Positions 1 through 64,000 of a stretch of 64,000 bases of DNA are shown here, piece by piece. The notes below the pieces were generated by a model. That model did no database searches. It was not told the origin of the DNA and saw only the letters and a list, made by a program, of their open reading frames with translations. The translations under genes and the position numbers were made by a program. Within the stretch, counting starts at the first letter, position 1. Each line of letters starts with the position of its first letter. The stretch is from Bacteroidota bacterium (GTDB taxonomy: Bacteria > Bacteroidota > Bacteroidia > Bacteroidales > FEN-979), in the NCBI GenBank assembly GCA_026391805.1, contig JAPLDJ010000012.1:197268-261267 (forward strand). The letters run 5' to 3'.

Positions 1-1
1 G

Positions 2-775
2 AACATGATCCGGAACAACGAGGAGTTCCTCACCCCCACTGCGTTCATTCAGTCAACACACAATACCGTCAGCGCACAAATCGCGCTGCTGCTGAAATGC
101 CATAACTACAATTTCACCTATGTCCACCGTGGCTTTTCATTTGAAAGCGCCCTGCTCGACAGTTTTGTCCGCATCGGTTCCGGAGAGGCAGCAACAGTTC
201 TTTTAGGGGGCATGGATGAGATGACTGCAAACACCTTTACCATCCTTCAGCGGCTGGGACAATACAAACAGAAGCCGGTCAATAACCTGAACATTTTCAG
301 GGAGCCGTCGCGCGGAGCCATCGCCGGCGAAGGGGCTGCGTTTTTCTTTGTTGCAAACAAGCCGGGAGGAAAAAATTATGCAAGGATCGAAGATCTGGAT
401 ACTATTTACAGGCCGGATAAGGGTTCAATCCCGTCACGCATGCTTCAATTCCTTGAACGGAACGGGAAGAACCAGAACGACATCGATCTTGTGATCCCGG
501 GGGTGAACGGAGATCCGGCCAATGACAAGGTTTATGATGAGGTCATGCACAACCTTTTTCAAGATAAGGCACAGGCTGCCTACAAACATCTTTGCGGCGA
601 ATACGAGACCGCATCCGCGTTCGGGCTCTGGCTTGCGGCGATGATACTGAAAACGGGACAGGTCCCTGCGCCCGCCAGGCTTCCAGGAATAATCCCGGGA
701 ACGGTCCGGAACATCCTTCTCTACAATCATTACCATGATCTTGATCATTCACTGATGCTTGTCAGCTCCATATAA
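2..775 (+). CDS. Beta-ketoacyl synthase-like chain length factor, 5' end cut by window edge
   Basis: The reading frame is open to the first base, so the N-terminal third lies outside the window; 257 residues are visible. The sequence matches the ketoacyl-synthase-like (Ketoacyl-synt_2) proteins of Bacteroidota polyene and flexirubin clusters, with the family stretch FIQSTHNTVSAQIAL where an active KS has its Cys, and VNGDPAND where a KS has its NAHGT His. Both catalytic residues are therefore missing, as in a chain length factor that pairs with an active ketosynthase. The likely partner is the FabF-type enzyme at 9681. The stop codon is directly followed by the start codon of the next gene, so it is the visible start of a tight operon of four genes. 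The family call is firm; the partner is inferred. Confidence 0.8.
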   Translation, partial: NMIRNNEEFLTPTAFIQSTHNTVSAQIALLLKCHNYNFTYVHRGFSFESALLDSFVRIGSGEAATVLLGGMDEMTANTFTILQRLGQYKQKPVNNLNIFREPSRGAIAGEGAAFFFVANKPGGKNYARIEDLDTIYRPDKGSIPSRMLQFLERNGKNQNDIDLVIPGVNGDPANDKVYDEVMHNLFQDKAQAAYKHLCGEYETASAFGLWLAAMILKTGQVPAPARLPGIIPGTVRNILLYNHYHDLDHSLMLVSSI

Positions 776-1555
776 ATGTTTACATTCCGTTCCACCACCA
801 TCGCATTCTTCATCCTGGTGTTCGCCCTGAACATCATGGAATTCAGCGGAGTCCCGGTGCACTATTGGTATTACATCCTGCTTGTTGCGGCCTACCTGGC
901 TGTTTCTTTCAGCATGTCATTTTTCATCCGGTCAGAATACCACATGAAAGCGCTCTGCTTTGCCGAAACAGAGGAAAAGGTTTTTGCCATCACCTTCGAT
1001 GATGGTCCCGACAGGGAACATACCCCCCTCCTGCTGGATGTCCTAAAGGAGCTGAATATTCCTGCCACATTTTTCTGCATCGGCAGAAAGATCAAAGGGA
1101 ATCAAGATATCCTTCACCGAATGAATGCTGAAGGACATCTTATCGGGATGCACAGTTTTTCTCATTCAAACTGGTTCGATTTTTATTCTTCCCGGCGGAT
1201 GAAGAAAGAGTTTGATCAGACCAGCAGGCTGATTACTGAAGCAACAGGAAAGAATCCGTTACTGTTCCGTCCTCCTTACGGCGTGATAAACCCAATGGTA
1301 AAGAGTGCACTGAATGAAACAGATTTTTATGTAATCGGCTTCAGCAACCGGGTGTGGGATACCTCGAGCCGCAATGAAAACGTCGTCCTGGAACGGCTGA
1401 AAAAGAAGCTGAAGCCCGGTGATGTTGTCCTCCTCCACGACACGGTTGCATCCAACACAAGGATTGTAAAAGAGTTTGCTGAATTTGCGTTCCAATCTGG
1501 TTATACGATCGTTCCACTTGACCAGCTCCTGAACATCAATGCGTATGAAGATTAG
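776..1555 (+). CDS. Membrane-anchored NodB-type polysaccharide deacetylase
   Basis: This 259-residue protein has two N-terminal hydrophobic segments (about residues 7-23 and 30-50) and a NodB homology domain from about residue 68. The metal and catalytic motifs are visible: TFDDGPD (motif 1, catalytic Asp and metal Asp), HSFSHS (metal His pair), RPPYG (motif 3) and VVLLHD (motif 5). Such enzymes remove N- or O-acetyl groups from sugars in the periplasm. It starts on the base after the stop of the ketosynthase-like gene and overlaps the LolA-like gene downstream, so it is translated as part of the same operon. Deacetylases of this kind recur in Bacteroidota polyene and flexirubin-type clusters; the substrate here is unknown. 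Confidence 0.85.
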   Translation: MFTFRSTTIAFFILVFALNIMEFSGVPVHYWYYILLVAAYLAVSFSMSFFIRSEYHMKALCFAETEEKVFAITFDDGPDREHTPLLLDVLKELNIPATFFCIGRKIKGNQDILHRMNAEGHLIGMHSFSHSNWFDFYSSRRMKKEFDQTSRLITEATGKNPLLFRPPYGVINPMVKSALNETDFYVIGFSNRVWDTSSRNENVVLERLKKKLKPGDVVLLHDTVASNTRIVKEFAEFAFQSGYTIVPLDQLLNINAYED

Positions 1556-2186
1556 ATCGCTCCTCACCGGTATTCTTATGTTCAGCGTCCTGTCTTCATC
1601 CTGGTGCCAGGGGAATTATGCTGAAATGAAGAATCCTGCACTATTCAGAGAAAAATTTACCGCCTCAGCACAGAAGATAAACACGATCGAAGCCGGGTTT
1701 ATCCAGGAAAAGAACATGAGCGTCCTTTCAGAAAAAATTATTACAAAAGGTCATTTTTTATTCAGGAAGGAGAATATGCTCCGCTGGGAGTATACCGATC
1801 CCTTCCGTTACCTGATCATCCTGAATAACGGAAAGATCCTTATCCGGGATGATGAGAAACAAAATACGCTTGATGTGCGCAACAACAAGATGTTTGCGGA
1901 GATCAACGCGATCATCATCGGAAGTGTGCAGGGGAACCTGTTCAATGACGAAAAGAAATTCAGCACCTCATTCTTTGAAGCCAAAAGCAGTTATCTTGTG
2001 AAGCTGAAACCGCTGACGCCAAATATGAAAGAGTTCCTGAAAGAAATATGGATCTTTTTCGACGCCGTGGATATTTCCGTCGCCCGACTCGAAATGCATG
2101 AACCTTCGGGTGATTACACAAAGATCGATTTCACCGGTAAAAAAATCAATGCAGTTATTCCAGATGAAAAATTCCTCATCCCGTAG
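1539..2186 (+). CDS. LolA-like periplasmic lipid carrier
   Basis: A 215-residue protein with a signal peptide and the LolA beta-sheet pattern: FIQEKNM followed by GHFLFRKENMLRWEY (residues about 68-82), the strand that in LolA covers the hydrophobic cavity. Classical LolA carries lipoproteins to the outer membrane; paralogues inside lipid or polyene clusters are thought to carry the lipid product after MMPL export. The gene overlaps the upstream deacetylase by 17 bases; a second ATG at 1545 would shorten the overlap and gives an equally good signal peptide. The downstream gene overlaps its end by 23 bases. Confidence 0.8.
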   Translation: MRMKIRSLLTGILMFSVLSSSWCQGNYAEMKNPALFREKFTASAQKINTIEAGFIQEKNMSVLSEKIITKGHFLFRKENMLRWEYTDPFRYLIILNNGKILIRDDEKQNTLDVRNNKMFAEINAIIIGSVQGNLFNDEKKFSTSFFEAKSSYLVKLKPLTPNMKEFLKEIWIFFDAVDISVARLEMHEPSGDYTKIDFTGKKINAVIPDEKFLIP

Positions 2187-2802
2187 CCTTTTGCTTATCC
2201 TTCTGTTATGGACCGGACTGTCATCGCCCGCGGTGTGTCAGTCGAAAGGATATGTTCCGGGAAAGGGTCCCTGGACCACTGCCGTTTTCGATTCTTCCTT
2301 CGTAAAAGCGCTTTACAAAGGCACTTTCGACATCTCCAAAACCCATCTGACCGGACTCTTCATGATCAAACGTTCGGCAAGCAATTCCATCCGCATCGTT
2401 TTTTCCAATGAATTCGGCATGACCTTTTTTGATTTTGAGTACAGAGGCGATGAATTCATTGTCCATTACTGCTACCCCTCGTTTGAAAAGCATTCGCTGC
2501 CGAAAATACTGGAGAGCGATTTCCGGCTCCTGCTGGTTCCTGATACTACTGTGACAAGGATGAAGCGGCTCGGTTCAAAAGACCCCGAGCTGGTCATTTT
2601 CGGGGTGAAGTCAGCAAGGGGCTCATTTCACTATACCTATGATCATGATTCAGGAAAGATCCGGAGGATGCAGTCTTCGCATTCCATCATCGGCAGGGCC
2701 GACCTGCGCCTGTATGGCGACAAGGGCACGGCTCCCAATAAGATCTACCTTTACAATCCTACGATCCGTCTTCACATCAAGCTTACTTTCCTGAGCAATT
2801 AA
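2164..2802 (+). CDS. Secreted protein of unknown function in the LolA operon
   Basis: I do not recognise a family. The frame is open from 2098, but the ATG at 2164 gives a proper signal peptide (Lys and Ser residues followed by a Leu-rich core ending in SPAVCQ), so that start is preferred; it yields 212 residues and a 23-base overlap with the LolA-like gene. The mature part is rich in aromatic and beta-strand-like segments (for example FDFEYRGDEF and SARGSFHYTY), suggesting a small beta-rich periplasmic or outer-membrane-associated protein. Genes of this size next to LolA-like genes occur in related clusters, so a part in product transport is plausible. It is the last gene before a hairpin terminator. 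Confidence 0.65.
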   Translation: MKNSSSRSLLLILLLWTGLSSPAVCQSKGYVPGKGPWTTAVFDSSFVKALYKGTFDISKTHLTGLFMIKRSASNSIRIVFSNEFGMTFFDFEYRGDEFIVHYCYPSFEKHSLPKILESDFRLLLVPDTTVTRMKRLGSKDPELVIFGVKSARGSFHYTYDHDSGKIRRMQSSHSIIGRADLRLYGDKGTAPNKIYLYNPTIRLHIKLTFLSN

Positions 2803-2812
2803 CCACTTCGGT

Positions 2813-2838
2813 AAATCGTTTTCCCTCAACGATTTTTT
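2813..2838 (+). terminator. Rho-independent terminator after first operon
   Basis: AAATCGTT (2813-2820) pairs perfectly with AACGATTT (2828-2835) around a seven-base loop, and a run of six T follows the stem base (2833-2838). It lies 11 bases after the stop of the preceding gene and closes the ketosynthase-deacetylase-LolA operon. Confidence 0.65.
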
Positions 2839-2860
2839 CGTAATTTTACACCTTCATTAG

Positions 2861-3034
2861 ATGCTGGATGCTGGATGCTGGATGCTGGATGCTGGATGCT
2901 GGATGCTGGATGCTGGATGTTGGATGCTGGAGACTGAAGACTGAAGACTGCCGACTGCAGACTGCCGACTGGAAACTGCCGACTGCAGACTGCCGACTGG
3001 AAACTGCCGACTGCCGACTGCTGACTGGAAACTG
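2861..3034. repeat. Heptamer tandem array (GATGCTG then GACTGCC type)
   Basis: The whole gap upstream of the dehydratase-like gene is built of seven-base units. The first part is about ten copies of GATGCTG. The second is about fifteen units of GACTGNN and AACTGNN, dominated by GACTGCC, GACTGCA and GACTGGA. The array runs up to four bases before the next start codon. The GATGCTG unit recurs near 62412. It holds no gene. Confidence 0.85.
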
Positions 3035-3038
3035 AATT

Positions 3039-3437
3039 ATGGTATTAAAGGATTTCTATAAAGTTCTGAAGAGAACGGGGCCGGAGACGGAAGTTTCAAC
3101 TGCCGGAATTCCGGTTGAGAAGTACAGCTTTTCTTTGGAACTTAATCCGGATCATCCGGTTTATGAAGGACATTTTCCAGGGAATCCGGTTGTTCCGGGC
3201 GTCTGCCAGGTTCAGATGATCTGTGAGCTTCTTTCCCTGATCAAAGGGTATCCTGTGCGACTGGTTCATGCAGATAATATAAAATTCATGACATTAATGG
3301 TTCCGGGTAAAAACCGCATGATAAACGCCGGTCTTTCGGTACGCGATTCCGGTACCGGCGATATCCCCGTAAATGCTACACTGCAAAGCGTGGAGGTGGT
3401 TTTTATCAAGTTCAAAGGGACTTTCAGGAACGAATGA
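3039..3437 (+). CDS. Hotdog-fold dehydratase-like protein (FabZ/ApeI type) with Glu-to-Gln change
   Basis: A 132-residue hotdog protein of 3-hydroxyacyl-ACP dehydratase type. The signature GHFPGNPVVPGVCQVQ places the catalytic His at residue 45. At the position of the FabZ catalytic Glu (14 residues after the His) there is Gln59. Proteins of this kind occur in aryl-polyene and flexirubin-type clusters and are annotated as dehydratase-like; whether the Gln form dehydrates, isomerises or only binds acyl-ACP cannot be told from sequence. It is followed after 12 bases by the thioesterase gene. The start is the first ATG after a heptamer repeat array. Confidence 0.75.
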   Translation: MVLKDFYKVLKRTGPETEVSTAGIPVEKYSFSLELNPDHPVYEGHFPGNPVVPGVCQVQMICELLSLIKGYPVRLVHADNIKFMTLMVPGKNRMINAGLSVRDSGTGDIPVNATLQSVEVVFIKFKGTFRNE

Positions 3438-3449
3438 CGGAATTAGGGA

Positions 3450-3857
3450 ATGACAGGAAAAGAGAAACATAGGACGACATTATCGGTCAGGGGCTATGAA
3501 CTTGACTCTTACGGTCATGTCAACAATGCAGTTTACCTGCAATACCTGGAGCATGCGCGCTGGCAATTCATGAAGGACCAGGGGTTGCTGGAACAGGTCA
3601 ATGCAGAGGGGTTGTTTGTTGTGGTGGTGGAGACTCAGATCCGTTATGTCCGCGAATCCAATCTTTTTGACGAACTGGTTGTGGAAACAGCAATGGCTGA
3701 GAGCAAACCTTACCTGGTATTCCGGCAGAAGATCCTGAATAACAAAACCGGGATGACTGTGGCGAGAGCCGTTATCAAGACAATATTCGTTGATGACAAA
3801 AGAATGCCGCTTGATATCCCCGGGTTTATCCTTGAACTGATTCGTAAAAATTCATGA
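3450..3857 (+). CDS. YbgC/4HBT-type acyl thioesterase
   Basis: 135 residues with the 4-hydroxybenzoyl-CoA thioesterase hotdog signature: LDSYGHVNNAVYLQYLEHAR near residues 18-37, including the Asp that serves as catalytic residue in this family. Members hydrolyse acyl-CoA or acyl-ACP thioesters. In this setting it could release the finished chain or edit stalled carrier proteins. It overlaps the first crotonase gene by four bases (ATGA), so the two are translationally coupled. Confidence 0.8.
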   Translation: MTGKEKHRTTLSVRGYELDSYGHVNNAVYLQYLEHARWQFMKDQGLLEQVNAEGLFVVVVETQIRYVRESNLFDELVVETAMAESKPYLVFRQKILNNKTGMTVARAVIKTIFVDDKRMPLDIPGFILELIRKNS

Positions 3858-4609
3858 CAGAAGACAAATATACGGAACGGGTAAACAAAGAGGGGATCGG
3901 AATTCTCACACTTAAGAATCCTCCTCAGAATTACCTGATGGAACCTGAATTCATCTCCCGGCAGGTACTTGACGAATGGATCAGGGCTGACGAGCTTAAG
4001 GGATTGGTCATTGCCGGCGCCGGAAGGCATTTTTCCGGAGGAGCAAGGCTGGAAGACATTTTTTCCATGGCTGAAGCGGAAGCTCCGATGGAGGTGGAAA
4101 TGGAAAAGGGGAAAAACCTGCTCAGTTGCATCAGGGAACTCAACATCCCGGTTATTGCTGCCATCAACGGGGTTTGCTTTGGCGGCGGATTGGAAATAGC
4201 GCTGGCCTGTCACATCCGCTTTTGCACTGAAAATGCACTGTTCGCTTTCCCCGAGTCAAACCACGGACTTATGCCGGGTTTAGGAGGAACGGTCATGTTG
4301 GGAGAACGGCTTCCGTTTCCTGAATCACTGAAGATGATCCTCGGTGGTGACATGATCAATGCGGAAGAGGCGCTTTCAATGAAGATTGTGGATTCAATTA
4401 TTAAAGCGTCGGATCCGGTGGATTATTCACTGGGATTTCTTAAAAAAATTACTGAGGGGCGCTCGCTTATCATCATTCATTATGTGATGCAGGCGCTGAA
4501 AAATGCAAAAGAGCTACCACCTGAAGATGCTTTGAAGGAGGAAACGAGGATGTTTGCTGAGCTTGCCAGACAGGAAGCGAAAAACCGAAGTCGGAGGCCG
4601 GAGGTATGA
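3854..4609 (+). CDS. Crotonase-family enoyl-CoA hydratase/isomerase (first of two)
   Basis: A 251-residue crotonase-fold enzyme. The oxyanion-hole segments GRHFSGGARL and FGGGLEIALAC are present, and both glutamates used for hydration in crotonase are kept (Glu114 in GGLEIAL, Glu134 in FPESNHGLMPG). It should therefore be able to hydrate or dehydrate an acyl thioester, although decarboxylation or isomerisation are possible in this superfamily. It is coupled to the thioesterase by a four-base overlap and followed by a second crotonase after a repeat-filled gap. Paired crotonases are unusual in type II fatty-acid-like clusters. Confidence 0.82.
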   Translation: MTEDKYTERVNKEGIGILTLKNPPQNYLMEPEFISRQVLDEWIRADELKGLVIAGAGRHFSGGARLEDIFSMAEAEAPMEVEMEKGKNLLSCIRELNIPVIAAINGVCFGGGLEIALACHIRFCTENALFAFPESNHGLMPGLGGTVMLGERLPFPESLKMILGGDMINAEEALSMKIVDSIIKASDPVDYSLGFLKKITEGRSLIIIHYVMQALKNAKELPPEDALKEETRMFAELARQEAKNRSRRPEV

Positions 4610-4616
4610 AATCGGA

Positions 4617-4728
4617 AAATGGAAAATCTGTGACTAATCTGTGAAAATCTGTGTAATCTGTGGTGAAAAATTATTTACACGAAAATCCACGAAGAAGACA
4701 CGAAAGACACGAAAAAATAAATAGCGAA
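4617..4728 (+). repeat. Interspersed repeat R1, copy 1
   Basis: Four tandem AATCTGTG-like units (from about 4623) lead into GGTGAAAAA and a block of CACGAA words (ATCCACGAAGAAGACACGAA) ending near 4720. The same two-part structure recurs at 7957-8098, inverted at 14101-14213, and in part at 50646-50692 and 62517-62608. It separates the two crotonase genes and encodes nothing. Confidence 0.75.
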
Positions 4729-4755
4729 CGGCGAAAATTTTATGTCGTCTGACTT

Positions 4756-5445
4756 ATGACCACTGGCTATAAAACCATATCCTTCACCCTCACCAACGGC
4801 ATTGGCCATGTGGTTCTCAACCAACCGCCGGGAAATGCCATGACGGTCGGATTCTTTTCGGAATTTAACCGGCTGGTGGACGACCTGAAAACAATGAAAG
4901 AGTTGAAGGCCATTGTCATAAGCGGCAGCGGCCGGCACTATTCGTCCGGGGCTGAGCTGGACGGTTTGATCGGGCTTGTCAATAATGAGGAAATGAGGTA
5001 TGAAGGAAATGAGGAAATGCTTATTATGAATTCCAGATCTTTTCTTTTCCTGGAAGAAACTGAAATACCTGTTATCTCAGCCATCCGCGGCGTCTGCATC
5101 GGATCTGCCTTCGAATTGGCGCTTTTCAGCCATTTCCGCTTTTGCGGGGAAGATGCGGTGTTCGGGTTGCCGGAAACAACCTTTAACCTGATGCCCGGCA
5201 TCGGCGGAATTTCAAGGATGGCGGCACGCTGCGGAAGCGCCAAAGCGATCGAACTGGTGCTGAAAGGCAGTACCTTCGGGGCAGAAGAAGCGCTGAAATA
5301 CCAGCTTGTCGACCGGATCGTTCCGAAGCGCCGGGTGGTGGAATTTGCGCTGGCATTCGCAGCAAAGATCAAAGAGGATTACCGGAAGCAGAAAACTCCG
5401 TTATACATTCAAAAAATTCATTCGGATGACCTCCAACTCAACTGA
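4756..5445 (+). CDS. Crotonase-family enoyl-CoA hydratase/isomerase (second of two)
   Basis: A short crotonase homologue of 229 residues. The oxyanion-hole segments GRHYSSGAELDG and IGSAFELALFS are visible, and the two hydratase glutamates are at about 120 (FELAL) and 140 (LPETTFNLMPG). The C-terminal helical trimerisation part is shorter than in typical 255-residue crotonases. It overlaps the KAS III-like gene by 20 bases, implying joint translation and perhaps joint action. The two crotonases are clearly diverged from each other, so they probably do different steps, for example dehydration and isomerisation. Confidence 0.8.
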   Translation: MTTGYKTISFTLTNGIGHVVLNQPPGNAMTVGFFSEFNRLVDDLKTMKELKAIVISGSGRHYSSGAELDGLIGLVNNEEMRYEGNEEMLIMNSRSFLFLEETEIPVISAIRGVCIGSAFELALFSHFRFCGEDAVFGLPETTFNLMPGIGGISRMAARCGSAKAIELVLKGSTFGAEEALKYQLVDRIVPKRRVVEFALAFAAKIKEDYRKQKTPLYIQKIHSDDLQLN

Positions 5446-6559
5446 CCGTGGACCATATGTCAGATTAGCGGGATCAGGAAGCTTTCTTCCCGGAAAACCC
5501 ATTCCCCCGGAAGAGGTTGATCTCTACCTGGGAGAACTGACGGACGCACCGCGGAAGGTCAAACGATGGCTTGAACGGATCCGTCCCCTGATGAAGGAGA
5601 TGCTCGACATCGAGTTCTATCATTTTGCGGTCGATCCTGTAACCCGCCAGTTCACGGAAGACAACGTCACGATGTCGGTAAAGGCTGCCCGGCAGGCCAT
5701 TTCGGATGCTGGACTTGTACCGGAAGAAATCGAACTCATCGTTTACGGCAGCGCCCACCAGGACCAGATGCCGACGGCATCGGTACGAATCCAGGAGATG
5801 CTGGGCATCGAGCAATGCGGGGAGATCTCGGTTCATGCCAATTGTACTTCAGCCTATAAAGCCCTGTTATTGGGTTACGACATGATCAGGAACGGCCGGT
5901 ACAGGAACGCACTGGTCATTTCATCGAGCATCTCATCTTCCGAACTTGTTGCGGAATATTATAACCAGCCACTGGTGACAAAGGAAGAACTTTTTCTGCG
6001 GTATTTTCTCAGCGACGGCGCTGCAGCGCTGGTGCTGACGGCCGAAGACCAGAAAAGCAACGGGTTGTTCGTGGATCATGTATACATGGAATCAATCGGA
6101 GGTAAAAAGCCATCCGCCATGGGGAACAGGCGTCCCTCCTACTGGATGAACCCGAAAGAGGAATTTGAAAAAGGTTATCATCACCTTGCACAGTTGTTCC
6201 AGGAAGAGCTTCGCGCCAATTTTCATGATACCGACGGGTCAGTCTTTTTGAAAGGATTGAGAAGGATGATCAGTAAATATTCCATCGACCTGTCAAACCT
6301 CCGGTACTTCCAGGTCAATTTTCCATCAAAGCACATTACCGAACTGGTCATGGAAGAGTGCGAATCACTGGGCATCCCAAGGGATACGCTCTATTCGAAG
6401 ATGGCGACAATGGGTTACATCGGCCCACCGATGGCGCTTTTGTGCCTGGATAAAATCAGGAAAGAAGAGAAACTGAATAATGGTGATACAATACTTAGTT
6501 TTGTAACCGAGGTGAGTAAGTTTATGCAAGCTGGGTATGTTATTACGAATATCGAATAA
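5426..6559 (+). CDS. KAS III (FabH)-like ketosynthase with altered His and Asn
   Basis: A thiolase-fold enzyme of 377 residues from the ATG at 5426 (a longer frame to 5306 runs inside the upstream crotonase gene). The nucleophile Cys140 is in HANCTSAYKALLLG. The FabH motif HQAN is replaced by NFPS (in FQVNFPSKHI), and the C-terminal GNTS motif by GYIG. Thus only the Cys of the Cys-His-Asn triad is visible. The HxP-like spacing also recalls HMG-CoA-synthase or OleA relatives, but their His is absent too. The enzyme may load or transfer acyl groups rather than condense by decarboxylation. Its coupling to two crotonases resembles, without matching, a beta-branching cassette. Confidence 0.72.
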   Translation: MTSNSTDRGPYVRLAGSGSFLPGKPIPPEEVDLYLGELTDAPRKVKRWLERIRPLMKEMLDIEFYHFAVDPVTRQFTEDNVTMSVKAARQAISDAGLVPEEIELIVYGSAHQDQMPTASVRIQEMLGIEQCGEISVHANCTSAYKALLLGYDMIRNGRYRNALVISSSISSSELVAEYYNQPLVTKEELFLRYFLSDGAAALVLTAEDQKSNGLFVDHVYMESIGGKKPSAMGNRRPSYWMNPKEEFEKGYHHLAQLFQEELRANFHDTDGSVFLKGLRRMISKYSIDLSNLRYFQVNFPSKHITELVMEECESLGIPRDTLYSKMATMGYIGPPMALLCLDKIRKEEKLNNGDTILSFVTEVSKFMQAGYVITNIE

Positions 6560-6585
6560 CGAACAACGATTAACGAATTCTGAAG

Positions 6586-7943
6586 TTGAAAAAAAATAAA
6601 AGATATACGCTTTTCCTGATCAGCCCGCACCAGAAGTACATCAACTACCCGGCGCATGTTGAGCTGGCGAAGATGTTCGGGAAGAAGCGCCTGATGATAC
6701 CGCTTGCACTGCCGACGGTTGCACGGCTGACGCCGGATCATTACGACATTCAGATCTATGACGAGGATGTAGGTCCGTTGCCAAAAAACTTCGTACCTGA
6801 TATTGTGGGAATAACCACACTTGCGGCAACCATTTCACGCGCCTATGAGCTGGCAGATGAGTCCAGGGCCACAGGGACCTGATCCCGAAGAGCAAGTTCT
6901 TCCAGGTTGCCATCCAGACTTCGCGCGGATGCCCTTTCAACTGTGATTTCTGCCTGGTCTCAAAAATGTTTGGCAGGAAGATGCGTTACCGGGAAATTGA
7001 GAATGTGGTCGAAGAGATCAAGGCTGCTCCATCGAAATACTTATTCTTTGTCGACGATAACCTGACCATCAATAAAAAATATGCGAAAGAGCTGATGAGG
7101 GCCATCATCCCGCTGGGGATTTCATGGGGATGCATGTGCAGCATCGACGTGGCCACCGATGACGAACTCCTGCGCCTGATGGCGGAAGCCGGCTGTTTCA
7201 ACATCCTGATCGGCTTTGAATCGCTCAACCCTGCCAGTCTTGACGAAACAAACAAGCTGCATAACAAAGCTGCAACCATCTATGAGCCGGCCATCCGGAA
7301 GATCCACTCCTACGGCATTCATATCAATGCCTCGTTTGTGGTTGGATTCGACAATGATACCCTGCAGGAATTTGACAATATTTTCGATTTCTCCATGCGA
7401 ACAGGCATGCCGAGTGTGAACCTGCACCTGCTGGCCGCTCCGCCGGGAAGCGAGATCCATAAGAAATACAAGGAAGAGGGACGGCTGGCGGCCTGCAAAC
7501 CTGAGTTCGGTGCCGGCCATTTTCCTACACTGCACTACATGAACATGTCGCAGATCGAACTTTTCGACCGGTACATGGAGACGATCAGCAGACTCTATTC
7601 TTTCGATACGGCCCTGAAAAAGGCGGAGAAACTTTTCTCCGGCGGAGGCTTCATCCGCAAAGGCGTGGATATCCCTGCAACCATGAAAGCACGCCTTTCC
7701 TGGATCATCTTCAAAGAATTTATCCTGACCACCGACCCGGACCGGAGAAAACTGTTCGGATTCATCTTCGGACTTATCCGGACAAAAAAGATCGCCATCG
7801 ACAAAGGTTTCAGCTATCTTCTCTCAATGTTAAGTTCATACCTGCAGATCGAACAGCATAAGAAAAATATGAACGAGTATAGGAAGCTGGTGATGGAGTA
7901 CTCCAAGCCGGCCTTCCGCGAATGGAAGAAAATTGGAAATTGA
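6586..7943 (+). pseudogene. B12-binding radical SAM gene with internal deletion and frameshift
   Basis: The first 98 codons (6586-6882) encode the N-terminal half of a cobalamin-binding domain ending in ITTLAATISRAYELAD. The second part, open from about 6861 in another frame and carrying no start of its own before 6966, reads GHRDLIPKSKFFQVAIQTSRGCPFNCDFC when translated in pieces, that is the radical SAM CxxxCxxC site, and continues to 7943. Between the two halves about 80-100 residues normally found in this family, with the GG motif and the end of the B12 domain, are missing, and the frame changes near 6858-6864. It is a damaged gene or an assembly collapse. The start codon at 6586 is TTG. 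Confidence 0.72.
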
Positions 7944-7956
7944 AAATTGATAATTA

Positions 7957-8098
7957 TTTCTGTGTAATCCCTGCCTGCGGCAGGCAGGTGTGAAATCTGT
8001 GGTAAAAAAATGTTACACAAAAATCCACGAAGGAGACACGAAAGACACGAAGAATCTGTGAATCAATTTGTGTAAATCTGTGCAAATCTGCGGTGAAC
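7957..8098 (+). repeat. Interspersed repeat R1, copy 2, with nested GC palindrome
   Basis: This gap repeats the pattern of 4617-4728: CTGTGTAAT, GAAATCTGTGGT, then ATCCACGAAGGAGACACGAA and several AATCTGTG-like units. A palindrome CCTGCCTGCGGCAGGCAGG (7971-7989) sits inside the first part and appears again in the inverted copy near 14167. No coding potential is seen. Confidence 0.75.
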
Positions 8099-8145
8099 AA
8101 TTGATTAATCGATCAACGAAATCTGAATTAAGAACAGGATACCGG

Positions 8146-9162
8146 ATGGACAACATTGGCATTATCGGTGAAGGCAAGATGGGCACGAACCTGCTGTATT
8201 ATTTGCTTGACATGCATTTCAGCCTGACATGGATATGCAGCCCTGAGGCGGATCTGGAGAAAATCCGGAAGCATTTCAGGAAACGGTTGGAACGATCACT
8301 GGATGCCGGCTTGTTCGACGAGGAACGCTTTCAGGACATCCTCATCCGGGTCAGGATTTCAAGCGACCTGAACGATATCTCCACCTGCGACCTGATCATC
8401 GAAACCATTATCGAAGAGCTGGAAGCAAAGAAAAATCTTTTCCGCAAGTTGGATTCAATTGCAAACCCCGGATGCATCTTTACTTCGAACTCTTCCTCCA
8501 TACATCCTTCAAAACTGATCCCTTCCGAAGAAAGAAAAAAGCAATTTGCAGGACTGCATTTCTTCTACCCTGTCGCACTGAAGGATATTGCTGAGATCAT
8601 CGTGACAGAAGAAACATCACCGGAAACCCTTGAAAAGATCAGGGCTTTCCTCCATTCGATCCGGCGGAAATTTCTTGTTTTAAGAGAAAAAGACAGCTTC
8701 ATCCTGAACAGGATCTTTCTCGATTTTCAGAATGAAGCATTCCTGATGGTGCAGGAGAAGAAGGCTACCCTTCACCAGGTTGACAGAATTGTCCGCGACC
8801 GGTTTTTCCCGCTGGGCGTGTTTGAATTCTTTGACAGTGTCGGACTTGATGTCATGCTGGCTTCCGTTAAGAATTATGCGGAACAGGATGCTGACCGGGA
8901 ACGGTTTCTTTCGCTCATCCGGAAACTGGATGAGCTTGTTTCGGCAGGAAAACTTGGAATGAAGACCCGGGAAGGATTTTACGCTGAAGATCAGCCCCGG
9001 GATCCGGGTAACCCTGAATCCGATGACGAAATCGCAGGGATCCTGCGGGAATCGTATTTTGCCTCCTTCAGGAAATTCTGCTCATCTTCCGGGATTCCCC
9101 CCGCTGAGATCAAAACCGCCATGGATGAGTATTTCGGCGCCGATACGCCGGCTTTATCCTGA
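8146..9162 (+). CDS. 3-hydroxyacyl-CoA dehydrogenase family protein
   Basis: From the ATG at 8146 the protein is 338 residues and begins directly with the NAD-binding fingerprint IGIIGEGKMG. Further family residues are SNSSS (substrate Ser), GLHFFYPV with the catalytic His138, Glu150 that pairs with it, and Asn188 in FILNRI. The usual HFFNPV has Tyr in place of Asn here, outside the catalytic set. Such enzymes interconvert 3-hydroxyacyl and 3-ketoacyl thioesters with NAD(H). As no FabG-type ketoreductase is visible in the cluster, this enzyme is the best candidate for the keto-reduction step, a role inferred from context. Confidence 0.8.
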   Translation: MDNIGIIGEGKMGTNLLYYLLDMHFSLTWICSPEADLEKIRKHFRKRLERSLDAGLFDEERFQDILIRVRISSDLNDISTCDLIIETIIEELEAKKNLFRKLDSIANPGCIFTSNSSSIHPSKLIPSEERKKQFAGLHFFYPVALKDIAEIIVTEETSPETLEKIRAFLHSIRRKFLVLREKDSFILNRIFLDFQNEAFLMVQEKKATLHQVDRIVRDRFFPLGVFEFFDSVGLDVMLASVKNYAEQDADRERFLSLIRKLDELVSAGKLGMKTREGFYAEDQPRDPGNPESDDEIAGILRESYFASFRKFCSSSGIPPAEIKTAMDEYFGADTPALS

Positions 9163-9185
9163 CTTCCCCGGATAAAATAAAATCC

Positions 9186-9217
9186 CTTGTTTTACGGTGC
9201 ATAATTTGTTAATTTTG
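9186..9217 (+). promoter_or_regulatory. Bacteroidota-type promoter for the cytochrome gene
   Basis: A TTG element (9187-9189) is followed after 20 bases by TAATTTTG (9210-9217), matching the Bacteroidota consensus TTTG-N19-21-TAnnTTTG. The cytochrome gene starts 39 bases downstream. Confidence 0.6.
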
Positions 9218-9255
9218 TGCATCCTTTTCACGAACCGAGTCAAACAAAAAAAATC

Positions 9256-9648
9256 ATGAAGACATTCTTTTTTATCCTGATTAGCCTTTTCATGGTCACT
9301 ATGACCGTCACCATCGTTGCCACACCGCATTCAACAAGAACATCTGATATTTTTATTTCCGCTGACGATGGCCAGCCGCTGGCCGACAGCGTGATGAACA
9401 TCGTCAAAAACGCCTGCATGGACTGCCATGCTGACGGCGGAAACGGGATGGCAAGTTCCCGTGTCAATTTTTCAAAATGGACAACTTACAATGCGGATAA
9501 GCAGGCTTCAAAGGCCAATGCAATTTGCAAGGAGCTGACTAAGAGGGGGATGCCTCCGAAGAAATTCTGTGAAAGCCACCCGGATGCAGTTCCCACCCAG
9601 GCCCAGGTTACAACCATCTGCAACTGGGCAAAGGCACTCAATAAATAA
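9256..9648 (+). CDS. Exported haem-binding (cytochrome c-like) protein
   Basis: The ATG at 9256 begins a signal peptide rich in Phe, Ile and Leu; the earlier ATG at 9217 overlaps the promoter and is unlikely. The mature protein of about 105 residues has one c-type haem site, CMDCH, followed by a GGMP-like region with RGMPPKKF and HPDAVPT, the pattern of the Bacteroidota haem-binding domain family. It would act in the periplasm as a small electron carrier. Its place between the hydroxyacyl dehydrogenase and the ketosynthase suggests it serves an oxidative step of the pathway or is a bystander with its own promoter. Confidence 0.75.
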   Translation: MKTFFFILISLFMVTMTVTIVATPHSTRTSDIFISADDGQPLADSVMNIVKNACMDCHADGGNGMASSRVNFSKWTTYNADKQASKANAICKELTKRGMPPKKFCESHPDAVPTQAQVTTICNWAKALNK

Positions 9649-9680
9649 TAATCAGTTTTCTTACTTCCCATAACTCAACG

Positions 9681-10901
9681 ATGGCGGAAAAAGTTGTTAT
9701 TACCGGGATGAACATCATTTCATCCCTGGGACTTGATTTAGAGACAAACTGGAAAAACCTTGTTGCAGGGAAGAGTGGTGTAAAACCGATCACGTTGTTT
9801 GACGCCTCGAAGAATGTTACCCGTATTGCTGCCGAAGTTTCTGCCGACTTTGAAGAACTTTCAAAAAAATACATCAAAAAGCGCGCCGGCAGCCAGATGA
9901 CGCGCGTCACACGGATGTGTGTCACCTGCGCCAAAGAAGCCGTTGAAATGAGCGGGATCAGTTTCGACCAGATGGACAGGACCCGCTGCTCGGTGATCCT
10001 GGGCGTGGTCAATTCGGGGAATTCGAGTACAGAGAAAGAGACAACGACCCAGAATACGATCTTCAAAAGCATGACGAATTCACTCTCTGCCTGGATATCG
10101 CTCGAGTACCAGCTGATGGGGCCGAATTTCGTTGTCAATACGGCATGCGCATCATCCGCTTATGCCATCGGCCTCGGGTATGAGATGATCCGGAGCGGCC
10201 AGTCCGACCTTGTGATCGTCGGAGGAGCTGATTCGATCATCAATTTTGAAGAGATCGAAGGGTTCAACTCACTGTACGCACTCTCGGTTGAGAATGATCC
10301 GCCGGAGAAGGCCAGCAAACCCTTCTCAAAAGACCGTGACGGTTTTGTGATCGGGGAAGGCGCAGGGATCCTGATCCTGGAATCGGAGAAATCAGCAAAA
10401 GCACGAAATGCCGTCATCCATGCAGAGGTCGCAGGATACGGCTTCAGCAGCGAGGGGTACAACATCATGGCGCCGATGAAGGATGGGGAAGGCATGGCCC
10501 TTACCATGGAGAAGGCCATCCGCGACGCAGGCATCTACAAGGAAGAGGTCGATTATATCAACGCACACGGTACTTCCACAGAACTGAACGACCGGTACGA
10601 GACCATGGCCATCAAGCGCGTGTTCGGGGATCTTGCATACAGGATTCCGGTTTCTTCCTCAAAATCAATGATCGGGCACACCATCGGCGCGGCCGGGGCC
10701 ATCGAAGGCGTCATTACCGTGCTTTCCATCAAAAACAGCATCCTCACCCCCACCATCAACCTGGATCATCCCGATCCCGACCTGGATCTTGATTATATTC
10801 CCAATCAGTCAAGGGAACAGGAGGTAAATGTCGCACTTTCAAATTCATTTGGTTTCGGCGGACACAATGCGACCATTGTTTTCCGGAAATACGCCGGGTA
10901 A
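9681..10901 (+). CDS. FabF-type beta-ketoacyl-ACP synthase
   Basis: A full-length KAS II-type condensing enzyme of 406 residues with a complete Cys-His-His site: Cys156 in NTACASSAY, His296 in NAHGTST and His333 in SMIGHTIGAAG. The glycine-rich C-terminal loop SNSFGFGGHN is intact. It condenses malonyl-ACP with acyl-ACP and is the only clearly active decarboxylating ketosynthase in the window. It is followed by an ACP gene and an acyltransferase gene, a compact elongation set. The chain-length-factor-like protein at the window start is its likely heterodimer partner. Confidence 0.9.
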   Translation: MAEKVVITGMNIISSLGLDLETNWKNLVAGKSGVKPITLFDASKNVTRIAAEVSADFEELSKKYIKKRAGSQMTRVTRMCVTCAKEAVEMSGISFDQMDRTRCSVILGVVNSGNSSTEKETTTQNTIFKSMTNSLSAWISLEYQLMGPNFVVNTACASSAYAIGLGYEMIRSGQSDLVIVGGADSIINFEEIEGFNSLYALSVENDPPEKASKPFSKDRDGFVIGEGAGILILESEKSAKARNAVIHAEVAGYGFSSEGYNIMAPMKDGEGMALTMEKAIRDAGIYKEEVDYINAHGTSTELNDRYETMAIKRVFGDLAYRIPVSSSKSMIGHTIGAAGAIEGVITVLSIKNSILTPTINLDHPDPDLDLDYIPNQSREQEVNVALSNSFGFGGHNATIVFRKYAG

Positions 10902-10963
10902 AAAGAGAGGGATATGGAAAAAAATTCTACTTTTGCAGACTATCTCTAAAAATTAATACCGAA

Positions 10964-11272
10964 ATGGCACTGATTACTGAAAACACCAGAAAAGAAGTAA
11001 CGGATATCGTTTACAATTTTTTTGCGGATGAGTGCGAGGTTGATATCAAAGATCTTCATGCTGATACAAACATCATAAAAGACATCGACGGGGATTCCCT
11101 CATGTTTCTCGAGCTTATTGAGATCTTCAAGAAGAAGTACACCCTTGAGATCGAATTAAAAACCATTGGCAAATATGCCGTCAAACACCCTGTTCAAACC
11201 ATCGGCCAGCTGATCGACATGCAGATGCTGATCATTGAACATGAGAACAAACTGCTTGAACTGGATCAATAA
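10964..11272 (+). CDS. Acyl carrier protein 1
   Basis: A 102-residue carrier protein with the phosphopantetheine site DGDSLMFLEL, Ser45 being the attachment residue. It is acidic in the first half, as usual, but has an extended C-terminal helix (about residues 80-102) beyond the normal 78-80-residue ACP. It lies between the ketosynthase and the malonyltransferase-like gene and is the presumed main chain carrier. A TACTTTTG box at 10928-10935 could be a promoter -7 element, though no matching upstream TTTG is seen. Confidence 0.88.
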   Translation: MALITENTRKEVTDIVYNFFADECEVDIKDLHADTNIIKDIDGDSLMFLELIEIFKKKYTLEIELKTIGKYAVKHPVQTIGQLIDMQMLIIEHENKLLELDQ

Positions 11273-11285
11273 ATGAGGATGTTCA

Positions 11286-12203
11286 TTGTCACAGAAGAAA
11301 CTAGCATTCATATTCCCACCGTTCGCCAGCGATTATCCTGAAGATCCGTTCTCAAATCTTACAGGCTTTGATGAACATTTCCGGAAATTCCTTTCAAGGG
11401 CTGCAGAGTTTGCTGATCCTGAACTGATCCGGTTTGATTATTCCAAAAATCCCTTCCTGGACGACGAGTTGAAGACCCAGTACATCGCTTACATCCAGGC
11501 CTGTTCGCTGATATCCTGGTTCAGGGAAAAAGGAGTCGTTCCGGGTTATAGCGCAGGGTACAGCATGGGGATCTATGCTGCTCTATACCAGTCGGAAGTG
11601 ATTTCTTTTCTGGATGGACTTGTACTGATCCGCCAGGCCTATAAGGAGATCAGGAAAGTGATTCCGGAAAACGGCTTTGGAATGTGCGTCATTATCGGAT
11701 TTAACAGGGACGATATCGAAGAACTGACCCGGAAGGAAAACCTCGACCTGCAGATCGCCATTCAGAACAGTGTATGTTCCTTTTCAATATCAGGCCGGTC
11801 GGAAGATCTTTTAAAATTTACTGAATCGGCTCAGAAAGAGGGAGCGCTGAATACGCGTATACTGAACGTAAGCATACCATATCATTCCATATATCTCAAA
11901 GATCTGGGAGCCGGTTTCAGTGAATTTATCGCGCAGATGCAGTTCAGGGGGCCAAAGATGCCGATCGTTTCACTGGTAGACCAGGAGATCCTTCTCGAAG
12001 AAGACCTGCTCAAACAGGAGGTGGTTCGGAATCTTTTCACGCCGTTGAACTGGTACCAGACGCAGTTGTACCTCCAGGAACTGGGCGTCAACCGGTTTAT
12101 TGAATGCGGCTCTGGGAAAGGCCTGGTGAAGAATGCCAGGTTCATCGAGGGTGATGCGGTTTCAATGAATGCAAATTCCTTTTCATCAACACTTAATAAT
12201 TGA
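11286..12203 (+). CDS. FabD-like ACP acyltransferase (malonyltransferase family)
   Basis: 305 residues of the malonyl-CoA:ACP transacylase fold. The nucleophile elbow GYSMG holds Ser93 (FabD has GHSLG), and the paired His is in IPYHS at residue 200. The C-terminal ECGSGKGLV matches the family's glycine-rich turn. The frame has no ATG at a suitable place; TTG at 11286, preceded by GAGGA, is the likely start. It should load malonyl or another acyl group on the neighbouring carrier protein. The sequence is divergent enough that the acyl specificity is open. Confidence 0.82.
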   Translation: MSQKKLAFIFPPFASDYPEDPFSNLTGFDEHFRKFLSRAAEFADPELIRFDYSKNPFLDDELKTQYIAYIQACSLISWFREKGVVPGYSAGYSMGIYAALYQSEVISFLDGLVLIRQAYKEIRKVIPENGFGMCVIIGFNRDDIEELTRKENLDLQIAIQNSVCSFSISGRSEDLLKFTESAQKEGALNTRILNVSIPYHSIYLKDLGAGFSEFIAQMQFRGPKMPIVSLVDQEILLEEDLLKQEVVRNLFTPLNWYQTQLYLQELGVNRFIECGSGKGLVKNARFIEGDAVSMNANSFSSTLNN

Positions 12204-12213
12204 TCTACAGATT

Positions 12214-12627
12214 ATGACAAAAAGGGAGATTTTTCAATTCATGAAAGACAATCCGTCTTTTGCACTGGCTACCAACGATGGTACATTCCCTCACGTACGT
12301 ATGCTGATGCTTCACAAGGCAGATGAAACAGGTATCTATTTCATGGTGGGAAAATTCAAAGATGTTTATCGCCAGCTTTCTGTAAATCCCTATATTGAGA
12401 TTTGTTTTCACAAGGGAAACTGCCAGGTAAGGGTCAGCGGACAGGTTGAAAACCTTGACAAGGATCTGGAACTCAAGAAAGAGATCCTGGAAGCCCGGCC
12501 TTTTATTGCCCCATGGGTGGAGCAGTATGGATTAAAATACATGGCTGTCTACCGTTTACGTTGTGGAACTTGCACAGAATGGTGTCTTGAAAAAGAGCTG
12601 AAACCAAAGACAACAATCCAGCTTTAA
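12214..12627 (+). CDS. FMN-binding split-barrel (PNPOx-family) protein
   Basis: 137 residues of the pyridoxamine-phosphate-oxidase-like family: FMKDNPSFALATNDGTFPHVRML is the typical N-terminal strand pair, and GNCQVRVSGQVE the dimer strand. Such proteins bind flavin and reduce small molecules, or are of unknown role. Three cysteines lie close together near the C-terminus (RCGTCTEWCLE), which is unusual and may bind metal. It is the last plus-strand gene before the inverted radical SAM pair. The frame extends upstream into the acyltransferase gene, but the ATG at 12214 is preferred. Confidence 0.72.
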   Translation: MTKREIFQFMKDNPSFALATNDGTFPHVRMLMLHKADETGIYFMVGKFKDVYRQLSVNPYIEICFHKGNCQVRVSGQVENLDKDLELKKEILEARPFIAPWVEQYGLKYMAVYRLRCGTCTEWCLEKELKPKTTIQL

Positions 12628-12633
12628 TCAATG

Positions 12634-12662
12634 CGCCAGGCGCATAGCGCCCAGCGCTATTT
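12634..12662. repeat. GCGC palindromic element overlapping a stop codon, copy 1
   Basis: The element is CGCCAGGCGC, three bases, GCGC, three bases, GCGCTATTT. Its last part contains the TAG stop of the minus-strand radical SAM gene. An element of identical plan lies at 57647-57675 and contains the stop of infC. It fills the gap between converging genes and may act as a two-way terminator. Confidence 0.65.
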
Positions 12663-14069
12663 CGCTTTTTTCCTCAACCTCAGCAGTGTCCTGAACATCG
12701 GCTCGTTCAGGTTCAGTTCCGCCCTCAGTTTTTGTGCTTCCTGCATCATTTCCGGTGATGGCTTCGTTTCGGCAGAGTGGATGCAATTGTGCCGCAGTGA
12801 GGATACATCAAGCATCATTTCATTCAGACGATCCCTGGATATTTCTTTTGAAAAATAGAAAAGAGGCGGATAAAGCAGGGATTCCCCCGGAAGGATCACC
12901 TGCTCTTTCAATGCCACCTTTTCAAGTGGTGTGCCCGGATAGATCCGGAGTCCGGATGCCATGTAGACAAGGTCGGCAGGATTGATATGCCGGTCAATGA
13001 AATCAACGGTTTCATTAAAAGTCCGTTCATTCTCACCCGGTCCGCCGAAAAGGAAGAACCACATGGTCGGAAGGTCGAATTTCCGTATCAACGCGGCCAT
13101 CTTTTCGATCTCAGGAAGTGTGAATCCTTTTCCAAGGCTTGCAAGCATTGCCGGGGATGCACTGTCGGGTGTGGCATCGATCTGCACAAACCCGGCTTCC
13201 ATCATGAGGTGAAAAAGTTCTTCGCTGGTGTTCATGGGATTGATCCCCATGGTTCTCAGCCTGACCTTAAGTTTCCGGCGGATAATCTCCCGGCAGATGG
13301 CCTCGGCATGGCCCGCCGGGTCATTGAAGGTGGAATCCACAAATTCGAACATGACGTCCCCCAGCCGTTCACAGGCCTGTTCGATCTCTTCCGCAATCGC
13401 AGCCGGGTTCCGGGTCCTGAATGTACGTCCTTCAATGACCGGGTAGGTGCAATAGATGCAGCCGTGCGAGCAGCCGCGCTTGGTCTGGATGGCATAGGCC
13501 CCGCGCTGTTTATAGGGACTGAAATCGATCCTGCGGTCGATCTCGGAGAAACGTTCCTTGATCATCATCCGTTCGGTGATATGCAGGACTTTTTTACCGT
13601 CCGTGCCTGCTTTTACCAGCAGGTTTCTCCCCGACCGGACCTCCTCGCCTCTTTCCAGGGCATCGATTAGCCCCGGCAGTGATGCTTCAGCTTCACCGAT
13701 GATGCCATAATCAGCTCCTGTAATCTCCATCAGTTCTCCGGCATAGATGCTAAAGCCGCTTCCGCCAAGAATGATCTTTGCAGCTGAAATTTCCCTGACA
13801 GGCCGTATGAATTGAGCGATCAGATCGTCGACATAATAGACCGGGTTGTCTGACATGGTGCTGTCGATGTTCCGGATGCTGAAACCGATGTAATCCGGCG
13901 CGAACTGAAGGACATGTTCGACAAGCCCTGCAGTATCACCGAACATGCCATCATAGATGCTGACCTCATACCTTTCATCAAGCCACGATGCAAGCAGGCA
14001 CAATCCCAGCGGCGGCACCGGGTAAGGGAGTTTTTCAGTGTTTGTATTTACCAGCAGGATTTTAGTCAT
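12657..14069 (-). CDS. B12-binding radical SAM protein
   Basis: 470 residues. The N-terminal half is a cobalamin-binding domain (PPLGLCLLASWL, APDYIGFSIR, IILGGSGFS, GIIGEAEASLP); the radical SAM cluster cysteines are Cys200, Cys204 and Cys207 in RGCSHGCIYC. Relatives include BchE-type cyclases and B12-dependent methylases acting on unactivated carbons. It lies on the opposite strand to most of the cluster, divergent from nothing and convergent with the FMN-binding protein gene; the next gene is a second radical SAM in the same direction. The substrate is unknown. Confidence 0.85.
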   Translation of the reverse strand: MTKILLVNTNTEKLPYPVPPLGLCLLASWLDERYEVSIYDGMFGDTAGLVEHVLQFAPDYIGFSIRNIDSTMSDNPVYYVDDLIAQFIRPVREISAAKIILGGSGFSIYAGELMEITGADYGIIGEAEASLPGLIDALERGEEVRSGRNLLVKAGTDGKKVLHITERMMIKERFSEIDRRIDFSPYKQRGAYAIQTKRGCSHGCIYCTYPVIEGRTFRTRNPAAIAEEIEQACERLGDVMFEFVDSTFNDPAGHAEAICREIIRRKLKVRLRTMGINPMNTSEELFHLMMEAGFVQIDATPDSASPAMLASLGKGFTLPEIEKMAALIRKFDLPTMWFFLFGGPGENERTFNETVDFIDRHINPADLVYMASGLRIYPGTPLEKVALKEQVILPGESLLYPPLFYFSKEISRDRLNEMMLDVSSLRHNCIHSAETKPSPEMMQEAQKLRAELNLNEPMFRTLLRLRKKAK

Positions 14070-14100
14070 TGGATTTCACCATTTGCCTATCGCTAATTCT

Positions 14101-14213
14101 TTTTCGTGGATTTTCGTGTCTTCTTCGTGGGTCTTCGTGTAAAAATCTTTTCACCACAGATTACACACCTGCCTGCCGCAGGCAGGGATTTTCACTGATT
14201 AGTCACAGATTAT
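14101..14213 (-). repeat. Interspersed repeat R1, copy 3 (inverted), with nested GC palindrome
   Basis: Inverted relative to the other copies: TTCGTGGATTTTCGTGTCTT, then TTCACCACAGATTACACA, the palindrome CCTGCCTGCCGCAGGCAGG (14167-14185), and CACAGATT. It fills the gap between two minus-strand radical SAM genes. A short heptamer run (GACCTCC, GACCTCT, GACATC) follows at 14250-14272. Confidence 0.75.
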
Positions 14214-14274
14214 CCATATTCCATTCTCCATCTTCTATATTCGGATATCTGACCTCCGACCTCTGACATCATTA

Positions 14275-15615
14275 TCAAATAACATCCGTTCCTTTCTTGA
14301 TCAGCCATAGTTTCCCGATCTCCTCATGAAACCGGTCATGAGGCAGCCTGGTTTTCATCACTGAATTGAAAAAATTGTATTTCCGGTAATCATGATCGAT
14401 GATCTGATCCTTAACCTGTTTGTAGTAGACTGTTCCGGGCATCGGGGTCAGAACGGTATAACCTGCATAAACAACCCGGTTCATGTTAGAATAGTCTGCC
14501 AGCGCCTTGAAATCATCCTCGGAATAATCGTTCGGGATCACATAATTGCCGCGTACCATAATGTCATTCCGCTCAAAAACCTTAATCGCTTCCTGGTTAT
14601 CGATGGCGGGTGATTCCTTTTTGTACTTTTTCAGTTCGTCATCGCGGAACGATTCAAAGCCGCAGATAACAACTTTTAATCCTCCCCGGGCCAGCTTCTC
14701 AATGATCTCAGGATAGCGGGCGGCAACATCAGCGCGGATATCCATGACAAAGGTCTTACGGATCCCTTCCTCCCTGATCCTGTCAAAAAGAAGGTTCATG
14801 AACTCATGATCCACCACAGTATTGGCATCCGCAAAACGGACCACAGGATATTCATCGATGGATTTCAGCTCGGTGATCAGGCTTTCGACCGTGCGCTGGT
14901 AATATTTCCCTTTGAACTGCGTCCAGATCGAACAGAAGATACATTTATAGGGACAGCCCAGCGAAGTATAGACATAGGTGCTCGGATAAGGGCTGTTGCC
15001 TACTTTATACGTACTTATCCAGCGGTCGAGGTGCCTGCGGTCGGGCATCAGGTAGTCGGCATTCACAGCATCCCATACCTTCGGAACGCCCTGTGTTTTC
15101 TTATAACCGGAAGCATTATTCAGGTAGATTCCGGGGACCGGTTCCAGCCGCTGGCCTTTTTCCCTGGCGATCACCACCTCCCTGAAGATGTGCGGGCACT
15201 GGCCCGGGATCACCACATCTGCATCAGTCCCCGCAAAATCTTTCGGACAGAGGGTCGCATGGAGACCTCCTGCCACAGTAAGAATGGCCGGGTTGAACAG
15301 CTTTGCGACTCGCAGGATATCCATGGAATAATCAAATTCCGAAGTAATAACAGTGACACCAACAATGTCCGGCCGGTGCTTTTCAAGAAGGTCAAGGACA
15401 AGCGCCTCCAGTGGCGGCGTGGATGAATCAAGGTCGTATTCTCCTTTCGTATCAAAAACCGTAACATCAAAGTCCTTAACAGCAGCTGCTATCGTAAGCA
15501 ATCCCAAGGGAGGCCCGATCAGTTTTTTATGGATAAAACGCCTGGCTTCTTCGGGTGCAAAACGAAGGATATTGTTCTCCGGGCTTCGGGGAGGATTGAT
15601 CAGCAGGATTTTCAT
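14275..15615 (-). CDS. B12-binding radical SAM protein
   Basis: Starting at the ATG at 15615 the protein has 446 residues; the frame extends nine codons further with a less typical start. It opens with MKILLINPPR and GPPLGLLTIAAAV, the classical start of the cobalamin-binding domain, followed by DIVGVTVITSE and TVAGGLHATL. The radical SAM cysteines are Cys221, Cys225 and Cys228 (LGCPYKCIFC). It is distinct from its neighbour at 12657 and from the one at 24050, so the three intact enzymes probably act at different positions of the product. Confidence 0.85.
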   Translation of the reverse strand: MKILLINPPRSPENNILRFAPEEARRFIHKKLIGPPLGLLTIAAAVKDFDVTVFDTKGEYDLDSSTPPLEALVLDLLEKHRPDIVGVTVITSEFDYSMDILRVAKLFNPAILTVAGGLHATLCPKDFAGTDADVVIPGQCPHIFREVVIAREKGQRLEPVPGIYLNNASGYKKTQGVPKVWDAVNADYLMPDRRHLDRWISTYKVGNSPYPSTYVYTSLGCPYKCIFCSIWTQFKGKYYQRTVESLITELKSIDEYPVVRFADANTVVDHEFMNLLFDRIREEGIRKTFVMDIRADVAARYPEIIEKLARGGLKVVICGFESFRDDELKKYKKESPAIDNQEAIKVFERNDIMVRGNYVIPNDYSEDDFKALADYSNMNRVVYAGYTVLTPMPGTVYYKQVKDQIIDHDYRKYNFFNSVMKTRLPHDRFHEEIGKLWLIKKGTDVI

Positions 15616-15654
15616 GCAGGATTGAGTGGAGTTGACGTGCAAAGATAGAAATTT

Positions 15655-15688
15655 CAGCTGATGAGCTGATGAGCTGATGAGTTGACGA
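15655..15688. repeat. Octamer tandem repeat (AGCTGATG)
   Basis: Three exact copies of AGCTGATG followed by AGTTGACG in the divergent gap between the radical SAM gene and the glycosyltransferase. Related runs occur at 25337-25378 (TCATCAGC type) and 39162-39174. Confidence 0.75.
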
Positions 15689-15756
15689 GATGGAGGAAGG
15701 TTGTACGATAAAAAAATGTACTTTTGCTTATAGAGTAATATTCCCTTATTAGCCGG

Positions 15757-16974
15757 ATGGACGATTTAATAACGATCAGGAGAAGGTTCGATGATCTGAG
15801 GTGCTGTATCATTATACCTACCTATAACAATGGCCGGACACTCGAAAAAGTGATCACGGAAGCAGGGAATTATACTTCGTCACTCATCATTGTCAATGAT
15901 GGCTGCACGGATGATTCGCCGGAGATCCTTCAGAAATTTCCGCAGTATACCGTGCTGAACATCCCGGCAAACAAAGGAAAAGTATGGGCACTGCGGACCG
16001 GGTTCAGAAATGCCATTGAAAAAGGTTTCCGCTATGCCATCACGATTGATTCGGACGGCCAGCATTATCCTGAAGACATTTTTAAGTTTATTGATAAAAT
16101 TGAACAGGAACCCGGTTCCGTCATTATCGGTGCACGGAACATGGATCAAAATTCCGTTCCGGGAACAAGCAGCTTCGGGCATAAATTTTCGATCTTCTGG
16201 TTTCGCTTAGAGACCGGGCTGAGGGTTCCCGACATCCAGTCAGGCTTCCGGCTCTACCCCCTCGAACCGTTGAAAAAGATGAAGTTCTTCGGACGAAAAT
16301 ATGAGTTCGAGGTTGAAGTTCTGGTCAAACTTGCATGGAAAAACATCAATGTTCTTTCGGTACCAGTAAAGGTCTATTATGCTCCCAAAGGAGAGCGGGT
16401 GTCCCATTTCAGGAAGTTCAGGGATTTCACCCGCGTCAGTATTGCCAACAGCATGCTGGTCTTTGCGGCCCTCTTGTGGGTCAATCCCTTCCGGTTTATC
16501 AAGGCATTACGTAAGAAATCAATCAGGCAATTCATCCAGGAATACATCATCAACAGTTTAGATTCCAACCTGAAAATTTCTTTTTCCGTCGCCGTAGGAT
16601 CATTCATTGGTGTTATTCCTGTCTGGGGTTTCCAGATGCTGGTTGCTTTCGGAGCTGCCTATCTCCTCCGGCTGAACAGATTCGTTGCGGTAGCCGCCTC
16701 CAACATCAGCATCCCTCCCATGCTGCCCTTTATCCTTTTCCTTTCATACATCACCGGCGGCATTATAACGGGCAACAGCGACCATACGCCCGGGTATTCA
16801 AACGGGATCAATCTTAAATGGTTGGAGGCAAACCTGGTCCAGTACCTTGTCGGAAGCATTGTCTTCGGCATTATCCTCGCCATTTTTCTCGGCACCGTAG
16901 CATTTTTCCTGTTAAAGATCTTCCGCAAACCATTTCCGCAGGAAAGTCAAAGCAGCACGTTAAAGCAGATCTAG
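15757..16974 (+). CDS. GT2 glycosyltransferase with C-terminal DUF2062 membrane domain
   Basis: 405 residues. The N-terminal 240 residues are a family 2 glycosyltransferase (IIPTYNNGRTL, IVNDGCTDDS, nucleotide-sugar DxD in IDSDGQHYP, and the acceptor-side DIQSGFRLYP). From about residue 260 a DUF2062 domain with three or four membrane spans follows (LKISFSVAVGSFIGVIPVWG and later segments). The enzyme resembles polyprenyl-phosphate or lipid glycosyltransferases at the inner membrane. It starts the long plus-strand operon that continues with the MMPL fusion ten bases downstream. Confidence 0.85.
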   Translation: MDDLITIRRRFDDLRCCIIIPTYNNGRTLEKVITEAGNYTSSLIIVNDGCTDDSPEILQKFPQYTVLNIPANKGKVWALRTGFRNAIEKGFRYAITIDSDGQHYPEDIFKFIDKIEQEPGSVIIGARNMDQNSVPGTSSFGHKFSIFWFRLETGLRVPDIQSGFRLYPLEPLKKMKFFGRKYEFEVEVLVKLAWKNINVLSVPVKVYYAPKGERVSHFRKFRDFTRVSIANSMLVFAALLWVNPFRFIKALRKKSIRQFIQEYIINSLDSNLKISFSVAVGSFIGVIPVWGFQMLVAFGAAYLLRLNRFVAVAASNISIPPMLPFILFLSYITGGIITGNSDHTPGYSNGINLKWLEANLVQYLVGSIVFGIILAIFLGTVAFFLLKIFRKPFPQESQSSTLKQI

Positions 16975-16984
16975 TTTTGAAGCG

Positions 16985-19900
16985 ATGTCATCTCTCTTTA
17001 TAAGACTCTATTTTTTTTTCAGGGAGCGAAAAAGAAGTTTTTTCATTTTTCTGGCATTCCTGCTATGCCTCATCCTGTTTTTTGCTTCCAGGATAAGAGT
17101 CGAGGAAAACATTTCCGGCATGACCGGTTCGGATCTGAAAAAAGGCGGTTTGGAATATGTTGTCAGCCGGATCAAGTTTTCAGATAAGCTGATTGTCAGG
17201 CTCTCCCTTGCCGATACTTCTGCAAGGGCAAATCCTGAACTGCTGACCCGTTTTGCGCATGACTTTTCAGACAGTCTTTCCCGCCGTTTCGATTCATCCT
17301 ATATAAAATCGATCATCGGAAATGTGACTGATTCCGCCCTTTCCTCTTCCATTGAACTCCTCTACGGCCACCTGCCGATCTACCTTGACGACAACGATTA
17401 CAGTCATATCGACAGCATGCTCAACGCCGGTGCCATCCATTCGGCCATTGAAAGGGATTACAGGAACCTTCTCACCCCTGCAGGGTTCGGATTGAAAAAG
17501 AACATCCTCCGCGACCCGCTCGGTCTGACTTACCTGGCCATGAAAAAGCTGAAGTCACTCCAGGCCGGGGAACAATTTGACATCGTGGATGGTTTCATTC
17601 TGACGAAGGACATGAAGAACCTGCTTCTCTTCGTCACGCCTGCAAATCCGGCCAGCGAGACAAACCGCAACCAGAAACTCGTCGATGGCATCGATGAACT
17701 CCTGGGAAAGGTCAACGGGAACTATAATCATCTGGTCCGGGGCCAGTACTTCGGTGCGATTGCCTTTGCTACCGGTAATGCACGTCAGATCAAGAAGGAT
17801 ATCTATCTGACGCTGATCATCGCCCTTACGCTGATCCTGGCCCTGATCGGCTGGTATTTCAAAAGCTGGAAGATCCCCCTCCTGGGATTTCTCCCTGCCC
17901 TGTTTGGCGGAGGTCTTGCACTGGCGATCCTATATCTCATTAAAGGAACCGTTTCAGCAATCGCCCTTGGAATCGGATCGGTTATCCTGGGATTGATTGT
18001 CGATTACGCCCTTTACATCATCAATCATTTCCGGAAAAAAGGCGACATGGTTGTCGTGCTTAAAGAGATGACATTAACCATCGTCCTTTGCAGCCTCACA
18101 ACAGCCGGCGCCTTTCTCTGCCTGATCTTTCTCCGTTCGGCCGTGCTCCATGACCTGGGCTGGTTTGCTGCGCTAAGTGTAGCCGGAGCAGCATTTTTTT
18201 CACTGGTTATCCTTCCTCATTTCCTGGGAGAAAAAGACCTGAAAGCCTCTGCCAGTCCTAAAAACCCGGTCAACCGGATGGGTTCTTTTGCGTTTGAAAA
18301 AAGTCCTGTCTTCATCGGTCTCCTTGTAATAATTTCTGTCGGCGCAATATTCTTTGTTTCAAGGGTAAAATTCGAAGACGACATGATGGCGCTGAATTTT
18401 GTTCCTGACAAGCTGAAGAACATGGAGAAGGAGCTCGACCGGATCACAAACGCTGCCTTCAAAACGGTTTATATTGTCTCGACAGGAAAAGACCTGAATG
18501 AAGCATTGCTGGCCGGTGAAAGGAAAGCTCAGGAGATTGACGGGCTTCTGCATTCAGGCGTCATCCGTTCAATCTCAGGTTGCCGGCAGCTACTTTTCTC
18601 GGATTCGGTCCAGATAGCGAAGATCAGGCAATGGGCTGCTTTCTGGAATCCGCAGCGCAGAAACCTGCTGGAACAAAATATACGGTCGGCAGCAAAGGAA
18701 TTCAGGTTCCGGGATACTGCATTTGATGAATTCCTTGAGCTTCCGGTAAAAGATTTCAACGTGATGGATGCCCGGGAGATCTCACAGGTCACTACAGGCC
18801 TTCTCTCTGATTATATCACTGAAACTAGTGACCTGGCGATGGTCACTTCAGTGGCGAAAGTAAAGCAGGAGGATAAAGAACAACTCTATCGTACCCTCAA
18901 AGGAAAGCCGAACCTCGTGGTTTTCGACAAACAGCTTCTTGCAAATGCTTTCGTTGCAAATGTCAAACAGGATTTCGATCTGCTGGTCCGTCTTTCAATG
19001 ATTTTTGTCACATTGTTGCTGCTTCTCTCGTTTGGACGGATCGAAACCGGCCTGGTTGCAGCTCTTCCCATGTATTTAAGCTGGCTGATGACCCTTGGAT
19101 TCATGGGCATCACAGGCATCCGCTTCAACATCTTCAACATCATTGTTTCCTCCTTTATATTCGGTCTTGGCGTGGATTACAGCATCCTGATGATGCGGGG
19201 ACTTCTTTTTGAATATACTTACGGAACCAAAGAAATTGCCTCTTATAAAACGTCCATCCTTCTTTCTTCCCTGACCACACTGTTCGGGGTTGGGGCCTTG
19301 TTTTTTGCTTTACACCCTGCACTCAATTCCATTGCCGCCATTTCTGTTTTCGGGATTGTTGCCGTAGTGCTGGTATCTTATACATTCCAGCCCCTCCTTC
19401 TCCGATGGTTCCTGATAAACCGCCTGTCGGTACACAAACACCCCATCACCCTGCGGATCTTCATTAAAACCTTCATCACATGGGGAAACATCGTCCTGAT
19501 TGCGATCCATCAGGTCGTCCTGGGCGGACTGATCTTTCTCCTTGCCCCTGTTCCGAAAAAGACAAAACAGTACGTTTTCCACTGGATGTTCAGCCAGCTT
19601 TGCAAAGCATACATTTTTATCACCTTTCCAACCAACAGGAAATTCTACAATCCCTATGGTGAAGATTTTTCGAAGCCGGCTGTTATTATCGCCAATCATC
19701 AGTCACTGATCGAAACACCCTTATTTCTCCGGCTTCACCCAAAGATCCTGATCCTGACCAATGAATGGGTCTGGCGTTCACCTTTGTGGGGACCTGTTGC
19801 CAGGATGGCCAGTTTTTTCAACGCCGAAAATGGCATCGACAGTATCCTCGGCCAGTTGCAGGAAATGGTCAGTAAAGGATATTCCATCCTCATCTTCCCG

Positions 19901-20839
19901 GAAGCGCACAGGTACAACGATTACCGGGTACACCGGTTTCACAGGGGTGCATTTTACCTGGCAGAGAAGCTGCAGATCGATCTTCTGCCCATCGTTGTTT
20001 TCGGTACCGGTGATTTTTTAGGACGTGGTATTTTCTGGGGACGCTTTTCAGGAGTCAGGATGAAGATCCTTCAGCGGGTTGGTCCGGGTGATACCCGCAT
20101 GGGAACTGGCTATTCGGAACGCTCGAAGCGTTTCCGCAAATTCTTAGGCAAGGAATATTCAACATTGATGGCAGCAGAAGGAACCGGGAGATACTGGAGA
20201 AAGAAGCTCCTTCTGAATTTCACCTATAAAGGACCTGTGCTCGAGTGGTACCTGAGGGTAAAATTGAGGATCGAGAACTACTACCAGCCCTACAATGAAC
20301 TTCTTCCAAGGGAAGGCGAGATCCTCGACCTGGGTTGCGGTTACGGATTCATGAGCTACATGCTCTCCTTAACTTCCCCCCTGCGGAAGATCACCGGGGT
20401 GGACTATGATGCAGAGAAGATCCGTGTTGCCCTGAACGGGTATTTAAAAAATGATAATCTTGAATTTATTTGCGACGATATTACAAAGTATTCCTTCAGC
20501 AGTAAAGATGCCATTGTGCTCAGCGATGTACTTCATTATCTTCCGGAAGAAAAACAGGAAGCGCTGTTAAACCGCTGCATTGACAATCTTCGTCCCGGAG
20601 GAATGATCCTGATCCGGGAGGCCGATTCGGATGTCATGAAGGAACACAGGAGAACAAAACTGACAGAACTTTTATCCACACAGATTGTAGGTTTCAATAA
20701 AACGGCAGGCGATCTGAAAGAATTGCACTTCACATCCAGAGAAAACATCCGCAGCATTGTTGAGCAGCGCGGTCTGAAAGTGGAGGTCGTACATACGGCA
20801 AAACATACTTCAAACGTACTGATGATCATCCGGAAATAA
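16985..20839 (+). CDS. Triple fusion: MMPL exporter, lysophospholipid-type acyltransferase and SAM methyltransferase
   Basis: One 1284-residue reading frame holds three parts. Residues 1 to about 840 are an RND/MMPL lipid exporter with two six-span blocks (one around 260-420, one around 670-830) and large periplasmic loops. Residues about 870-1090 are a PlsC-type acyltransferase; its motif is NHQSLIE, so HX4E instead of HX4D, and FPEAHR instead of FPEGTR. From about 1100 a class I methyltransferase follows (ILDLGCGYGF). This trifunctional architecture is a known Bacteroidota family found in polyene/flexirubin-like clusters. It probably acylates or methylates the product at the membrane and passes it to the periplasm. 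The next gene starts on its last base. Confidence 0.9.
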   Translation: MSSLFIRLYFFFRERKRSFFIFLAFLLCLILFFASRIRVEENISGMTGSDLKKGGLEYVVSRIKFSDKLIVRLSLADTSARANPELLTRFAHDFSDSLSRRFDSSYIKSIIGNVTDSALSSSIELLYGHLPIYLDDNDYSHIDSMLNAGAIHSAIERDYRNLLTPAGFGLKKNILRDPLGLTYLAMKKLKSLQAGEQFDIVDGFILTKDMKNLLLFVTPANPASETNRNQKLVDGIDELLGKVNGNYNHLVRGQYFGAIAFATGNARQIKKDIYLTLIIALTLILALIGWYFKSWKIPLLGFLPALFGGGLALAILYLIKGTVSAIALGIGSVILGLIVDYALYIINHFRKKGDMVVVLKEMTLTIVLCSLTTAGAFLCLIFLRSAVLHDLGWFAALSVAGAAFFSLVILPHFLGEKDLKASASPKNPVNRMGSFAFEKSPVFIGLLVIISVGAIFFVSRVKFEDDMMALNFVPDKLKNMEKELDRITNAAFKTVYIVSTGKDLNEALLAGERKAQEIDGLLHSGVIRSISGCRQLLFSDSVQIAKIRQWAAFWNPQRRNLLEQNIRSAAKEFRFRDTAFDEFLELPVKDFNVMDAREISQVTTGLLSDYITETSDLAMVTSVAKVKQEDKEQLYRTLKGKPNLVVFDKQLLANAFVANVKQDFDLLVRLSMIFVTLLLLLSFGRIETGLVAALPMYLSWLMTLGFMGITGIRFNIFNIIVSSFIFGLGVDYSILMMRGLLFEYTYGTKEIASYKTSILLSSLTTLFGVGALFFALHPALNSIAAISVFGIVAVVLVSYTFQPLLLRWFLINRLSVHKHPITLRIFIKTFITWGNIVLIAIHQVVLGGLIFLLAPVPKKTKQYVFHWMFSQLCKAYIFITFPTNRKFYNPYGEDFSKPAVIIANHQSLIETPLFLRLHPKILILTNEWVWRSPLWGPVARMASFFNAENGIDSILGQLQEMVSKGYSILIFPEAHRYNDYRVHRFHRGAFYLAEKLQIDLLPIVVFGTGDFLGRGIFWGRFSGVRMKILQRVGPGDTRMGTGYSERSKRFRKFLGKEYSTLMAAEGTGRYWRKKLLLNFTYKGPVLEWYLRVKLRIENYYQPYNELLPREGEILDLGCGYGFMSYMLSLTSPLRKITGVDYDAEKIRVALNGYLKNDNLEFICDDITKYSFSSKDAIVLSDVLHYLPEEKQEALLNRCIDNLRPGGMILIREADSDVMKEHRRTKLTELLSTQIVGFNKTAGDLKELHFTSRENIRSIVEQRGLKVEVVHTAKHTSNVLMIIRK

Positions 20840-22350
20840 TGACAGCAGAAGAAAACAGATACGATGTGATCATCGCCGGCAGCGGCCTGGGCGGTCTTCT
20901 TTGCGGAGTCCTCCTGGCGAAGGAAGGGATGCGTGTCTGTATTCTCGAACAGAGCGGGAAAGCCGGCGGATGCTTATCTACCTTCCACCGGAAAGGCATC
21001 GATTTCGATACAGGGGTTCATTATTTCGGTTCCATGGATCCGGGACAACCGCTTCACCATTACTGGGACTATATCGGACTTGCCGGTTCTGTCCCGATGG
21101 AACGCATGAATCCTGACGGGTTTGACGTGATCGGATTTGAAGACCGGGAATATCCATTGGCCATGGGGAGTGATCACTTCATTGAATGTCTCCATGACTG
21201 TTTTCCAGGGGAAAAGAAGATACTGGAAAAATACATGGATGAGCTGGAGGAGATCAGGAAGTCCTTTTCCCTTTACAACCTTGAACTGCCGGCGGGTGAT
21301 CCGGAAGAGCAATACCGGGGAAAAAGCGCATTTGATTTTTATTACACTCTTTCGCAGGAAGCAGTGAACCCGGCATTCCGCAGCAGGATCTTATCGGTAC
21401 TGTCAGGCAACAACCTGCTCTATGCCGGAAGCCGCGAACGCACACCGCTTCACATCCCTGCACTGATCAACCATTCATTCATATCCAGCGCATGGAAACC
21501 TGTCGGCGGCAGCGGATCAATTGTATCCAGCCTTCTGCAAAAGATCCGGGAATCGGGTGGTGAGGTTCACCTGGATTCCGAAGTTACCGGGATCGGATCT
21601 TCACCCCCGCTGTTTACAGTCAGAACCAGGAACGGAAATCATTTCCGTGCGAAGAATTTTATCTCGGCCATTCACCCGGCCCGTACCTTGGAGCTGCTGG
21701 AATCACCGCTTTTCAGAAAGTCAACCTCAGCCAGGATCACAGGTCTCAGAAATACATATTCTTCTTTTGCGCTCTACCTTGTCATGAAAGAACATTCATT
21801 TCCATACCTGGATCATAACTATTATTTTCATAAGGATGAGAATGTCTGGGATGAGGCCATGGAGGCGGGATGGCCTTCGGGTTACATGCTGACGACACAA
21901 GCGCCTGCCACGGAAGATGGCTTCGCTAAGAGCATGGTGATCCTCTCGCCAATTCCTTACAGCTTGTTCAGCCGCTGGGAAAAGACCACCACCGGCCGGC
22001 GTGGCGAGGAGTACGACGCATTTAAGCAGGAAATCGCCGAACGGCTGCTGGATCTTGTTGAAAAACGGTTTGCGGGGTTACGGTCTGGGATCAGTTTTAT
22101 GGAAATTTCCACACCGCTTACCTGGCACGATTATACCGGCACCCCGGAAGGATCGATGTACGGTATCGAGCGGGATTACAATAATCCGCCGGTCACGAAC
22201 ATTTTACCTGTCACCAAGGTTCCCGGTTTCTATTTCACCGGGCAGAACATCAACCTCCACGGTGTCCTCGGCGTGACGATCGGCGCCGTTCAGACCTGCG
22301 GTGCGATCGTGGGACTTGATTTTCTTCTGAAAAAAATAAAAGGATTATGA
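20839..22350 (+). CDS. CrtI/phytoene-desaturase-like FAD oxidoreductase
   Basis: 503 residues of the carotenoid desaturase and retinol saturase superfamily: the N-terminal FAD fingerprint DVIIAGSGLGGLLCGVLLAKEG and LEQSGKAGGCLST, and the C-terminal motif FTGQNINLHGVLGVTIGA. These enzymes desaturate, saturate or isomerise polyenes. It overlaps the fusion gene by one base (TAATG) and the following acyltransferase gene by four, so the set is one translational unit. A desaturase in a fatty-chain cluster points to a conjugated or otherwise oxidised chain. CrtI-like proteins also occur next to radical SAM genes among ladderane candidate genes of anammox bacteria, a parallel only. Confidence 0.83.
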   Translation: MTAEENRYDVIIAGSGLGGLLCGVLLAKEGMRVCILEQSGKAGGCLSTFHRKGIDFDTGVHYFGSMDPGQPLHHYWDYIGLAGSVPMERMNPDGFDVIGFEDREYPLAMGSDHFIECLHDCFPGEKKILEKYMDELEEIRKSFSLYNLELPAGDPEEQYRGKSAFDFYYTLSQEAVNPAFRSRILSVLSGNNLLYAGSRERTPLHIPALINHSFISSAWKPVGGSGSIVSSLLQKIRESGGEVHLDSEVTGIGSSPPLFTVRTRNGNHFRAKNFISAIHPARTLELLESPLFRKSTSARITGLRNTYSSFALYLVMKEHSFPYLDHNYYFHKDENVWDEAMEAGWPSGYMLTTQAPATEDGFAKSMVILSPIPYSLFSRWEKTTTGRRGEEYDAFKQEIAERLLDLVEKRFAGLRSGISFMEISTPLTWHDYTGTPEGSMYGIERDYNNPPVTNILPVTKVPGFYFTGQNINLHGVLGVTIGAVQTCGAIVGLDFLLKKIKGL

Positions 22351-24053
22351 TGATGAGAAAGGCATTGAAAAAGTTGTTTGTTGTTGTGCTGATCCTTTTC
22401 TTTATTGTGGTTATTCTGACTGTATGGTTTCAAATCGATACACGGGTACATCCGCCTGTGCCAGCCGACCTGAGCGCCACTGAACTCCGTGTGGAAAACC
22501 CGGATCAGGATTTTTATACCTGCGGAAAAAACTGGATCCAGCACGGTAATTCAGGGTTGTGGGAACTTTATATCGAAGGCAAACCCTTTGAGCGGGGAGT
22601 CATTGAGGGGAAACTCACCAAGGGGCTGATCGAAAAACAGGAACAGGCCTTCATCAGCCAGATTGCGGAACTGATCCCCTCCCCTTCCTACCTGAAGTTC
22701 CTGAAATATTTCATTTACTGGTTCAACCGTGATCTTGAGGACTATATTCCTGAAGAATACAGGAAAGAAATCTATGGCATCTCATTATCGGCTTCGGATA
22801 AATTTTCCTTTATCGGCACCAATTACCAGCGATTGCTGAATTATCATTCGGCCCATGACATCGGTCATGCCCTGCAAGATCTTCACATGGTCGGATGCAC
22901 CTCGTTCGGCGTTTGGGGCGACCGGTCGAAAGACGGATCGCTGCTGATCGGCAGGAATTTCGATTTTTATGTGGGCGATAAATTTGCGGAGAACAAGATC
23001 GTATGTTTTGAAAAGCCTGATCAGGGCTATCCGTTCATGATGATCACCTGGGGCGGGATGGCGGGAGCTGTTTCAGGAATGAACGAGCAGGGCCTTACCG
23101 TCACCATCAACGCTGCAAAATCGGACATTCCCTGGTCGTCAAGAACACCGATCTCGATCCTTACCCGTGAGATCCTGCAGTATGCCAAAAACATCAGGGA
23201 AGCATATCTGATCGCAGAAAAGAGGAAGACCTTCGTTTCCGAATCGATCCTGGTTGGTTCTGTCGCTGACGGGAAAGCGGTGATCATTGAAAAATCTCCT
23301 TTCAAAATATCGCTCGTTGAGACACAGGAGAATTACATCGTCTCCGCCAACCATTTCAGGTCGGCGACCTTTATGTCGGATCCGAAGAACCTTAAGGACA
23401 TTAAGGATAATGCTTCACTCTACCGGTATAAAAGAGTTCTCCAGGATATTACAAACGACAGTCCTGTGGATGCCTCAGGTATTGCCACAATCCTCAGCGA
23501 CCGGTCAGGACTAAACGGAGCATCCATCGGCATGGGCAATGAAAAAGCCATCAACCAGCTTATTGCACACCATTCCATCATTTTCGATCCTGCCCGCCAT
23601 CTTGTCTGGGTTTCAAATGGTCCATGGCAGATTGGAGGATATACCTGTTATAACACATATAAAATATTTCATAACTTTGCCGGGTTACATCGGCGGACGG
23701 AAATTTCGGAACAGGACAAATTAATTCCTCCCGACAGCTTCCTGGGATCAGAAGATTACAAGCGGTTCATCCGCTTCCGGGAGCTTAGGAAAGAGGTAAA
23801 GACGATGAGCAGTTCCGGGAGCAATGAAAGTCTCCAGTGTTCTTTAATTCGTGAATTGATCAGCACCAACCCTGACTTTTTTGAGGCCTATTCCCTTTCA
23901 GGCGATTATTTTTTCTCGAAGAACCGTCCCGACAGTGCTGTTTTCTATTATAAGAAAGCCCTTGGAAAAGTGATCCCGAGGGAGAACGAACGGCAGAAGA
24001 TCATTGAAAAGCTTGCTGAGTGCCTCGTTCAACTGAAAAAGAAAAAAACATGA
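22347..24053 (+). CDS. C45-type (Ntn) autoproteolytic acyltransferase/hydrolase with TPR-like tail
   Basis: 568 residues. An N-terminal membrane anchor (about residues 9-29) precedes an Ntn-hydrolase domain of the acyl-CoA:6-aminopenicillanate acyltransferase (C45) type. The expected nucleophile Cys (about residue 184, HMVGCTSFGVW) begins the core strand, and the typical IGRNFDF and WGGMAGAVSGMNEQGL follow. In the family the Cys is freed by self-cleavage before it. The last 90 residues look like a TPR pair (AYSLSGDYFF and AVFYYKKALG). It may form or cleave an amide of the product. It is linked by four-base overlaps to its neighbours. Confidence 0.8.
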   Translation: MMMRKALKKLFVVVLILFFIVVILTVWFQIDTRVHPPVPADLSATELRVENPDQDFYTCGKNWIQHGNSGLWELYIEGKPFERGVIEGKLTKGLIEKQEQAFISQIAELIPSPSYLKFLKYFIYWFNRDLEDYIPEEYRKEIYGISLSASDKFSFIGTNYQRLLNYHSAHDIGHALQDLHMVGCTSFGVWGDRSKDGSLLIGRNFDFYVGDKFAENKIVCFEKPDQGYPFMMITWGGMAGAVSGMNEQGLTVTINAAKSDIPWSSRTPISILTREILQYAKNIREAYLIAEKRKTFVSESILVGSVADGKAVIIEKSPFKISLVETQENYIVSANHFRSATFMSDPKNLKDIKDNASLYRYKRVLQDITNDSPVDASGIATILSDRSGLNGASIGMGNEKAINQLIAHHSIIFDPARHLVWVSNGPWQIGGYTCYNTYKIFHNFAGLHRRTEISEQDKLIPPDSFLGSEDYKRFIRFRELRKEVKTMSSSGSNESLQCSLIRELISTNPDFFEAYSLSGDYFFSKNRPDSAVFYYKKALGKVIPRENERQKIIEKLAECLVQLKKKKT

Positions 24054-25321
24054 AATTCAAACTGATATACCCGCGCTGGGAAAAACTTGAAGGACAAACC
24101 ATCTTTTACCTGCCGCCCCACGGACCTGTCGTCATGGCGGCCGATCTCCCTTCCCATGTGGAAGTGGATTTCACCGATGAGAATGTAGAAGAGCTGGTAA
24201 TCGACGAAACGCCTGATCTAATCGGGATCTCGATGATGCTGACCACCCAGGTCAAACGTGGCTGGGCCATCGCCGACCAGTACCGGAAATTGGGCAAAAA
24301 GGTCATTTTTGGCGGGATATCCACGATGCTCCATGCCGAAGAGACTATGCTTCACGCCGATTCTGTATTCCTCGGAGAAGTTGAAGGAAGACTGGCTGAT
24401 GTGTTTGATGATTTCCGGAAGAATGAACTGAAGAAGGTCTATAATTTCCTGAGCAAGCCGCCCGACATGAACCTGATCGGTCCGGCCAGGCGTGACATCC
24501 TGAAGGAAGATCTCTATTACCATAAGGGATTCCGTATGGTCGACCTCTTCCATGCCTCGCGCGGCTGTATCTACGACTGCTACCCTTGCGCTGTCCGCTA
24601 CCTCGGCGGCCGCGGGTTTCGCCCCCGTCCCATCGACCGTGTGGTTGAAGAGCTTTCGCAGATGGAAAACAACCGGCTTTTCATCGTTGACAATTCCCTC
24701 GCCCTGGATACCAAATGGGAAAAAGAGCTGTTCAAGGCCATGATCCCGCTGAAGAAAAAATGGGTCAGCCATACGATTGAAGACAAGGATGAAGTGCTTG
24801 ACCTCGCCGCACAGGCGGGTGCATGGTATGTGTACCAGGCCGTTTTCGACACTTCCGATTACATCCGGAACCGCATCAAGCAATACCATGATTACGGGAT
24901 CGGCGTGGAAGGAACCATCCTTCTCGGTCTTGATAACCAGACCGAGGATGACATCAAACGGCTGATCGATTTTCTTCTCGAGATCGAACTTGATCTTGCA
25001 GAATTCACGGTGCTGGCACCATTCCCGCATACAAAGGCGTACAGCGATCTGCTGAAGCAGGGACGGATCTTTGATCATGACTGGGATCATTACAATGCCG
25101 GGAAGGTTGTTTATCATCCGAAGCACATGACGGCCGAACGGCTGCAGGAACTTTACCATTATGCCTGGGATACCTTTTACAAAGATGAACCCCAGACACA
25201 GAAGATGTTCAACCTGCTTTCAACGGTCATCCAGCGGGAAACCGAAGACGGCACCTACAAGCCGCGACGCCGCGACCTCCTGGATCAGAGCTTCGGAAAA
25301 GAAATCAACCCGGTCGCATAA
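24050..25321 (+). CDS. B12-binding radical SAM protein
   Basis: The ATG at 24050 overlaps the upstream stop by four bases and gives 423 residues. The cobalamin-binding part (PDLIGISMML, KVIFGGISTMLHAEE, FLGEVEGRLADVF) precedes the cluster cysteines Cys173, Cys177 and Cys180 in RGCIYDCYPC. Being coupled to the CrtI-like and C45 genes, it is the radical SAM enzyme most tightly tied to the main operon. It is similar in length and layout to the broken gene at 6586, whose RGCPFNCDFC site differs, so it does not simply replace it. Confidence 0.86.
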   Translation: MKFKLIYPRWEKLEGQTIFYLPPHGPVVMAADLPSHVEVDFTDENVEELVIDETPDLIGISMMLTTQVKRGWAIADQYRKLGKKVIFGGISTMLHAEETMLHADSVFLGEVEGRLADVFDDFRKNELKKVYNFLSKPPDMNLIGPARRDILKEDLYYHKGFRMVDLFHASRGCIYDCYPCAVRYLGGRGFRPRPIDRVVEELSQMENNRLFIVDNSLALDTKWEKELFKAMIPLKKKWVSHTIEDKDEVLDLAAQAGAWYVYQAVFDTSDYIRNRIKQYHDYGIGVEGTILLGLDNQTEDDIKRLIDFLLEIELDLAEFTVLAPFPHTKAYSDLLKQGRIFDHDWDHYNAGKVVYHPKHMTAERLQELYHYAWDTFYKDEPQTQKMFNLLSTVIQRETEDGTYKPRRRDLLDQSFGKEINPVA

Positions 25322-25380
25322 AAAATAAAAAGTTCAACCAGTACTCATCAACTCATCAGCTCATCAGCTTATCAGCTAAC

Positions 25381-25767
25381 ATGGAGACCAACCCTGAATT
25401 TACCCGCTACATGGACCGCTATTTCGAATACAAGGGACAATGGGACAGTCCTTCGAAATGCGGATTGAAGATCGTCAGGCGGAAGGACGGCAAGACACTG
25501 GCCATTGCAACCGAGATCTACAGGCAAAACCCCGGAACCCCGGTAACAGAATGGGTTGCACCCATCGCCAGCCAGATCCTTCACGAATTTGGCCTGAATC
25601 CTGAAAACTTTATCTTTGTCGAACATACACCCGATCTGAAGAGCAAGTTGACCTTTTACGGCGAGACGTTTGACCTTGTAACTTTTGACCGGGACGGGAA
25701 TAAATTCAACAATCCCAAATGGAAACGCCTGAACCGGGAAGAAGTCGACCTGCTGATGGAAGAATAA
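25381..25767 (+). CDS. Small protein of unknown function
   Basis: 128 residues that I do not recognise. It is hydrophilic, without signal peptide or membrane segment, and has mixed alpha/beta-like composition with several aromatic residues (RYMDRYFEYKGQW near the start, KLTFYGETFDLVTFDRDGN near the end). It starts three bases after an octamer repeat (25337-25378) and its last 49 bases overlap the assigned start of the TonB-type receptor gene. It could be a cytoplasmic accessory of the cluster or an unrelated gene. Confidence 0.6.
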   Translation: METNPEFTRYMDRYFEYKGQWDSPSKCGLKIVRRKDGKTLAIATEIYRQNPGTPVTEWVAPIASQILHEFGLNPENFIFVEHTPDLKSKLTFYGETFDLVTFDRDGNKFNNPKWKRLNREEVDLLMEE

Positions 25768-28166
25768 CTTTTCTTCCTTCCTCCCTCCTTTGGCATCAAC
25801 TCTTCACAGGAATAACCCTTTTCACGTTTCTTATTCTTTTCTCCGGGACCTTACCAGCCCAACCGGTTCTCCGTTCTTCGGTCAAAGGCACCGTTGTTGA
25901 CCGGCAAACCCTCTCCCCGCTTCCCGGTGCGACGGTCCTTCTCCTGGACTCCAATCCCCAGATCGGAACTAATGCCGATGCCAACGGGCATTTCAATCTC
26001 AATGGCATCCCGATCGGGAAACAGCGGATAAAAGTCACCTATGTCGGTTATGTCCCGTACGTGTCGGATGAAATAACGGTAAGCAGCGGCAAGGAGACCG
26101 ATGTTACGATCACAATGCAGGAAACCGTTATTTCCGCCGGCGAGGTTGAGATCAAAGGGGATTACAAAAAATACGGGGCCATCAATAAAATGGCGACCGT
26201 AAGCGTCCGGCCTTTCAGCGTCGATGAAACGTTTCGTTTTGCCGGCAGCTACAACGATCCGGCAAGGATGGCGGCCAATTTTGCAGGGGTGACTTCCGGC
26301 GTCGACAACCGCAACGACATCATCGTCAGGGGAAATTCTCCCATCGGCCTGCAGTGGCGGATCGACGGGATGGAGATCCCGAATCCGAATCACTTTGCAG
26401 CCGTAGGAACCACCGGCGGCCCCGTTACTGTACTGAACAACAACCTGCTTACAAATTCCGATTTTTTCACCGGCGCTTTTCCTGCCAGTTACGGGAATGC
26501 GCTTTCAGGTGTGTTCGACATGCGGATGCGGACCGGGAACAATGAAAAACATGAATACTGGTTCGGGATCGGCTGGAACGGACTGGAATTCGGGGCAGAG
26601 GGTCCATTTTCAAAAAAGTCGAAAGCCTCCTACATGTTTTCGTACCGATACTCACTGCTGGCTGTGCTCAGCTATTTCGGATTTAAGTTTGATGCTGTTC
26701 CCTTTTACCAGGATCTCAATTTCAAATTTGTTATCCCGACGAAGAAAGCAGGTGTTTTCACCCTAGAAGGGATCGGCGGATTGAGCTATATCGAGCTCTT
26801 CGACAGCAGGAAAGGCCGGTCGGACTGGATGTTCCCCGACTATGGCGAAAATCTTTCAAACGGATCGAACCTCTTTGCCGGCGGAATTTCCCACCAGATC
26901 TTCCATGACCCTTCACTCCGCATTAAAAACCAGCTCTATTTTGTAGCTTCGAAGGTCAACACAAGGATCGACTCGTTTTCAACGGTTCCCGTTCATCCTA
27001 CCCTATGGGCCGGTGAACAGTCATCTGAAAACAAGTTTTCCTACGATCTCCAGGTATTCAAGAAATTTTCTGCAAAGAATTCGCTGGAGACTGGAGTTAC
27101 CCTGGATTATTTCGACATGAGCTTTGCCGACAGCATGCTGTGGAAAGGACAATTCCAGGTTCATACCGGCAGCAGGGAATCGATGATTTTCCTGCGGGGT
27201 TACGGGCAGTGGCAGCACCGGTTTTCGGATCAGTTCCGGGCGACGGTAGGGATCTATGGCTCCCGTCTTTTCCTGAACAACACCTGGGCTGTTGAACCGC
27301 GGCTCGGACTTGAATGGCTGATCAATTCAAGCCATTCCATCACTGCCGGCGGCGGCATGTTCAGCCAGGTTCAACCGCATGTCATCTATTTCATTCAATC
27401 CCGTCTGCCGGACGGAACGATCGTTCAGTCAAACCGCAACCTTGATTTCTCACGATGCTGGCAGGTGGCGCTGGGATACAATTTCTTACCGACTGAATTT
27501 CTTCATTTTAAGACAGAGCTCTATTACCAGCACCTCTATGACATCCCCGTGAAATATTCCATTCCAACCTATTCGCTCATCAACCAGGGGCATGAATTTT
27601 TCCTCGACCGGCAATACAGCGACAGCCTCGTCAACCTTGGAAGCGGCGAAAATTACGGACTGGAATTCACATTTGAGCGCTTCCTTCATAAACATTACTA
27701 TTTTCTTTTCACCTCCTCGTTCTTCAATTCCGTTTATGGCGGTTATGATGGTGTCGGGCGCAGCACTGCCTTCGATGTGAAATATGCCCTCAATGCCGCA
27801 GGAGGTTATGAATTGGTTATCGGGAAAAGGAAATGGGGTGTGATGTCATTCGGACTCAGGGCTACGTTCGCCGGTGGTAACCCTTATGTCCCTTATGATG
27901 TCGACGCAACCGTGAAGAATGGTGAACCCATGCCTGACTGGCAAAATTCCTATCAATCCAGCTATCCTGAATACAAAAGGCTCTCCGTAAGGTTCGGCCT
28001 GAAACGCAATCTGCCTGGATTCAACCTTGAATTCATGCTTGATCTGCAATACAGGACCAATTACACCAATGTGTATCTTCAGCGGATAAACCCGAAAACC
28101 GGCGAGATCCGGAACTTCTTCAGCATGGGTTTCTTCCCGATGGCTACATGGAGAATTCAATTCTGA
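25719..28166 (+). CDS. TonB-dependent receptor with carboxypeptidase-regulatory-like N-domain
   Basis: 815 residues. A signal-like segment (FTFLILFSGTLPAQP) is followed by a beta-sandwich domain (VKGTVVDRQTLSPLPGATVLLL, residues about 55-135), then a plug domain (DIIVRGNSPIGLQWRIDGMEIPNPNHF) and a long outer-membrane barrel ending in WRIQF with C-terminal Phe. Such receptors import large ligands with TonB energy. The only in-frame ATG is at 25719, giving a long leader and a 49-base overlap with the preceding gene; a non-ATG start nearer the signal core is possible. Whether it takes up a precursor or a metal for the cluster (the radical SAM enzymes need cobalamin) is speculative. Confidence 0.8.
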   Translation: METPEPGRSRPADGRITFLPSSLLWHQLFTGITLFTFLILFSGTLPAQPVLRSSVKGTVVDRQTLSPLPGATVLLLDSNPQIGTNADANGHFNLNGIPIGKQRIKVTYVGYVPYVSDEITVSSGKETDVTITMQETVISAGEVEIKGDYKKYGAINKMATVSVRPFSVDETFRFAGSYNDPARMAANFAGVTSGVDNRNDIIVRGNSPIGLQWRIDGMEIPNPNHFAAVGTTGGPVTVLNNNLLTNSDFFTGAFPASYGNALSGVFDMRMRTGNNEKHEYWFGIGWNGLEFGAEGPFSKKSKASYMFSYRYSLLAVLSYFGFKFDAVPFYQDLNFKFVIPTKKAGVFTLEGIGGLSYIELFDSRKGRSDWMFPDYGENLSNGSNLFAGGISHQIFHDPSLRIKNQLYFVASKVNTRIDSFSTVPVHPTLWAGEQSSENKFSYDLQVFKKFSAKNSLETGVTLDYFDMSFADSMLWKGQFQVHTGSRESMIFLRGYGQWQHRFSDQFRATVGIYGSRLFLNNTWAVEPRLGLEWLINSSHSITAGGGMFSQVQPHVIYFIQSRLPDGTIVQSNRNLDFSRCWQVALGYNFLPTEFLHFKTELYYQHLYDIPVKYSIPTYSLINQGHEFFLDRQYSDSLVNLGSGENYGLEFTFERFLHKHYYFLFTSSFFNSVYGGYDGVGRSTAFDVKYALNAAGGYELVIGKRKWGVMSFGLRATFAGGNPYVPYDVDATVKNGEPMPDWQNSYQSSYPEYKRLSVRFGLKRNLPGFNLEFMLDLQYRTNYTNVYLQRINPKTGEIRNFFSMGFFPMATWRIQF

Positions 28167-28227
28167 TGATTTACTTTTTCATAACCCTTCCTGAAATGAT
28201 ATTTGTATTTTAGCCGAATGAAAAGGC

Positions 28228-29340
28228 ATGCTGATGAAAAATGAAGTCCCGATCCGGAAACTGCCCCCCTACTGGATTCTCTGTCTGTTACGATCGTACC
28301 GCTCCATGTTACTATGGCTGCACAGAAAATCATACCCCGCCAACATCGTGCTTTACGAGCGGTTTACCAACTTATGGTTTCTTCCGGCCATCCGGGTCGC
28401 CGCAGAACTGGATATTGCAGGGATCCTGGCCGAAGGACCCAGATCAATTGAAGACATAGCAAAGCGGACCGGTTCGGATCCGGAAGCTCTCTTTCGCATG
28501 ATGCGTTCTCTGGCGAGCCAGGACATCTTTAAAAAGAGGAAAGACGGATTATATGAAAATACCCGTCTTTCAAAAGTCCTCATCGACGGGAAGGGTTCCC
28601 TTCGTTATATGATCATGCAGCATCTCGGAAACCTGAACTGGAGCGGTTTGAACGAATTCTCATATTCAATCAGAACCGGGAAGGATGCCTTCTCGAAGGT
28701 TTTCGGAAAAAGTGTCTATGAGTACCTCTCTGAACATCCCCAGGAGTCTGTGCTGTTTGACCGGTCGATGACCAACCTGACGGAAATCGCCATTGAACCG
28801 ATCCTGAATGCTATTAATTTCAGCAGATATCATGTTATTGCTGATATCGGGGGAGGCGAAGGGTTGCTTCTCTCCAGCATCCTTTGCAAAACCAGGAACA
28901 CGAATGGAATCCTTTTCGATCTCCCGGAAGGAATGACAGAAGCAGGAACCGTTCTTAACAGGTTCGGAGTTGCCGACAGGGTCAGTCTCGTCCCGGGCGA
29001 TTTCTTCAAAACCGCGCCGGAAGGGGCAGATGCCTACCTGCTGAAAAATGTTCTTCATAACTGGAGCGAAGAAGAGTGTGTCACCATCCTGAACAACATC
29101 CGGAAAGCTATGCCCGAAAACGGCAGGATCCTGATCCTGGAGATGATCCTCGATGAAGGGAACAAAGCCTCTTTCGGAAAGCTGATCGACCTGCAGATGC
29201 TGGTTTTCATGGAAAGCGGAAAAGAACGCACCCGGAAGGAATTCGAGTCGCTTCTCGCCCAGGCCGGGCTGAAGATCAGCCGTATTTTTCCTACCATTGC
29301 ACCGATCAGTATGATTGAAGCGGTCAGGACCGAGGTCTGA
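28228..29340 (+). CDS. O-methyltransferase with N-terminal dimerisation domain
   Basis: 370 residues. A winged-helix dimerisation domain (AAELDIAGILAEGPRSIEDIAKRTG) precedes a class I methyltransferase fold with the SAM loop VIADIGGGEGLLL and the catalytic His in KNVLHNWSEEE, as in plant and polyketide O-methyltransferases of PF00891. It would methylate a hydroxyl of the product, typically phenolic or enolic. It stands alone between the receptor gene and a heptamer array. The first 45 residues, basic and rich in Leu and Trp, are an uncommon extension. A second ATG at 28234 is an alternative start. Confidence 0.85.
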   Translation: MLMKNEVPIRKLPPYWILCLLRSYRSMLLWLHRKSYPANIVLYERFTNLWFLPAIRVAAELDIAGILAEGPRSIEDIAKRTGSDPEALFRMMRSLASQDIFKKRKDGLYENTRLSKVLIDGKGSLRYMIMQHLGNLNWSGLNEFSYSIRTGKDAFSKVFGKSVYEYLSEHPQESVLFDRSMTNLTEIAIEPILNAINFSRYHVIADIGGGEGLLLSSILCKTRNTNGILFDLPEGMTEAGTVLNRFGVADRVSLVPGDFFKTAPEGADAYLLKNVLHNWSEEECVTILNNIRKAMPENGRILILEMILDEGNKASFGKLIDLQMLVFMESGKERTRKEFESLLAQAGLKISRIFPTIAPISMIEAVRTEV

Positions 29341-29553
29341 GGACTGAGATCAGAGGTCAGAGGTCAGAGGTCAGAAAATGGAGGATGGAGGATAGAGAAG
29401 GGTATTTCCCGTTATAATTACTTATGACTTATTACATATGACTTATGTCGTATGACATCTGACATCTGACATCTGACATCTGACATCTGACATCCGACAT
29501 CCGACATCCGACCTCCGACCTCTGACTTCGTTTTCTTTTTTACCTTTGTCGTG
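29341..29553. repeat. Heptamer arrays (AGAGGTC and GACATCT types)
   Basis: Three units of AGAGGTC (about 29355-29375) and two of GGAGGAT are followed, after a gap, by GACATCT repeated five times, GACATCC three times and single GACCTCC, GACCTCT and GACTTCG units (29454-29530). A TACCTTTG box (29541-29548) only five bases before the next start codon could be a promoter -7 element giving a leaderless message. No gene is present. Confidence 0.8.
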
Positions 29554-30744
29554 ATGCTACGTTTCTTATCAGCCTTTAGGAAAGAATTCCTGATCCTGAT
29601 CCGGGATATTCCCGGACTGGCGATCCTTTTTATCATGCCGGTATTGCTGATCATGATCGTTACACTGGCCCAGCAGAATGCACTGAAGACCTCGAAGGAA
29701 TCGAAAACAGAGATTCTCTTTATTGACCAGTCGCACTCTTCCTTTTCCGCCTTGCTGAAACAGAACCTCGACAGTTCGGGGCTTTTCAGGCTGATCCTGA
29801 AGGAACACGGAAAACCGCTGGAACTGAGTCAGGCAAAGGAACTGATCAGCAACGGGGACTATCCCATCGGCCTTGCGATCTCAAAGCAGGATACTTCCAT
29901 CCGGCTGATCGTCGATCCGGGCCTGCAGACAGCCTATAAAAATTCACTGGCCGGATCACTAACTTATTTTATAAAGGGTGCGCAGAGCCGGATGGCGATC
30001 GAGAACCTCTTCGCTACGATGAATCCTTCGATGGCCTCAGGGCTGAATGCCATGATCGGATCGGTGATGAAGAGCATGCCGCCGGTTACAGAAATCTATG
30101 CAACCAGGGAAAATTCTGCAATCAGGCCCTCCATCATCCAGAACAATGTTCCGGGATTCATCCTTTTCGCCATGTTCTTCATAGTAATTCCATTGTCGGG
30201 AAGCATGATCACGGAAAAGAATGAAGGATCCTTCGGACGTCTGCGAACCCTGCCGGTCAGGGTTTCCATCCTCCTCTCCTCGAAGGTGGTCCTTTTTCTC
30301 ATCGTCTGCCTTGTTCAGTTCTGCCTTATGCTCCTTGTCGGGACCTGGATCTTACCGGTATTTTTCGGGATGCCGGCGCTACAACTCGGATCCCATTACT
30401 TTGCCATCGTCGTTGCAACAGTTGCCGCAGCCCTCGCGGCCATCGGGTTCGGCCTGGTGGTCGGGGCGCTGGCGTCTTCTCCCGGGCAGGCTGCACTTTT
30501 CGGTTCCGTGATGGTGGTGATCCTGGGAGTGATCAGCGGCACGTTTCTTCCCGTGTACCTGATGCCAAAGCCGATCCAGACACTCAGCATGATCTCCCCC
30601 ATCCGCTGGGGAATTGATAACTACCTCGCTATTTTTATCCGGGAAGGCACGATCAGCATGATATTTCCGAACATTCTGCTGCTTGTCCTGTTTTTTGTTT
30701 TTGCTATGATCATTTCCATTGCTATTTTTGCAAGACGGAAATAA
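29554..30744 (+). CDS. ABC-2 type exporter permease
   Basis: 396 residues from ATG 29554 (an adjoining GTG precedes it). One membrane span near residues 22-42, a large extracytoplasmic domain of about 150 residues, and five or six spans in the C-terminal half (IPLSGSMITEKNEGSFGRLRT links the first of these, a typical ABC-2 motif). The matching ATP-binding subunit is not in the window on either side. In related Bacteroidota clusters an ATPase and permease pair act together, so the ATPase may be located upstream of the window, or the permease may be orphaned. It probably moves the product or a glycolipid. Confidence 0.82.
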   Translation: MLRFLSAFRKEFLILIRDIPGLAILFIMPVLLIMIVTLAQQNALKTSKESKTEILFIDQSHSSFSALLKQNLDSSGLFRLILKEHGKPLELSQAKELISNGDYPIGLAISKQDTSIRLIVDPGLQTAYKNSLAGSLTYFIKGAQSRMAIENLFATMNPSMASGLNAMIGSVMKSMPPVTEIYATRENSAIRPSIIQNNVPGFILFAMFFIVIPLSGSMITEKNEGSFGRLRTLPVRVSILLSSKVVLFLIVCLVQFCLMLLVGTWILPVFFGMPALQLGSHYFAIVVATVAAALAAIGFGLVVGALASSPGQAALFGSVMVVILGVISGTFLPVYLMPKPIQTLSMISPIRWGIDNYLAIFIREGTISMIFPNILLLVLFFVFAMIISIAIFARRK

Positions 30745-30768
30745 TTCAGATTCCGGCACATCAATTCC

Positions 30769-31191
30769 ATGAAAGAAAAAGACGGTTACATCGATTGCCC
30801 CCAGCAGCAGGTGATCCTCTATGTGGAGAAGGAAGATGGAACCTACACGCCCATCCAGACCGGTTCCTACATCACCAAGAATTATCTTGATGATTATGAG
30901 CTGAAGCGCAAACATCTTGAGGAATCCCTGAAAAAACAGGTTCTTGCAGGAGAAGTCAGCCCGGTCTATTATTTCATGGTACTGGAAGAGCTTACACTTT
31001 CCGAACTTGCTGCACGCGCCGGCATCCGGAAAGGAAAGGTCAAAAAACACCTCGAACCAGGATATTTTAAATCCCTGCAACAGGAAACACTACAGGCCTA
31101 TGCCGATGTATTCAACATCAACGTACAGGAACTCCTTCAGCTTTCCACTGCTCCTCCCGATGATCCGACGAAACTAAATCCTGAAGCCTGA
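30769..31191 (+). CDS. Small protein with helix-turn-helix-like C-terminal half
   Basis: 140 residues. The N-terminal half is rich in charged residues and resembles no family I know. The C-terminal half (LTLSELAARAGIRKGKVKKH, then YADVFNINVQELLQL) has the helical rhythm and wording of an XRE-type HTH, so it may bind DNA or a partner protein. Its stop overlaps the start of the BtrH-like gene by one base, meaning they are produced together; small accessory proteins are common beside BtrH-like genes in these clusters. Confidence 0.6.
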   Translation: MKEKDGYIDCPQQQVILYVEKEDGTYTPIQTGSYITKNYLDDYELKRKHLEESLKKQVLAGEVSPVYYFMVLEELTLSELAARAGIRKGKVKKHLEPGYFKSLQQETLQAYADVFNINVQELLQLSTAPPDDPTKLNPEA

Positions 31192-32195
31192 TGGAGACCC
31201 TCCCGTTCAAACATCAAATGGCGGCACATTGTGAATCAGGGGCAGTGACCTCGCTTCTGAACAATGCCGGGCTTGATATCACCGAACCCATGGTTTTCGG
31301 GATCTCCAGCGGGATCTTCTTCGGGTACTTCCACAAGATGAAATCGTTCACCTTCCCGACCTTCATCGTCCGGAACAAACCCGGATCCATGCGGAGCAAC
31401 CTTGCAAAGCGGCTTGGAATAAAGTTCCATACTGAGAAGTTCCGCTCACACGAAGATGGAATGCGAAGGCTGGATGAACTGCTTGAAAAGAAGATCCCGG
31501 TCGCCGTTCAGGTTGACTTTTTCTACATGGATTACCTCCCGGAATGGGAACGGGTTCACATCAATGTTCATTTCATTGTCGTGGTTGGCAGGAAGGGATC
31601 AAAGTACATCGTATCCGACAGCTATTTTCCCAAACTTGTCGAGCTCGAATCGGAATCGCTGCGGAAGGCAAGATTCGCCGGGGGAAGCATGTCACCGAAA
31701 GGATTTCTCTTTTACCCGGAATCCATTCCGAAAAATATTGATTACAGGCAGGCCATCATCAAAGGAACAAAGAAAACCTGCTTTTACATGCTGAAGATCC
31801 CGATCCCTTTCCTTGGCATCAAAGGGATCCGCAAGTTTGCGAAGAAGATTGTTTTATGGCCCTCACTGGCCAGGGATACCGAACACCTTTCCCATGAGAT
31901 CATGAAGATCAATGTGCTTCTTGAAGACCAGGGCACGGGTGGAGCGGGGTTCAGGTTCATGTATGCCACCTTCCTGCAGCAGGCCTCAGGAATGCTGAAC
32001 AATTATGAATGGAGCAAATTGTCGAAAGAAATGATGGAGATCGGCGATGGCTGGAGGGAGATATCCCTTTTTGCTTCGCGGATCGGGAAGAACCGTGACC
32101 TCGGGCAGGACCGGATGAAAGAGCTGGGCGCAATGCTCGCTGGCAGGGCCGCTGCGGAGGAACGTTTCTTTAAACGACTGAAAAAATCATTGTAA
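31191..32195 (+). CDS. BtrH-like cysteine acyltransferase (BtrH_N and DUF4872)
   Basis: 334 residues. The N-terminal domain matches the BtrH N-terminal family: a Cys in AAHCESGAVTSLL (Cys14) and a His in HINVHFIVVVG (about residue 127), followed by SDSYFP, fit a papain-like Cys-His-Asp site. The helical C-terminal part from about 190 corresponds to DUF4872. BtrH moves an acyl chain from a carrier protein to an amine in butirosin synthesis. The adjacent carrier protein gene (32211) supports the same logic here: acyl transfer from ACP to an acceptor. Confidence 0.82.
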   Translation: METLPFKHQMAAHCESGAVTSLLNNAGLDITEPMVFGISSGIFFGYFHKMKSFTFPTFIVRNKPGSMRSNLAKRLGIKFHTEKFRSHEDGMRRLDELLEKKIPVAVQVDFFYMDYLPEWERVHINVHFIVVVGRKGSKYIVSDSYFPKLVELESESLRKARFAGGSMSPKGFLFYPESIPKNIDYRQAIIKGTKKTCFYMLKIPIPFLGIKGIRKFAKKIVLWPSLARDTEHLSHEIMKINVLLEDQGTGGAGFRFMYATFLQQASGMLNNYEWSKLSKEMMEIGDGWREISLFASRIGKNRDLGQDRMKELGAMLAGRAAAEERFFKRLKKSL

Positions 32196-32210
32196 ATACG
32201 AAACCTCAAT

Positions 32211-32498
32211 ATGACAAAAGAACCGTCGCCGGAATTGAAAATGCAGATCAAGAAACTGATCATCGATACGCTGAATATCACCGATGTAGACCCGGCTGCA
32301 GTGGACGACGAAAAACCGCTTTTCGGAAGTGATAATGCACTTACCCTTGATTCGGTCGATGCCATCGAGATCATCATGGCGCTTCAGCGGACATACGGGA
32401 TCCGCATTCATGACCAGGGACTTGCCCGTTATGTGATCCGATCGGTCAACAGTATTGCTGAATTCATCCTCACCGAGCAGGAAAAGAATAACCCGTAA
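32211..32498 (+). CDS. Acyl carrier protein 2
   Basis: 95 residues, with the phosphopantetheine Ser48 in LTLDSVDAIEI. It differs from the carrier protein at 10964 and is of the DSVD type found in starter-unit and resorcinol/polyene pathways. It lies directly behind the BtrH-like gene and ahead of a sulfotransferase. A dedicated second carrier protein suggests either a starter unit loaded by the ligase at 34398 or a donor for BtrH-type transfer. Confidence 0.87.
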   Translation: MTKEPSPELKMQIKKLIIDTLNITDVDPAAVDDEKPLFGSDNALTLDSVDAIEIIMALQRTYGIRIHDQGLARYVIRSVNSIAEFILTEQEKNNP

Positions 32499-32508
32499 AC
32501 CGTATCCA

Positions 32509-33591
32509 TTGGAAAACTACCTGACAGCCGGCATCGGTTTCAGTCGACTGGTCCGGCTCGTGCGCAGGAACCGGGTTTCCTTTCATCCGAAATACATTTT
32601 CCGGCTGTTGTTCCTGGCTCAAAGTTCAGTCTGGACGGATATTTTCACTTACCTGGAAAGAAAACGATTCGGAAAACAGATCGCAGCAACACCCGTCCCC
32701 GAAGATCCCATCTTCATTATCGGTCACTGGAGGGCCGGAACCACGCTGCTGCATCAGCTTATGAACCTCGATCCGAACCTCGCTGCCCCTACCCTGTTCC
32801 AGGTCGCGGAACCCGGGTGCTTCATCAGTTTTTACCAGTACTACAGGCCGGTATTCAGCCTGCTGATGCCGAAAACAAGGCCGATGGACAATGTACGTAT
32901 CGGGATAAATGAGCCCCAGGAAGATGAATATGCCATCTACAGGATCACCGATTTCTCGCCCATCGAGCACATGGTGTTTCCAAAGGGTCCGGGGTATTTT
33001 ATCACGGATACGCCCTCCTTCCTCCCGCAGGGAGAAGTTGAAAAGAAAAAATGGGAAGAGCAGCTTGCCGGTTTCTTCCGGAAACTTACCTTTTTCCATG
33101 GGAAAACAATCATCTCGAAAAACCCGTTCAATTCACTGCGCATTCAGGAACTGAACAGGATGTTCCCAAAAGCACGGTTCATCCACCTGAGCAGGCATCC
33201 ATTCGACGTGATCCCTTCCTCCATTCACATGTGGAAGATCGTCCAGCACCAGAACAAACTGAACCGGAAAAGCCTTTACCCCGGAGTTCCCGAAGTGACT
33301 GAAGGACTTGACCGGATCCTGACAGCCATCCGGCGTGATCTGCCCCTTATTCCTGAGAACCGGGTATATAACATGAAATTTGAGAAGCTGGAATCCGACC
33401 CCGTTTCAGAGATCAGGAAACTGTATTCCTGGTTCAACCTTCCATTCGACATCAATCTAAGCCAGGAAATGGAAAATTTCACCGGGGAACTGAAAGGTTA
33501 CCGTAAAAATAAATTCTTTCTAAGCGATGAGGATAAGCAATACATCCGTGAACGATTAGATCATCACATGCAATTTTACGGTTATTTTTGA
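32509..33591 (+). CDS. Sulfotransferase family protein
   Basis: 360 residues when started at TTG 32509, after the stop of the carrier protein; an ATG at 32455 gives 378 residues but overlaps the carrier gene by 44 bases. The PAPS-binding loop FIIGHWRAGTTLLHQLM and the 3'-phosphate-binding FIHLSRHPFDVIPSS are both clear. It transfers sulfate from PAPS to a hydroxyl or amine. A sulfonated head group would make an acidic amphiphile. This activity is not a usual part of polyene clusters. Confidence 0.82.
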   Translation: MENYLTAGIGFSRLVRLVRRNRVSFHPKYIFRLLFLAQSSVWTDIFTYLERKRFGKQIAATPVPEDPIFIIGHWRAGTTLLHQLMNLDPNLAAPTLFQVAEPGCFISFYQYYRPVFSLLMPKTRPMDNVRIGINEPQEDEYAIYRITDFSPIEHMVFPKGPGYFITDTPSFLPQGEVEKKKWEEQLAGFFRKLTFFHGKTIISKNPFNSLRIQELNRMFPKARFIHLSRHPFDVIPSSIHMWKIVQHQNKLNRKSLYPGVPEVTEGLDRILTAIRRDLPLIPENRVYNMKFEKLESDPVSEIRKLYSWFNLPFDINLSQEMENFTGELKGYRKNKFFLSDEDKQYIRERLDHHMQFYGYF

Positions 33592-33617
33592 AAGTTCCGT
33601 TTTTTTTGCTATTTTTG
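33587..33617 (+). promoter_or_regulatory. Bacteroidota-type promoter for the beta-barrel gene
   Basis: TTTG (33587-33590) and TATTTTTG (33610-33617) are spaced by 19 bases, fitting the Bacteroidota consensus. The start codon at 33654 lies 37 bases downstream. The upstream element overlaps the stop of the sulfotransferase gene. Confidence 0.55.
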
Positions 33618-33653
33618 AAAATCATATTTCTTGTATCTGCAAATAAAACGACC

Positions 33654-34394
33654 ATGAAAAAATATTTAATCATCATCCTTGCAACTTCGCTCCTACCGTT
33701 TGTTGCATTTGCCCAGAAACCGGATTCCCTGGCAAAGTCGGAGGCTGTAAAGCAGCAGGACACCCTCCGCCCCCCGGCAAAAAAGCAACATGGAGATGAA
33801 TTCAAATTGCTCAAATCCGGATTCTACATAAAGATCGGTCCGACATTCCCGGTTGGGAATTATAGCAACACCCAGTATATTTATGACGAGACACATTATT
33901 ATAAACCCTCCGTTTATTTCCCCGCAAAGACCGGTGCTGCAATGGACCTGGGCTTTATTATTTACATCGGCCCCAAATTCGCAAATCAACATCTCCGGGC
34001 AGGGATTGATGCGACTTTTTTGACATTTTGGTTCAATTCAATATCGTCGGATTCACTTTCAAGTCCGAAAACACAGTACTGGTATTTCTATGGGGGCCAG
34101 AAATTCGGCCCGGTGATATCCATTTGTCCGGTCGACAAGCTTGTGATTGACCTGTCGTATAAAATAAATGCTTTTGTGGCCTATCTTCATCATTATATGT
34201 ATGGAAGTATGAATGATGAATGGGGTTACAACGCAACACAGAGCGAGCTCAGCATGACCATCCGGTATTGGTTTACGCTGATTTCATTCCAATATAATTT
34301 CGGACAGGTGAAGTACAACGATTTTGACTCTAACAAGCCATCCCATTATGTTGACAACTCCACGTTCAGATTCATGATCGGGTTCAAATTCTAA
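33654..34394 (+). CDS. Outer-membrane beta-barrel-like protein of unknown function
   Basis: 246 residues from ATG 33654, chosen because it starts a clean signal peptide (MKKYLIIILATSLLPFVAFAQ). The mature protein alternates hydrophobic and polar residues with many aromatics and ends in FRMIGFKF, with a terminal Phe, typical of outer-membrane barrels of eight to ten strands. I see no known family. Having its own promoter between two biosynthetic genes, it may be a product channel or a structural outer-membrane protein. Confidence 0.65.
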   Translation: MKKYLIIILATSLLPFVAFAQKPDSLAKSEAVKQQDTLRPPAKKQHGDEFKLLKSGFYIKIGPTFPVGNYSNTQYIYDETHYYKPSVYFPAKTGAAMDLGFIIYIGPKFANQHLRAGIDATFLTFWFNSISSDSLSSPKTQYWYFYGGQKFGPVISICPVDKLVIDLSYKINAFVAYLHHYMYGSMNDEWGYNATQSELSMTIRYWFTLISFQYNFGQVKYNDFDSNKPSHYVDNSTFRFMIGFKF

Positions 34395-34397
34395 TTC

Positions 34398-35735
34398 TTG
34401 GCGGTGAAATTACAGCGTGAAGATCCCCCCTTTTTTCCCGGTATAGAAAGAAATAAAATCAGTGAGATCGGGAAATTCCAGGAAATAAAGCTGCAGAAGC
34501 AGCTGGAATACCTGCGGGCAAACTCGAAATTCTATTCGGATCATTTCAGGAAACACAAGATCGACATAAGCCGGGTTAAAACGCTCGGTGACCTGGAAAT
34601 TATTCCCCCGACAACGAAAGAAGATCTCCAGGAACGGAATGATGATTTTATCTGTGTCCCGAAGGAGAAGATCATCGATTATATCACCACATCCGGTACC
34701 GCCGGCGATCCGGTGACCTTTGCCATGACCGATGCGGACCTTGAACGGCTGGCATACAATGAAGCCATCTCGTTCACCTGTGCCGATGGTTCGCCTGCGG
34801 ATATCTACCAGCTGATGACCACCATTGACCGGCGGTTCATGGCCGGGCTCGCCTATTTCATGGGAATCCGGCGGATGGGTGCGGGTGTGGTCAGGGTCGG
34901 CAACGGTATCCCGGAATTCCAGTGGGATACCATCCGGAGGATCAACCCGACCGCGATCGTTGCAGTGCCTTCTTTCATCCTTAAGATTGTTGAATATGCC
35001 GAAGCGCACCGGATCGATTACAGGAACAGCAGCATCCGGAAAGCCGTCTGCATTGGTGAACCGCTCAGGAATACCGATTTCACACTGAACACGCTGGGGC
35101 GGAGGATCACCGAAAAATGGCCCATCAAACTGTTTTCAACCTATGCCTCCACCGAAATGGGAACTTCCTTTACCGAATGCGGCGAAGGCCTCGGCGGGCA
35201 TCATCACCCTGAACTCATCATCGTTGAATTTCTCGATAATGAGAACAGGAATGTGAAAGAAGGTGAATGCGGCGAAGTTACCATCACCACCCTCGGGGTT
35301 GAAGGAATGCCGCTGCTCCGTTTCAAGACCGGCGATGTCTGTTACCATTATACGGAACCCTGCAAATGCGGGCGCACCTCCATGCGCCTCGGCCCGGTGA
35401 TCGGCAGAAAGAACCAGATGATCAAATACAAAGGAACAACCCTTTACCCGCCTTCGCTGTATGATATCCTCGACAACATCGAATACATCTCCAATTATGT
35501 CGTGGAAGTTTTTACCAGCGAGATCGGCACCGACGAGATCCTGATCCATGTCGGAAGCAGGAAGTCCGTCAGCGACAGGGAAAAGGACATCAAAGACCAT
35601 TTCCGGGCGAAACTCCGCGTGGCGCCCCTGATCCGGTTTGATACCGCAGAAAATATCCACCGGATCCAGGCACCCGAAGCCAGCCGGAAGATCGTGAAAT
35701 TCATCGACAACAGGGACAAGTCAAAAAATAATTGA
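34398..35735 (+). CDS. Phenylacetate-CoA ligase-like acyl-activating enzyme
   Basis: 445 residues of the PaaK branch of adenylate-forming enzymes. The phosphate-binding loop is TTSGTAGDP (about residues 98-106), the aromatic motif is YASTEMGTSF, and the hinge and C-terminal region contain RFKTGDVCYHY, CKCGRTSMRLGPVIGRKNQM and KYKGTTLYP. It would activate an aryl or short carboxylic acid as adenylate and load CoA or the carrier protein at 32211. Start codons available are TTG (34398) and GTG (34404). No aromatic ammonia-lyase is visible to supply the acid, so the substrate is open. It is the last clear cluster gene. Confidence 0.82.
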   Translation: MAVKLQREDPPFFPGIERNKISEIGKFQEIKLQKQLEYLRANSKFYSDHFRKHKIDISRVKTLGDLEIIPPTTKEDLQERNDDFICVPKEKIIDYITTSGTAGDPVTFAMTDADLERLAYNEAISFTCADGSPADIYQLMTTIDRRFMAGLAYFMGIRRMGAGVVRVGNGIPEFQWDTIRRINPTAIVAVPSFILKIVEYAEAHRIDYRNSSIRKAVCIGEPLRNTDFTLNTLGRRITEKWPIKLFSTYASTEMGTSFTECGEGLGGHHHPELIIVEFLDNENRNVKEGECGEVTITTLGVEGMPLLRFKTGDVCYHYTEPCKCGRTSMRLGPVIGRKNQMIKYKGTTLYPPSLYDILDNIEYISNYVVEVFTSEIGTDEILIHVGSRKSVSDREKDIKDHFRAKLRVAPLIRFDTAENIHRIQAPEASRKIVKFIDNRDKSKNN

Positions 35736-35741
35736 TCTTTT

Positions 35742-35774
35742 CTTGGAATTTTTTGCGTTTATGCAATATTTTTG
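35742..35774 (+). promoter_or_regulatory. Bacteroidota-type promoter
   Basis: CTTG (35742-35745), 21 bases, then TATTTTTG (35767-35774), near the Bacteroidota consensus. It precedes the secreted protein gene at 35817 and marks the boundary of the biosynthetic cluster. Confidence 0.5.
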
Positions 35775-35816
35775 CATCACAAAATTTATTTGGTCTAACA
35801 TTAAAAACCGATTCTT

Positions 35817-36431
35817 ATGAAACGATTAAGCACACTTATAGTACTGGTTGCATTTCTGCTTCCGGGTGTTACATTGTTCGCGCAATGCAAGCTGACTTCA
35901 GGTAATGTAAGCGTATTGAAAGGTCAGAGTGTCATTAACCTGCAATATGATTATTCCAAGATGGGCGTTGGTAAATATAAAGATGAAGCCGAATATGTTG
36001 CCAAGCGGACGGAAGACATGAATAAGAAGAAACCGGGTGACGGCGACCGCTGGGCAGAAGCATGGAAAAACGACAGGTCATCAAAGTTCCAGCCGATGCT
36101 TGAGAAAAACCTCAACGAAAAACTTTCAAAGGTGAGTGCTACGGGCAAGGAAAACGCCACGGATGCAAAATACACCCTGATCATCCGGACCACCTTTACA
36201 GAACCGGGATTCAACGTCGGGATCACACGTCAGAATGCTTATATCAAGATGGAGGTTGACCTTGTTGAAACCGCCAATCCGGGGACCGTGCTGGCCAGCA
36301 TTGAAATGAAAAGGGAAGACAGCATCAACATGATGGGATATGATTATGATACCGGCTCAAGAATTCAGAGTGCCTACGACAGGGCCGGGGAACACCTTGG
36401 GGCTTTTCTCGTGAAGAATTTATCGAAATAG
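35817..36431 (+). CDS. Secreted protein of unknown function
   Basis: 204 residues with a signal peptide ending near LFAQC. Not recognised as a named family. The mature part contains charged helices (YVAKRTEDMNKKKPGDGDRW) and a beta-rich centre (YTLIIRTTFTEPGFNVGI), similar in style to periplasmic Bacteroidota proteins of unknown role that bind to or sit under the outer membrane. It has its own promoter and converges with an amidohydrolase gene across a palindromic repeat. Confidence 0.65.
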   Translation: MKRLSTLIVLVAFLLPGVTLFAQCKLTSGNVSVLKGQSVINLQYDYSKMGVGKYKDEAEYVAKRTEDMNKKKPGDGDRWAEAWKNDRSSKFQPMLEKNLNEKLSKVSATGKENATDAKYTLIIRTTFTEPGFNVGITRQNAYIKMEVDLVETANPGTVLASIEMKREDSINMMGYDYDTGSRIQSAYDRAGEHLGAFLVKNLSK

Positions 36432-36459
36432 AGAACCAATCCTCAGGAAATACAAATCG

Positions 36460-36616
36460 AAGAGGTTGTCTCAAAAGCCGGAAAATGTTTCACGCAAAGG
36501 CCGCAAAGATGAAACGCAAAATTCGCAAAGGGTTTAATTTCTGATATTTACTCTTAGCGTCCTTTGCGAAAATCTTTGCGTTCTTTGCGAGAAACCAACT
36601 TTTGAGTCAGCCTCTT
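36460..36616. repeat. MITE-like palindromic element between converging genes
   Basis: The ends are 18-base inverted repeats, AAGAGGTTGTCTCAAAAG (36460-36477) and the complement of AAGAGGCTGACTCAAAAG (36599-36616), 16 of 18 matching. Inside, GTTTC, CGCAAAG, CGCAAAGAT and further CGCAAA words on the left pair with the same words in inverted order on the right, so nearly the whole 157 bases can fold on itself. There is no gene inside. It could be a non-autonomous transposon remnant that also serves as terminator for both neighbours. Confidence 0.7.
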
Positions 36617-36621
36617 TTCTT

Positions 36622-38256
36622 TTAATGTACTTTCTCTCCCCCGACAACCGTGGTAATAACCTTCGTTTCGGGGATCTCCTTTACCGGGCAGTTCATGATG
36701 TCACGATCCAGGACGACAAAATCCGCCATTTTGCCCTGTTCGATGCTTCCCCGTGAGTTCTCGTTGAAGCCGGCTTTTGCAGCCCAGATCGTGATTGATT
36801 TCAGGGCTTCGTCGCGGCTAATGGCATTCTCCGGCTGGAAACCGTTCGGAGGAAATCCCTTCAGATCCTGCCGGGCTACGGCGGCATAAAAGGTAAGAAG
36901 AGGACTGATCATTTCAACCGGGAAATCAGTACCATTGGCCAGCCATCCGTTCTGGTCCAGTAAATTCTTATAGGCATAGGCCCATTTTATCCTCCTCTTT
37001 CCCAGCCGGTCGGCTGCCCAGTACATATCGGATGTGGCGTGTGTCGCCTGGATGGATGGGATGACAGAATAATCCCCGAACAGTGAGATCTCCCTGGGAT
37101 CGACCACCTGGGCATGCTCGATCCGCCAGCGGAGATCATTCTTCCCTTTCAGCACCGCTGAATAGATCCCGAGGACCAGCCCGACCGCGGAATCGCCAAT
37201 GGCATGTGTATTGACCTGGTACCCGTGTTCAAAAGCAATTTCGCACAGTTCCCGCAATCTTCCCGATGTTGTCACCTGGATCCCTGATTTTGAGGGGTCA
37301 TCAGTATAAGGCGATCTCAGCAGAGCGGTGCGCGATCCGAGGCTCCCGTCGGCATAAAGCTTTATTGAACGTACTGTAAGGTACGGGGTAATATACTGAC
37401 CTTCCTGGACAAAATTCTTAATGTTCACTTCCGTCGGGTTCAGCATAGCGTAGATCCTTATCTTTAGTATCCTTTGCTGCTGCAATGAATCGATGAAATT
37501 GACATCGGAAAAGTCAATGCCTGCATCGGCAACACCGGTAAGCCCGGCAGCAAAACAATTTGCCTGTGCTTTTTCAAGGAGGATGGATTGATTTTTCCGG
37601 GAAGGCATAGGAATACTGTTCCGCATCCGGTCAGCCGCATCTTCACTCAGGATGCCTGTAAGACGTCCGTTTTTCACCTCAACTTCCCCTGGTTTATACC
37701 CGTCCGGATTATTGATCCCTGCCCTTTTAAGCGCTTCCCCGTTCGCCAGGAGTGCATGTCCGTCGACCCGGATCAGGACAACCGGACGATCAGGGAACAG
37801 GATATCGAGCTGCATCCGGTCCGGAAACTCTTTTTTCGTCCATAAATTCTGGTCCCAGCCCCTGCCGATGATCCATTCACCGGATGATTCATCTTTCTTT
37901 TTTGAGATCAGATCCGTTATTTCCTCGAACGAACGGATTCCTGTGAGATCCATTTCATTGATACCCATTGCATATCCGAAGAAATGACAATGGGCATCGA
38001 TGAACCCCGGAAAAATAAATTTTCCGCCCGCATCGATGACCGAATCCGACTCAAAGCGCCGCAGGATCTGTTCAGTTGTGCCGATGGCATAGAACACCCC
38101 GCCCTTTATGGCAAATGCTTCGGCAATCCTTGATTTGGGATCAACCGTAAATACTTTTCCATTGGTGAGGATAAGGTCGGCTTTTGTTTTCATCTGGGCG
38201 CAGGATTCTGATACAATAAAAAGAGAAATTAGGATACAAGCGACAGGTTTTTTCAT
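36622..38256 (-). CDS. Secreted amidohydrolase (YtcJ-like family)
   Basis: 544 residues from the ATG at 38256, which begins a signal peptide ending SESCAQ; the frame extends seven codons upstream. The metal-dependent hydrolase motifs of the YtcJ/amidohydrolase 3 family are visible: PGFIDAHCHFFGY (metal His pair), GRGWDQN, KLYADGSLGSRTALL, NTHAIGDSA, WRIEHAQ and NGTDFPVE (metal Asp). Members hydrolyse N-acyl or N-formyl amides. Its role here is unknown, and it has no evident link to the cluster. Confidence 0.85.
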   Translation of the reverse strand: MKKPVACILISLFIVSESCAQMKTKADLILTNGKVFTVDPKSRIAEAFAIKGGVFYAIGTTEQILRRFESDSVIDAGGKFIFPGFIDAHCHFFGYAMGINEMDLTGIRSFEEITDLISKKKDESSGEWIIGRGWDQNLWTKKEFPDRMQLDILFPDRPVVLIRVDGHALLANGEALKRAGINNPDGYKPGEVEVKNGRLTGILSEDAADRMRNSIPMPSRKNQSILLEKAQANCFAAGLTGVADAGIDFSDVNFIDSLQQQRILKIRIYAMLNPTEVNIKNFVQEGQYITPYLTVRSIKLYADGSLGSRTALLRSPYTDDPSKSGIQVTTSGRLRELCEIAFEHGYQVNTHAIGDSAVGLVLGIYSAVLKGKNDLRWRIEHAQVVDPREISLFGDYSVIPSIQATHATSDMYWAADRLGKRRIKWAYAYKNLLDQNGWLANGTDFPVEMISPLLTFYAAVARQDLKGFPPNGFQPENAISRDEALKSITIWAAKAGFNENSRGSIEQGKMADFVVLDRDIMNCPVKEIPETKVITTVVGGEKVH

Positions 38257-38306
38257 GATCCAGGAGATTATATGCATGTACGGCCGGAAAAAACATTTTT
38301 GAATAA

Positions 38307-38338
38307 TTTGGTAAAATTAAAATCATTTACTATTTTTG
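38307..38338 (+). promoter_or_regulatory. Bacteroidota-type promoter for the DUF6580 gene
   Basis: TTTG (38307-38310), exactly 20 bases, TATTTTTG (38331-38338): a full match to the Bacteroidota promoter. The start codon lies 23 bases downstream at 38362. Confidence 0.65.
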
Positions 38339-38361
38339 TTGAAGTTAATACAAAATATATA

Positions 38362-38937
38362 ATGAAATATAAAACCTTTACTCCGAGGTTTTTTGTTGCT
38401 CTTTCAGTAATTGTTGTTGCAGCCTTGCTGCGCTTGTTGCCCCATTGGCCCAACCTGACCCCGATCGCGGCCATGGCTCTGTTTGCAGGGACCTATATTG
38501 ATAAAAAGCAATATGCTTTTGCTATTCCACTCGCCGCAATGTTTGCGAGCGACATCATTATTGGTCTTCATGCAAATATCCTCGCCGTTTACGTGGGTTT
38601 TGCCATCACCGTACTTGTGGGTATGGCTATCCGAAAAAGAGTGAATGTAGGAACCGTGATCATGGCTTCATTGTCATCAGCCGTGATCTTTTTCCTGGTC
38701 ACCAACTTTTCCGCATGGCTCGTCGACCGGTTGTATCCGCACCCGATGTACCCTCAGACCTTCGCTGGTTTGCTTGAATGTTATACCATGGGGCTGGCAT
38801 TTTTCCGTGATACTACTCAGGGAATTTCCTTTTTCCTGAACGATGTGATCGGAACGTTGTTCTACAGCGCGGTATTCTACGGTGCATTCTATCTTACTGA
38901 AATGCGTTTCCCTGTTCTGGACAAGACACGCCTTTAG
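38362..38937 (+). CDS. DUF6580-type integral membrane transport protein
   Basis: 191 residues from ATG 38362; the longer frame from 38272 covers the promoter and is rejected. It has five or six membrane spans and the family words LLRLLPHWPNLTPIAAMALFAGTY near the start and FFLNDVIGTLFYSAVFYG near the end. DUF6580 proteins are thought to be related to the substrate-binding S components of vitamin transporters. The pair LLPHxPNxTPIAA is typical. The ligand is not known; Bacteroidota homologues are common single genes. Confidence 0.75.
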   Translation: MKYKTFTPRFFVALSVIVVAALLRLLPHWPNLTPIAAMALFAGTYIDKKQYAFAIPLAAMFASDIIIGLHANILAVYVGFAITVLVGMAIRKRVNVGTVIMASLSSAVIFFLVTNFSAWLVDRLYPHPMYPQTFAGLLECYTMGLAFFRDTTQGISFFLNDVIGTLFYSAVFYGAFYLTEMRFPVLDKTRL

Positions 38938-39110
38938 TCAAACAAGGCCTCGTCGCGCTCCAGCAGCAGAATGGAATTCTGAGGAACAATACAGTACCTC
39001 TCTTCATTGAAAATGATCCCGATTGCGCCTTTCTGCAGGAAGATGGCAGTATGGCCTGCTTTTGCCAGCAAGGGTATGTTTTTTATCTGCTCCTCCTTCC
39101 CTTTTCGCAT
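38934..39110 (-). CDS. Possible small protein of unknown function
   Basis: A frame of 58 residues from ATG 39110 (GTG at 39119 also possible). It is protein-like (GHTAIFLQKGAIGIIF, then CIVPQNSILLLE) but matches nothing I know. Its stop overlaps the stop of the converging DUF6580 gene by four bases. It has no clear promoter. It could be a chance frame. Confidence 0.3.
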   Translation of the reverse strand: MRKGKEEQIKNIPLLAKAGHTAIFLQKGAIGIIFNEERYCIVPQNSILLLERDEALFD

Positions 39111-39206
39111 TTCATCCACCTCGTCGCGAGGTACGGGAAAAATCGGTATTTTTGCAGCTGATGAGCTGATGAGTTAATTAAATGGTGCATTTGTGAAAAT
39201 AAAATT

Positions 39207-39291
39207 ACCACATAGACACAATAGGACACAATAGGAATACGGGGATTAATAAACTGTGAATTCTATTGTGACCTAATGTGCCTAATGTGGT
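39207..39291. repeat. Palindromic intergenic element upstream of mutL
   Basis: The left arm ACCACATAGACACAATAGG... (39207-39237) pairs with the right arm ending ...ACCTAATGTGCCTAATGTGGT (39260-39291) through imperfect complementarity of ACCACAT, CACA, TAGG and ATAGAAT words. The element is 85 bases long and non-coding. The remainder of 38938-39345 holds an octamer repeat remnant near 39162, a TATTTTTG box at 39147-39154, and two TCGTAAA heptamers at 39328-39341. Confidence 0.6.
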
Positions 39292-39345
39292 GAACTAAAA
39301 TCACAATAGAACTGTATAAACTGAAATCGTAAATCGTAAATAAAA

Positions 39346-41196
39346 TTGTCTGATCTGATAAGGCTTTTACCGGATTCTGTTGCAAACCAGATCGCTGCCG
39401 GGGAGGTGATCCAGCGGCCAGCTTCGGCTGTCAAGGAACTGCTGGAGAATGCCGTCGATGCAGGCGCCACACAGATCAAGCTGATCATCAAAGATGCCGG
39501 TAAATCGCTGATCCAGGTAATCGATAATGGATGCGGAATGTCGGAGCGGGATGCCCGTATGTGCTTTGAACGCCATGCCACATCGAAGATCGAGACTGCA
39601 AATGACCTGCTTAGTATCCATACCCTCGGGTTCCGGGGTGAAGCCCTGGCATCGGTCGCCTCCATCGCACAGACAGAACTCAGGTCCAAACGAACCGAAG
39701 ACGAGATCGGTACCAGCATCATCATTGAAGGTTCCGAGTTTAAGGGCCAGTCGCCGGTAAGTACGCCCGACGGAACCAGCATTTCCATAAAGAACCTATT
39801 TTTCAACGTCCCGGCCCGCCGGAATTTCCTCAAGTCGAACACCCTTGAGCTGAAATACATCGTAGAGGAATTTCTCCGTGTGGCACTGGTGAACCCGGAG
39901 ATTGTATTCACCTTTTACAACCAGGAGAGGATCCTTCACCAGGTACCTGCATCCAACCTGAAGCAACGCCTTGTCGCCCTGCTCGGTAATAATTACAACC
40001 AGCGCCTGATCCCGGTCGACCAGGAAACCGGGATCGTGAACATCCACGGTTTCATCGGGAAACCTGAATTTGCGAAGAAGACACGCGGCGAGCAGTATTT
40101 CTTTACGAATGGCCGGTTCATCAAGAATCCTTACCTGCATCATGCCATCGAAAATGCCTTCCAGCAGCTGATCCCGAAAGATGCATTTCCGACGTACTTT
40201 ATCTACATGACCGTAGATCCTCAAACGATCGATGTCAACATCCATCCGACAAAGACGGAAATCAACTTCCAGGACATCCGGAGCATTTATGCCATTCTTC
40301 ATGCTGCGATACGGCAGTCGATCGGGAAATTCAACATCACTCCTACCCTTGATTTTGAAACGGAACCCAGCATGGAGATCCCTCCGTTGCCTGAAGGCGG
40401 AACCGTTCGTCAGCCTACAATAACCGTTGATCCGGAATACAACCCGTTTGAAAAGAAGGTGAGACCGCAGTTCGAGATCCCGCTGCCGCCGCGGTCAAAA
40501 GGAAACGAAGAACAGTGGAAAGGGCTTTACGACCCGCTGAAGGATATTCACTTCAAAGCCGGGCCTGAACCTCAGGAAGAAAAGAGCCGACAGCATGTAC
40601 TGGCTGACTGGGACACGGAACACGAAGCCCGGGGAACCATTCTGCCATTCCAGGCGCTGAACAGGTACATTGTCGGCGCGACAAAAAGCGGCGTGGTCAT
40701 CATTGATCCGCAGAGAGCACGTGAACGGATCTTTTATGAACGGCTGCTTTCCACGCTGGAACAAAATCGGCCTCCGATGCAGCATCAGCTTCATCCGCAG
40801 ACGATCCAGCTTGCCCCGGAGGATTTTGAGCTGGTGATGGATATGAAAGAATCTTTTTTCAAGGCAGGCTTCGATTACCGGTCCTTCGGAAAAAATACGA
40901 TCGTAGTGGATGCCATCCCGGCGGATTGCGAAGAAGGCAATATGACCGGCCTGTTTGAAAGCATCCTGGAAGGCCTGAAATCAGGTACCGATGACGGGAA
41001 GACCAAACTTCAGACACGGGTGATCCTGTCGCTGGCGAAAAGCATGTCGGCCTCCGGGCGCCAGAAACTCCAGCCAAAAGAGATGGAAGCGCTGGTTGAA
41101 CAACTGTTTGCATGCAGTGTACCCGACTTGGCTCCGGACGGAAAACCAATCCTCATGCTCATCGGTTTTGATGAGCTGAACAAGAAATTCAAATAA
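39346..41196 (+). CDS. mutL: DNA mismatch repair protein MutL with degenerate endonuclease motif
   Basis: 616 residues, starting at TTG 39346. The GHKL ATPase part is intact: ELLENAVDAGA (motif I, Glu and Asn), DNGCGM (motif II), TLGFRGEALASVASI (motif III) and GTSISIKNLFFNVPARRNFLKS. The C-terminal dimerisation part reaches the end. The Bacteroidota endonuclease motif DQHRAHERxxxE is DPQRARERIFYE here (about residues 453-464), so both His residues are lost while the Glu residues are kept. It still can act in mismatch repair with MutS, but nicking by the usual metal site is doubtful. The two next genes follow closely. Confidence 0.9.
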   Translation: MSDLIRLLPDSVANQIAAGEVIQRPASAVKELLENAVDAGATQIKLIIKDAGKSLIQVIDNGCGMSERDARMCFERHATSKIETANDLLSIHTLGFRGEALASVASIAQTELRSKRTEDEIGTSIIIEGSEFKGQSPVSTPDGTSISIKNLFFNVPARRNFLKSNTLELKYIVEEFLRVALVNPEIVFTFYNQERILHQVPASNLKQRLVALLGNNYNQRLIPVDQETGIVNIHGFIGKPEFAKKTRGEQYFFTNGRFIKNPYLHHAIENAFQQLIPKDAFPTYFIYMTVDPQTIDVNIHPTKTEINFQDIRSIYAILHAAIRQSIGKFNITPTLDFETEPSMEIPPLPEGGTVRQPTITVDPEYNPFEKKVRPQFEIPLPPRSKGNEEQWKGLYDPLKDIHFKAGPEPQEEKSRQHVLADWDTEHEARGTILPFQALNRYIVGATKSGVVIIDPQRARERIFYERLLSTLEQNRPPMQHQLHPQTIQLAPEDFELVMDMKESFFKAGFDYRSFGKNTIVVDAIPADCEEGNMTGLFESILEGLKSGTDDGKTKLQTRVILSLAKSMSASGRQKLQPKEMEALVEQLFACSVPDLAPDGKPILMLIGFDELNKKFK

Positions 41197-41206
41197 TCGT
41201 GACCTC

Positions 41207-42040
41207 ATGAACGAACAGCAATACAGCCCTGCCGGTTTTACTCTTCTGCCTCCCGTGGTTAAGAACCTGTTGATCATCAACGGGCTCTTTTTCCTTGCGA
41301 CCTTTTCGCTCAACTACTATGGCATCGACATTGAAAAAATGTTCGGGCTCTACTATGTGGCATCCCCGAGTTTCAGGCCCTACCAGTTTGTCACCTATAT
41401 GTTTGTGCATGCCAACGTGGCTCATATCTTTTTCAATCTTTTTGCCTTGTGGATGTTCGGCTACCTTCTGGAGAACGTATGGGGCTCCAAGCGCTTCCTG
41501 ATCTTCTACATGTTTACCGGGATCGGGGCCGCCATTACACAAACACTGATTCACTGGTGGGATTATTCCTCCATACAGGCTGCAGCCGAGCAGATCGTGC
41601 AACATCCTTCTCCCATCGCATTCGCAGATTTTGTCAAGTCCCAGTTTCCCCAGTATTATGACTCCCTTTCTGGATTCATCAATACCTGGCAACGGCATGC
41701 GACCGATCCGGGGTATGTTCAGCAATCGTACGCATACATTGCGCAGCTCCAGAACCTTTATCTTGCAACGCCGACGGTGGGCGCCTCCGGGGCTGTATAC
41801 GGCATTCTCCTTGCCTTTGGGATGATGTTCCCCAACATGCTGGTTTACTTGTATTTTTTAGTCCCAATTAAAGCAAAGTGGGTGGTAATTGGCTTTGGCG
41901 CTTTTGAACTTTTTTCGGGGATTCGTAACAACCAGACTGATAATGTTGCGCACTTTGCCCACCTGGGCGGAATGTTATTCGGACTCCTGCTTATACTATA
42001 CTGGAAGAAAAGACCGTTTTCCAAAAAGCCACAATTTTAG
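41207..42040 (+). CDS. Rhomboid-family intramembrane serine protease (first of two)
   Basis: 277 residues with the six-span rhomboid core. The catalytic Ser is in GASGAVYG (about residue 191) and the His in AHFAHLGG (about 251). The N-terminal HANVAHIFFNLFALW corresponds to the conserved His-Asn loop of span 2. An insertion of about 75 residues (roughly 110-180) between spans 2 and 4, containing a stretch without hydrophobic character, is larger than usual. It is followed by a second, shorter rhomboid after three bases. Confidence 0.85.
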   Translation: MNEQQYSPAGFTLLPPVVKNLLIINGLFFLATFSLNYYGIDIEKMFGLYYVASPSFRPYQFVTYMFVHANVAHIFFNLFALWMFGYLLENVWGSKRFLIFYMFTGIGAAITQTLIHWWDYSSIQAAAEQIVQHPSPIAFADFVKSQFPQYYDSLSGFINTWQRHATDPGYVQQSYAYIAQLQNLYLATPTVGASGAVYGILLAFGMMFPNMLVYLYFLVPIKAKWVVIGFGAFELFSGIRNNQTDNVAHFAHLGGMLFGLLLILYWKKRPFSKKPQF

Positions 42041-42043
42041 AAG

Positions 42044-42967
42044 ATGTACACTGCGCGAAACCCGTTGGACTATCTGAAGAACTACTTCCGGAGTGGTTCC
42101 ATGCCCGCTATCCTGATCCTGGTCAACGTAGGCGTATGGATCCTGACGAAAGCCGTTTATGTGATCTTTTTCCTTTTCAATCATCCGGATACTGCTGTTG
42201 CCGACAGCTGGATCCTGCATTATTTTGCGCTGCCGGCTTCTGCCCCGGAATTTGCATCGAGGCCATGGACGCTGCTGAGCTACATGTTCCTTCACCTCGA
42301 CTTCTGGCACATCCTTTTCAACATGCTCTGGCTCTTCTGGTTTGCCCGGATCTTCATGGAGTACCTGAATTCACGGCAGTTGCTTTTCACCTATATCTTC
42401 GGAGGAATTGCAGGAGGATTGCTCTACTTCGCCGCATTTAACATTTTCCCCGTGTTCCAGGCCAGCCTGCCGGTGAGCGTGGCGCTCGGAGCATCGGCAT
42501 CCGTGATGGCCATCGTCACAGCCATCGCATTCTATGTTCCGGATTATTCGATCCAGCTGTTATTCATCGGCCGAATCCGGATACTGTACCTGGCGATCAT
42601 CTTATTCGTATTCGACTTTTTTGCAATCCCGACAGGTAACTCAGGCGGGCACCTGGCCCATATTGGCGGCGCCCTTTTCGGATACTTTTTCTCCCTCTGG
42701 ATCAGGAAAACAAAATATTCATATGGACAAGGTGTATTCACTAGCCTTTTCATGAAGGTAAGAAATCTTTTCAGGCCCAGGCTCAGGGTTTCGCAGCCAT
42801 CGCCTGACCAGGGCAGGGCAAAGACCGATGATGAGTATAATGTTGAGAAGCGAATGAACCAGGAGCGGATCGACCGGATCCTGGAAAAGATATCAAGAGG
42901 TGGCTACGACAGCCTGACAAAGGAAGAAAAAGAGCTTCTTTTCAGGTCATCCGGAAAGAAAAACTGA
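42044..42967 (+). CDS. Rhomboid-family intramembrane serine protease (second of two)
   Basis: 307 residues. The core contains HLDFWHILFNMLWLFWF (His-Asn loop), GASASVMAI with the catalytic Ser, and GGHLAHIGGALFG with the His. A C-terminal cytoplasmic tail of about 90 residues is rich in charged amino acids (ERMNQERIDRILEKISRGG, the DUF6576-like tail found in Bacteroidota rhomboids). The gene lies between the first rhomboid and an EEP-family gene, with two- to three-base gaps, so all are one operon with mutL. Confidence 0.85.
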   Translation: MYTARNPLDYLKNYFRSGSMPAILILVNVGVWILTKAVYVIFFLFNHPDTAVADSWILHYFALPASAPEFASRPWTLLSYMFLHLDFWHILFNMLWLFWFARIFMEYLNSRQLLFTYIFGGIAGGLLYFAAFNIFPVFQASLPVSVALGASASVMAIVTAIAFYVPDYSIQLLFIGRIRILYLAIILFVFDFFAIPTGNSGGHLAHIGGALFGYFFSLWIRKTKYSYGQGVFTSLFMKVRNLFRPRLRVSQPSPDQGRAKTDDEYNVEKRMNQERIDRILEKISRGGYDSLTKEEKELLFRSSGKKN

Positions 42968-42969
42968 TC

Positions 42970-44115
42970 ATGACAGCAAAGAAAAAAGGCAAAGGACATC
43001 CATTTTTCCGGCGGCTGATGCTGGTCATCAACATCCTGGCTGTGGCTGCGCTGCTCTGCGCCTATGCAGCCGCTTACATCAGTCCTGCCCGCTACTGGTT
43101 CTTTGCCTTCTGCGGGCTCGCTTATCCCTACATCCTTCTTTTAAATTTATTCTTCATCCTGCTCTGGCTCCTGTCCTGGAAAAAGTTCATCTTTATCTCT
43201 ATCCTTGCTGTTTTACTGGGATATAACCAGCTTCTTTCAATGGTTCAATACCGGAAGCAGGATGCCCAGGGTCATCCGCAGGGAGCGCTGAAGATCCTCT
43301 CCTACAATGTTCACAGCCTCTACGAAATCCAGAAGACAGGTAAAAAAGGTATGATGCTGTCAAAGGTCACCGATTTCCTGATCCAGCAGAAACCGGATAT
43401 CCTCTGCATCCAGGAATTTTACCTTCGGAGCGAAGACAGCCTGAAGGTGTTGCAGAAATTTACCGGGGGACTGAATGCATCACATTATTTCCTGAAAAAT
43501 TACAGGGACATGAGCGGAAGAAAAAGGATCTTCGCCCTGGCCACTTTTTCACGCTATCCCATTTCAGGAGTCGGAACCCTCCGGCTGAAGGACCGCAATA
43601 CCTTTGCAACCTATACGGATCTGATCATCGGTAACGAAACCGTCAGGGTCTATAACATCCACCTGGAATCGATCCGCTTCGGGAAGGATGATTATTCTTT
43701 CTATGCCCAGCTGACCGACCAGAACAGTGAACAGGATGACAAATTCAGCCTGAAGAGCGGCTCCTTCAAAATCTTTTCAAAATTAAGGAAGGCCTTTGTC
43801 ATCCGTGCCAACCAAGTGGATCTCCTGAAAAAGGACATCGCCAATTCACCGTATCCTGTCATTATTTGCGGAGACTTCAATGATACGCCGGCCTCCTATA
43901 CGTATCATGAGATGACCCGGGGAATGCATGATTCGTTCCGCAGGGCGGGTAGCGGCATCTTTGGTAATACTTATACCGGGAATTTTCCTTCGTTCAGGAT
44001 CGATTACATCCTCTATGACGATGCCTTTACAGCTTTCAATTACAGCAAGATCAATGTAAATCTTTCTGATCATTACCCCGTTCAGGTGTTCCTGAAACGA
44101 TCCGTGAAAGAATAA
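42970..44115 (+). CDS. Membrane-anchored endonuclease/exonuclease/phosphatase (EEP) family protein
   Basis: 381 residues. Three N-terminal membrane spans (about 15-100) precede an EEP domain: SYNVHSL (catalytic Asn), CIQEFYL (metal Glu), YNIHLESI, ICGDFNDTP (Asp and Asn) and SDHYPVQ (catalytic His). The full catalytic set is present. Substrates in this superfamily range from DNA to phosphodiesters and inositol phosphates; membrane-anchored Bacteroidota members are of unknown specificity. It is the fourth gene of the mutL operon, ten bases ahead of uvrB. Confidence 0.85.
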   Translation: MTAKKKGKGHPFFRRLMLVINILAVAALLCAYAAAYISPARYWFFAFCGLAYPYILLLNLFFILLWLLSWKKFIFISILAVLLGYNQLLSMVQYRKQDAQGHPQGALKILSYNVHSLYEIQKTGKKGMMLSKVTDFLIQQKPDILCIQEFYLRSEDSLKVLQKFTGGLNASHYFLKNYRDMSGRKRIFALATFSRYPISGVGTLRLKDRNTFATYTDLIIGNETVRVYNIHLESIRFGKDDYSFYAQLTDQNSEQDDKFSLKSGSFKIFSKLRKAFVIRANQVDLLKKDIANSPYPVIICGDFNDTPASYTYHEMTRGMHDSFRRAGSGIFGNTYTGNFPSFRIDYILYDDAFTAFNYSKINVNLSDHYPVQVFLKRSVKE

Positions 44116-44124
44116 ACGTTTCAG

Positions 44125-46155
44125 ATGGAACTGCGCCTTACGTCCGATTTTCTGCCCACCGGCGACCAGCCGGAAGCCATCCGTCAGCTCGTTGAAGGTG
44201 TTGATCGCGGCGATCCTGCTCAGGTCCTGGTCGGGGTGACAGGCTCCGGCAAAACCTTCACCATTGCGAATGTGCTTCAGCAGGTCCAGCGGCCGGCCCT
44301 GGTGCTGAGCCACAACAAAACTCTGGCAGCACAGCTTTACGGGGAATTCAAACAGTTCTTCCCGGAAAATGCCGTCGAATTCTTTGTATCCTATTATGAT
44401 TATTACCAGCCGGAAGCTTACATCCCGGTGACAAACACCTACATCGAGAAGGACCTTTCGATCAATGAAGAAATTGAAAAGCTCAGGCTCAGCGCCTCTT
44501 CCTCCCTGTTATCGGGAAGGCGGGATGTGATCGTGGTATCTTCGGTCTCCTGCATCTATGGCATCGGCAACCCGGATGATTTTTCTCAAAACATAATAAA
44601 GATCCGCACCGGCGAGCGCATCAGCAGGAACAAGCTGCTGCATGCCCTTGTTGACAGCCTTTATTCCCGGACAGAGACAGAATTTACCCGCGGAAGGTTC
44701 AGGGTGAAAGGCGATACGGTTGATGTCTTCCCGGCTTACCTCGATTATGCCTTCCGCATCATCTTCCTGGGCGATGAGATCGAATCGATCGAGTCAATCG
44801 ATCCTTTGAACGGCCTGCGGATTGAAACCACGGTCTCCCTCTCGATTTATCCTGCAAACATCTTCGTCACCTCGAAAGAGAAGATGAAAACGGCCATCTA
44901 TGATATCCAGGATGACATGCAGAAGCAGGTTTCCTTTTTCCGTGAGATCGGGAAGGAATATGAAGCAAAAAGGCTGGAAGAGCGGGTCAGTTATGACATT
45001 GAGATGATGCGGGAGCTCGGCTATTGTTCCGGCATCGAGAATTATTCACGGTATTTTGACGGCCGTGCTTCGGGTTCACGTCCCTTCTGCCTGCTCGATT
45101 ATTTCCCTGACGATTACCTGATGATCATTGATGAGAGCCATGTTACGGTTCCGCAGATCCGCGCCATGTATGGCGGCGACCGCTCACGGAAACACAACCT
45201 TGTGGAATACGGGTTCCGGCTTCCCTCCTGCATGGATAACCGTCCCCTGAAATTCGACGAATTCGAGGTGATGGTCAGCCAGGCCCTGTTTGTGAGTGCA
45301 ACACCGGCCGATTACGAACTGTCGAAATGCCAGGGAGTGGTCGTGGAGCAGGTAATACGTCCTACCGGCCTGCTGGATCCGATCGTAGAGATCAGGCCCA
45401 GCCTGAACCAGATCGATGACCTGATGGATGAAATCGATCAGCGGGTTAAAAAGAATGAAAGGACGCTCGTCACAACGCTTACAAAAAGGATGGCCGAAGA
45501 GCTGGCCGGCTATTTCGCGCGCATGGAGGTGAAGTGCCGGTACATCCATTCCGACGTGGATACGATCGAACGTGTTGAGATCCTCCGCGACCTGCGCATG
45601 GGAGTATTTGATGTGCTCGTGGGTGTGAACCTGCTCCGCGAAGGCCTTGACCTGCCGGAGGTATCGCTGGTTGCCATCCTGGATGCCGACAAGGAAGGGT
45701 TTCTCCGGTCGGAACGGTCACTCACGCAGACAGCAGGAAGGGCTGCACGGAACATCAACAGCAAGGTGATCATGTATGCCGACAAGACCACGGATTCGAT
45801 GCAGCGGATGATCAATGAAACCAACCGCCGGAGGGAGAAACAGATGAATTATAATCTCGCAAATAACATCACACCCACTCAGATCGTCAAGTCCCTGGGC
45901 GAGATCCTTGGGCAAACAACGGTTGTTGATTCGAAAGGTAAAACGCCTTCTGTTTACATCGAAAAGGATACAATCGATGTTGCAGCCGATCCGGTCATCC
46001 GCTACATGACAAAAGAAAAACTCCAGAAGCTTGTTGCCAAAACCCGGAAATCCATGGAAGCTGCCGTTAAGGAGCTGGATTTTCTGGAGGCTGCCAGGTT
46101 CAGAGACGAGCTCTTTGCCCTGGATAAGCTGCTGGAGTCTAAAAAAGATTCCTGA
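44125..46155 (+). CDS. uvrB: Excinuclease ABC subunit B
   Basis: 676 residues, full length. Walker A is GVTGSGKTFT, the DNA-inserting beta-hairpin is YYDYYQPEAYIP, the helicase Walker B is IIDESHVT, and motif VI is QTAGRAARN. A UVR motif for UvrC binding ends the protein (AAVKELDFLEAARFRDEL). UvrB verifies lesions in nucleotide excision repair. It lies nine bases after the EEP gene in the mutL operon and converges with an FKBP gene three bases away. Confidence 0.97.
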   Translation: MELRLTSDFLPTGDQPEAIRQLVEGVDRGDPAQVLVGVTGSGKTFTIANVLQQVQRPALVLSHNKTLAAQLYGEFKQFFPENAVEFFVSYYDYYQPEAYIPVTNTYIEKDLSINEEIEKLRLSASSSLLSGRRDVIVVSSVSCIYGIGNPDDFSQNIIKIRTGERISRNKLLHALVDSLYSRTETEFTRGRFRVKGDTVDVFPAYLDYAFRIIFLGDEIESIESIDPLNGLRIETTVSLSIYPANIFVTSKEKMKTAIYDIQDDMQKQVSFFREIGKEYEAKRLEERVSYDIEMMRELGYCSGIENYSRYFDGRASGSRPFCLLDYFPDDYLMIIDESHVTVPQIRAMYGGDRSRKHNLVEYGFRLPSCMDNRPLKFDEFEVMVSQALFVSATPADYELSKCQGVVVEQVIRPTGLLDPIVEIRPSLNQIDDLMDEIDQRVKKNERTLVTTLTKRMAEELAGYFARMEVKCRYIHSDVDTIERVEILRDLRMGVFDVLVGVNLLREGLDLPEVSLVAILDADKEGFLRSERSLTQTAGRAARNINSKVIMYADKTTDSMQRMINETNRRREKQMNYNLANNITPTQIVKSLGEILGQTTVVDSKGKTPSVYIEKDTIDVAADPVIRYMTKEKLQKLVAKTRKSMEAAVKELDFLEAARFRDELFALDKLLESKKDS

Positions 46156-46158
46156 GAA

Positions 46159-47454
46159 TTATTTTACATCCACCACTTCAAGGTCAAATACCAGCGGTGA
46201 GAATGCAGGGATGGTGCCCATATCCTGCTCGCCGTAAGCAATTGAAGACGGACAAATGATGATGGCCTTGCTACCTTTGGACATCAGTTGAAGCGCTTCA
46301 TCCCATGCCTTGATCACATTGCCTTTACCGACCTCCACTTCATAGGGTTTGCCGCCCTTGTCGCGTGAAGAATCAAATTTTGTCCCGTTGAGCAGTGTGC
46401 CTGTATAATGAACACTTGCTTTGTTGCCGACTTTAACCTTTGGTCCGGTTCCTTTTACCTTCTCAATATAATAGAGTCCGCTGGCGGTCGGTTTTACAGT
46501 GATTTTATTGTCTTTAAGATATTTCTGCAGGGCTACTCCTTCGGCCTTCCTGGCATTGGCTTTCTTCTCTTCTTTCTTCTTCTGTTCGGCCTTCTGCTGC
46601 TTTTCATAATCAGCCTTTGATTTTACATCCACTACCAGGACATCATAGATGATCGTTGTGTAGGGCGGAATATCCCTGTATCCGCGCTCGCCGAAAGCAA
46701 TTTCCGAAGGAAGGATCAGGCGGGCCTTACTACCCTTTTTCATCATCTTGATCCCTTCCAGGAATCCAGACATATCCGGACGTTTTCCGTAAACGAATTT
46801 CATGCTGTCCTGGGCGAATACCTGTTTTCCGTTCAGCATGGAGATCTTGACATTATAAACAACCTGGCAACCTGAATCAATCGCCATTCCTTTACCGGCA
46901 ACCTCTTCCACATAATAAAGACCTGTCGGGGAAGGTGGTACGGTAATCTTATTATCTGCGATGAATTTCCGGAGGGCTTCCTTTTCCTTCTTCATCATAG
47001 CCTCCGGTGCTTCCACTGCAATCATCTGAATGCTGAAACGGGCCACGCTGTTCGAGTCAACATACGCGGGACGTGAACCCTGGCGGAATGTTTTCTTGAA
47101 GAGGGAATCTGCACTTACAATGAACTCACCACTGTCGCCCGGTGATAACATCCGCATACCCTCATAAATATCTCCTTTATAATCAGAGGCAGGAAGCTGC
47201 ATGCGCAGCGGACCTTGCTGGGTCTTCTTGCTGTCGATAAAGACACTGTCTTTCCCTTTATATTTGACAACCAATTGGTAATTCATCGTTATCCAATCCT
47301 TGTCCTTTGGTTTTACCGTGTCCTTGCTGACCTTATACAATTTGTAATAAAGGCCTGAATCCGACTTTGTGAACCCTGGATACTTTGAAGTACAGGCTGC
47401 AGCGATTGCAACCATCATTACCAAAGCCGCCAGTTTAAAAAATGATTTTTTCAT
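46159..47454 (-). CDS. Lipoprotein with three FKBP-type peptidyl-prolyl isomerase domains
   Basis: 431 residues. The lipobox is IAAACTS (Cys near 21). Three FKBP-like domains follow: a divergent one (about 30-150), a second ending SEIAFGERGYRDIPPYTTIIYDVLVVDV, and a third, closest to canonical FKBP (VKVGNKASVHYTGTLLNGTKFDSSRDKGGKP and SSIAYGEQDMGTIPAFSPLVFDLEVVDV). A Lys/Glu-rich linker (about 285-310) joins the last two. It should help protein folding at the outer or inner membrane facing the periplasm. It is the last gene of a minus-strand operon with nrnA. Confidence 0.9.
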   Translation of the reverse strand: MKKSFFKLAALVMMVAIAAACTSKYPGFTKSDSGLYYKLYKVSKDTVKPKDKDWITMNYQLVVKYKGKDSVFIDSKKTQQGPLRMQLPASDYKGDIYEGMRMLSPGDSGEFIVSADSLFKKTFRQGSRPAYVDSNSVARFSIQMIAVEAPEAMMKKEKEALRKFIADNKITVPPSPTGLYYVEEVAGKGMAIDSGCQVVYNVKISMLNGKQVFAQDSMKFVYGKRPDMSGFLEGIKMMKKGSKARLILPSEIAFGERGYRDIPPYTTIIYDVLVVDVKSKADYEKQQKAEQKKKEEKKANARKAEGVALQKYLKDNKITVKPTASGLYYIEKVKGTGPKVKVGNKASVHYTGTLLNGTKFDSSRDKGGKPYEVEVGKGNVIKAWDEALQLMSKGSKAIIICPSSIAYGEQDMGTIPAFSPLVFDLEVVDVK

Positions 47455-47478
47455 AATTCAATGATTGTTTTGTTTAGA

Positions 47479-48027
47479 TTATTTTAAAGTTACCAGTTCG
47501 ATATCATACACAAGCGTAGCATTTTGCGGAATCCTGTTCTGATCGCCCAGCAATCCGAAAGCGAGGTGCGAAGGTACAATAAATTTCACTCGGTCACCCA
47601 CCCGCATCAACAAAATTCCTTCTTCCAGACCACTTTCCACACCTCCGTAACCGATCTTGAATTCTTTCATTCCGTCCTGGTCGGAACTATAGCAAAGATT
47701 CCCGTTCAGCAGGCGGAGTGTGTAACGAAGGCCTGCAATCTTGTTCTTTTCTGTCTTTTGACCGTTGCCTTTCTTTATGAACATATAACGAAGGCCGGTC
47801 GGGGTCTTATTCATCTTCCAGCCATAACGGGCAATAAAATCCTCAATCTGCTGCTCCTCGGTAAGGACAACTCCCCTGTTGTAGTTTACAAGGCTGTCGT
47901 CAAGCATGCTCAGGTGACGTGTGGATTGCGCCGGCCGGGGCTCATTGCCACACGAGCCCAGGAAGACCGGGATCGCAATGAGAAGCGAAGCCTTGAAACA
48001 AAGAATAAAGTTCCTGGAAGCGGTCAT
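47479..48027 (-). CDS. FKBP-type peptidyl-prolyl isomerase lipoprotein (GldI-like)
   Basis: 182 residues from ATG 48027, whose first base is the last base of the upstream stop. The signal peptide ends in a lipobox, FLGSCGN. One FKBP domain occupies the C-terminal part (GLRYTLRLLNGNLCYSS and PSHLAFGLLGDQNRIPQNATLVYDIELV). The layout is that of GldI-type lipoproteins, needed for gliding in some flavobacteria, but many non-gliding Bacteroidota carry such proteins. It sits between nrnA and the triple-domain FKBP gene. Confidence 0.85.
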   Translation of the reverse strand: MTASRNFILCFKASLLIAIPVFLGSCGNEPRPAQSTRHLSMLDDSLVNYNRGVVLTEEQQIEDFIARYGWKMNKTPTGLRYMFIKKGNGQKTEKNKIAGLRYTLRLLNGNLCYSSDQDGMKEFKIGYGGVESGLEEGILLMRVGDRVKFIVPSHLAFGLLGDQNRIPQNATLVYDIELVTLK

Positions 48028-49046
48028 CAATAAACGGATTCTAATTTTTCGCGGTATTCGGGCAGCATTTCGACGAAGATCCTGACGGTTTCTTCCAGCG
48101 AATGGTAGCTGTTTGCTCCGGCTGCATTAACATGGCCGCCCCCGTCGAAATATTTCCTCGCAATTTCATTTACAGAAAAATTTCCTTTTGACCGAAGCGA
48201 AACCCTCACCACACCATCCCGTTCGGAGAAGAGCGCGGCAAGGTTGATGCCGGCGATGGAAAGAGCATAGTTTACAATGTCTTCGGTATCGCCCACCTGG
48301 TAATTGAACCTGGTCAGGTCGTCGGATGAAAGGGCAATGTATGCAGCATGGAACTCCTGGTGCACAAAGAGCTTTTCGCTGATCGAAAAACCGAGCAACC
48401 GCAGCCGGCTTTCCGAGTATGTGTCATAAACAAGGCGGTGGATGTGCTCTCCATCAATGCCGCGCCGGTACAGATCGGCTGTGATAAGGTAGGTTTTCTC
48501 ATAATTACACGAATAGCTGAAAGAGCCGGTATCCGTGATAATCCCGGTATAGATGCAGGAAGCGATATCCCGGTCGATCAGATCAACATCGCCGCAGGCT
48601 GCGATGAAATCGTAAATAAGTTCGCAGGTCGAAGAGGTCTCGATGACCGAGACTTTGTGGTCGAAATCATCTGCAGGTTCCCGGTGATGGTCGATCAGTA
48701 TCTTTTTGGCCGTTGCTGCACGAACCACTGATTCCATTTTGTTCAACCGGTGCAGCCCGTTATAATCCACGCTGAATATCAGCTCCGCCCCGCTGATGGC
48801 CTGCTGACAAAGCTCAGGCTGCTCACGGAATACGAGGATGTTTTCATGAAATGGCATCCATTTCAGAAATTCAGGATCCTGATCGGGGATAACAACAGCA
48901 ACCTCATGACCTTTTTTCGATAAATAGCCAAACAGGGCAAGACTTGCCCCTATGGCATCGCCGTCGGGGTTGGTATGGGTGGTGATCAGGATCTTGCACG
49001 GGGTGGCAAGAAGGGCTATAATTTCTTTTATATCAGATCGTTGCAA
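48027..49046 (-). CDS. nrnA: DHH-family phosphoesterase, oligoribonuclease/pAp phosphatase NrnA
   Basis: 339 residues. DHH-domain motifs are HTNPDGDAIGASL, VDYNGLHR and IDHHREPADDF; the DHHA1 domain ends in FDGGGHVNAAG. NrnA degrades short RNA and dephosphorylates 3'-phosphoadenosine-5'-phosphate. The latter is the by-product of PAPS-using sulfotransferases such as that at 32509, a functional connection though not a genetic one. It is the first gene of the minus-strand FKBP operon and diverges from ndk. Confidence 0.88.
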   Translation of the reverse strand: MQRSDIKEIIALLATPCKILITTHTNPDGDAIGASLALFGYLSKKGHEVAVVIPDQDPEFLKWMPFHENILVFREQPELCQQAISGAELIFSVDYNGLHRLNKMESVVRAATAKKILIDHHREPADDFDHKVSVIETSSTCELIYDFIAACGDVDLIDRDIASCIYTGIITDTGSFSYSCNYEKTYLITADLYRRGIDGEHIHRLVYDTYSESRLRLLGFSISEKLFVHQEFHAAYIALSSDDLTRFNYQVGDTEDIVNYALSIAGINLAALFSERDGVVRVSLRSKGNFSVNEIARKYFDGGGHVNAAGANSYHSLEETVRIFVEMLPEYREKLESVY

Positions 49047-49138
49047 AGAATGTGGGTTTCAAGTGAAGCTGCAAAGTTAAAGAATTCAAATCGATTTCGT
49101 AATTTTGCCGCCTCAGAAATAAAATTAAAACTATTCGC

Positions 49139-49558
49139 ATGTCGGGAAACAGAACTTTTACGATGATAAAGCCCAGCACGGTCAGCGACGGTGTTGCAGG
49201 AGCTATCCTTGCCAGGATACAGGAAGCCGGGTTCAGGATCGTTGCATTGAAGCTTACGCAATTATCACTGCACCAGGCAGGTATCTTCTACCTGGTTCAC
49301 AGGGAGCGGCCGTTTTATCATGATCTTATTGCCTTTATGTCGTCCGGGCCGGTTGTGGCTGTTATCCTTGAAAAGGAGAATGCCGTTGAGGATTTCCGCA
49401 CTCTGATCGGCGCTACTGATCCCGCTAAAGCAGCTGAAGGGACCATCCGTAAACTTTTTGCAAAGAATCTGCAGGAAAATGCCATACACGGATCTGACAG
49501 CGATGAAAATGCGATGATTGAGGGGAGTTTCTTCTTCTCAGGACTGGAACAGTTTTAG
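49139..49558 (+). CDS. ndk: Nucleoside diphosphate kinase
   Basis: 139 residues with the phospho-accepting His117 in ENAIHGSDS and the N-terminal [10 protein letters not shown] with the conserved Lys. It balances NTP pools. A TAATTTTG promoter -7 box lies at 49100-49107; a clear TTTG partner is not visible. Its stop overlaps that of the converging XRE regulator gene by four bases. Confidence 0.95.
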
Positions 49559-49971
49559 GCATCCTGCCCGGGATAGTATTCCCGGAATGTCTTATCCCTG
49601 TATAAGTAAACAACCTTTTCGACAGGGTTTTCTGCCGTATCCGTTGGTCTTTTCCGAACAATTGGCCTGACAGGTTCTGGTTTCACGGGATCTTCCTGTT
49701 TCTCTTCTGCCTTATCCTTGATTTGTTCCTGTGGACCGGGAATGACCTTTACGGGATTTCCACCGGCCAGCATCTCACCATTTCCTGTCAGCAACCATGA
49801 AGGATCGACCTCCGGGAAGCGTGCAAGTATCTTTTGAATAAATTCCAGGCTGGGTTTGTTCCTTCCCGAAATCAGATGAGAAATACCTGACCGCTGGACA
49901 CCGATCGCTTCCGCAAAACGGGAAGGGGACATCTGGAAATAATTCAAAATGGCAAGGATCCGGTCGAGCAT
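49555..49971 (-). CDS. XRE-type helix-turn-helix transcriptional regulator
   Basis: 138 residues from ATG 49971; the longer frame to 50046 contains a run of Phe and Val without sense for a regulator. The N-terminal HTH is clear ([36 protein letters not shown] taken as two helices plus turn, residues 14-49). The rest is a Pro/Lys/Glu-rich linker and a short C-terminal tail ([19 protein letters not shown]). The upstream region carries a remarkable array of TGTTTACA sites, the first pair 51 bases before the start, suggesting auto-regulation. Confidence 0.82.
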
Positions 49972-50021
49972 TTTCTCAAAACTATGAATTACAAAAGTAA
50001 CAAAAAACAGTCTGAAATGAA

Positions 50022-50045
50022 TGTTTACATTGAAATTTGTGAACA
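50022..50045. promoter_or_regulatory. Inverted operator-like pair A, TGTTTACA and TGTGAACA
   Basis: TGTTTACA (50022-50029), eight bases, TGTGAACA (50038-50045). It is 51 bases upstream of the XRE regulator start on the minus strand. A single TGTTTACA occurs at 50127-50134. Confidence 0.5.
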
Positions 50046-50340
50046 AAATTTATCACTTAAAGTGTTACATCAAATAAAATTACTTATATGCTGGAATAGT
50101 GATCATTGGTAATTTTTATTAATTGTTGTTTACATCCGAAACATTCGTTGATTTACAAATTTAAAACGCTGTATTTCTGAATAATATGAATATGTCAGCA
50201 ATATATTCAGGGATAAAGGCCAGGAAAGTTAATTCCCCTCAATGCTTTAATCTATCATTTTATATTTGTTATATATCTGAATTATAACAAAATAACGTTG
50301 ATGAAGTATGAGTTTCACATGAATTTCCATCCAATTATCT

Positions 50341-50370
50341 TGTTTACTTCTGTGTATCCATGTGTAAACA
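50341..50370. promoter_or_regulatory. Inverted operator-like pair B, TGTTTACT and TGTAAACA
   Basis: TGTTTACT (50341-50348), fourteen bases, TGTAAACA (50363-50370). Same half-site word as pairs A and C with wider spacing. Confidence 0.45.
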
Positions 50371-50451
50371 TAATAGATTATAGCATTTTTTAATCATTAA
50401 TAAACAGATATATATACTAATATTTTTATGCTTATAATTGTATTCTTGCCT

Positions 50452-50476
50452 TGTTTACAAATGACAACTGTAAACA
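50452..50476. promoter_or_regulatory. Inverted operator-like pair C, TGTTTACA and TGTAAACA
   Basis: TGTTTACA (50452-50459), nine bases, TGTAAACA (50469-50476): perfect half sites facing each other. With pairs A and B and the single site it makes seven half sites within about 460 bases. Confidence 0.5.
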
Positions 50477-50715
50477 TGGATTAATTTCATTTCCAATGGG
50501 AATTTAGTTTGCTTCATCAGGATTTTTTTGAGAGGAATGCAGCTTTATCCAGGAAAGATTTGGAGCCAGTCCAGGAGGAATTTTCGAACTCAATATTCAT
50601 GTTCCTTGTTAGAAGATCCTCCCCTATCTCAGACATTTTTTTATCACACGAAGATCCACGAAGAAGACAAGAAGGTCACGAAAGGAATTCTTGCAACCTT
50701 GCTAGATTAAAGTTT

Positions 50716-51086
50716 TGGGCTAAAGCCCATTTTGTAAATCCCTGACCACCCCCGGTCTGAAGACCGGGGTAATTCAAAGATGGAGGATTATCAAAAAAAC
50801 TAATCTCACCCAACCACACCCTCTTCATTTTTAAAAAAAGAGGTTCACGTGATGAGTTTATTAAAGTTTAGGATCAATTACGCACCCAGACTGAGGTCTG
50901 TGGTAAAACGCTTAACCTACTCCAAAAAACAGTATACTGTTTTTATTTGGGGCCAACGCTATGTAAGCAACTAGATGCTTACTCCAGCCTTGAGGTCAGA
51001 GTACTTAAAAGTTTTTATAGCCATTGAATTACCCTGGCCTTTAGGCCGGGGGCAATGATAATAGAATACTTATGGACTTTAGTCCA
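50716..51086. repeat. Cluster of hairpins with shared CT-NN-AG core
   Basis: Five hairpins share a core: TGGGCT-AA-AGCCCA (50716-50729), CCCCGGTCT-GA-AGACCGGGG (50750-50769), CCAGCCT-TG-AGGTCAG type (50981-51002, imperfect), CCCTGGCCT-TT-AGGCCGGGG (51032-51051) and TGGACT-TT-AGTCCA (51073-51086). A weaker one, CAGACTGAGGTCTG, lies near 50887-50900, and GTAAGCA/TGCTTAC flank a six-base loop at 50963-50982. The base before the CT varies through G, T, C and A with matching change on the other arm. Confidence 0.65.
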
Positions 51087-51175
51087 AAACATTAAAATCC
51101 TACCACCCTTTTAAAGAAGCTCATATCAAGCCCTGGGTGCGGGACCACTTTTAGCGATAAACCCAAAATTCCAGC

Positions 51176-51206
51176 AAAAAAAAGAGACCTTATTGCTAAG
51201 GCCTCT
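51176..51206 (-). terminator. Rho-independent terminator of the subtilase gene
   Basis: On the minus strand a ten-pair stem, AGAGGCCTTA with TAAGGTCTCT (one G-T pair), closes a GCAA tetraloop and is followed by eight T. It lies 31 bases after the stop codon. Confidence 0.8.
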
Positions 51207-51236
51207 CTGGATTATGGTAAGATTGAATGGATTCCC

Positions 51237-52904
51237 CTATTTCCCCGTCTTTACGATCCGGATATTCTCCGATACGTTCCCGGAGGTGATCTTCAGGATG
51301 TACATTCCCGGCGAAAGCGCTGCAACATCCTTTATAGCATAGGTTTTCCCGCCGCCAGGTGCCAGGTAAATTTCTTTTGCCATGACCACGGTGCCGCTGA
51401 TCGTGACCATGCTTAACTCCACCTTGCCCGTCATGTTTGTATCAAATGACAAGGTAAAGACATCCTTAAAGGGATTCGGATAAGCCTTGATAAAGGTTTG
51501 TCCGGGTTTGCTTACCGTAAGGATCATCAGGGCCTTGTTGTAATCAGGAATGCCGTAACCGAGCATCGGATCGGGATTGGTATATTGGCTGGCGCTTTCC
51601 TGGATCGCATTCCGCAACTGATCCTGGCCGGCAGCGGGTATTGCCTGCCATAAACAGGCCATCATCCCGGCATTAATCGGTGATGCAAAGGAGGTTCCGT
51701 TTCCGTAGCCAAAGCTCCCACCCGGATAACCTACATAAGCATTCTGTCCCTGGGTGGCGATGTTCGGTTTTACATAAGAACCATTGACAATACCGGTTGA
51801 ACTGAAGTATGCATAGTTCCCATTCTCATCCACTGCGCCGATGCTCAGCGCATAGAGCGCATCGGAAGGAGAACTGACGCAGCCACTGTTTCCTTCATTC
51901 CCGGCACTGATGCTCAATGCCATGCCTTTACTCGCGGCAATGTTGGCGCCCCTTGAGGACGGGTTTGTGGTTCCGTTCATATCTGCGCATGTGTGATCCA
52001 TCCAGCCGTTGTCGAACAGTGTATAACCGAGCGAGGAATTGATCACATCGGCGCCAACGCTGTCGGCCATTTCAGCGCCTACAACCCAGGTATATTCTTC
52101 AACAATGTTTTCTGTGTTGGCATCTTCCGTACGGATCAGCCAGTATGAAGCTTTGGGAGCCGTTCCGATCAGTTGTCCCGGAACATTTCCGCCCATGGTG
52201 GAAAGAACTGCAGCACCATGATAGTGCTCCAGGTAAACATTGCCCCCTGGGTTTACGAGATCACGCGTTCCGAGGATCTGGAGGTTGGTCCTGAGGCTGT
52301 CGAAAACCGCATCCACGTCAGCATTCAGAAACCCGGCATCCAGCACGGCAATCACCTTCCCCTGACCCCTGTATCCAAGATTGTGGAGCAGATCCCCGTT
52401 CATCATATGGATCTGATTGTAAGAGGGGCCATAATCGTAGCTTTGGACTGAACCCGGAGCCTGGGGATGAATAGTTCCACCAGCATTTCCCAGTTCCATT
52501 TCCCTTCTGAATTTACCATCGCCATACCCGGATTTCTTGGAATTGTAGGAAGAAATCCTTGTCACACTCTGAACAAAAGGTAATGCACGGATCGAAGACA
52601 GGACGATGGTATCTGTCACCCTGATGGTGATTCCATTAAACCATTTGCACCGTGTAAAAACCTGAACTCCGATGGCAGCCACCTGGTTGACATAGGAAGG
52701 TGTTACGGGAAGGTCTTCCTCAGTTATTGCTATGCCCTGGGCTGCCCGGCGGTCGAGGGCCCGCTGGGTGAGGAAAGCACCCGGATTCCCTATGGTATAA
52801 GGTGTACCGTTTTTATCGGTGAAGGCGACAAAATACTTCTGGGGTATCTGCGCAAATCCGCTGAATACAACGAAAAATAATGCAAGTGAAAGGATTTGTC
52901 TCAT
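51237..52904 (-). CDS. Subtilase (S8) peptidase with type IX secretion sorting domain
   Basis: 555 residues. Signal peptide at the N-terminus (LSLALFFVVFSGFAQ), a pro-region, and an S8 catalytic domain with Asp in VIAVLDAGF, His in LEHYHGAAVLS, oxyanion Asn in SAGNEGNSG and Ser in GNGTSFASP. The last 80 residues (YPNPFKDVFTLSF to the end, with SPGMYILKI) are a type A T9SS sorting domain, so the enzyme is exported across the outer membrane and probably anchored on or released from the surface. It is transcribed alone; TAACTTTG on the minus strand (52923-52930) may be its promoter -7 box. Confidence 0.92.
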   Translation of the reverse strand: MRQILSLALFFVVFSGFAQIPQKYFVAFTDKNGTPYTIGNPGAFLTQRALDRRAAQGIAITEEDLPVTPSYVNQVAAIGVQVFTRCKWFNGITIRVTDTIVLSSIRALPFVQSVTRISSYNSKKSGYGDGKFRREMELGNAGGTIHPQAPGSVQSYDYGPSYNQIHMMNGDLLHNLGYRGQGKVIAVLDAGFLNADVDAVFDSLRTNLQILGTRDLVNPGGNVYLEHYHGAAVLSTMGGNVPGQLIGTAPKASYWLIRTEDANTENIVEEYTWVVGAEMADSVGADVINSSLGYTLFDNGWMDHTCADMNGTTNPSSRGANIAASKGMALSISAGNEGNSGCVSSPSDALYALSIGAVDENGNYAYFSSTGIVNGSYVKPNIATQGQNAYVGYPGGSFGYGNGTSFASPINAGMMACLWQAIPAAGQDQLRNAIQESASQYTNPDPMLGYGIPDYNKALMILTVSKPGQTFIKAYPNPFKDVFTLSFDTNMTGKVELSMVTISGTVVMAKEIYLAPGGGKTYAIKDVAALSPGMYILKITSGNVSENIRIVKTGK

Positions 52905-52913
52905 TTTTTAAGA

Positions 52914-52930
52914 TAATTTTGCCAAAGTTA
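52914..52930. promoter_or_regulatory. Possible divergent promoter -7 boxes
   Basis: TAATTTTG on the plus strand (52914-52921) faces DUF4301, and TAACTTTG on the minus strand (52923-52930) faces the subtilase. Neither has a TTTG box at ideal distance, so support is weak. Confidence 0.35.
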
Positions 52931-52945
52931 TGAAATATTTCAAGT

Positions 52946-54493
52946 ATGTTCACGAATGAAGATAAGAAACAGATAGAAAAAAAAGGAATCGGGCTGCAGG
53001 CGCTGAACATTCAACTGGATCATTTCATGCACGGGTTTCCGTTCATCGGCCTGCTGCGGCCCGCCACTGCTGGCGATGGCATACTTCAATTCGGGGAAAC
53101 AAAGAAGAAGGAACTGATTCATCTTTTTGAACAGCAGCTGCCAACTTTGAATGTCATCAAATTTGTACCGGCTTCAGGAGCTGCCAGCAGGATGTTCAGG
53201 CATCTCTTTGAATTCAGGGAAGCGCTTTCAACCATGGGCGGGATTCCTGTAAGCTACTTATCCGACACCGGTTTCAACTCTGTCAACTACTTTTTCCGGA
53301 ACATCGGGAAATTTGCATTTTACCATGATCTTCAGCTTTCCCTTAAAAAAGAACGTACGACGATCGATCAGTTAATCGCTGACAGGAAGCACGGAACCCT
53401 CCTGGATTACCTCCTTACGGAAAAAGGGTTGGATTATGCCTCGCTCCCGAAGGCGCTGCTGGAATTCCACAACTATCCGGACGGCGCCCGCACCGCGATG
53501 GAAGAGCACCTGGTGGAGGCGGCACTTTATGCCCGGGGCAGTAATAACCGGTCCGGCATCCACTTTACAGTCTCTCCCGACCATATCGGAAAATTCAATA
53601 AGAAGATAGCCGCGGTGAGGAAGAAGTATGAAGAGTTCTATGAAACCCGTCTCGACACCGGACACTCAGTCCAGAAATCATCCACCGACATTATTGCTGT
53701 TGACGAAGAGAACCTTCCGTTCAGGAATCCGGACGGGTCGCTGCTGTTCCGCCCTGCTGGTCATGGCGCCCTCCTGGAGAACCTCAATGATCTCAGGGCC
53801 GACATCATCTTTATCAAGAACATCGACAATATAGTTCCCGACCGGCTGAAACCTCACACCGTCGATCATAAAAAACTGATCGGGGGATACCTCCTGCGCA
53901 TCCGGAAGAAAATTTTCGATTTCCTGAAAAGCGCCGATGCAGGAACCATCACCCAACCCGGGATCGAAGAGATGATCGGATTTGTAAGGACACGCAACCT
54001 GGTCGCGCTTCCACCGGAAATCGATCTGCTGCCGGCTGAACAGCAAATCAGCATCCTCCGGCATGAACTGAACCGCCCGATCAGGGTTTGCGGGATGGTT
54101 AAGAATGCTGGAGAACCGGGCGGAGGGCCTTTCTGGGTAAAGGAAAAGGACGGCAGGGCAACGCTCCAGATCGTAGAATCCTCACAGGTGAACCTGAAGG
54201 ATCCGGCTCAATCGAAAATATTCAACGCTTCGACGCATTTTAATCCCGTTGATCTCGTCTGCTGCACAACAGACTATAAAGGAAACGCGTTTAACCTGCA
54301 TGACTTTGTGGATACCGAAACCGGATTCATCTCGCTGAAATCGAGCGGCGGAAAGACCCTGAAAGCACAGGAGCTGCCGGGTCTCTGGAACGGCTCAATG
54401 GCCCGCTGGATCACGGTTTTTGCAGAAGTCCCGCTCATTACCTTCAACCCGGTTAAAACCATCAATGATCTCTTACGCGATGAACATCAATAG
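52946..54493 (+). CDS. DUF4301 family protein
   Basis: 515 residues of a family almost confined to Bacteroidota. The N-terminal third has FVPASGAASRMFRHLFEF (about residues 72-89), a glycine-rich loop reminiscent of nucleotidyltransferases. Later parts include IHFTVSPDHIGKF, IFIKNIDNIVPD and RPIRVCGMVKNAGEPGGGPFWV, all typical of DUF4301. The function is not known, although sugar-nucleotide-transferase-like chemistry has been suggested by fold. The following thioredoxin-like gene overlaps its end by 14 bases. Confidence 0.85.
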   Translation: MFTNEDKKQIEKKGIGLQALNIQLDHFMHGFPFIGLLRPATAGDGILQFGETKKKELIHLFEQQLPTLNVIKFVPASGAASRMFRHLFEFREALSTMGGIPVSYLSDTGFNSVNYFFRNIGKFAFYHDLQLSLKKERTTIDQLIADRKHGTLLDYLLTEKGLDYASLPKALLEFHNYPDGARTAMEEHLVEAALYARGSNNRSGIHFTVSPDHIGKFNKKIAAVRKKYEEFYETRLDTGHSVQKSSTDIIAVDEENLPFRNPDGSLLFRPAGHGALLENLNDLRADIIFIKNIDNIVPDRLKPHTVDHKKLIGGYLLRIRKKIFDFLKSADAGTITQPGIEEMIGFVRTRNLVALPPEIDLLPAEQQISILRHELNRPIRVCGMVKNAGEPGGGPFWVKEKDGRATLQIVESSQVNLKDPAQSKIFNASTHFNPVDLVCCTTDYKGNAFNLHDFVDTETGFISLKSSGGKTLKAQELPGLWNGSMARWITVFAEVPLITFNPVKTINDLLRDEHQ

Positions 54494-55925
54494 ATCCATT
54501 TTTTTGAAAAAACACATTCTCCTGCTACTTTTCCTTGGGTTCATTTCTACCTGTTTTGCGCTGAGCGCTGAAAAGGAAGGATACGTTATCAAATTCCAGG
54601 TTAAGGGAATAAAAGATACCACCTGCATGATCGCAACCTATTACGGGAACGGCACGTACGTGAAGGATACACTGAAAGCGGATGCCGCAGGCAAGATCAC
54701 CTTCAGGGCAAATGCAGATTATCCGAAAGGCATTTACCTTCTGGTGATCAGCGACAAGAGCTATTTCGAATTTATCATCAACAACGACCGGAAATTTAGC
54801 ATGACGACCGACCGGTCAGATCTGGCCGGGAAGATGGTTGTGACCGGTTCCCAGGAAAACCAGCTGTTTTATGATTATCTAAAGTATAACAAGGCACGTT
54901 TCGGCGAGATCCAGTCGCTGCAGAAAATTGCCAGGCAGGGAACGGCAGGGAAGGATTCCATCCGGAAGATCAACGAGAAGTGTGAAACCATCAATAAGGA
55001 GATCATCAAGTACAAGCTCGACCTGGCTGCAAAGTACCCTGCTTCTTTCATGGCCTTCCTGGTCAATGCCATGAAGGAACCGGAGGTACCGGAAATCCCG
55101 GTACTGCCAAACGGAAGGAAAGATTCATCCTTCGTCTACCGGTATGTGCTGGCGCATTTCTGGGACGGCACCGACTTTACCGACGACCGTCTCCTCAGGA
55201 CACCGGTCTTCGACAACAAACTGAAAAAATTCATCGACAAGATCCTTATCCAGAATCCCGACACCATTATCAGGGAGACCGACATCCTGATCGAAAAAGC
55301 GCGCCCCAACCCGGAAATGTTCAAATACATGGTCTGGTTCTCGACGTATCATTCTGAAAACTCAGAGATCATGGGATTCGACCGGGTGTTTGTACACGTG
55401 GTCGACACCTATTACCTCACCCACCAGGCTACATGGGAGCAACCGAAGGTAGTGGAGAAACTGATCAAAAAAGCCAATCGGCTCAGGCCCTTGCTGATCG
55501 GCGAGGTACCGCCAAACATGATCATGCTCGATACGAACGACCAGCCGGTTTCGATGTACAGCATCAAATCGGACATCCTGATCCTCTTGTTCTGGGATCC
55601 CGATTGCGGGCATTGCGAGCAGGAAATCCCGAAGATCAAGGATTTTTATGATAAGCAGAAGGATTCGCTGGGAGTAAAGATCTTTTCCGTTTGTTCCGAT
55701 ACCTCAGTGGCGAAATGGAAAACTGCCATCCGGAAGAAAAAGATGGACTGGATCAATGTGGATGGTCCGCGATCCCTTACCGGGAACTACCATGATCTGT
55801 ACGACGTCATCCAGACGCCGGTAATTTACATCCTGAACAACAGGAAGGAGATCATTGCAAAACGGCTGGGCGCTGAACAGATGCTGCCGTTCCTGAAAAA
55901 TTATATCAGGACTGGTCCCCACTGA
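54480..55925 (+). CDS. Periplasmic TlpA-like thioredoxin-domain protein (DUF4369/DUF5106 type)
   Basis: 481 residues from ATG 54480. A signal anchor (HILLLLFLGFISTCFALS) is followed by a DUF4369-like beta domain (about 35-130), a helical DUF5106-like middle, and a thioredoxin-fold domain with the redox pair in WDPDCGHCEQEIP (about residues 375-378). Proteins of this build reduce or isomerise disulfides, or work in respiration-linked thiol chemistry, in the Bacteroidota periplasm. It overlaps the DUF4301 gene and ends at a long hairpin. Confidence 0.85.
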   Translation: MNINRSIFLKKHILLLLFLGFISTCFALSAEKEGYVIKFQVKGIKDTTCMIATYYGNGTYVKDTLKADAAGKITFRANADYPKGIYLLVISDKSYFEFIINNDRKFSMTTDRSDLAGKMVVTGSQENQLFYDYLKYNKARFGEIQSLQKIARQGTAGKDSIRKINEKCETINKEIIKYKLDLAAKYPASFMAFLVNAMKEPEVPEIPVLPNGRKDSSFVYRYVLAHFWDGTDFTDDRLLRTPVFDNKLKKFIDKILIQNPDTIIRETDILIEKARPNPEMFKYMVWFSTYHSENSEIMGFDRVFVHVVDTYYLTHQATWEQPKVVEKLIKKANRLRPLLIGEVPPNMIMLDTNDQPVSMYSIKSDILILLFWDPDCGHCEQEIPKIKDFYDKQKDSLGVKIFSVCSDTSVAKWKTAIRKKKMDWINVDGPRSLTGNYHDLYDVIQTPVIYILNNRKEIIAKRLGAEQMLPFLKNYIRTGPH

Positions 55926-55950
55926 TTCGGGTTCCCTTCATGGCAAAAGA

Positions 55951-55997
55951 AAAAGGCTGTTCCGGTTCCTGAATTCAGGGCACCGGGGCAGCCTTTT
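55951..55997. terminator. Long two-way hairpin terminator
   Basis: AAAAGGCTG (55951-55959) pairs with CAGCCTTTT (55989-55997), CCGGT with ACCGG inside, and a perfect palindrome CCTGAATTCAGG (55968-55979) forms the top. A-run and T-run at the two sides allow it to end transcription from both converging genes. Confidence 0.8.
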
Positions 55998-56015
55998 AAA
56001 ATTCCTGGCGATCTG

Positions 56016-56774
56016 CTAAAGCTTATAATTAAGTCCGAGCATAAGTCCGCCGAAAATACTGTGTGACGGGTGATAAGCTCCTGTATTATTATCTGAATGA
56101 TCTTTCAGGTGGTAATCGGATGCATTGATATCGATCAGTCCGTAGCCTAATTTCAGGCCGAATTCGATAAGGAGATGCTTGGCAACGGTAAGATCAAGTC
56201 CGAGATCCATCCGGACCTTTATATCCATCGAGTTGTATCTTTCCTTGATATCTTCCTGTCCTACAGCAAATGGTTGCCCGGAAACTGTTGCAAGCGTATC
56301 CACGTAAGGATTGCCATTCATTGTATAAACCTGGGTTGCCGACATCAGGAAGTCGAACTGGGGTCCGATGGCCACGTAGAATTTTGCCACCTCCCCACCA
56401 ATCCTGTACTTGAACATGAGCGGGATCATAAGATAGTTCATTTTAATGTCACGGCCTATGATGGAGTCTTTATTAACGCCCCAGGTATCCTTGTATTTCT
56501 GGCCGTAGGTACCATAACCAATCTCCATTTTAGCCCCGAGGTGATTGGTGAATTCATAGCCTACATTGAGGTTTCCGGCACCATGAAATACTTTGTCGTA
56601 ATCCATTTCAGGCAGACCATAATTGTTCTGGTTCGTGATCCATGTGGATTGCGCCGAACCGGCTAACCCGAAGTACCATCCTTTTTGCGCGTTTTTTTGT
56701 GCATCTTTTTGCGCGGTTGCCTGGATGCTGGCAAACATTAAAATAGCTGCAATAACAGTAATGATTCTTTTCAT
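56016..56774 (-). CDS. Outer-membrane beta-barrel (PorT-like/porin family) protein
   Basis: 252 residues with a signal peptide (IITVIAAILMFASIQATAQ) and an eight-strand-like barrel pattern, for example GWYFGLAGSAQSTW, VGYEFTNHLGAKMEIGYG and a final GGLMLGLNYKL. It belongs to the broad outer-membrane beta-barrel family of Bacteroidota. After the signal there is a Lys/Gln/Asp/Ala repeat, KDAQKNAQKG. Function is unknown. A TATATTTG box on the minus strand (56798-56805) may be the promoter -7 element. Confidence 0.8.
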   Translation of the reverse strand: MKRIITVIAAILMFASIQATAQKDAQKNAQKGWYFGLAGSAQSTWITNQNNYGLPEMDYDKVFHGAGNLNVGYEFTNHLGAKMEIGYGTYGQKYKDTWGVNKDSIIGRDIKMNYLMIPLMFKYRIGGEVAKFYVAIGPQFDFLMSATQVYTMNGNPYVDTLATVSGQPFAVGQEDIKERYNSMDIKVRMDLGLDLTVAKHLLIEFGLKLGYGLIDINASDYHLKDHSDNNTGAYHPSHSIFGGLMLGLNYKL

Positions 56775-56985
56775 AGGGAGGGATTTTAATTTTTTTGCAA
56801 ATATAGATTTTTGAATTTAATAAAAAAAAGAATTTGGTCAGGCTGTTGATAGCTCGTGTAGCAATGAGTTATAAAAAGGCGGGCATTTCCCCCAAACACA
56901 GAATCCTCCTCTCTGTGAAGAAAGGAGGGTTCTTCCATATTTCCTTTAAACGTCAGCAGGTGACCCGGAACCCGTTATGAAGGAA

Positions 56986-57333
56986 TTAATCCTTCACTGC
57001 TTCCACCACGGCCTTAAAGGCTTCGGGATGGTTCATGGCGAGGTCCGCCAGGGTTTTCCGGTTGAGGCCGATATTCTTTTCGAGGAGTTTTCCCATGAAG
57101 ACCGAATAGGACATCCCGTGCTCACGTACACCTGCATTGATGCGGGTGATCCATAATCCACGGAAGTTCCTTTTCTTGGTCCTTCTGTCGCGGTAGGCGT
57201 AGGTTAATCCTTTTTCGAGGGAATTTTTGGCGACGGTCAGAACGTTTTTCCTCCGACCGAACTGCCCTTTTGTCTGCTTGAGCAGCTTCTTCCTTCTTGC
57301 TCTTGAAGCTACTGCATTTACTGATCTTGGCAT
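56986..57333 (-). CDS. rplT: 50S ribosomal protein L20
   Basis: 115 residues, full length ([16 protein letters not shown] to VEAVKD). L20 binds 23S rRNA early in large-subunit assembly. It is the last gene of the thrS-infC-rpmI-rplT operon, the conserved bacterial order. Confidence 0.97.
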
Positions 57334-57403
57334 ATTTCCAATTTTTTACCAGAGCGTCCCCTTCGGGTCCTTAAAGCTTCGGGTAAGTTCAACATTGAAT
57401 GAT

Positions 57404-57598
57404 TTACTTCTGGATCATCACTCTCACATTGGCCTCATCGGCTTTATCTACCAGTGTGGAATAAGTAAGATTACGCTTCCGCTTGGTTGATTTCTTCGTC
57501 AGGATGTGGCTTTTGTAAGCATGCTTCCGTTTGATCTTTCCGGTGCCGGTAACGTCAAATCTTTTTTTGGCGCCGGATTTCGATTTCATTTTTGGCAT
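57404..57598 (-). CDS. rpmI: 50S ribosomal protein L35
   Basis: 64 residues, starting [14 protein letters not shown], with the family's basic core [20 protein letters not shown]. Located between infC and rplT as usual. The gap to rplT is 70 bases. Confidence 0.97.
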
Positions 57599-57623
57599 TT
57601 TTTTTCTATTTGTGATTTAAGGT

Positions 57624-57641
57624 TTACGATTTACGATTTTA
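57624..57641. repeat. TTTACGA heptamer repeat between infC and rpmI
   Basis: Two and a half units of TTTACGA, the same unit as in the larger array at 58256-58294 and, inverted, upstream of mutL. Confidence 0.6.
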
Positions 57642-57646
57642 TTTTT

Positions 57647-57675
57647 CGCCAGGCGCTTTGCGCTAAGCGCTATTT
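57647..57675. repeat. GCGC palindromic element overlapping a stop codon, copy 2
   Basis: CGCCAGGCGC, three bases, GCGC, three bases, GCGCTATTT, the plan seen at 12634-12662. The infC stop codon TAG lies inside, at 57670-57672 on the minus strand. Confidence 0.65.
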
Positions 57676-58239
57676 CTTGGGAGCAATTATCATGATCATC
57701 CGCTTCCCCTCCAGCCTCGGCATTTGTTCGATCTTGCCATACTCCACGATGTTCTGGGCGAATTTCAGCAGGATCAGTTCGCCCTGTTCCTTGTAGATGA
57801 TCGACCGTCCTTTAAAGAACACATCCACCTTTACCTTGGCGCCGTCTTTCAGAAACTTGATGGCATGATTCAGCTTGAAATTGAAATCATGGTCATCGGT
57901 ATTCGGTCCAAGGCGGATCTCCTTTACAATGATCTTGGCGGTTTTCGCCTTCATCTCTTTCTGTTTCCGCTTCAGTTCATAAAGGAACTTTTTATAGTCG
58001 ATCACTTTACAAACCGGGGGATTGGCCGTCGGGGAAATCTCTACCAGGTCAAGACCAAGGTTTTCAGCCATGATCAATGCTTCCCGCAGGTTATAGATAC
58101 CCGGTTCGACATTTTCACCCACGACGCGAACGACGGTGGCTTTGATATTCTGGTTGATTTTGTGCGGATCTTCCTTCTTCTGAAAGGGCCGGCGACCTCC
58201 TCCAAACCTGTTGCTACTGGTGTTGTACGGTATTGCTAT
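57670..58239 (-). CDS. infC: Translation initiation factor IF-3, likely ATA start
   Basis: 189 residues if begun at ATA 58239. The conserved IF-3 N-domain start ([20 protein letters not shown]) lies upstream of the first canonical start codon (GTG 58122), so that codon is too late. Between the in-frame stop TAA (58243-58245) and GTG 58122 there is no ATG, GTG, TTG or CTG. The ATA at 58237-58239 follows an AGGAGG with eight bases between, an ideal spacing. The C-domain ([30 protein letters not shown]) is intact. IF-3 rejects non-canonical starts, so such a start allows self-control, as shown for the AUU of E. coli infC. Confidence 0.9.
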
Positions 58240-58247
58240 GGGTTAGT

Positions 58248-58253
58248 CCTCCT
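58248..58253 (-). promoter_or_regulatory. Strong Shine-Dalgarno of infC
   Basis: AGGAGG on the minus strand, eight bases before the proposed ATA start. Shine-Dalgarno sequences are generally rare in Bacteroidota, which makes this one notable and supports the start. Confidence 0.75.
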
Positions 58254-58255
58254 AT

Positions 58256-58294
58256 TATTTACGATTTACGATTTACGATTTACGATTTACGATT
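58256..58294. repeat. TTTACGA heptamer array between thrS and infC
   Basis: Five tandem units of ACGATTT/TTTACGA lie between the thrS stop and the infC Shine-Dalgarno, inside the operon. Confidence 0.8.
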
Positions 58295-58321
58295 TTCAAA
58301 TTACAAACTACAAACTACTAA

Positions 58322-60268
58322 TTACTCATAGAGCTCTCCGAGTTCGTTCTCAACTGTATCGCGAAGAAATTTTGCAAACTCTTCCAGCTTTTGCGGACCC
58401 AGATCGCCCTGACCATGTTTCCTCACAGAAACGGTTCCCTCCTGTTCTTCACGCTCTCCCACAACGAGCATATAAGGAATCTTGGCCAGTTCTGCATCCC
58501 GGATTTTCTTGCCGGCTTTTTCGTTCCGGTCGTCAATCCGGGCGCGAATATCGGAATTATTCAGGAATTGTAAAACTTTTTCTGCATAATTCTGATATTT
58601 TTCACTGATTGGCAATATGATAGCCTGATCAGGAGTAAGCCACAGCGGGAACTGTCCGGCTGTATGCTCGATGAGCACGGCAACGAACCGTTCCATCGAT
58701 CCGAAGGGTGCGCGGTGGATCATCACCGGGCGGTGCTTCTGATTGTCGCTTCCGATGTATTCCAGTTCGAAGCGGTCGGGAAGGTTATAATCCACCTGGA
58801 TGGTCCCCAGCTGCCATTTTCTGCCAAGGGCATCCTTCACCATGAAATCCATCTTCGGGCCGTAAAACGCAGCTTCCCCGGGCACAACCACATAATTGAG
58901 CTTGCGCTCCTCGGCCACTTCCAGGATGGCCTGTTCAGCCTTGTCCCAGTTCTCATCGGTACCGATGTATTTCTCTTTGTTATTTTTATCGCGCAAGGAG
59001 ATCTGTGTGACGAAATCCTTGAAATCAAGTGCTTTGAAGATCAGCATCACGATGTCGATCACACCCTTGAACTCATCTTTTACCTGGTCGGGGGTGCAGA
59101 AGATGTGCGCATCATCCTGCGTAAACCCGCGCACCCGCGTGAGTCCGTGAAGCTCGCCGCTCTGTTCATAACGGTAAACCGTTCCGAACTCTGCAATCCT
59201 TATCGGAAGCTCCTTATAAGACCTCGGTTTGGAAGTATAGATCTCGCAATGATGCGGGCAATTCATCGGCTTCAGGAAAAATTCCTCTCCCGGAACCGGC
59301 GTGGTGATCGGCCGGAAGGAGCTTTCACCATATTTCTGGTAATGACCGGAAGTCTTGTACAACTCCACATTGCCGATATGAGGACAGATCACCTGCTGGT
59401 AACCCGCTTTCTTCTGAACCTTTTTCAGGAACATTTCAAGGCGTTCCCGGAGCTCGGCTCCTTTCGGGAGCCACAACGGCAGCCCCGCACCCACTTTCTG
59501 GGAAAATGTAAACAATTCCAGTTCCTTCCCGATCTTCCGGTGGTCGCGCTTCTTTGCTTCCTCCAGCAGGAAAAGGTAATCGGTCAGCTCTTTCTGTTTC
59601 GGGAAAGTGATGCCATAAATACGAGTCAACTGCTTGCGGGTTTCGTCTCCACGCCAGTAAGCACCGGCTGTATTCAGCAACTTGATGGCCTTGATCGTGG
59701 AAGTATCAGGCAGGTGCGGGCCACGGCAAAGATCCGTGAAATGGCCGGATTCATAAAAGGTGATCTGCCCGTCTTCGAGGTCCTGTAACAGTTCAACCTT
59801 GTATTCGTCTTTTTTATCCGTAAAATAGTTGATGGCTTCCGCCTTCGGTACTTCCTTCCTTACAAATGGCTGGCTTTCCTTTGCAAGTTCCAGCATTTTG
59901 TTTTCAATCTTTGGAAAATCATCCGAAGAGATGGAATTGTCGCCAAAATCGATATCGTAATAGAATCCGTTCTCGATGTGCGGACCGATGCCGAACTTCG
60001 CACCGGGATATAGCAATTCGATGGCTTCGGCCATGAGGTGAGCGGACGAATGCCAGAATGTGCCTTTGCCGTCTTCATCGTTCCATGTAAGCAGTTTCAC
60101 CGTTGCATCAGCATTGATCGGGCGTGTTGCATCCCATACCTCACCGCTGACAAGAACTGAAAGTACGTTTCGCGCAAGTCCTTCGCTGATGCTTTTAGCG
60201 ATTCCCATCCCGGTAATGCCTTCGGGGTATTGTCTTACAGAACCATCGGGTAGCGTTATGTTGATCAT
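58322..60268 (-). CDS. thrS: Threonyl-tRNA synthetase
   Basis: 648 residues, full length. An N-terminal TGS domain ([17 protein letters not shown]), the editing domain with [16 protein letters not shown], the catalytic core with the zinc-site [11 protein letters not shown] and [11 protein letters not shown], motif 3 [13 protein letters not shown], and the anticodon-binding domain at the C-terminus. It heads the thrS-infC-rpmI-rplT operon and has a clear promoter upstream. Confidence 0.98.
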
Positions 60269-60297
60269 CCTCTGTATCTCCTGAAAATTTAGGGGTG

Positions 60298-60329
60298 CAA
60301 AGGTAATGATTACAAATCAGACTGACAAA
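60298..60329 (-). promoter_or_regulatory. Bacteroidota-type promoter of the thrS operon
   Basis: On the minus strand TTTG (60329-60326), 20 bases, TACCTTTG (60305-60298). The thrS start codon lies 29 bases downstream. Confidence 0.65.
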
Positions 60330-60335
60330 AAAAGT

Positions 60336-60425
60336 AATACGTCATACGTCATAGGTCATACGTCATAGGTCATACGTCATAAGACATATCCAAAACGTAT
60401 GTCGTATGTCTTATGACTTATGACA
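60336..60425. repeat. ACGTCAT/AGGTCAT heptamer array
   Basis: About six units of ACGTCAT and AGGTCAT, followed by inverted TATGTCG and TATGACT words, so that the two halves can pair. It lies between the thrS promoter and the 3' end of the PorE-like gene; no gene is seen. Confidence 0.75.
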
Positions 60426-60455
60426 TCTTATTATGTGAATTGTCCGATCCGGGAA

Positions 60456-62405
60456 CTACTGCGCAACAACCTTGAACTCCGTCCGGCGGTTGTTGGCGCG
60501 GCCTTGTTCGGTCTCGTTGGTGTCGATGGGGCGGGTAAGACCGAACCCTGCATAGGTCAGTCGCTCTTTTGCGATCCCGTTCTGGATGAGGTAATCATAC
60601 ACCGCCAGCGCACGGTTTTTTGACAGCATCAGGTTGTGTTCGGCAGTCCCCTGGTTGTCGGTATGGCCGCTGATCTCAATAAGGATCGCAGGATTATTCT
60701 TTAACAACTGCAGGAGTTTTGCAAGCTCTGTCATCGATTCCGGTTTGAGATCAAATTTATCGGTATCAAAGAAGATGTTCTTCAGGATGACGGTCTCCCC
60801 CACCCTGATGGGCTGCAGGGGAACATTGTAGATAAAGGGTTTCGACTTTGAATGTTCCCCGCGCAGCTCAAAGTGATCGGAATAGAAGAGGTAACCCGGC
60901 CGGGAGACATTCAATCCATATTCTTTTTCTGTCGGAAGGGAAAGAAGGAACTCTCCTGTTACAGGGTCTGAGGCAGACCTGGAAACGATTTTACCGGAAG
61001 AAAGGTCAACCAGTTCAAATGTGGCTTCAAGCCGTTTGCTGGTCTCCTTATCGAAGACAATACCTTTAAAATAGGTGACCATGACCGGCTGCGCCTCTTT
61101 GTATAATTTGAAGGCATAGATATCCATCCCGCCTTTTCCGCCCAGCTTGTCGCTCGAGATATAGGCCATGTCGCCCCGCGCATTCACAACAAGTGTGATC
61201 TCATCGGCGTAAGAATTGATCGGGTAACCCATATCCACTGCCTTTGACCAGTTGCCATCCGGATCGTTCCTGGAAAAATAAAGATCAAATCCGCCCATTC
61301 CCTGGTGCCCTCTCGACGAGAAATACAAGGTGCGGTTATCGGGATGGATGAACGGAGCCATTTCTTCCAGCGGGGAATTGACGGAATCGCCAAGATTTAC
61401 AGGAACAGACCAGGTACCATCATGCTGGAGCTCTGTTCTCCAGATATCGGAACTGCCTTTTCCTCCCGGTCTCTTACTTGCAAAGTAGAGGGTTTTTCCG
61501 TCTGAGGAAAAGGATGGCTGTGAATCCCAGGTGCCTGAATTTACAGTAGCACCCAGGTTTTCCGGCTCCGACCAGGTGCCTCCCGTATTCCTTGACCAGT
61601 AGATGTCGCAGCTGCCCTGGCCATCTTCCCGGTTGCAGGCGGCAAAAAAGATGTACTTCCCGTCGGGTGAAATGCACAGCGCCCCCTCATTGTCGATCGT
61701 GTTGACAGGAGGTCCCAGGTTTTTCGCTTTATTCCAGGTGCTGTCAATCTTTACAGCACGGTAAAAATCTTCATTGAATTCGGTATAATGACCTTCCGGG
61801 TTTTTCGACCTGGGAAGCTTCCGCGTAAAATAGAGTTGCTGCTCGTCGGCTGTGATGGCATTCACATAATCATCATAGGGTGAATTGATGCTGTCGCCGA
61901 GATTTACGGGTTTGAACGGCACCGGGTTGGCCAGGGCATGAATCCCGAAAACACAGGACTGAATGTTCCGTTTTGCCTTTGCCTGTTTCTCTTTCGGCTG
62001 ATCAGGGTATTCCAGGTATTTCCCGTAGTCGTTCTTCGCATCGGCATAGCGGCCGCTGATCAGTTCCACACTGGCAACAATGAAATATAAGTTCGGGGAG
62101 TAATCCGGGTTGGCTTCGATGGCTTTTTTGTACTGGACAATAGCTTCCTGGGGGCGCTGTTGTTCCGACTGGATATCCCCTTTCAGGATATAGGCTTCAA
62201 CGAAAAAATGATCTTCCTCAGTGGCACGGTCCAGGAGCCTGAGGGCTTTCTCAAATTCTCTCTTCTGGTAAAGATCTGAAGCATCGTTGAACATCGCAAC
62301 GGCTTTCTTAGACTTCGTGGAAAGCGGGGCAAACTGGGCGATGGTGGCTCCGTTAAACAGGAAAAGAAGCAGAAAAGTGACCAGAAAGATATATTTCGTT
62401 TTCAT
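60456..62405 (-). CDS. PorE-like protein: TPR, PD40 repeats, regulatory-like domain and OmpA domain
   Basis: 649 residues. After a signal peptide come TPR repeats (about 35-150), PD40/WD40-like beta-propeller repeats (about 170-420, with words such as CISPDGKYIFFA, SFSSDGKTLYFAS and FIHPDNRTLYFSS), a carboxypeptidase-regulatory-like domain (about 430-520) and an OmpA peptidoglycan-binding domain (about 530-649, EISGHTDNQGTAEHNLMLSKNRA). This order matches PorE of the type IX secretion system, which couples the machine to peptidoglycan; other OmpA proteins in Bacteroidota share it, so the name is tentative. It fits the T9SS cargo at 51237. Confidence 0.85.
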   Translation of the reverse strand: MKTKYIFLVTFLLLFLFNGATIAQFAPLSTKSKKAVAMFNDASDLYQKREFEKALRLLDRATEEDHFFVEAYILKGDIQSEQQRPQEAIVQYKKAIEANPDYSPNLYFIVASVELISGRYADAKNDYGKYLEYPDQPKEKQAKAKRNIQSCVFGIHALANPVPFKPVNLGDSINSPYDDYVNAITADEQQLYFTRKLPRSKNPEGHYTEFNEDFYRAVKIDSTWNKAKNLGPPVNTIDNEGALCISPDGKYIFFAACNREDGQGSCDIYWSRNTGGTWSEPENLGATVNSGTWDSQPSFSSDGKTLYFASKRPGGKGSSDIWRTELQHDGTWSVPVNLGDSVNSPLEEMAPFIHPDNRTLYFSSRGHQGMGGFDLYFSRNDPDGNWSKAVDMGYPINSYADEITLVVNARGDMAYISSDKLGGKGGMDIYAFKLYKEAQPVMVTYFKGIVFDKETSKRLEATFELVDLSSGKIVSRSASDPVTGEFLLSLPTEKEYGLNVSRPGYLFYSDHFELRGEHSKSKPFIYNVPLQPIRVGETVILKNIFFDTDKFDLKPESMTELAKLLQLLKNNPAILIEISGHTDNQGTAEHNLMLSKNRALAVYDYLIQNGIAKERLTYAGFGLTRPIDTNETEQGRANNRRTEFKVVAQ

Positions 62406-62734
62406 CGGTTCTGATGCTGGATGCTGGATGCTGGATTAAAATTACCTATAATCTATGTTTTTTCACGTATCATGTTTTCCATTTTCCATTCTCCACTTTC
62501 CTTTTTCTTTTATTCGCCACAGATTTCACACCTGCCTGCCTGCCTCGCCGGCAGGCGGGCCGCAGGCAGGGATTTCACAGATTGCACAGATTAAGGCACA
62601 GATTAATATTTTCCGAATTTGCGGTCAATCCACCTCATCCCCCGGCCCCTTCTCCTGAAGGAGAAGGGGAGTGCTTTTCGATTCTCCATCCTCCATTCTC
62701 CGTCTTCCGATCTCAGACCTCCGATTCACAGAAG
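62406..62734. repeat. Repeat-filled gap: GATGCTG heptamers, R1 fragment and hairpin
   Basis: Three GATGCTG units (62412-62434) lie next to the PorE-like gene start. An inverted R1 fragment (62517-62608) holds CACAGATT words and an expanded GC palindrome of CCTGCCTGC words (62532-62572). A perfect hairpin CCCCTTCTCCT-GA-AGGAGAAGGGG (62646-62669) has the same CT-NN-AG core as those near 50.7-51.1 kb. Heptamer-like TCCGATC and CTCCATT words follow to 62728. No gene is present. Confidence 0.7.
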
Positions 62735-63367
62735 TCACGGAATTCGCATATATTTATGGCTCTGCAACGAGATTCTCCACTGCGGATGATGCTGAATATA
62801 TTCAACGATGGCCGGGATCATGACCTCGCGCCGGCTCCATTCGGGCTGAAGAAAAAGGATGCAGCCTGAAGATACCTGGCTTGCATTTTCTTCCGCCCAG
62901 CTGAAATCTTCCGGATCTTCGACGATTACTTTCAGTTCATTTGCCAGCAGGAGGATCTCAGGAAGCGGCGCAGCATCTATCTTCGGCGAAAGGCAGATCC
63001 AGTCCCATGTCCCGCTGAGCGTTGATGATCCTGATGTTTCCAGGAATGTACTGATCCCTTCCCGGTGAAGTCCGTCGCATAAATAATCAAGGTTATAGAG
63101 AAGGGGTTCTCCGCCTGTTATCACGATCGATTTGGCAACACAGGCAGCGGCATTGCGGATAATCTCATCGGCAGAAACAAGTGGAAACTTATCCGCGTTC
63201 CACGATTCCTTGATGTCGCACCAGTGGCAGCCTACATCACAACCGCCGATCCGGGCAAACCAGGCAGCCTTGCCGGTATGAAAACCTTCGCCCTGGAGTG
63301 AATAGAATTCCTCCATGAGGGGAAGCAGTTTCCCGTCATTCAACAGTATTTCCTGTTCGCGGTCCAA
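62735..63367 (-). CDS. queE: 7-carboxy-7-deazaguanine synthase QueE
   Basis: 210 residues, a short radical SAM enzyme. The cluster cysteines are Cys43, Cys47 and Cys50 (GGCDVGCHWC), preceded by FYSLQGEGFHTGKAAWFAR, the typical QueE opening, and followed by VITGGEPLLY and ELKVIVE. It makes 7-carboxy-7-deazaguanine in queuosine synthesis. It is separated from folD by three bases and probably co-transcribed with it. Confidence 0.92.
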   Translation of the reverse strand: MDREQEILLNDGKLLPLMEEFYSLQGEGFHTGKAAWFARIGGCDVGCHWCDIKESWNADKFPLVSADEIIRNAAACVAKSIVITGGEPLLYNLDYLCDGLHREGISTFLETSGSSTLSGTWDWICLSPKIDAAPLPEILLLANELKVIVEDPEDFSWAEENASQVSSGCILFLQPEWSRREVMIPAIVEYIQHHPQWRISLQSHKYMRIP

Positions 63368-63370
63368 TTG

Positions 63371-64000
63371 TCAGTATTGAATTTCTTTCTTTGCAGCCCT
63401 GAGTGTATTCAGAAGAAGCGAAACACGGGTCATCGGACCGATACCGCCGGGAACCGGCGTGATGAAACTACATTTTTTGGCTACCTCGTCAAACTTTACG
63501 TCTCCGATCAGCCTGTATCCTGTTTTCGTTTCCGTGCTCGGGATGCGGTGAATACCTACATCCACAACCACTGCATCCTTTTTGACCATGTCTGCGGTAA
63601 CAAATCCCTGTTTGCCCATGGCCACTATGAGGATATCTGCCGAGGCAGCAACCGCTTTGATATCCGGAGTATAGCTGTGGCAAAGGGTAACGGTTGCATT
63701 CCCGGTCTTGTTTTTCCGGGAAAGAAGGATGCTGACCGGGGTTCCGACGATGTTGCTCCTGCCGAGGACCACACAATGTTTTCCTTCCGTCCCGATGCCG
63801 TATTCTTCCAGCAGCGTAACGATCCCGTAAGGCGTTGCAGGCAGGTAGGAAGGCATGTTCAGCACCATCCGGCCCACATTCACGGGATGAAATCCATCCA
63901 CATCCTTGGCCGGATCAATGCTTTCGATGATCGCCCTTTCATCAATGTGCTTCGGAAGCGGCAGCTGGACGATAAACCCGTCGACCTCCGGATCTTCATT
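63371..64000 (-). CDS. folD: Bifunctional methylene-THF dehydrogenase/cyclohydrolase FolD, 5' end cut by window edge
   Basis: The frame is open to the window edge; 209 residues of about 290 are visible. The motifs [42 protein letters not shown] and [19 protein letters not shown] identify FolD. It interconverts methylene-, methenyl- and formyl-tetrahydrofolate with NADP. The N-terminal catalytic Lys and Tyr region lies beyond the window. Confidence 0.95.

Follow-up and report, generated by a model that had tools for sequence, protein, structure and literature searches.

Putative AUA initiation behind a conserved Shine-Dalgarno sequence at infC in a Bacteroidales genome

The infC gene of this Bacteroidales genome raises the question of how translation of initiation factor IF3 begins where the reading frame offers none of the usual start codons, and why a strong Shine-Dalgarno sequence (SD) stands before it when SDs are scarcely used elsewhere in the genome. 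The gene lies in the window, the 64,000-nucleotide stretch of DNA that was analysed. Read along the minus strand, thrS is followed by a short gap containing heptamer repeats and then by AGGAGG, the spacer ACTAACCC, ATA, the infC frame, rpmI and rplT (Table 1), where the three neighbours are presumed from their translations to be the genes so named. The infC product was identified as IF3 by a PF05198 match of 93.4 bits (cut-off 26.9). A sequence-only reading had described an infC without a canonical start, and its coordinates and reading of the locus proved correct. Base-by-base inspection found no ATG, GTG, TTG or CTG in frame between the TAA and GTG 58122; AGGAGG does lie eight bases before ATA, and the conserved IF3 N-terminus, which had been said to be encoded upstream of the GTG, begins at this ATA. 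CCC is the sole codon between TAA and ATA, and ATA is followed by GCA ATA CCG TAC AAC (AIPYN). Because the TAA sits two codons before ATA, the start must lie either shortly after this stop or deep within the gene; the first ATG of any frame past ATA is at +127.

Table 1. Features of the infC locus, in coordinates of the window.
Feature	Position	Strand	Remarks
infC (IF3) CDS, ATA to stop	57670..58239	minus	189 codons + stop
infC stop codon	57672-57670	minus	
Inferred ATA start of infC	58237..58239	minus	second codon GCA; homologous ATA/ATT/ATC in relatives
Shine-Dalgarno AGGAGG	58248..58253	minus	8-nt spacer to ATA; 6 contiguous bp with anti-SD
In-frame TAA, upstream bound of infC start	58243..58245	minus	
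GTG, first usual in-frame start codon of infC	58120..58122	minus	at +117
Heptamer tandem repeat in thrS-infC gap	58257..58295	minus	close upstream of SD
thrS, upstream gene	58322..60268	minus	named by translation
rpmI (L35), control gene	57404..57598	minus	ATG start; named by translation
rplT (L20), control gene	56986..57333	minus	ATG start; named by translation

Conservation of this arrangement was assessed with two rules. The SD-aware rule accepts an in-frame ATA, ATT or ATC (ATH) 4–11 nt after an SD match of at least 5, with shuffled leaders as the expectation; the SD-blind rule calls the start without regard to the SD, and a match of at least 5 is then sought at −20 to −4. A GCA after ATA is partly built into start-calling rule 1. 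PF05198 matches were obtained in 92 of 100 genomes, including the genome studied here. Its own family is represented by 43 genomes, 6 of which had no PF05198 match and one of which (G024) had a match at a contig end that was not fetched; with L039 (cut at a contig end) and L049 (a duplicate of L029) left out, 35 loci were read. All 35 have ATH after an SD by the SD-aware rule (1.8 in shuffles). The SD-blind rule found an SD in 32 of the 35 and called 33 ATA and 2 ATT, both ATT calls (L052 and L058) being misplacements that, like those at L008 and L017, were recognised by reading. The other loci of the order numbered 58 from 55 genomes, reduced to 55 when L001 (contig end), L077 and L081 (second IF3-like copies) were dropped. 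Of these, 42 pass the SD-aware rule (3.2 in shuffles), and the SD-blind calls are 45 ATH (38 with an SD), 7 ATG and 1 GTG, with two loci left uncalled. Two IF3-like matches each were seen in G068, G076 and G094 (loci L077, L081 and L001/L091); some of the matches are on short contigs, which might be foreign.

Over the whole order set (n = 92), the SD-blind starts are ATA 71, ATG 7, ATT 6, ATC 5 and GTG 1, with two uncalled. An SD match of at least 5 precedes 65 of the 71 ATA starts, 4/5 ATC and 2/6 ATT, and none of the ATG (0/7) or GTG (0/1) starts; a mock window at −45 to −29 contains one in 2 of 82 ATH loci. The spacing is 7 or 8 nt in 53 of the 65 SD-bearing ATA loci. Putative initiation at ATA, with an SD before it that is conspicuous at infC, is well supported by conservation.

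The survey was extended to a named set, consisting of the best 80 of at least 588 named loci, and to a phylum set of 90 loci from a search that matched 146 of 148 genomes. The pooled records number 265, of which 263 could be anchored (all except L125 and L257); without 3 at contig ends and 1 duplicate, 259 remain. In 188 of these 259 Bacteroidota infC loci, no ATG, GTG or TTG occurs between the in-frame stop and the position five codons before the IN..I motif. SD-blind starts in the named set (n = 79, from the best 80 of at least 588) are ATA 69, ATC 5 and ATG 3, with two uncalled, and an SD match of at least 5 was found at 20/69, 5/5 and 0/3 of them, respectively. The phylum set (n = 88), for which start-calling rules 4 and 5 are guesses to a greater degree than elsewhere, gave ATC 27, ATA 23, ATG 15, ATT 10, TTG 7 and GTG 1, with five uncalled; SD matches precede 12/27 ATC, 4/23 ATA, 4/10 ATT, 1/7 TTG, 0/1 GTG and 0/15 ATG. 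The SD-aware rule is passed by 30 of 79 loci in the named set (best 80 of at least 588; 4.0 in shuffles) and by 24 of 88 in the phylum set (3.9 in shuffles). ATA is thus the commonest called infC start in both the order set (71/92) and the named set (69/79, among the best 80 of at least 588); at L120, L129, L158, L160 and L171 two ATA codons lie near each other, and it is unsure which one is used. Several loci of the phylum set, including L178, L180, L189, L198 and L202, have an ATC or ATT start behind GAGAGG. Across the order, named and phylum sets, no ATG-called infC has an SD match of at least 5 (0/25), one of these calls being doubtful (L021, which has ATC 7 nt after AAAGGAGG).

Within the named set (best 80 of at least 588), 49 loci have ATA without an SD. 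By their titles, 45 belong to Flavobacteriaceae or Flavobacteriales, with a presumed placement of the genera, and 4 are given only as Bacteroidia or Bacteroidetes. The SD is thus not the only way to use AUA at infC. Because these 49 loci, mostly of Flavobacteriaceae, keep ATA without it, the SD seems not to be required for AUA initiation in the phylum. The comparison of Bacteroidota upstream regions that the sequence-only reading had proposed upholds a conserved ATH and SD within the own family (35/35) and in most other loci of the order (42/55), and not phylum-wide. A universal Bacteroidota rule of ATA plus SD was rejected, as ATA and AGGAGG occur together only in part of the phylum.

A FastTree tree of 247 IF3 rows (the 259 loci less 9 uncalled, L077, L081 and one short row) requires 13 changes for the non-AUG start and 29 for the SD. 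In 11 independent pairs differing in SD, the non-AUG state on average agreed in direction in 2.5 and ran counter in 0.0 (median p 0.5); in 6 independent pairs differing in the non-AUG state, the SD followed in 2.9 and opposed in 0.0 (median p 0.25). The link of SD with non-AUG start, corrected for kinship by independent pairs on this tree, is not significant. Coupling of the two is not claimed as proven because too few pairs differ, although almost none go in the opposite direction.

The prominence of the infC SD was evaluated against other starts in the same genome, sampled over 464 kb (the window plus 400 kb of further stretches, one overlapping the window by about 2.7 kb). Among 269 open reading frames of at least 200 residues, an SD match of at least 5 was found at 12 starts, compared with 13 mock windows, and one of at least 6 at −20 to −4 at 8 starts and in 5 mock windows. 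SD use at the other sampled starts of this genome is therefore at background level. A few of the 8 starts with a match of at least 6 may be real; a good SD precedes ATG at L272:15884, L282:15206 and L284:15536, genes that were possibly acquired. The two strands of the 464 kb together contain 238 copies of AGGAGG, from which it would be expected by chance within a given window of six spacings at about 0.15% of places. The SD at infC is thus above the genome background.

The neighbouring genes served as a second control and were counted where the locus reached them; in the named set they were divided into an SD-less group of 52 (the 49 SD-less ATA loci and three ATG-called Bacteroidales-type loci) and the rest. 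An SD match of at least 6 precedes rpmI in 3/39 loci of the order set, 2/52 of the SD-less named group, 2/28 of the rest of the named set (both from the best 80 of at least 588) and 7/32 of the phylum set; the corresponding values for rplT are 0/30, 1/52, 3/28 and 13/29. With a match of at least 5, the counts reach 23/29 for rplT of the phylum set and, in the SD-less group drawn from the best 80 of at least 588 named loci, 18/52 for rpmI. The contrast between infC and its neighbours is therefore clean in the order set and not in the more distant classes.

Leaders without an SD often carry the element GTTTAAYTAAAA, counted as GTTTAAY. Among the best 80 of at least 588 named loci, it occurs in the last 60 nt before ATA in 41 of the 49 SD-less ATA loci, and 27 of these 41 have it at −22. 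Its carriers are found among loci L114–L174, about 22 nt upstream of the infC ATA. Mock windows further upstream contain it in 1 of 196 cases, a lenient control because many of these windows probably lie inside thrS. In the SD-less group of 52 named loci (from the best 80 of at least 588), it precedes rpmI in none and rplT in one. Elsewhere GTTTAAY precedes infC in 7/25 SD-bearing named loci (best 80 of at least 588), 11/45 of the order, 13/60 of the phylum and 0/35 of the own family; it is therefore not part of the infC leader in the window.

Candidate RNA features of this leader were also considered. A structured infC leader was rejected, as its fold is equalled or bettered by 197 of 200 shuffles (z +1.88). 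A known RNA family at this leader was likewise rejected: the four Rfam matches with E up to 1 are to families of microRNAs and snoRNAs, all score below the gathering thresholds, and none covers the infC start. Period 7 is the commonest among tandem repeats of the 464 kb sample (40 of 77 non-overlapping arrays with at least 3 copies and a period up to 40), with examples in the window at 58257-58295, 57614-57639, 60337-60381, 29453-29526, 2860-2931 and 62413-62436. The heptamer units mostly differ between places in the genome, and the genus relatives L031 and L033 have different heptamers in the same thrS-infC gap.

On the side of the ribosome, 16S rRNA matches were found in 12 of 61 genomes searched, and 12 loci were fetched. 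The tail is ACCTCCTTTCT, with an intact anti-SD, in all 8 of these relatives' loci that reach the 3' end; the assembly of the genome studied here gave no 16S match.

Self-control of E. coli infC through its AUU start is established, and papers by Butler in 1986 and 1987 are said to treat it. The present locus has the same anatomy as infC of E. coli and S. aureus, and IF3 feedback is therefore the likeliest function here. The explanation that is probably correct, and the likeliest of those considered, is that infC starts at AUA and limits its own expression, with the SD compensating for a poor codon. In this proposal, which we infer from the arrangement of the sequence, infC would be translated from the AUA codon at 58239. 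Because IF3 destabilises initiation complexes on non-AUG codons, abundant IF3 would repress its own synthesis, a negative feedback like that of the E. coli AUU start. The parallel with E. coli is a reasonable one, drawn by analogy. AGGAGG may have been retained because the start codon is poor and, in a genome otherwise hardly using SDs, extra positioning would be needed; SD and AUA together would form a weak but controllable start. Lineages called ATG at infC would lack IF3 control.

Two alternatives would dispose of the AUA start itself. If IF3 began at GTG 58122 or another internal site, with the upstream stretch as an untranslated leader, a usual start codon would be supplied; however, the first 39 codons would be lost, among them the conserved IN..I motif; its I, N and I do not vary across an alignment of 13 sequences, of which three begin with ATG. 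The upstream stretch also diverges mostly at third positions: in 30 aligned N-terminal codons, differences from three genus relatives at positions 1/2/3 are 6/5/19, 5/7/14 and 5/5/18. Since, in addition, the GTG has no SD core at −20 to −4, an internal start was rejected as highly improbable. The chance that a read or assembly error destroyed an ATG is close to negligible. The genome is a 28-contig assembly, but other assemblies share ATA at the homologous codon, for example Winogradskyella echinorum KCTC 22026, and an error or misassembly at the infC start was rejected on that ground.

Two other alternatives accept AUA and differ as to the SD. In one, infC would be served, by virtue of its SD, by ribosomes whose anti-SD is free, for instance those lacking bS21, so that IF3 would follow 30S assembly or bS21 supply as rpsU does in F. 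johnsoniae, with AUA as a second, independent input. PMC9976891 describes Bacteroidia ribosomes in which the anti-SD is hidden by bS21, bS18 and bS6, with Tyr54 of bS21 redirecting the 16S tail; the single bS21 match in the present genome also has Tyr at residue 54, and SD use elsewhere in this genome is at background. In the same work, truncation of bS21 increased the signal of an F. johnsoniae tuf reporter carrying AGGAGGU more than 2-fold (PMC9976891). Against this, infC pairs with the anti-SD over 6 contiguous bp, short of the 9–13 bp of rpsU, and an extended SD is called necessary for stimulation by bS21-depleted ribosomes in the discussion; SDs are also reported for rpsR and further ribosomal genes in some Bacteroidia orders, with rpsU set apart (PMC9976891), and rpsU and rpsR of the present genome have no SD core at −20 to −4. 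Such dependence on bS21 appears doubtful. Distinctly less probable is that the SD is left over from an ancestor and has ceased to be read, AUA initiation depending instead on a leader that is A-rich and free of structure, as it does for other genes of the phylum. Flavobacteriaceae-type loci do manage without an SD, the leader folds no better than its shuffles, and F. johnsoniae ribosomes generally do not recognise SDs, only rpsU having an obvious one (PMC9976891). Nevertheless, the SD and its spacing, mostly 7 or 8 nt, persist between families, while in the order set most rpmI and rplT genes have no SD.

Self-limiting AUA initiation assisted by the SD thus remains preferred. As a speculative extension, unlikely as it stands, Bacteroidales-type bacteria might possess a two-input switch in which AUA senses IF3 and the SD, which ordinary ribosomes could not read because their anti-SD is hidden, senses ribosomes with a free anti-SD, the Flavobacteriaceae having replaced the SD input with the leader element near −22. 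If true, the amount of IF3 made would follow the supply of 30S subunits that are immature or lack bS21.

Bacteroidota keep the anti-SD in 16S rRNA though most mRNAs ignore it, rpsU and some other ribosomal genes being reported exceptions (PMC9976891). With a conserved SD, infC would join them as a translation gene that does not encode a ribosomal protein, and it offers a direct test of the purpose of the SD. When restricted to ATG, GTG and TTG, a scan puts infC at GTG 58122, and SD surveys based on called starts could therefore miss its SD. The SD-less ATA loci of Flavobacteriaceae raise the question of how AUA is chosen without SD pairing. Full-text searches, with subscription papers mostly outside their reach and thus weak as evidence of absence, found no report of a conserved SD or ATA at Bacteroidota infC; the word infC does not occur in PMC8710568, PMC6847099 or PMC9976891.

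Non-AUG starts of infC are already known in several phyla, and a 2020 arXiv paper by Gvozdjak and Samanta reportedly counts infC among the genes preferring them. To have called the arrangement remarkable was accordingly somewhat too strong, ATA being the commonest call in the order and named sets and its pairing with AGGAGG being confined to part of the phylum. PMC1805508 gives AUU as the infC start in E. coli and B. subtilis, with a strong SD in E. coli; the likeness is an IF3 gene with an isoleucine start codon, whereas here the codon is AUA, SD use is at background, the anti-SD of the phylum is reportedly hidden and the feedback would be predicted by analogy. Closest in sequence features is S. 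aureus infC, with the same AUA codon and a predicted extended SD. Its start was observed by retapamulin ribosome density, and the gene is expected to self-regulate; in poor medium, reporters with three further non-canonical S. aureus starts reached about 10% of the signal obtained with AUG (PMC13009471). However, S. aureus relies on SDs generally, whereas the present SD stands out against an SD-less background. F. johnsoniae rpsU likewise functions in translation and has retained a strong SD although its Bacteroidota genome makes little use of SDs (PMC9976891), but infC differs from it in pairing over 6 rather than 9–13 bp, in its putative AUA start, in its product, IF3, and in that Flavobacteriaceae-type infC itself lacks an SD.
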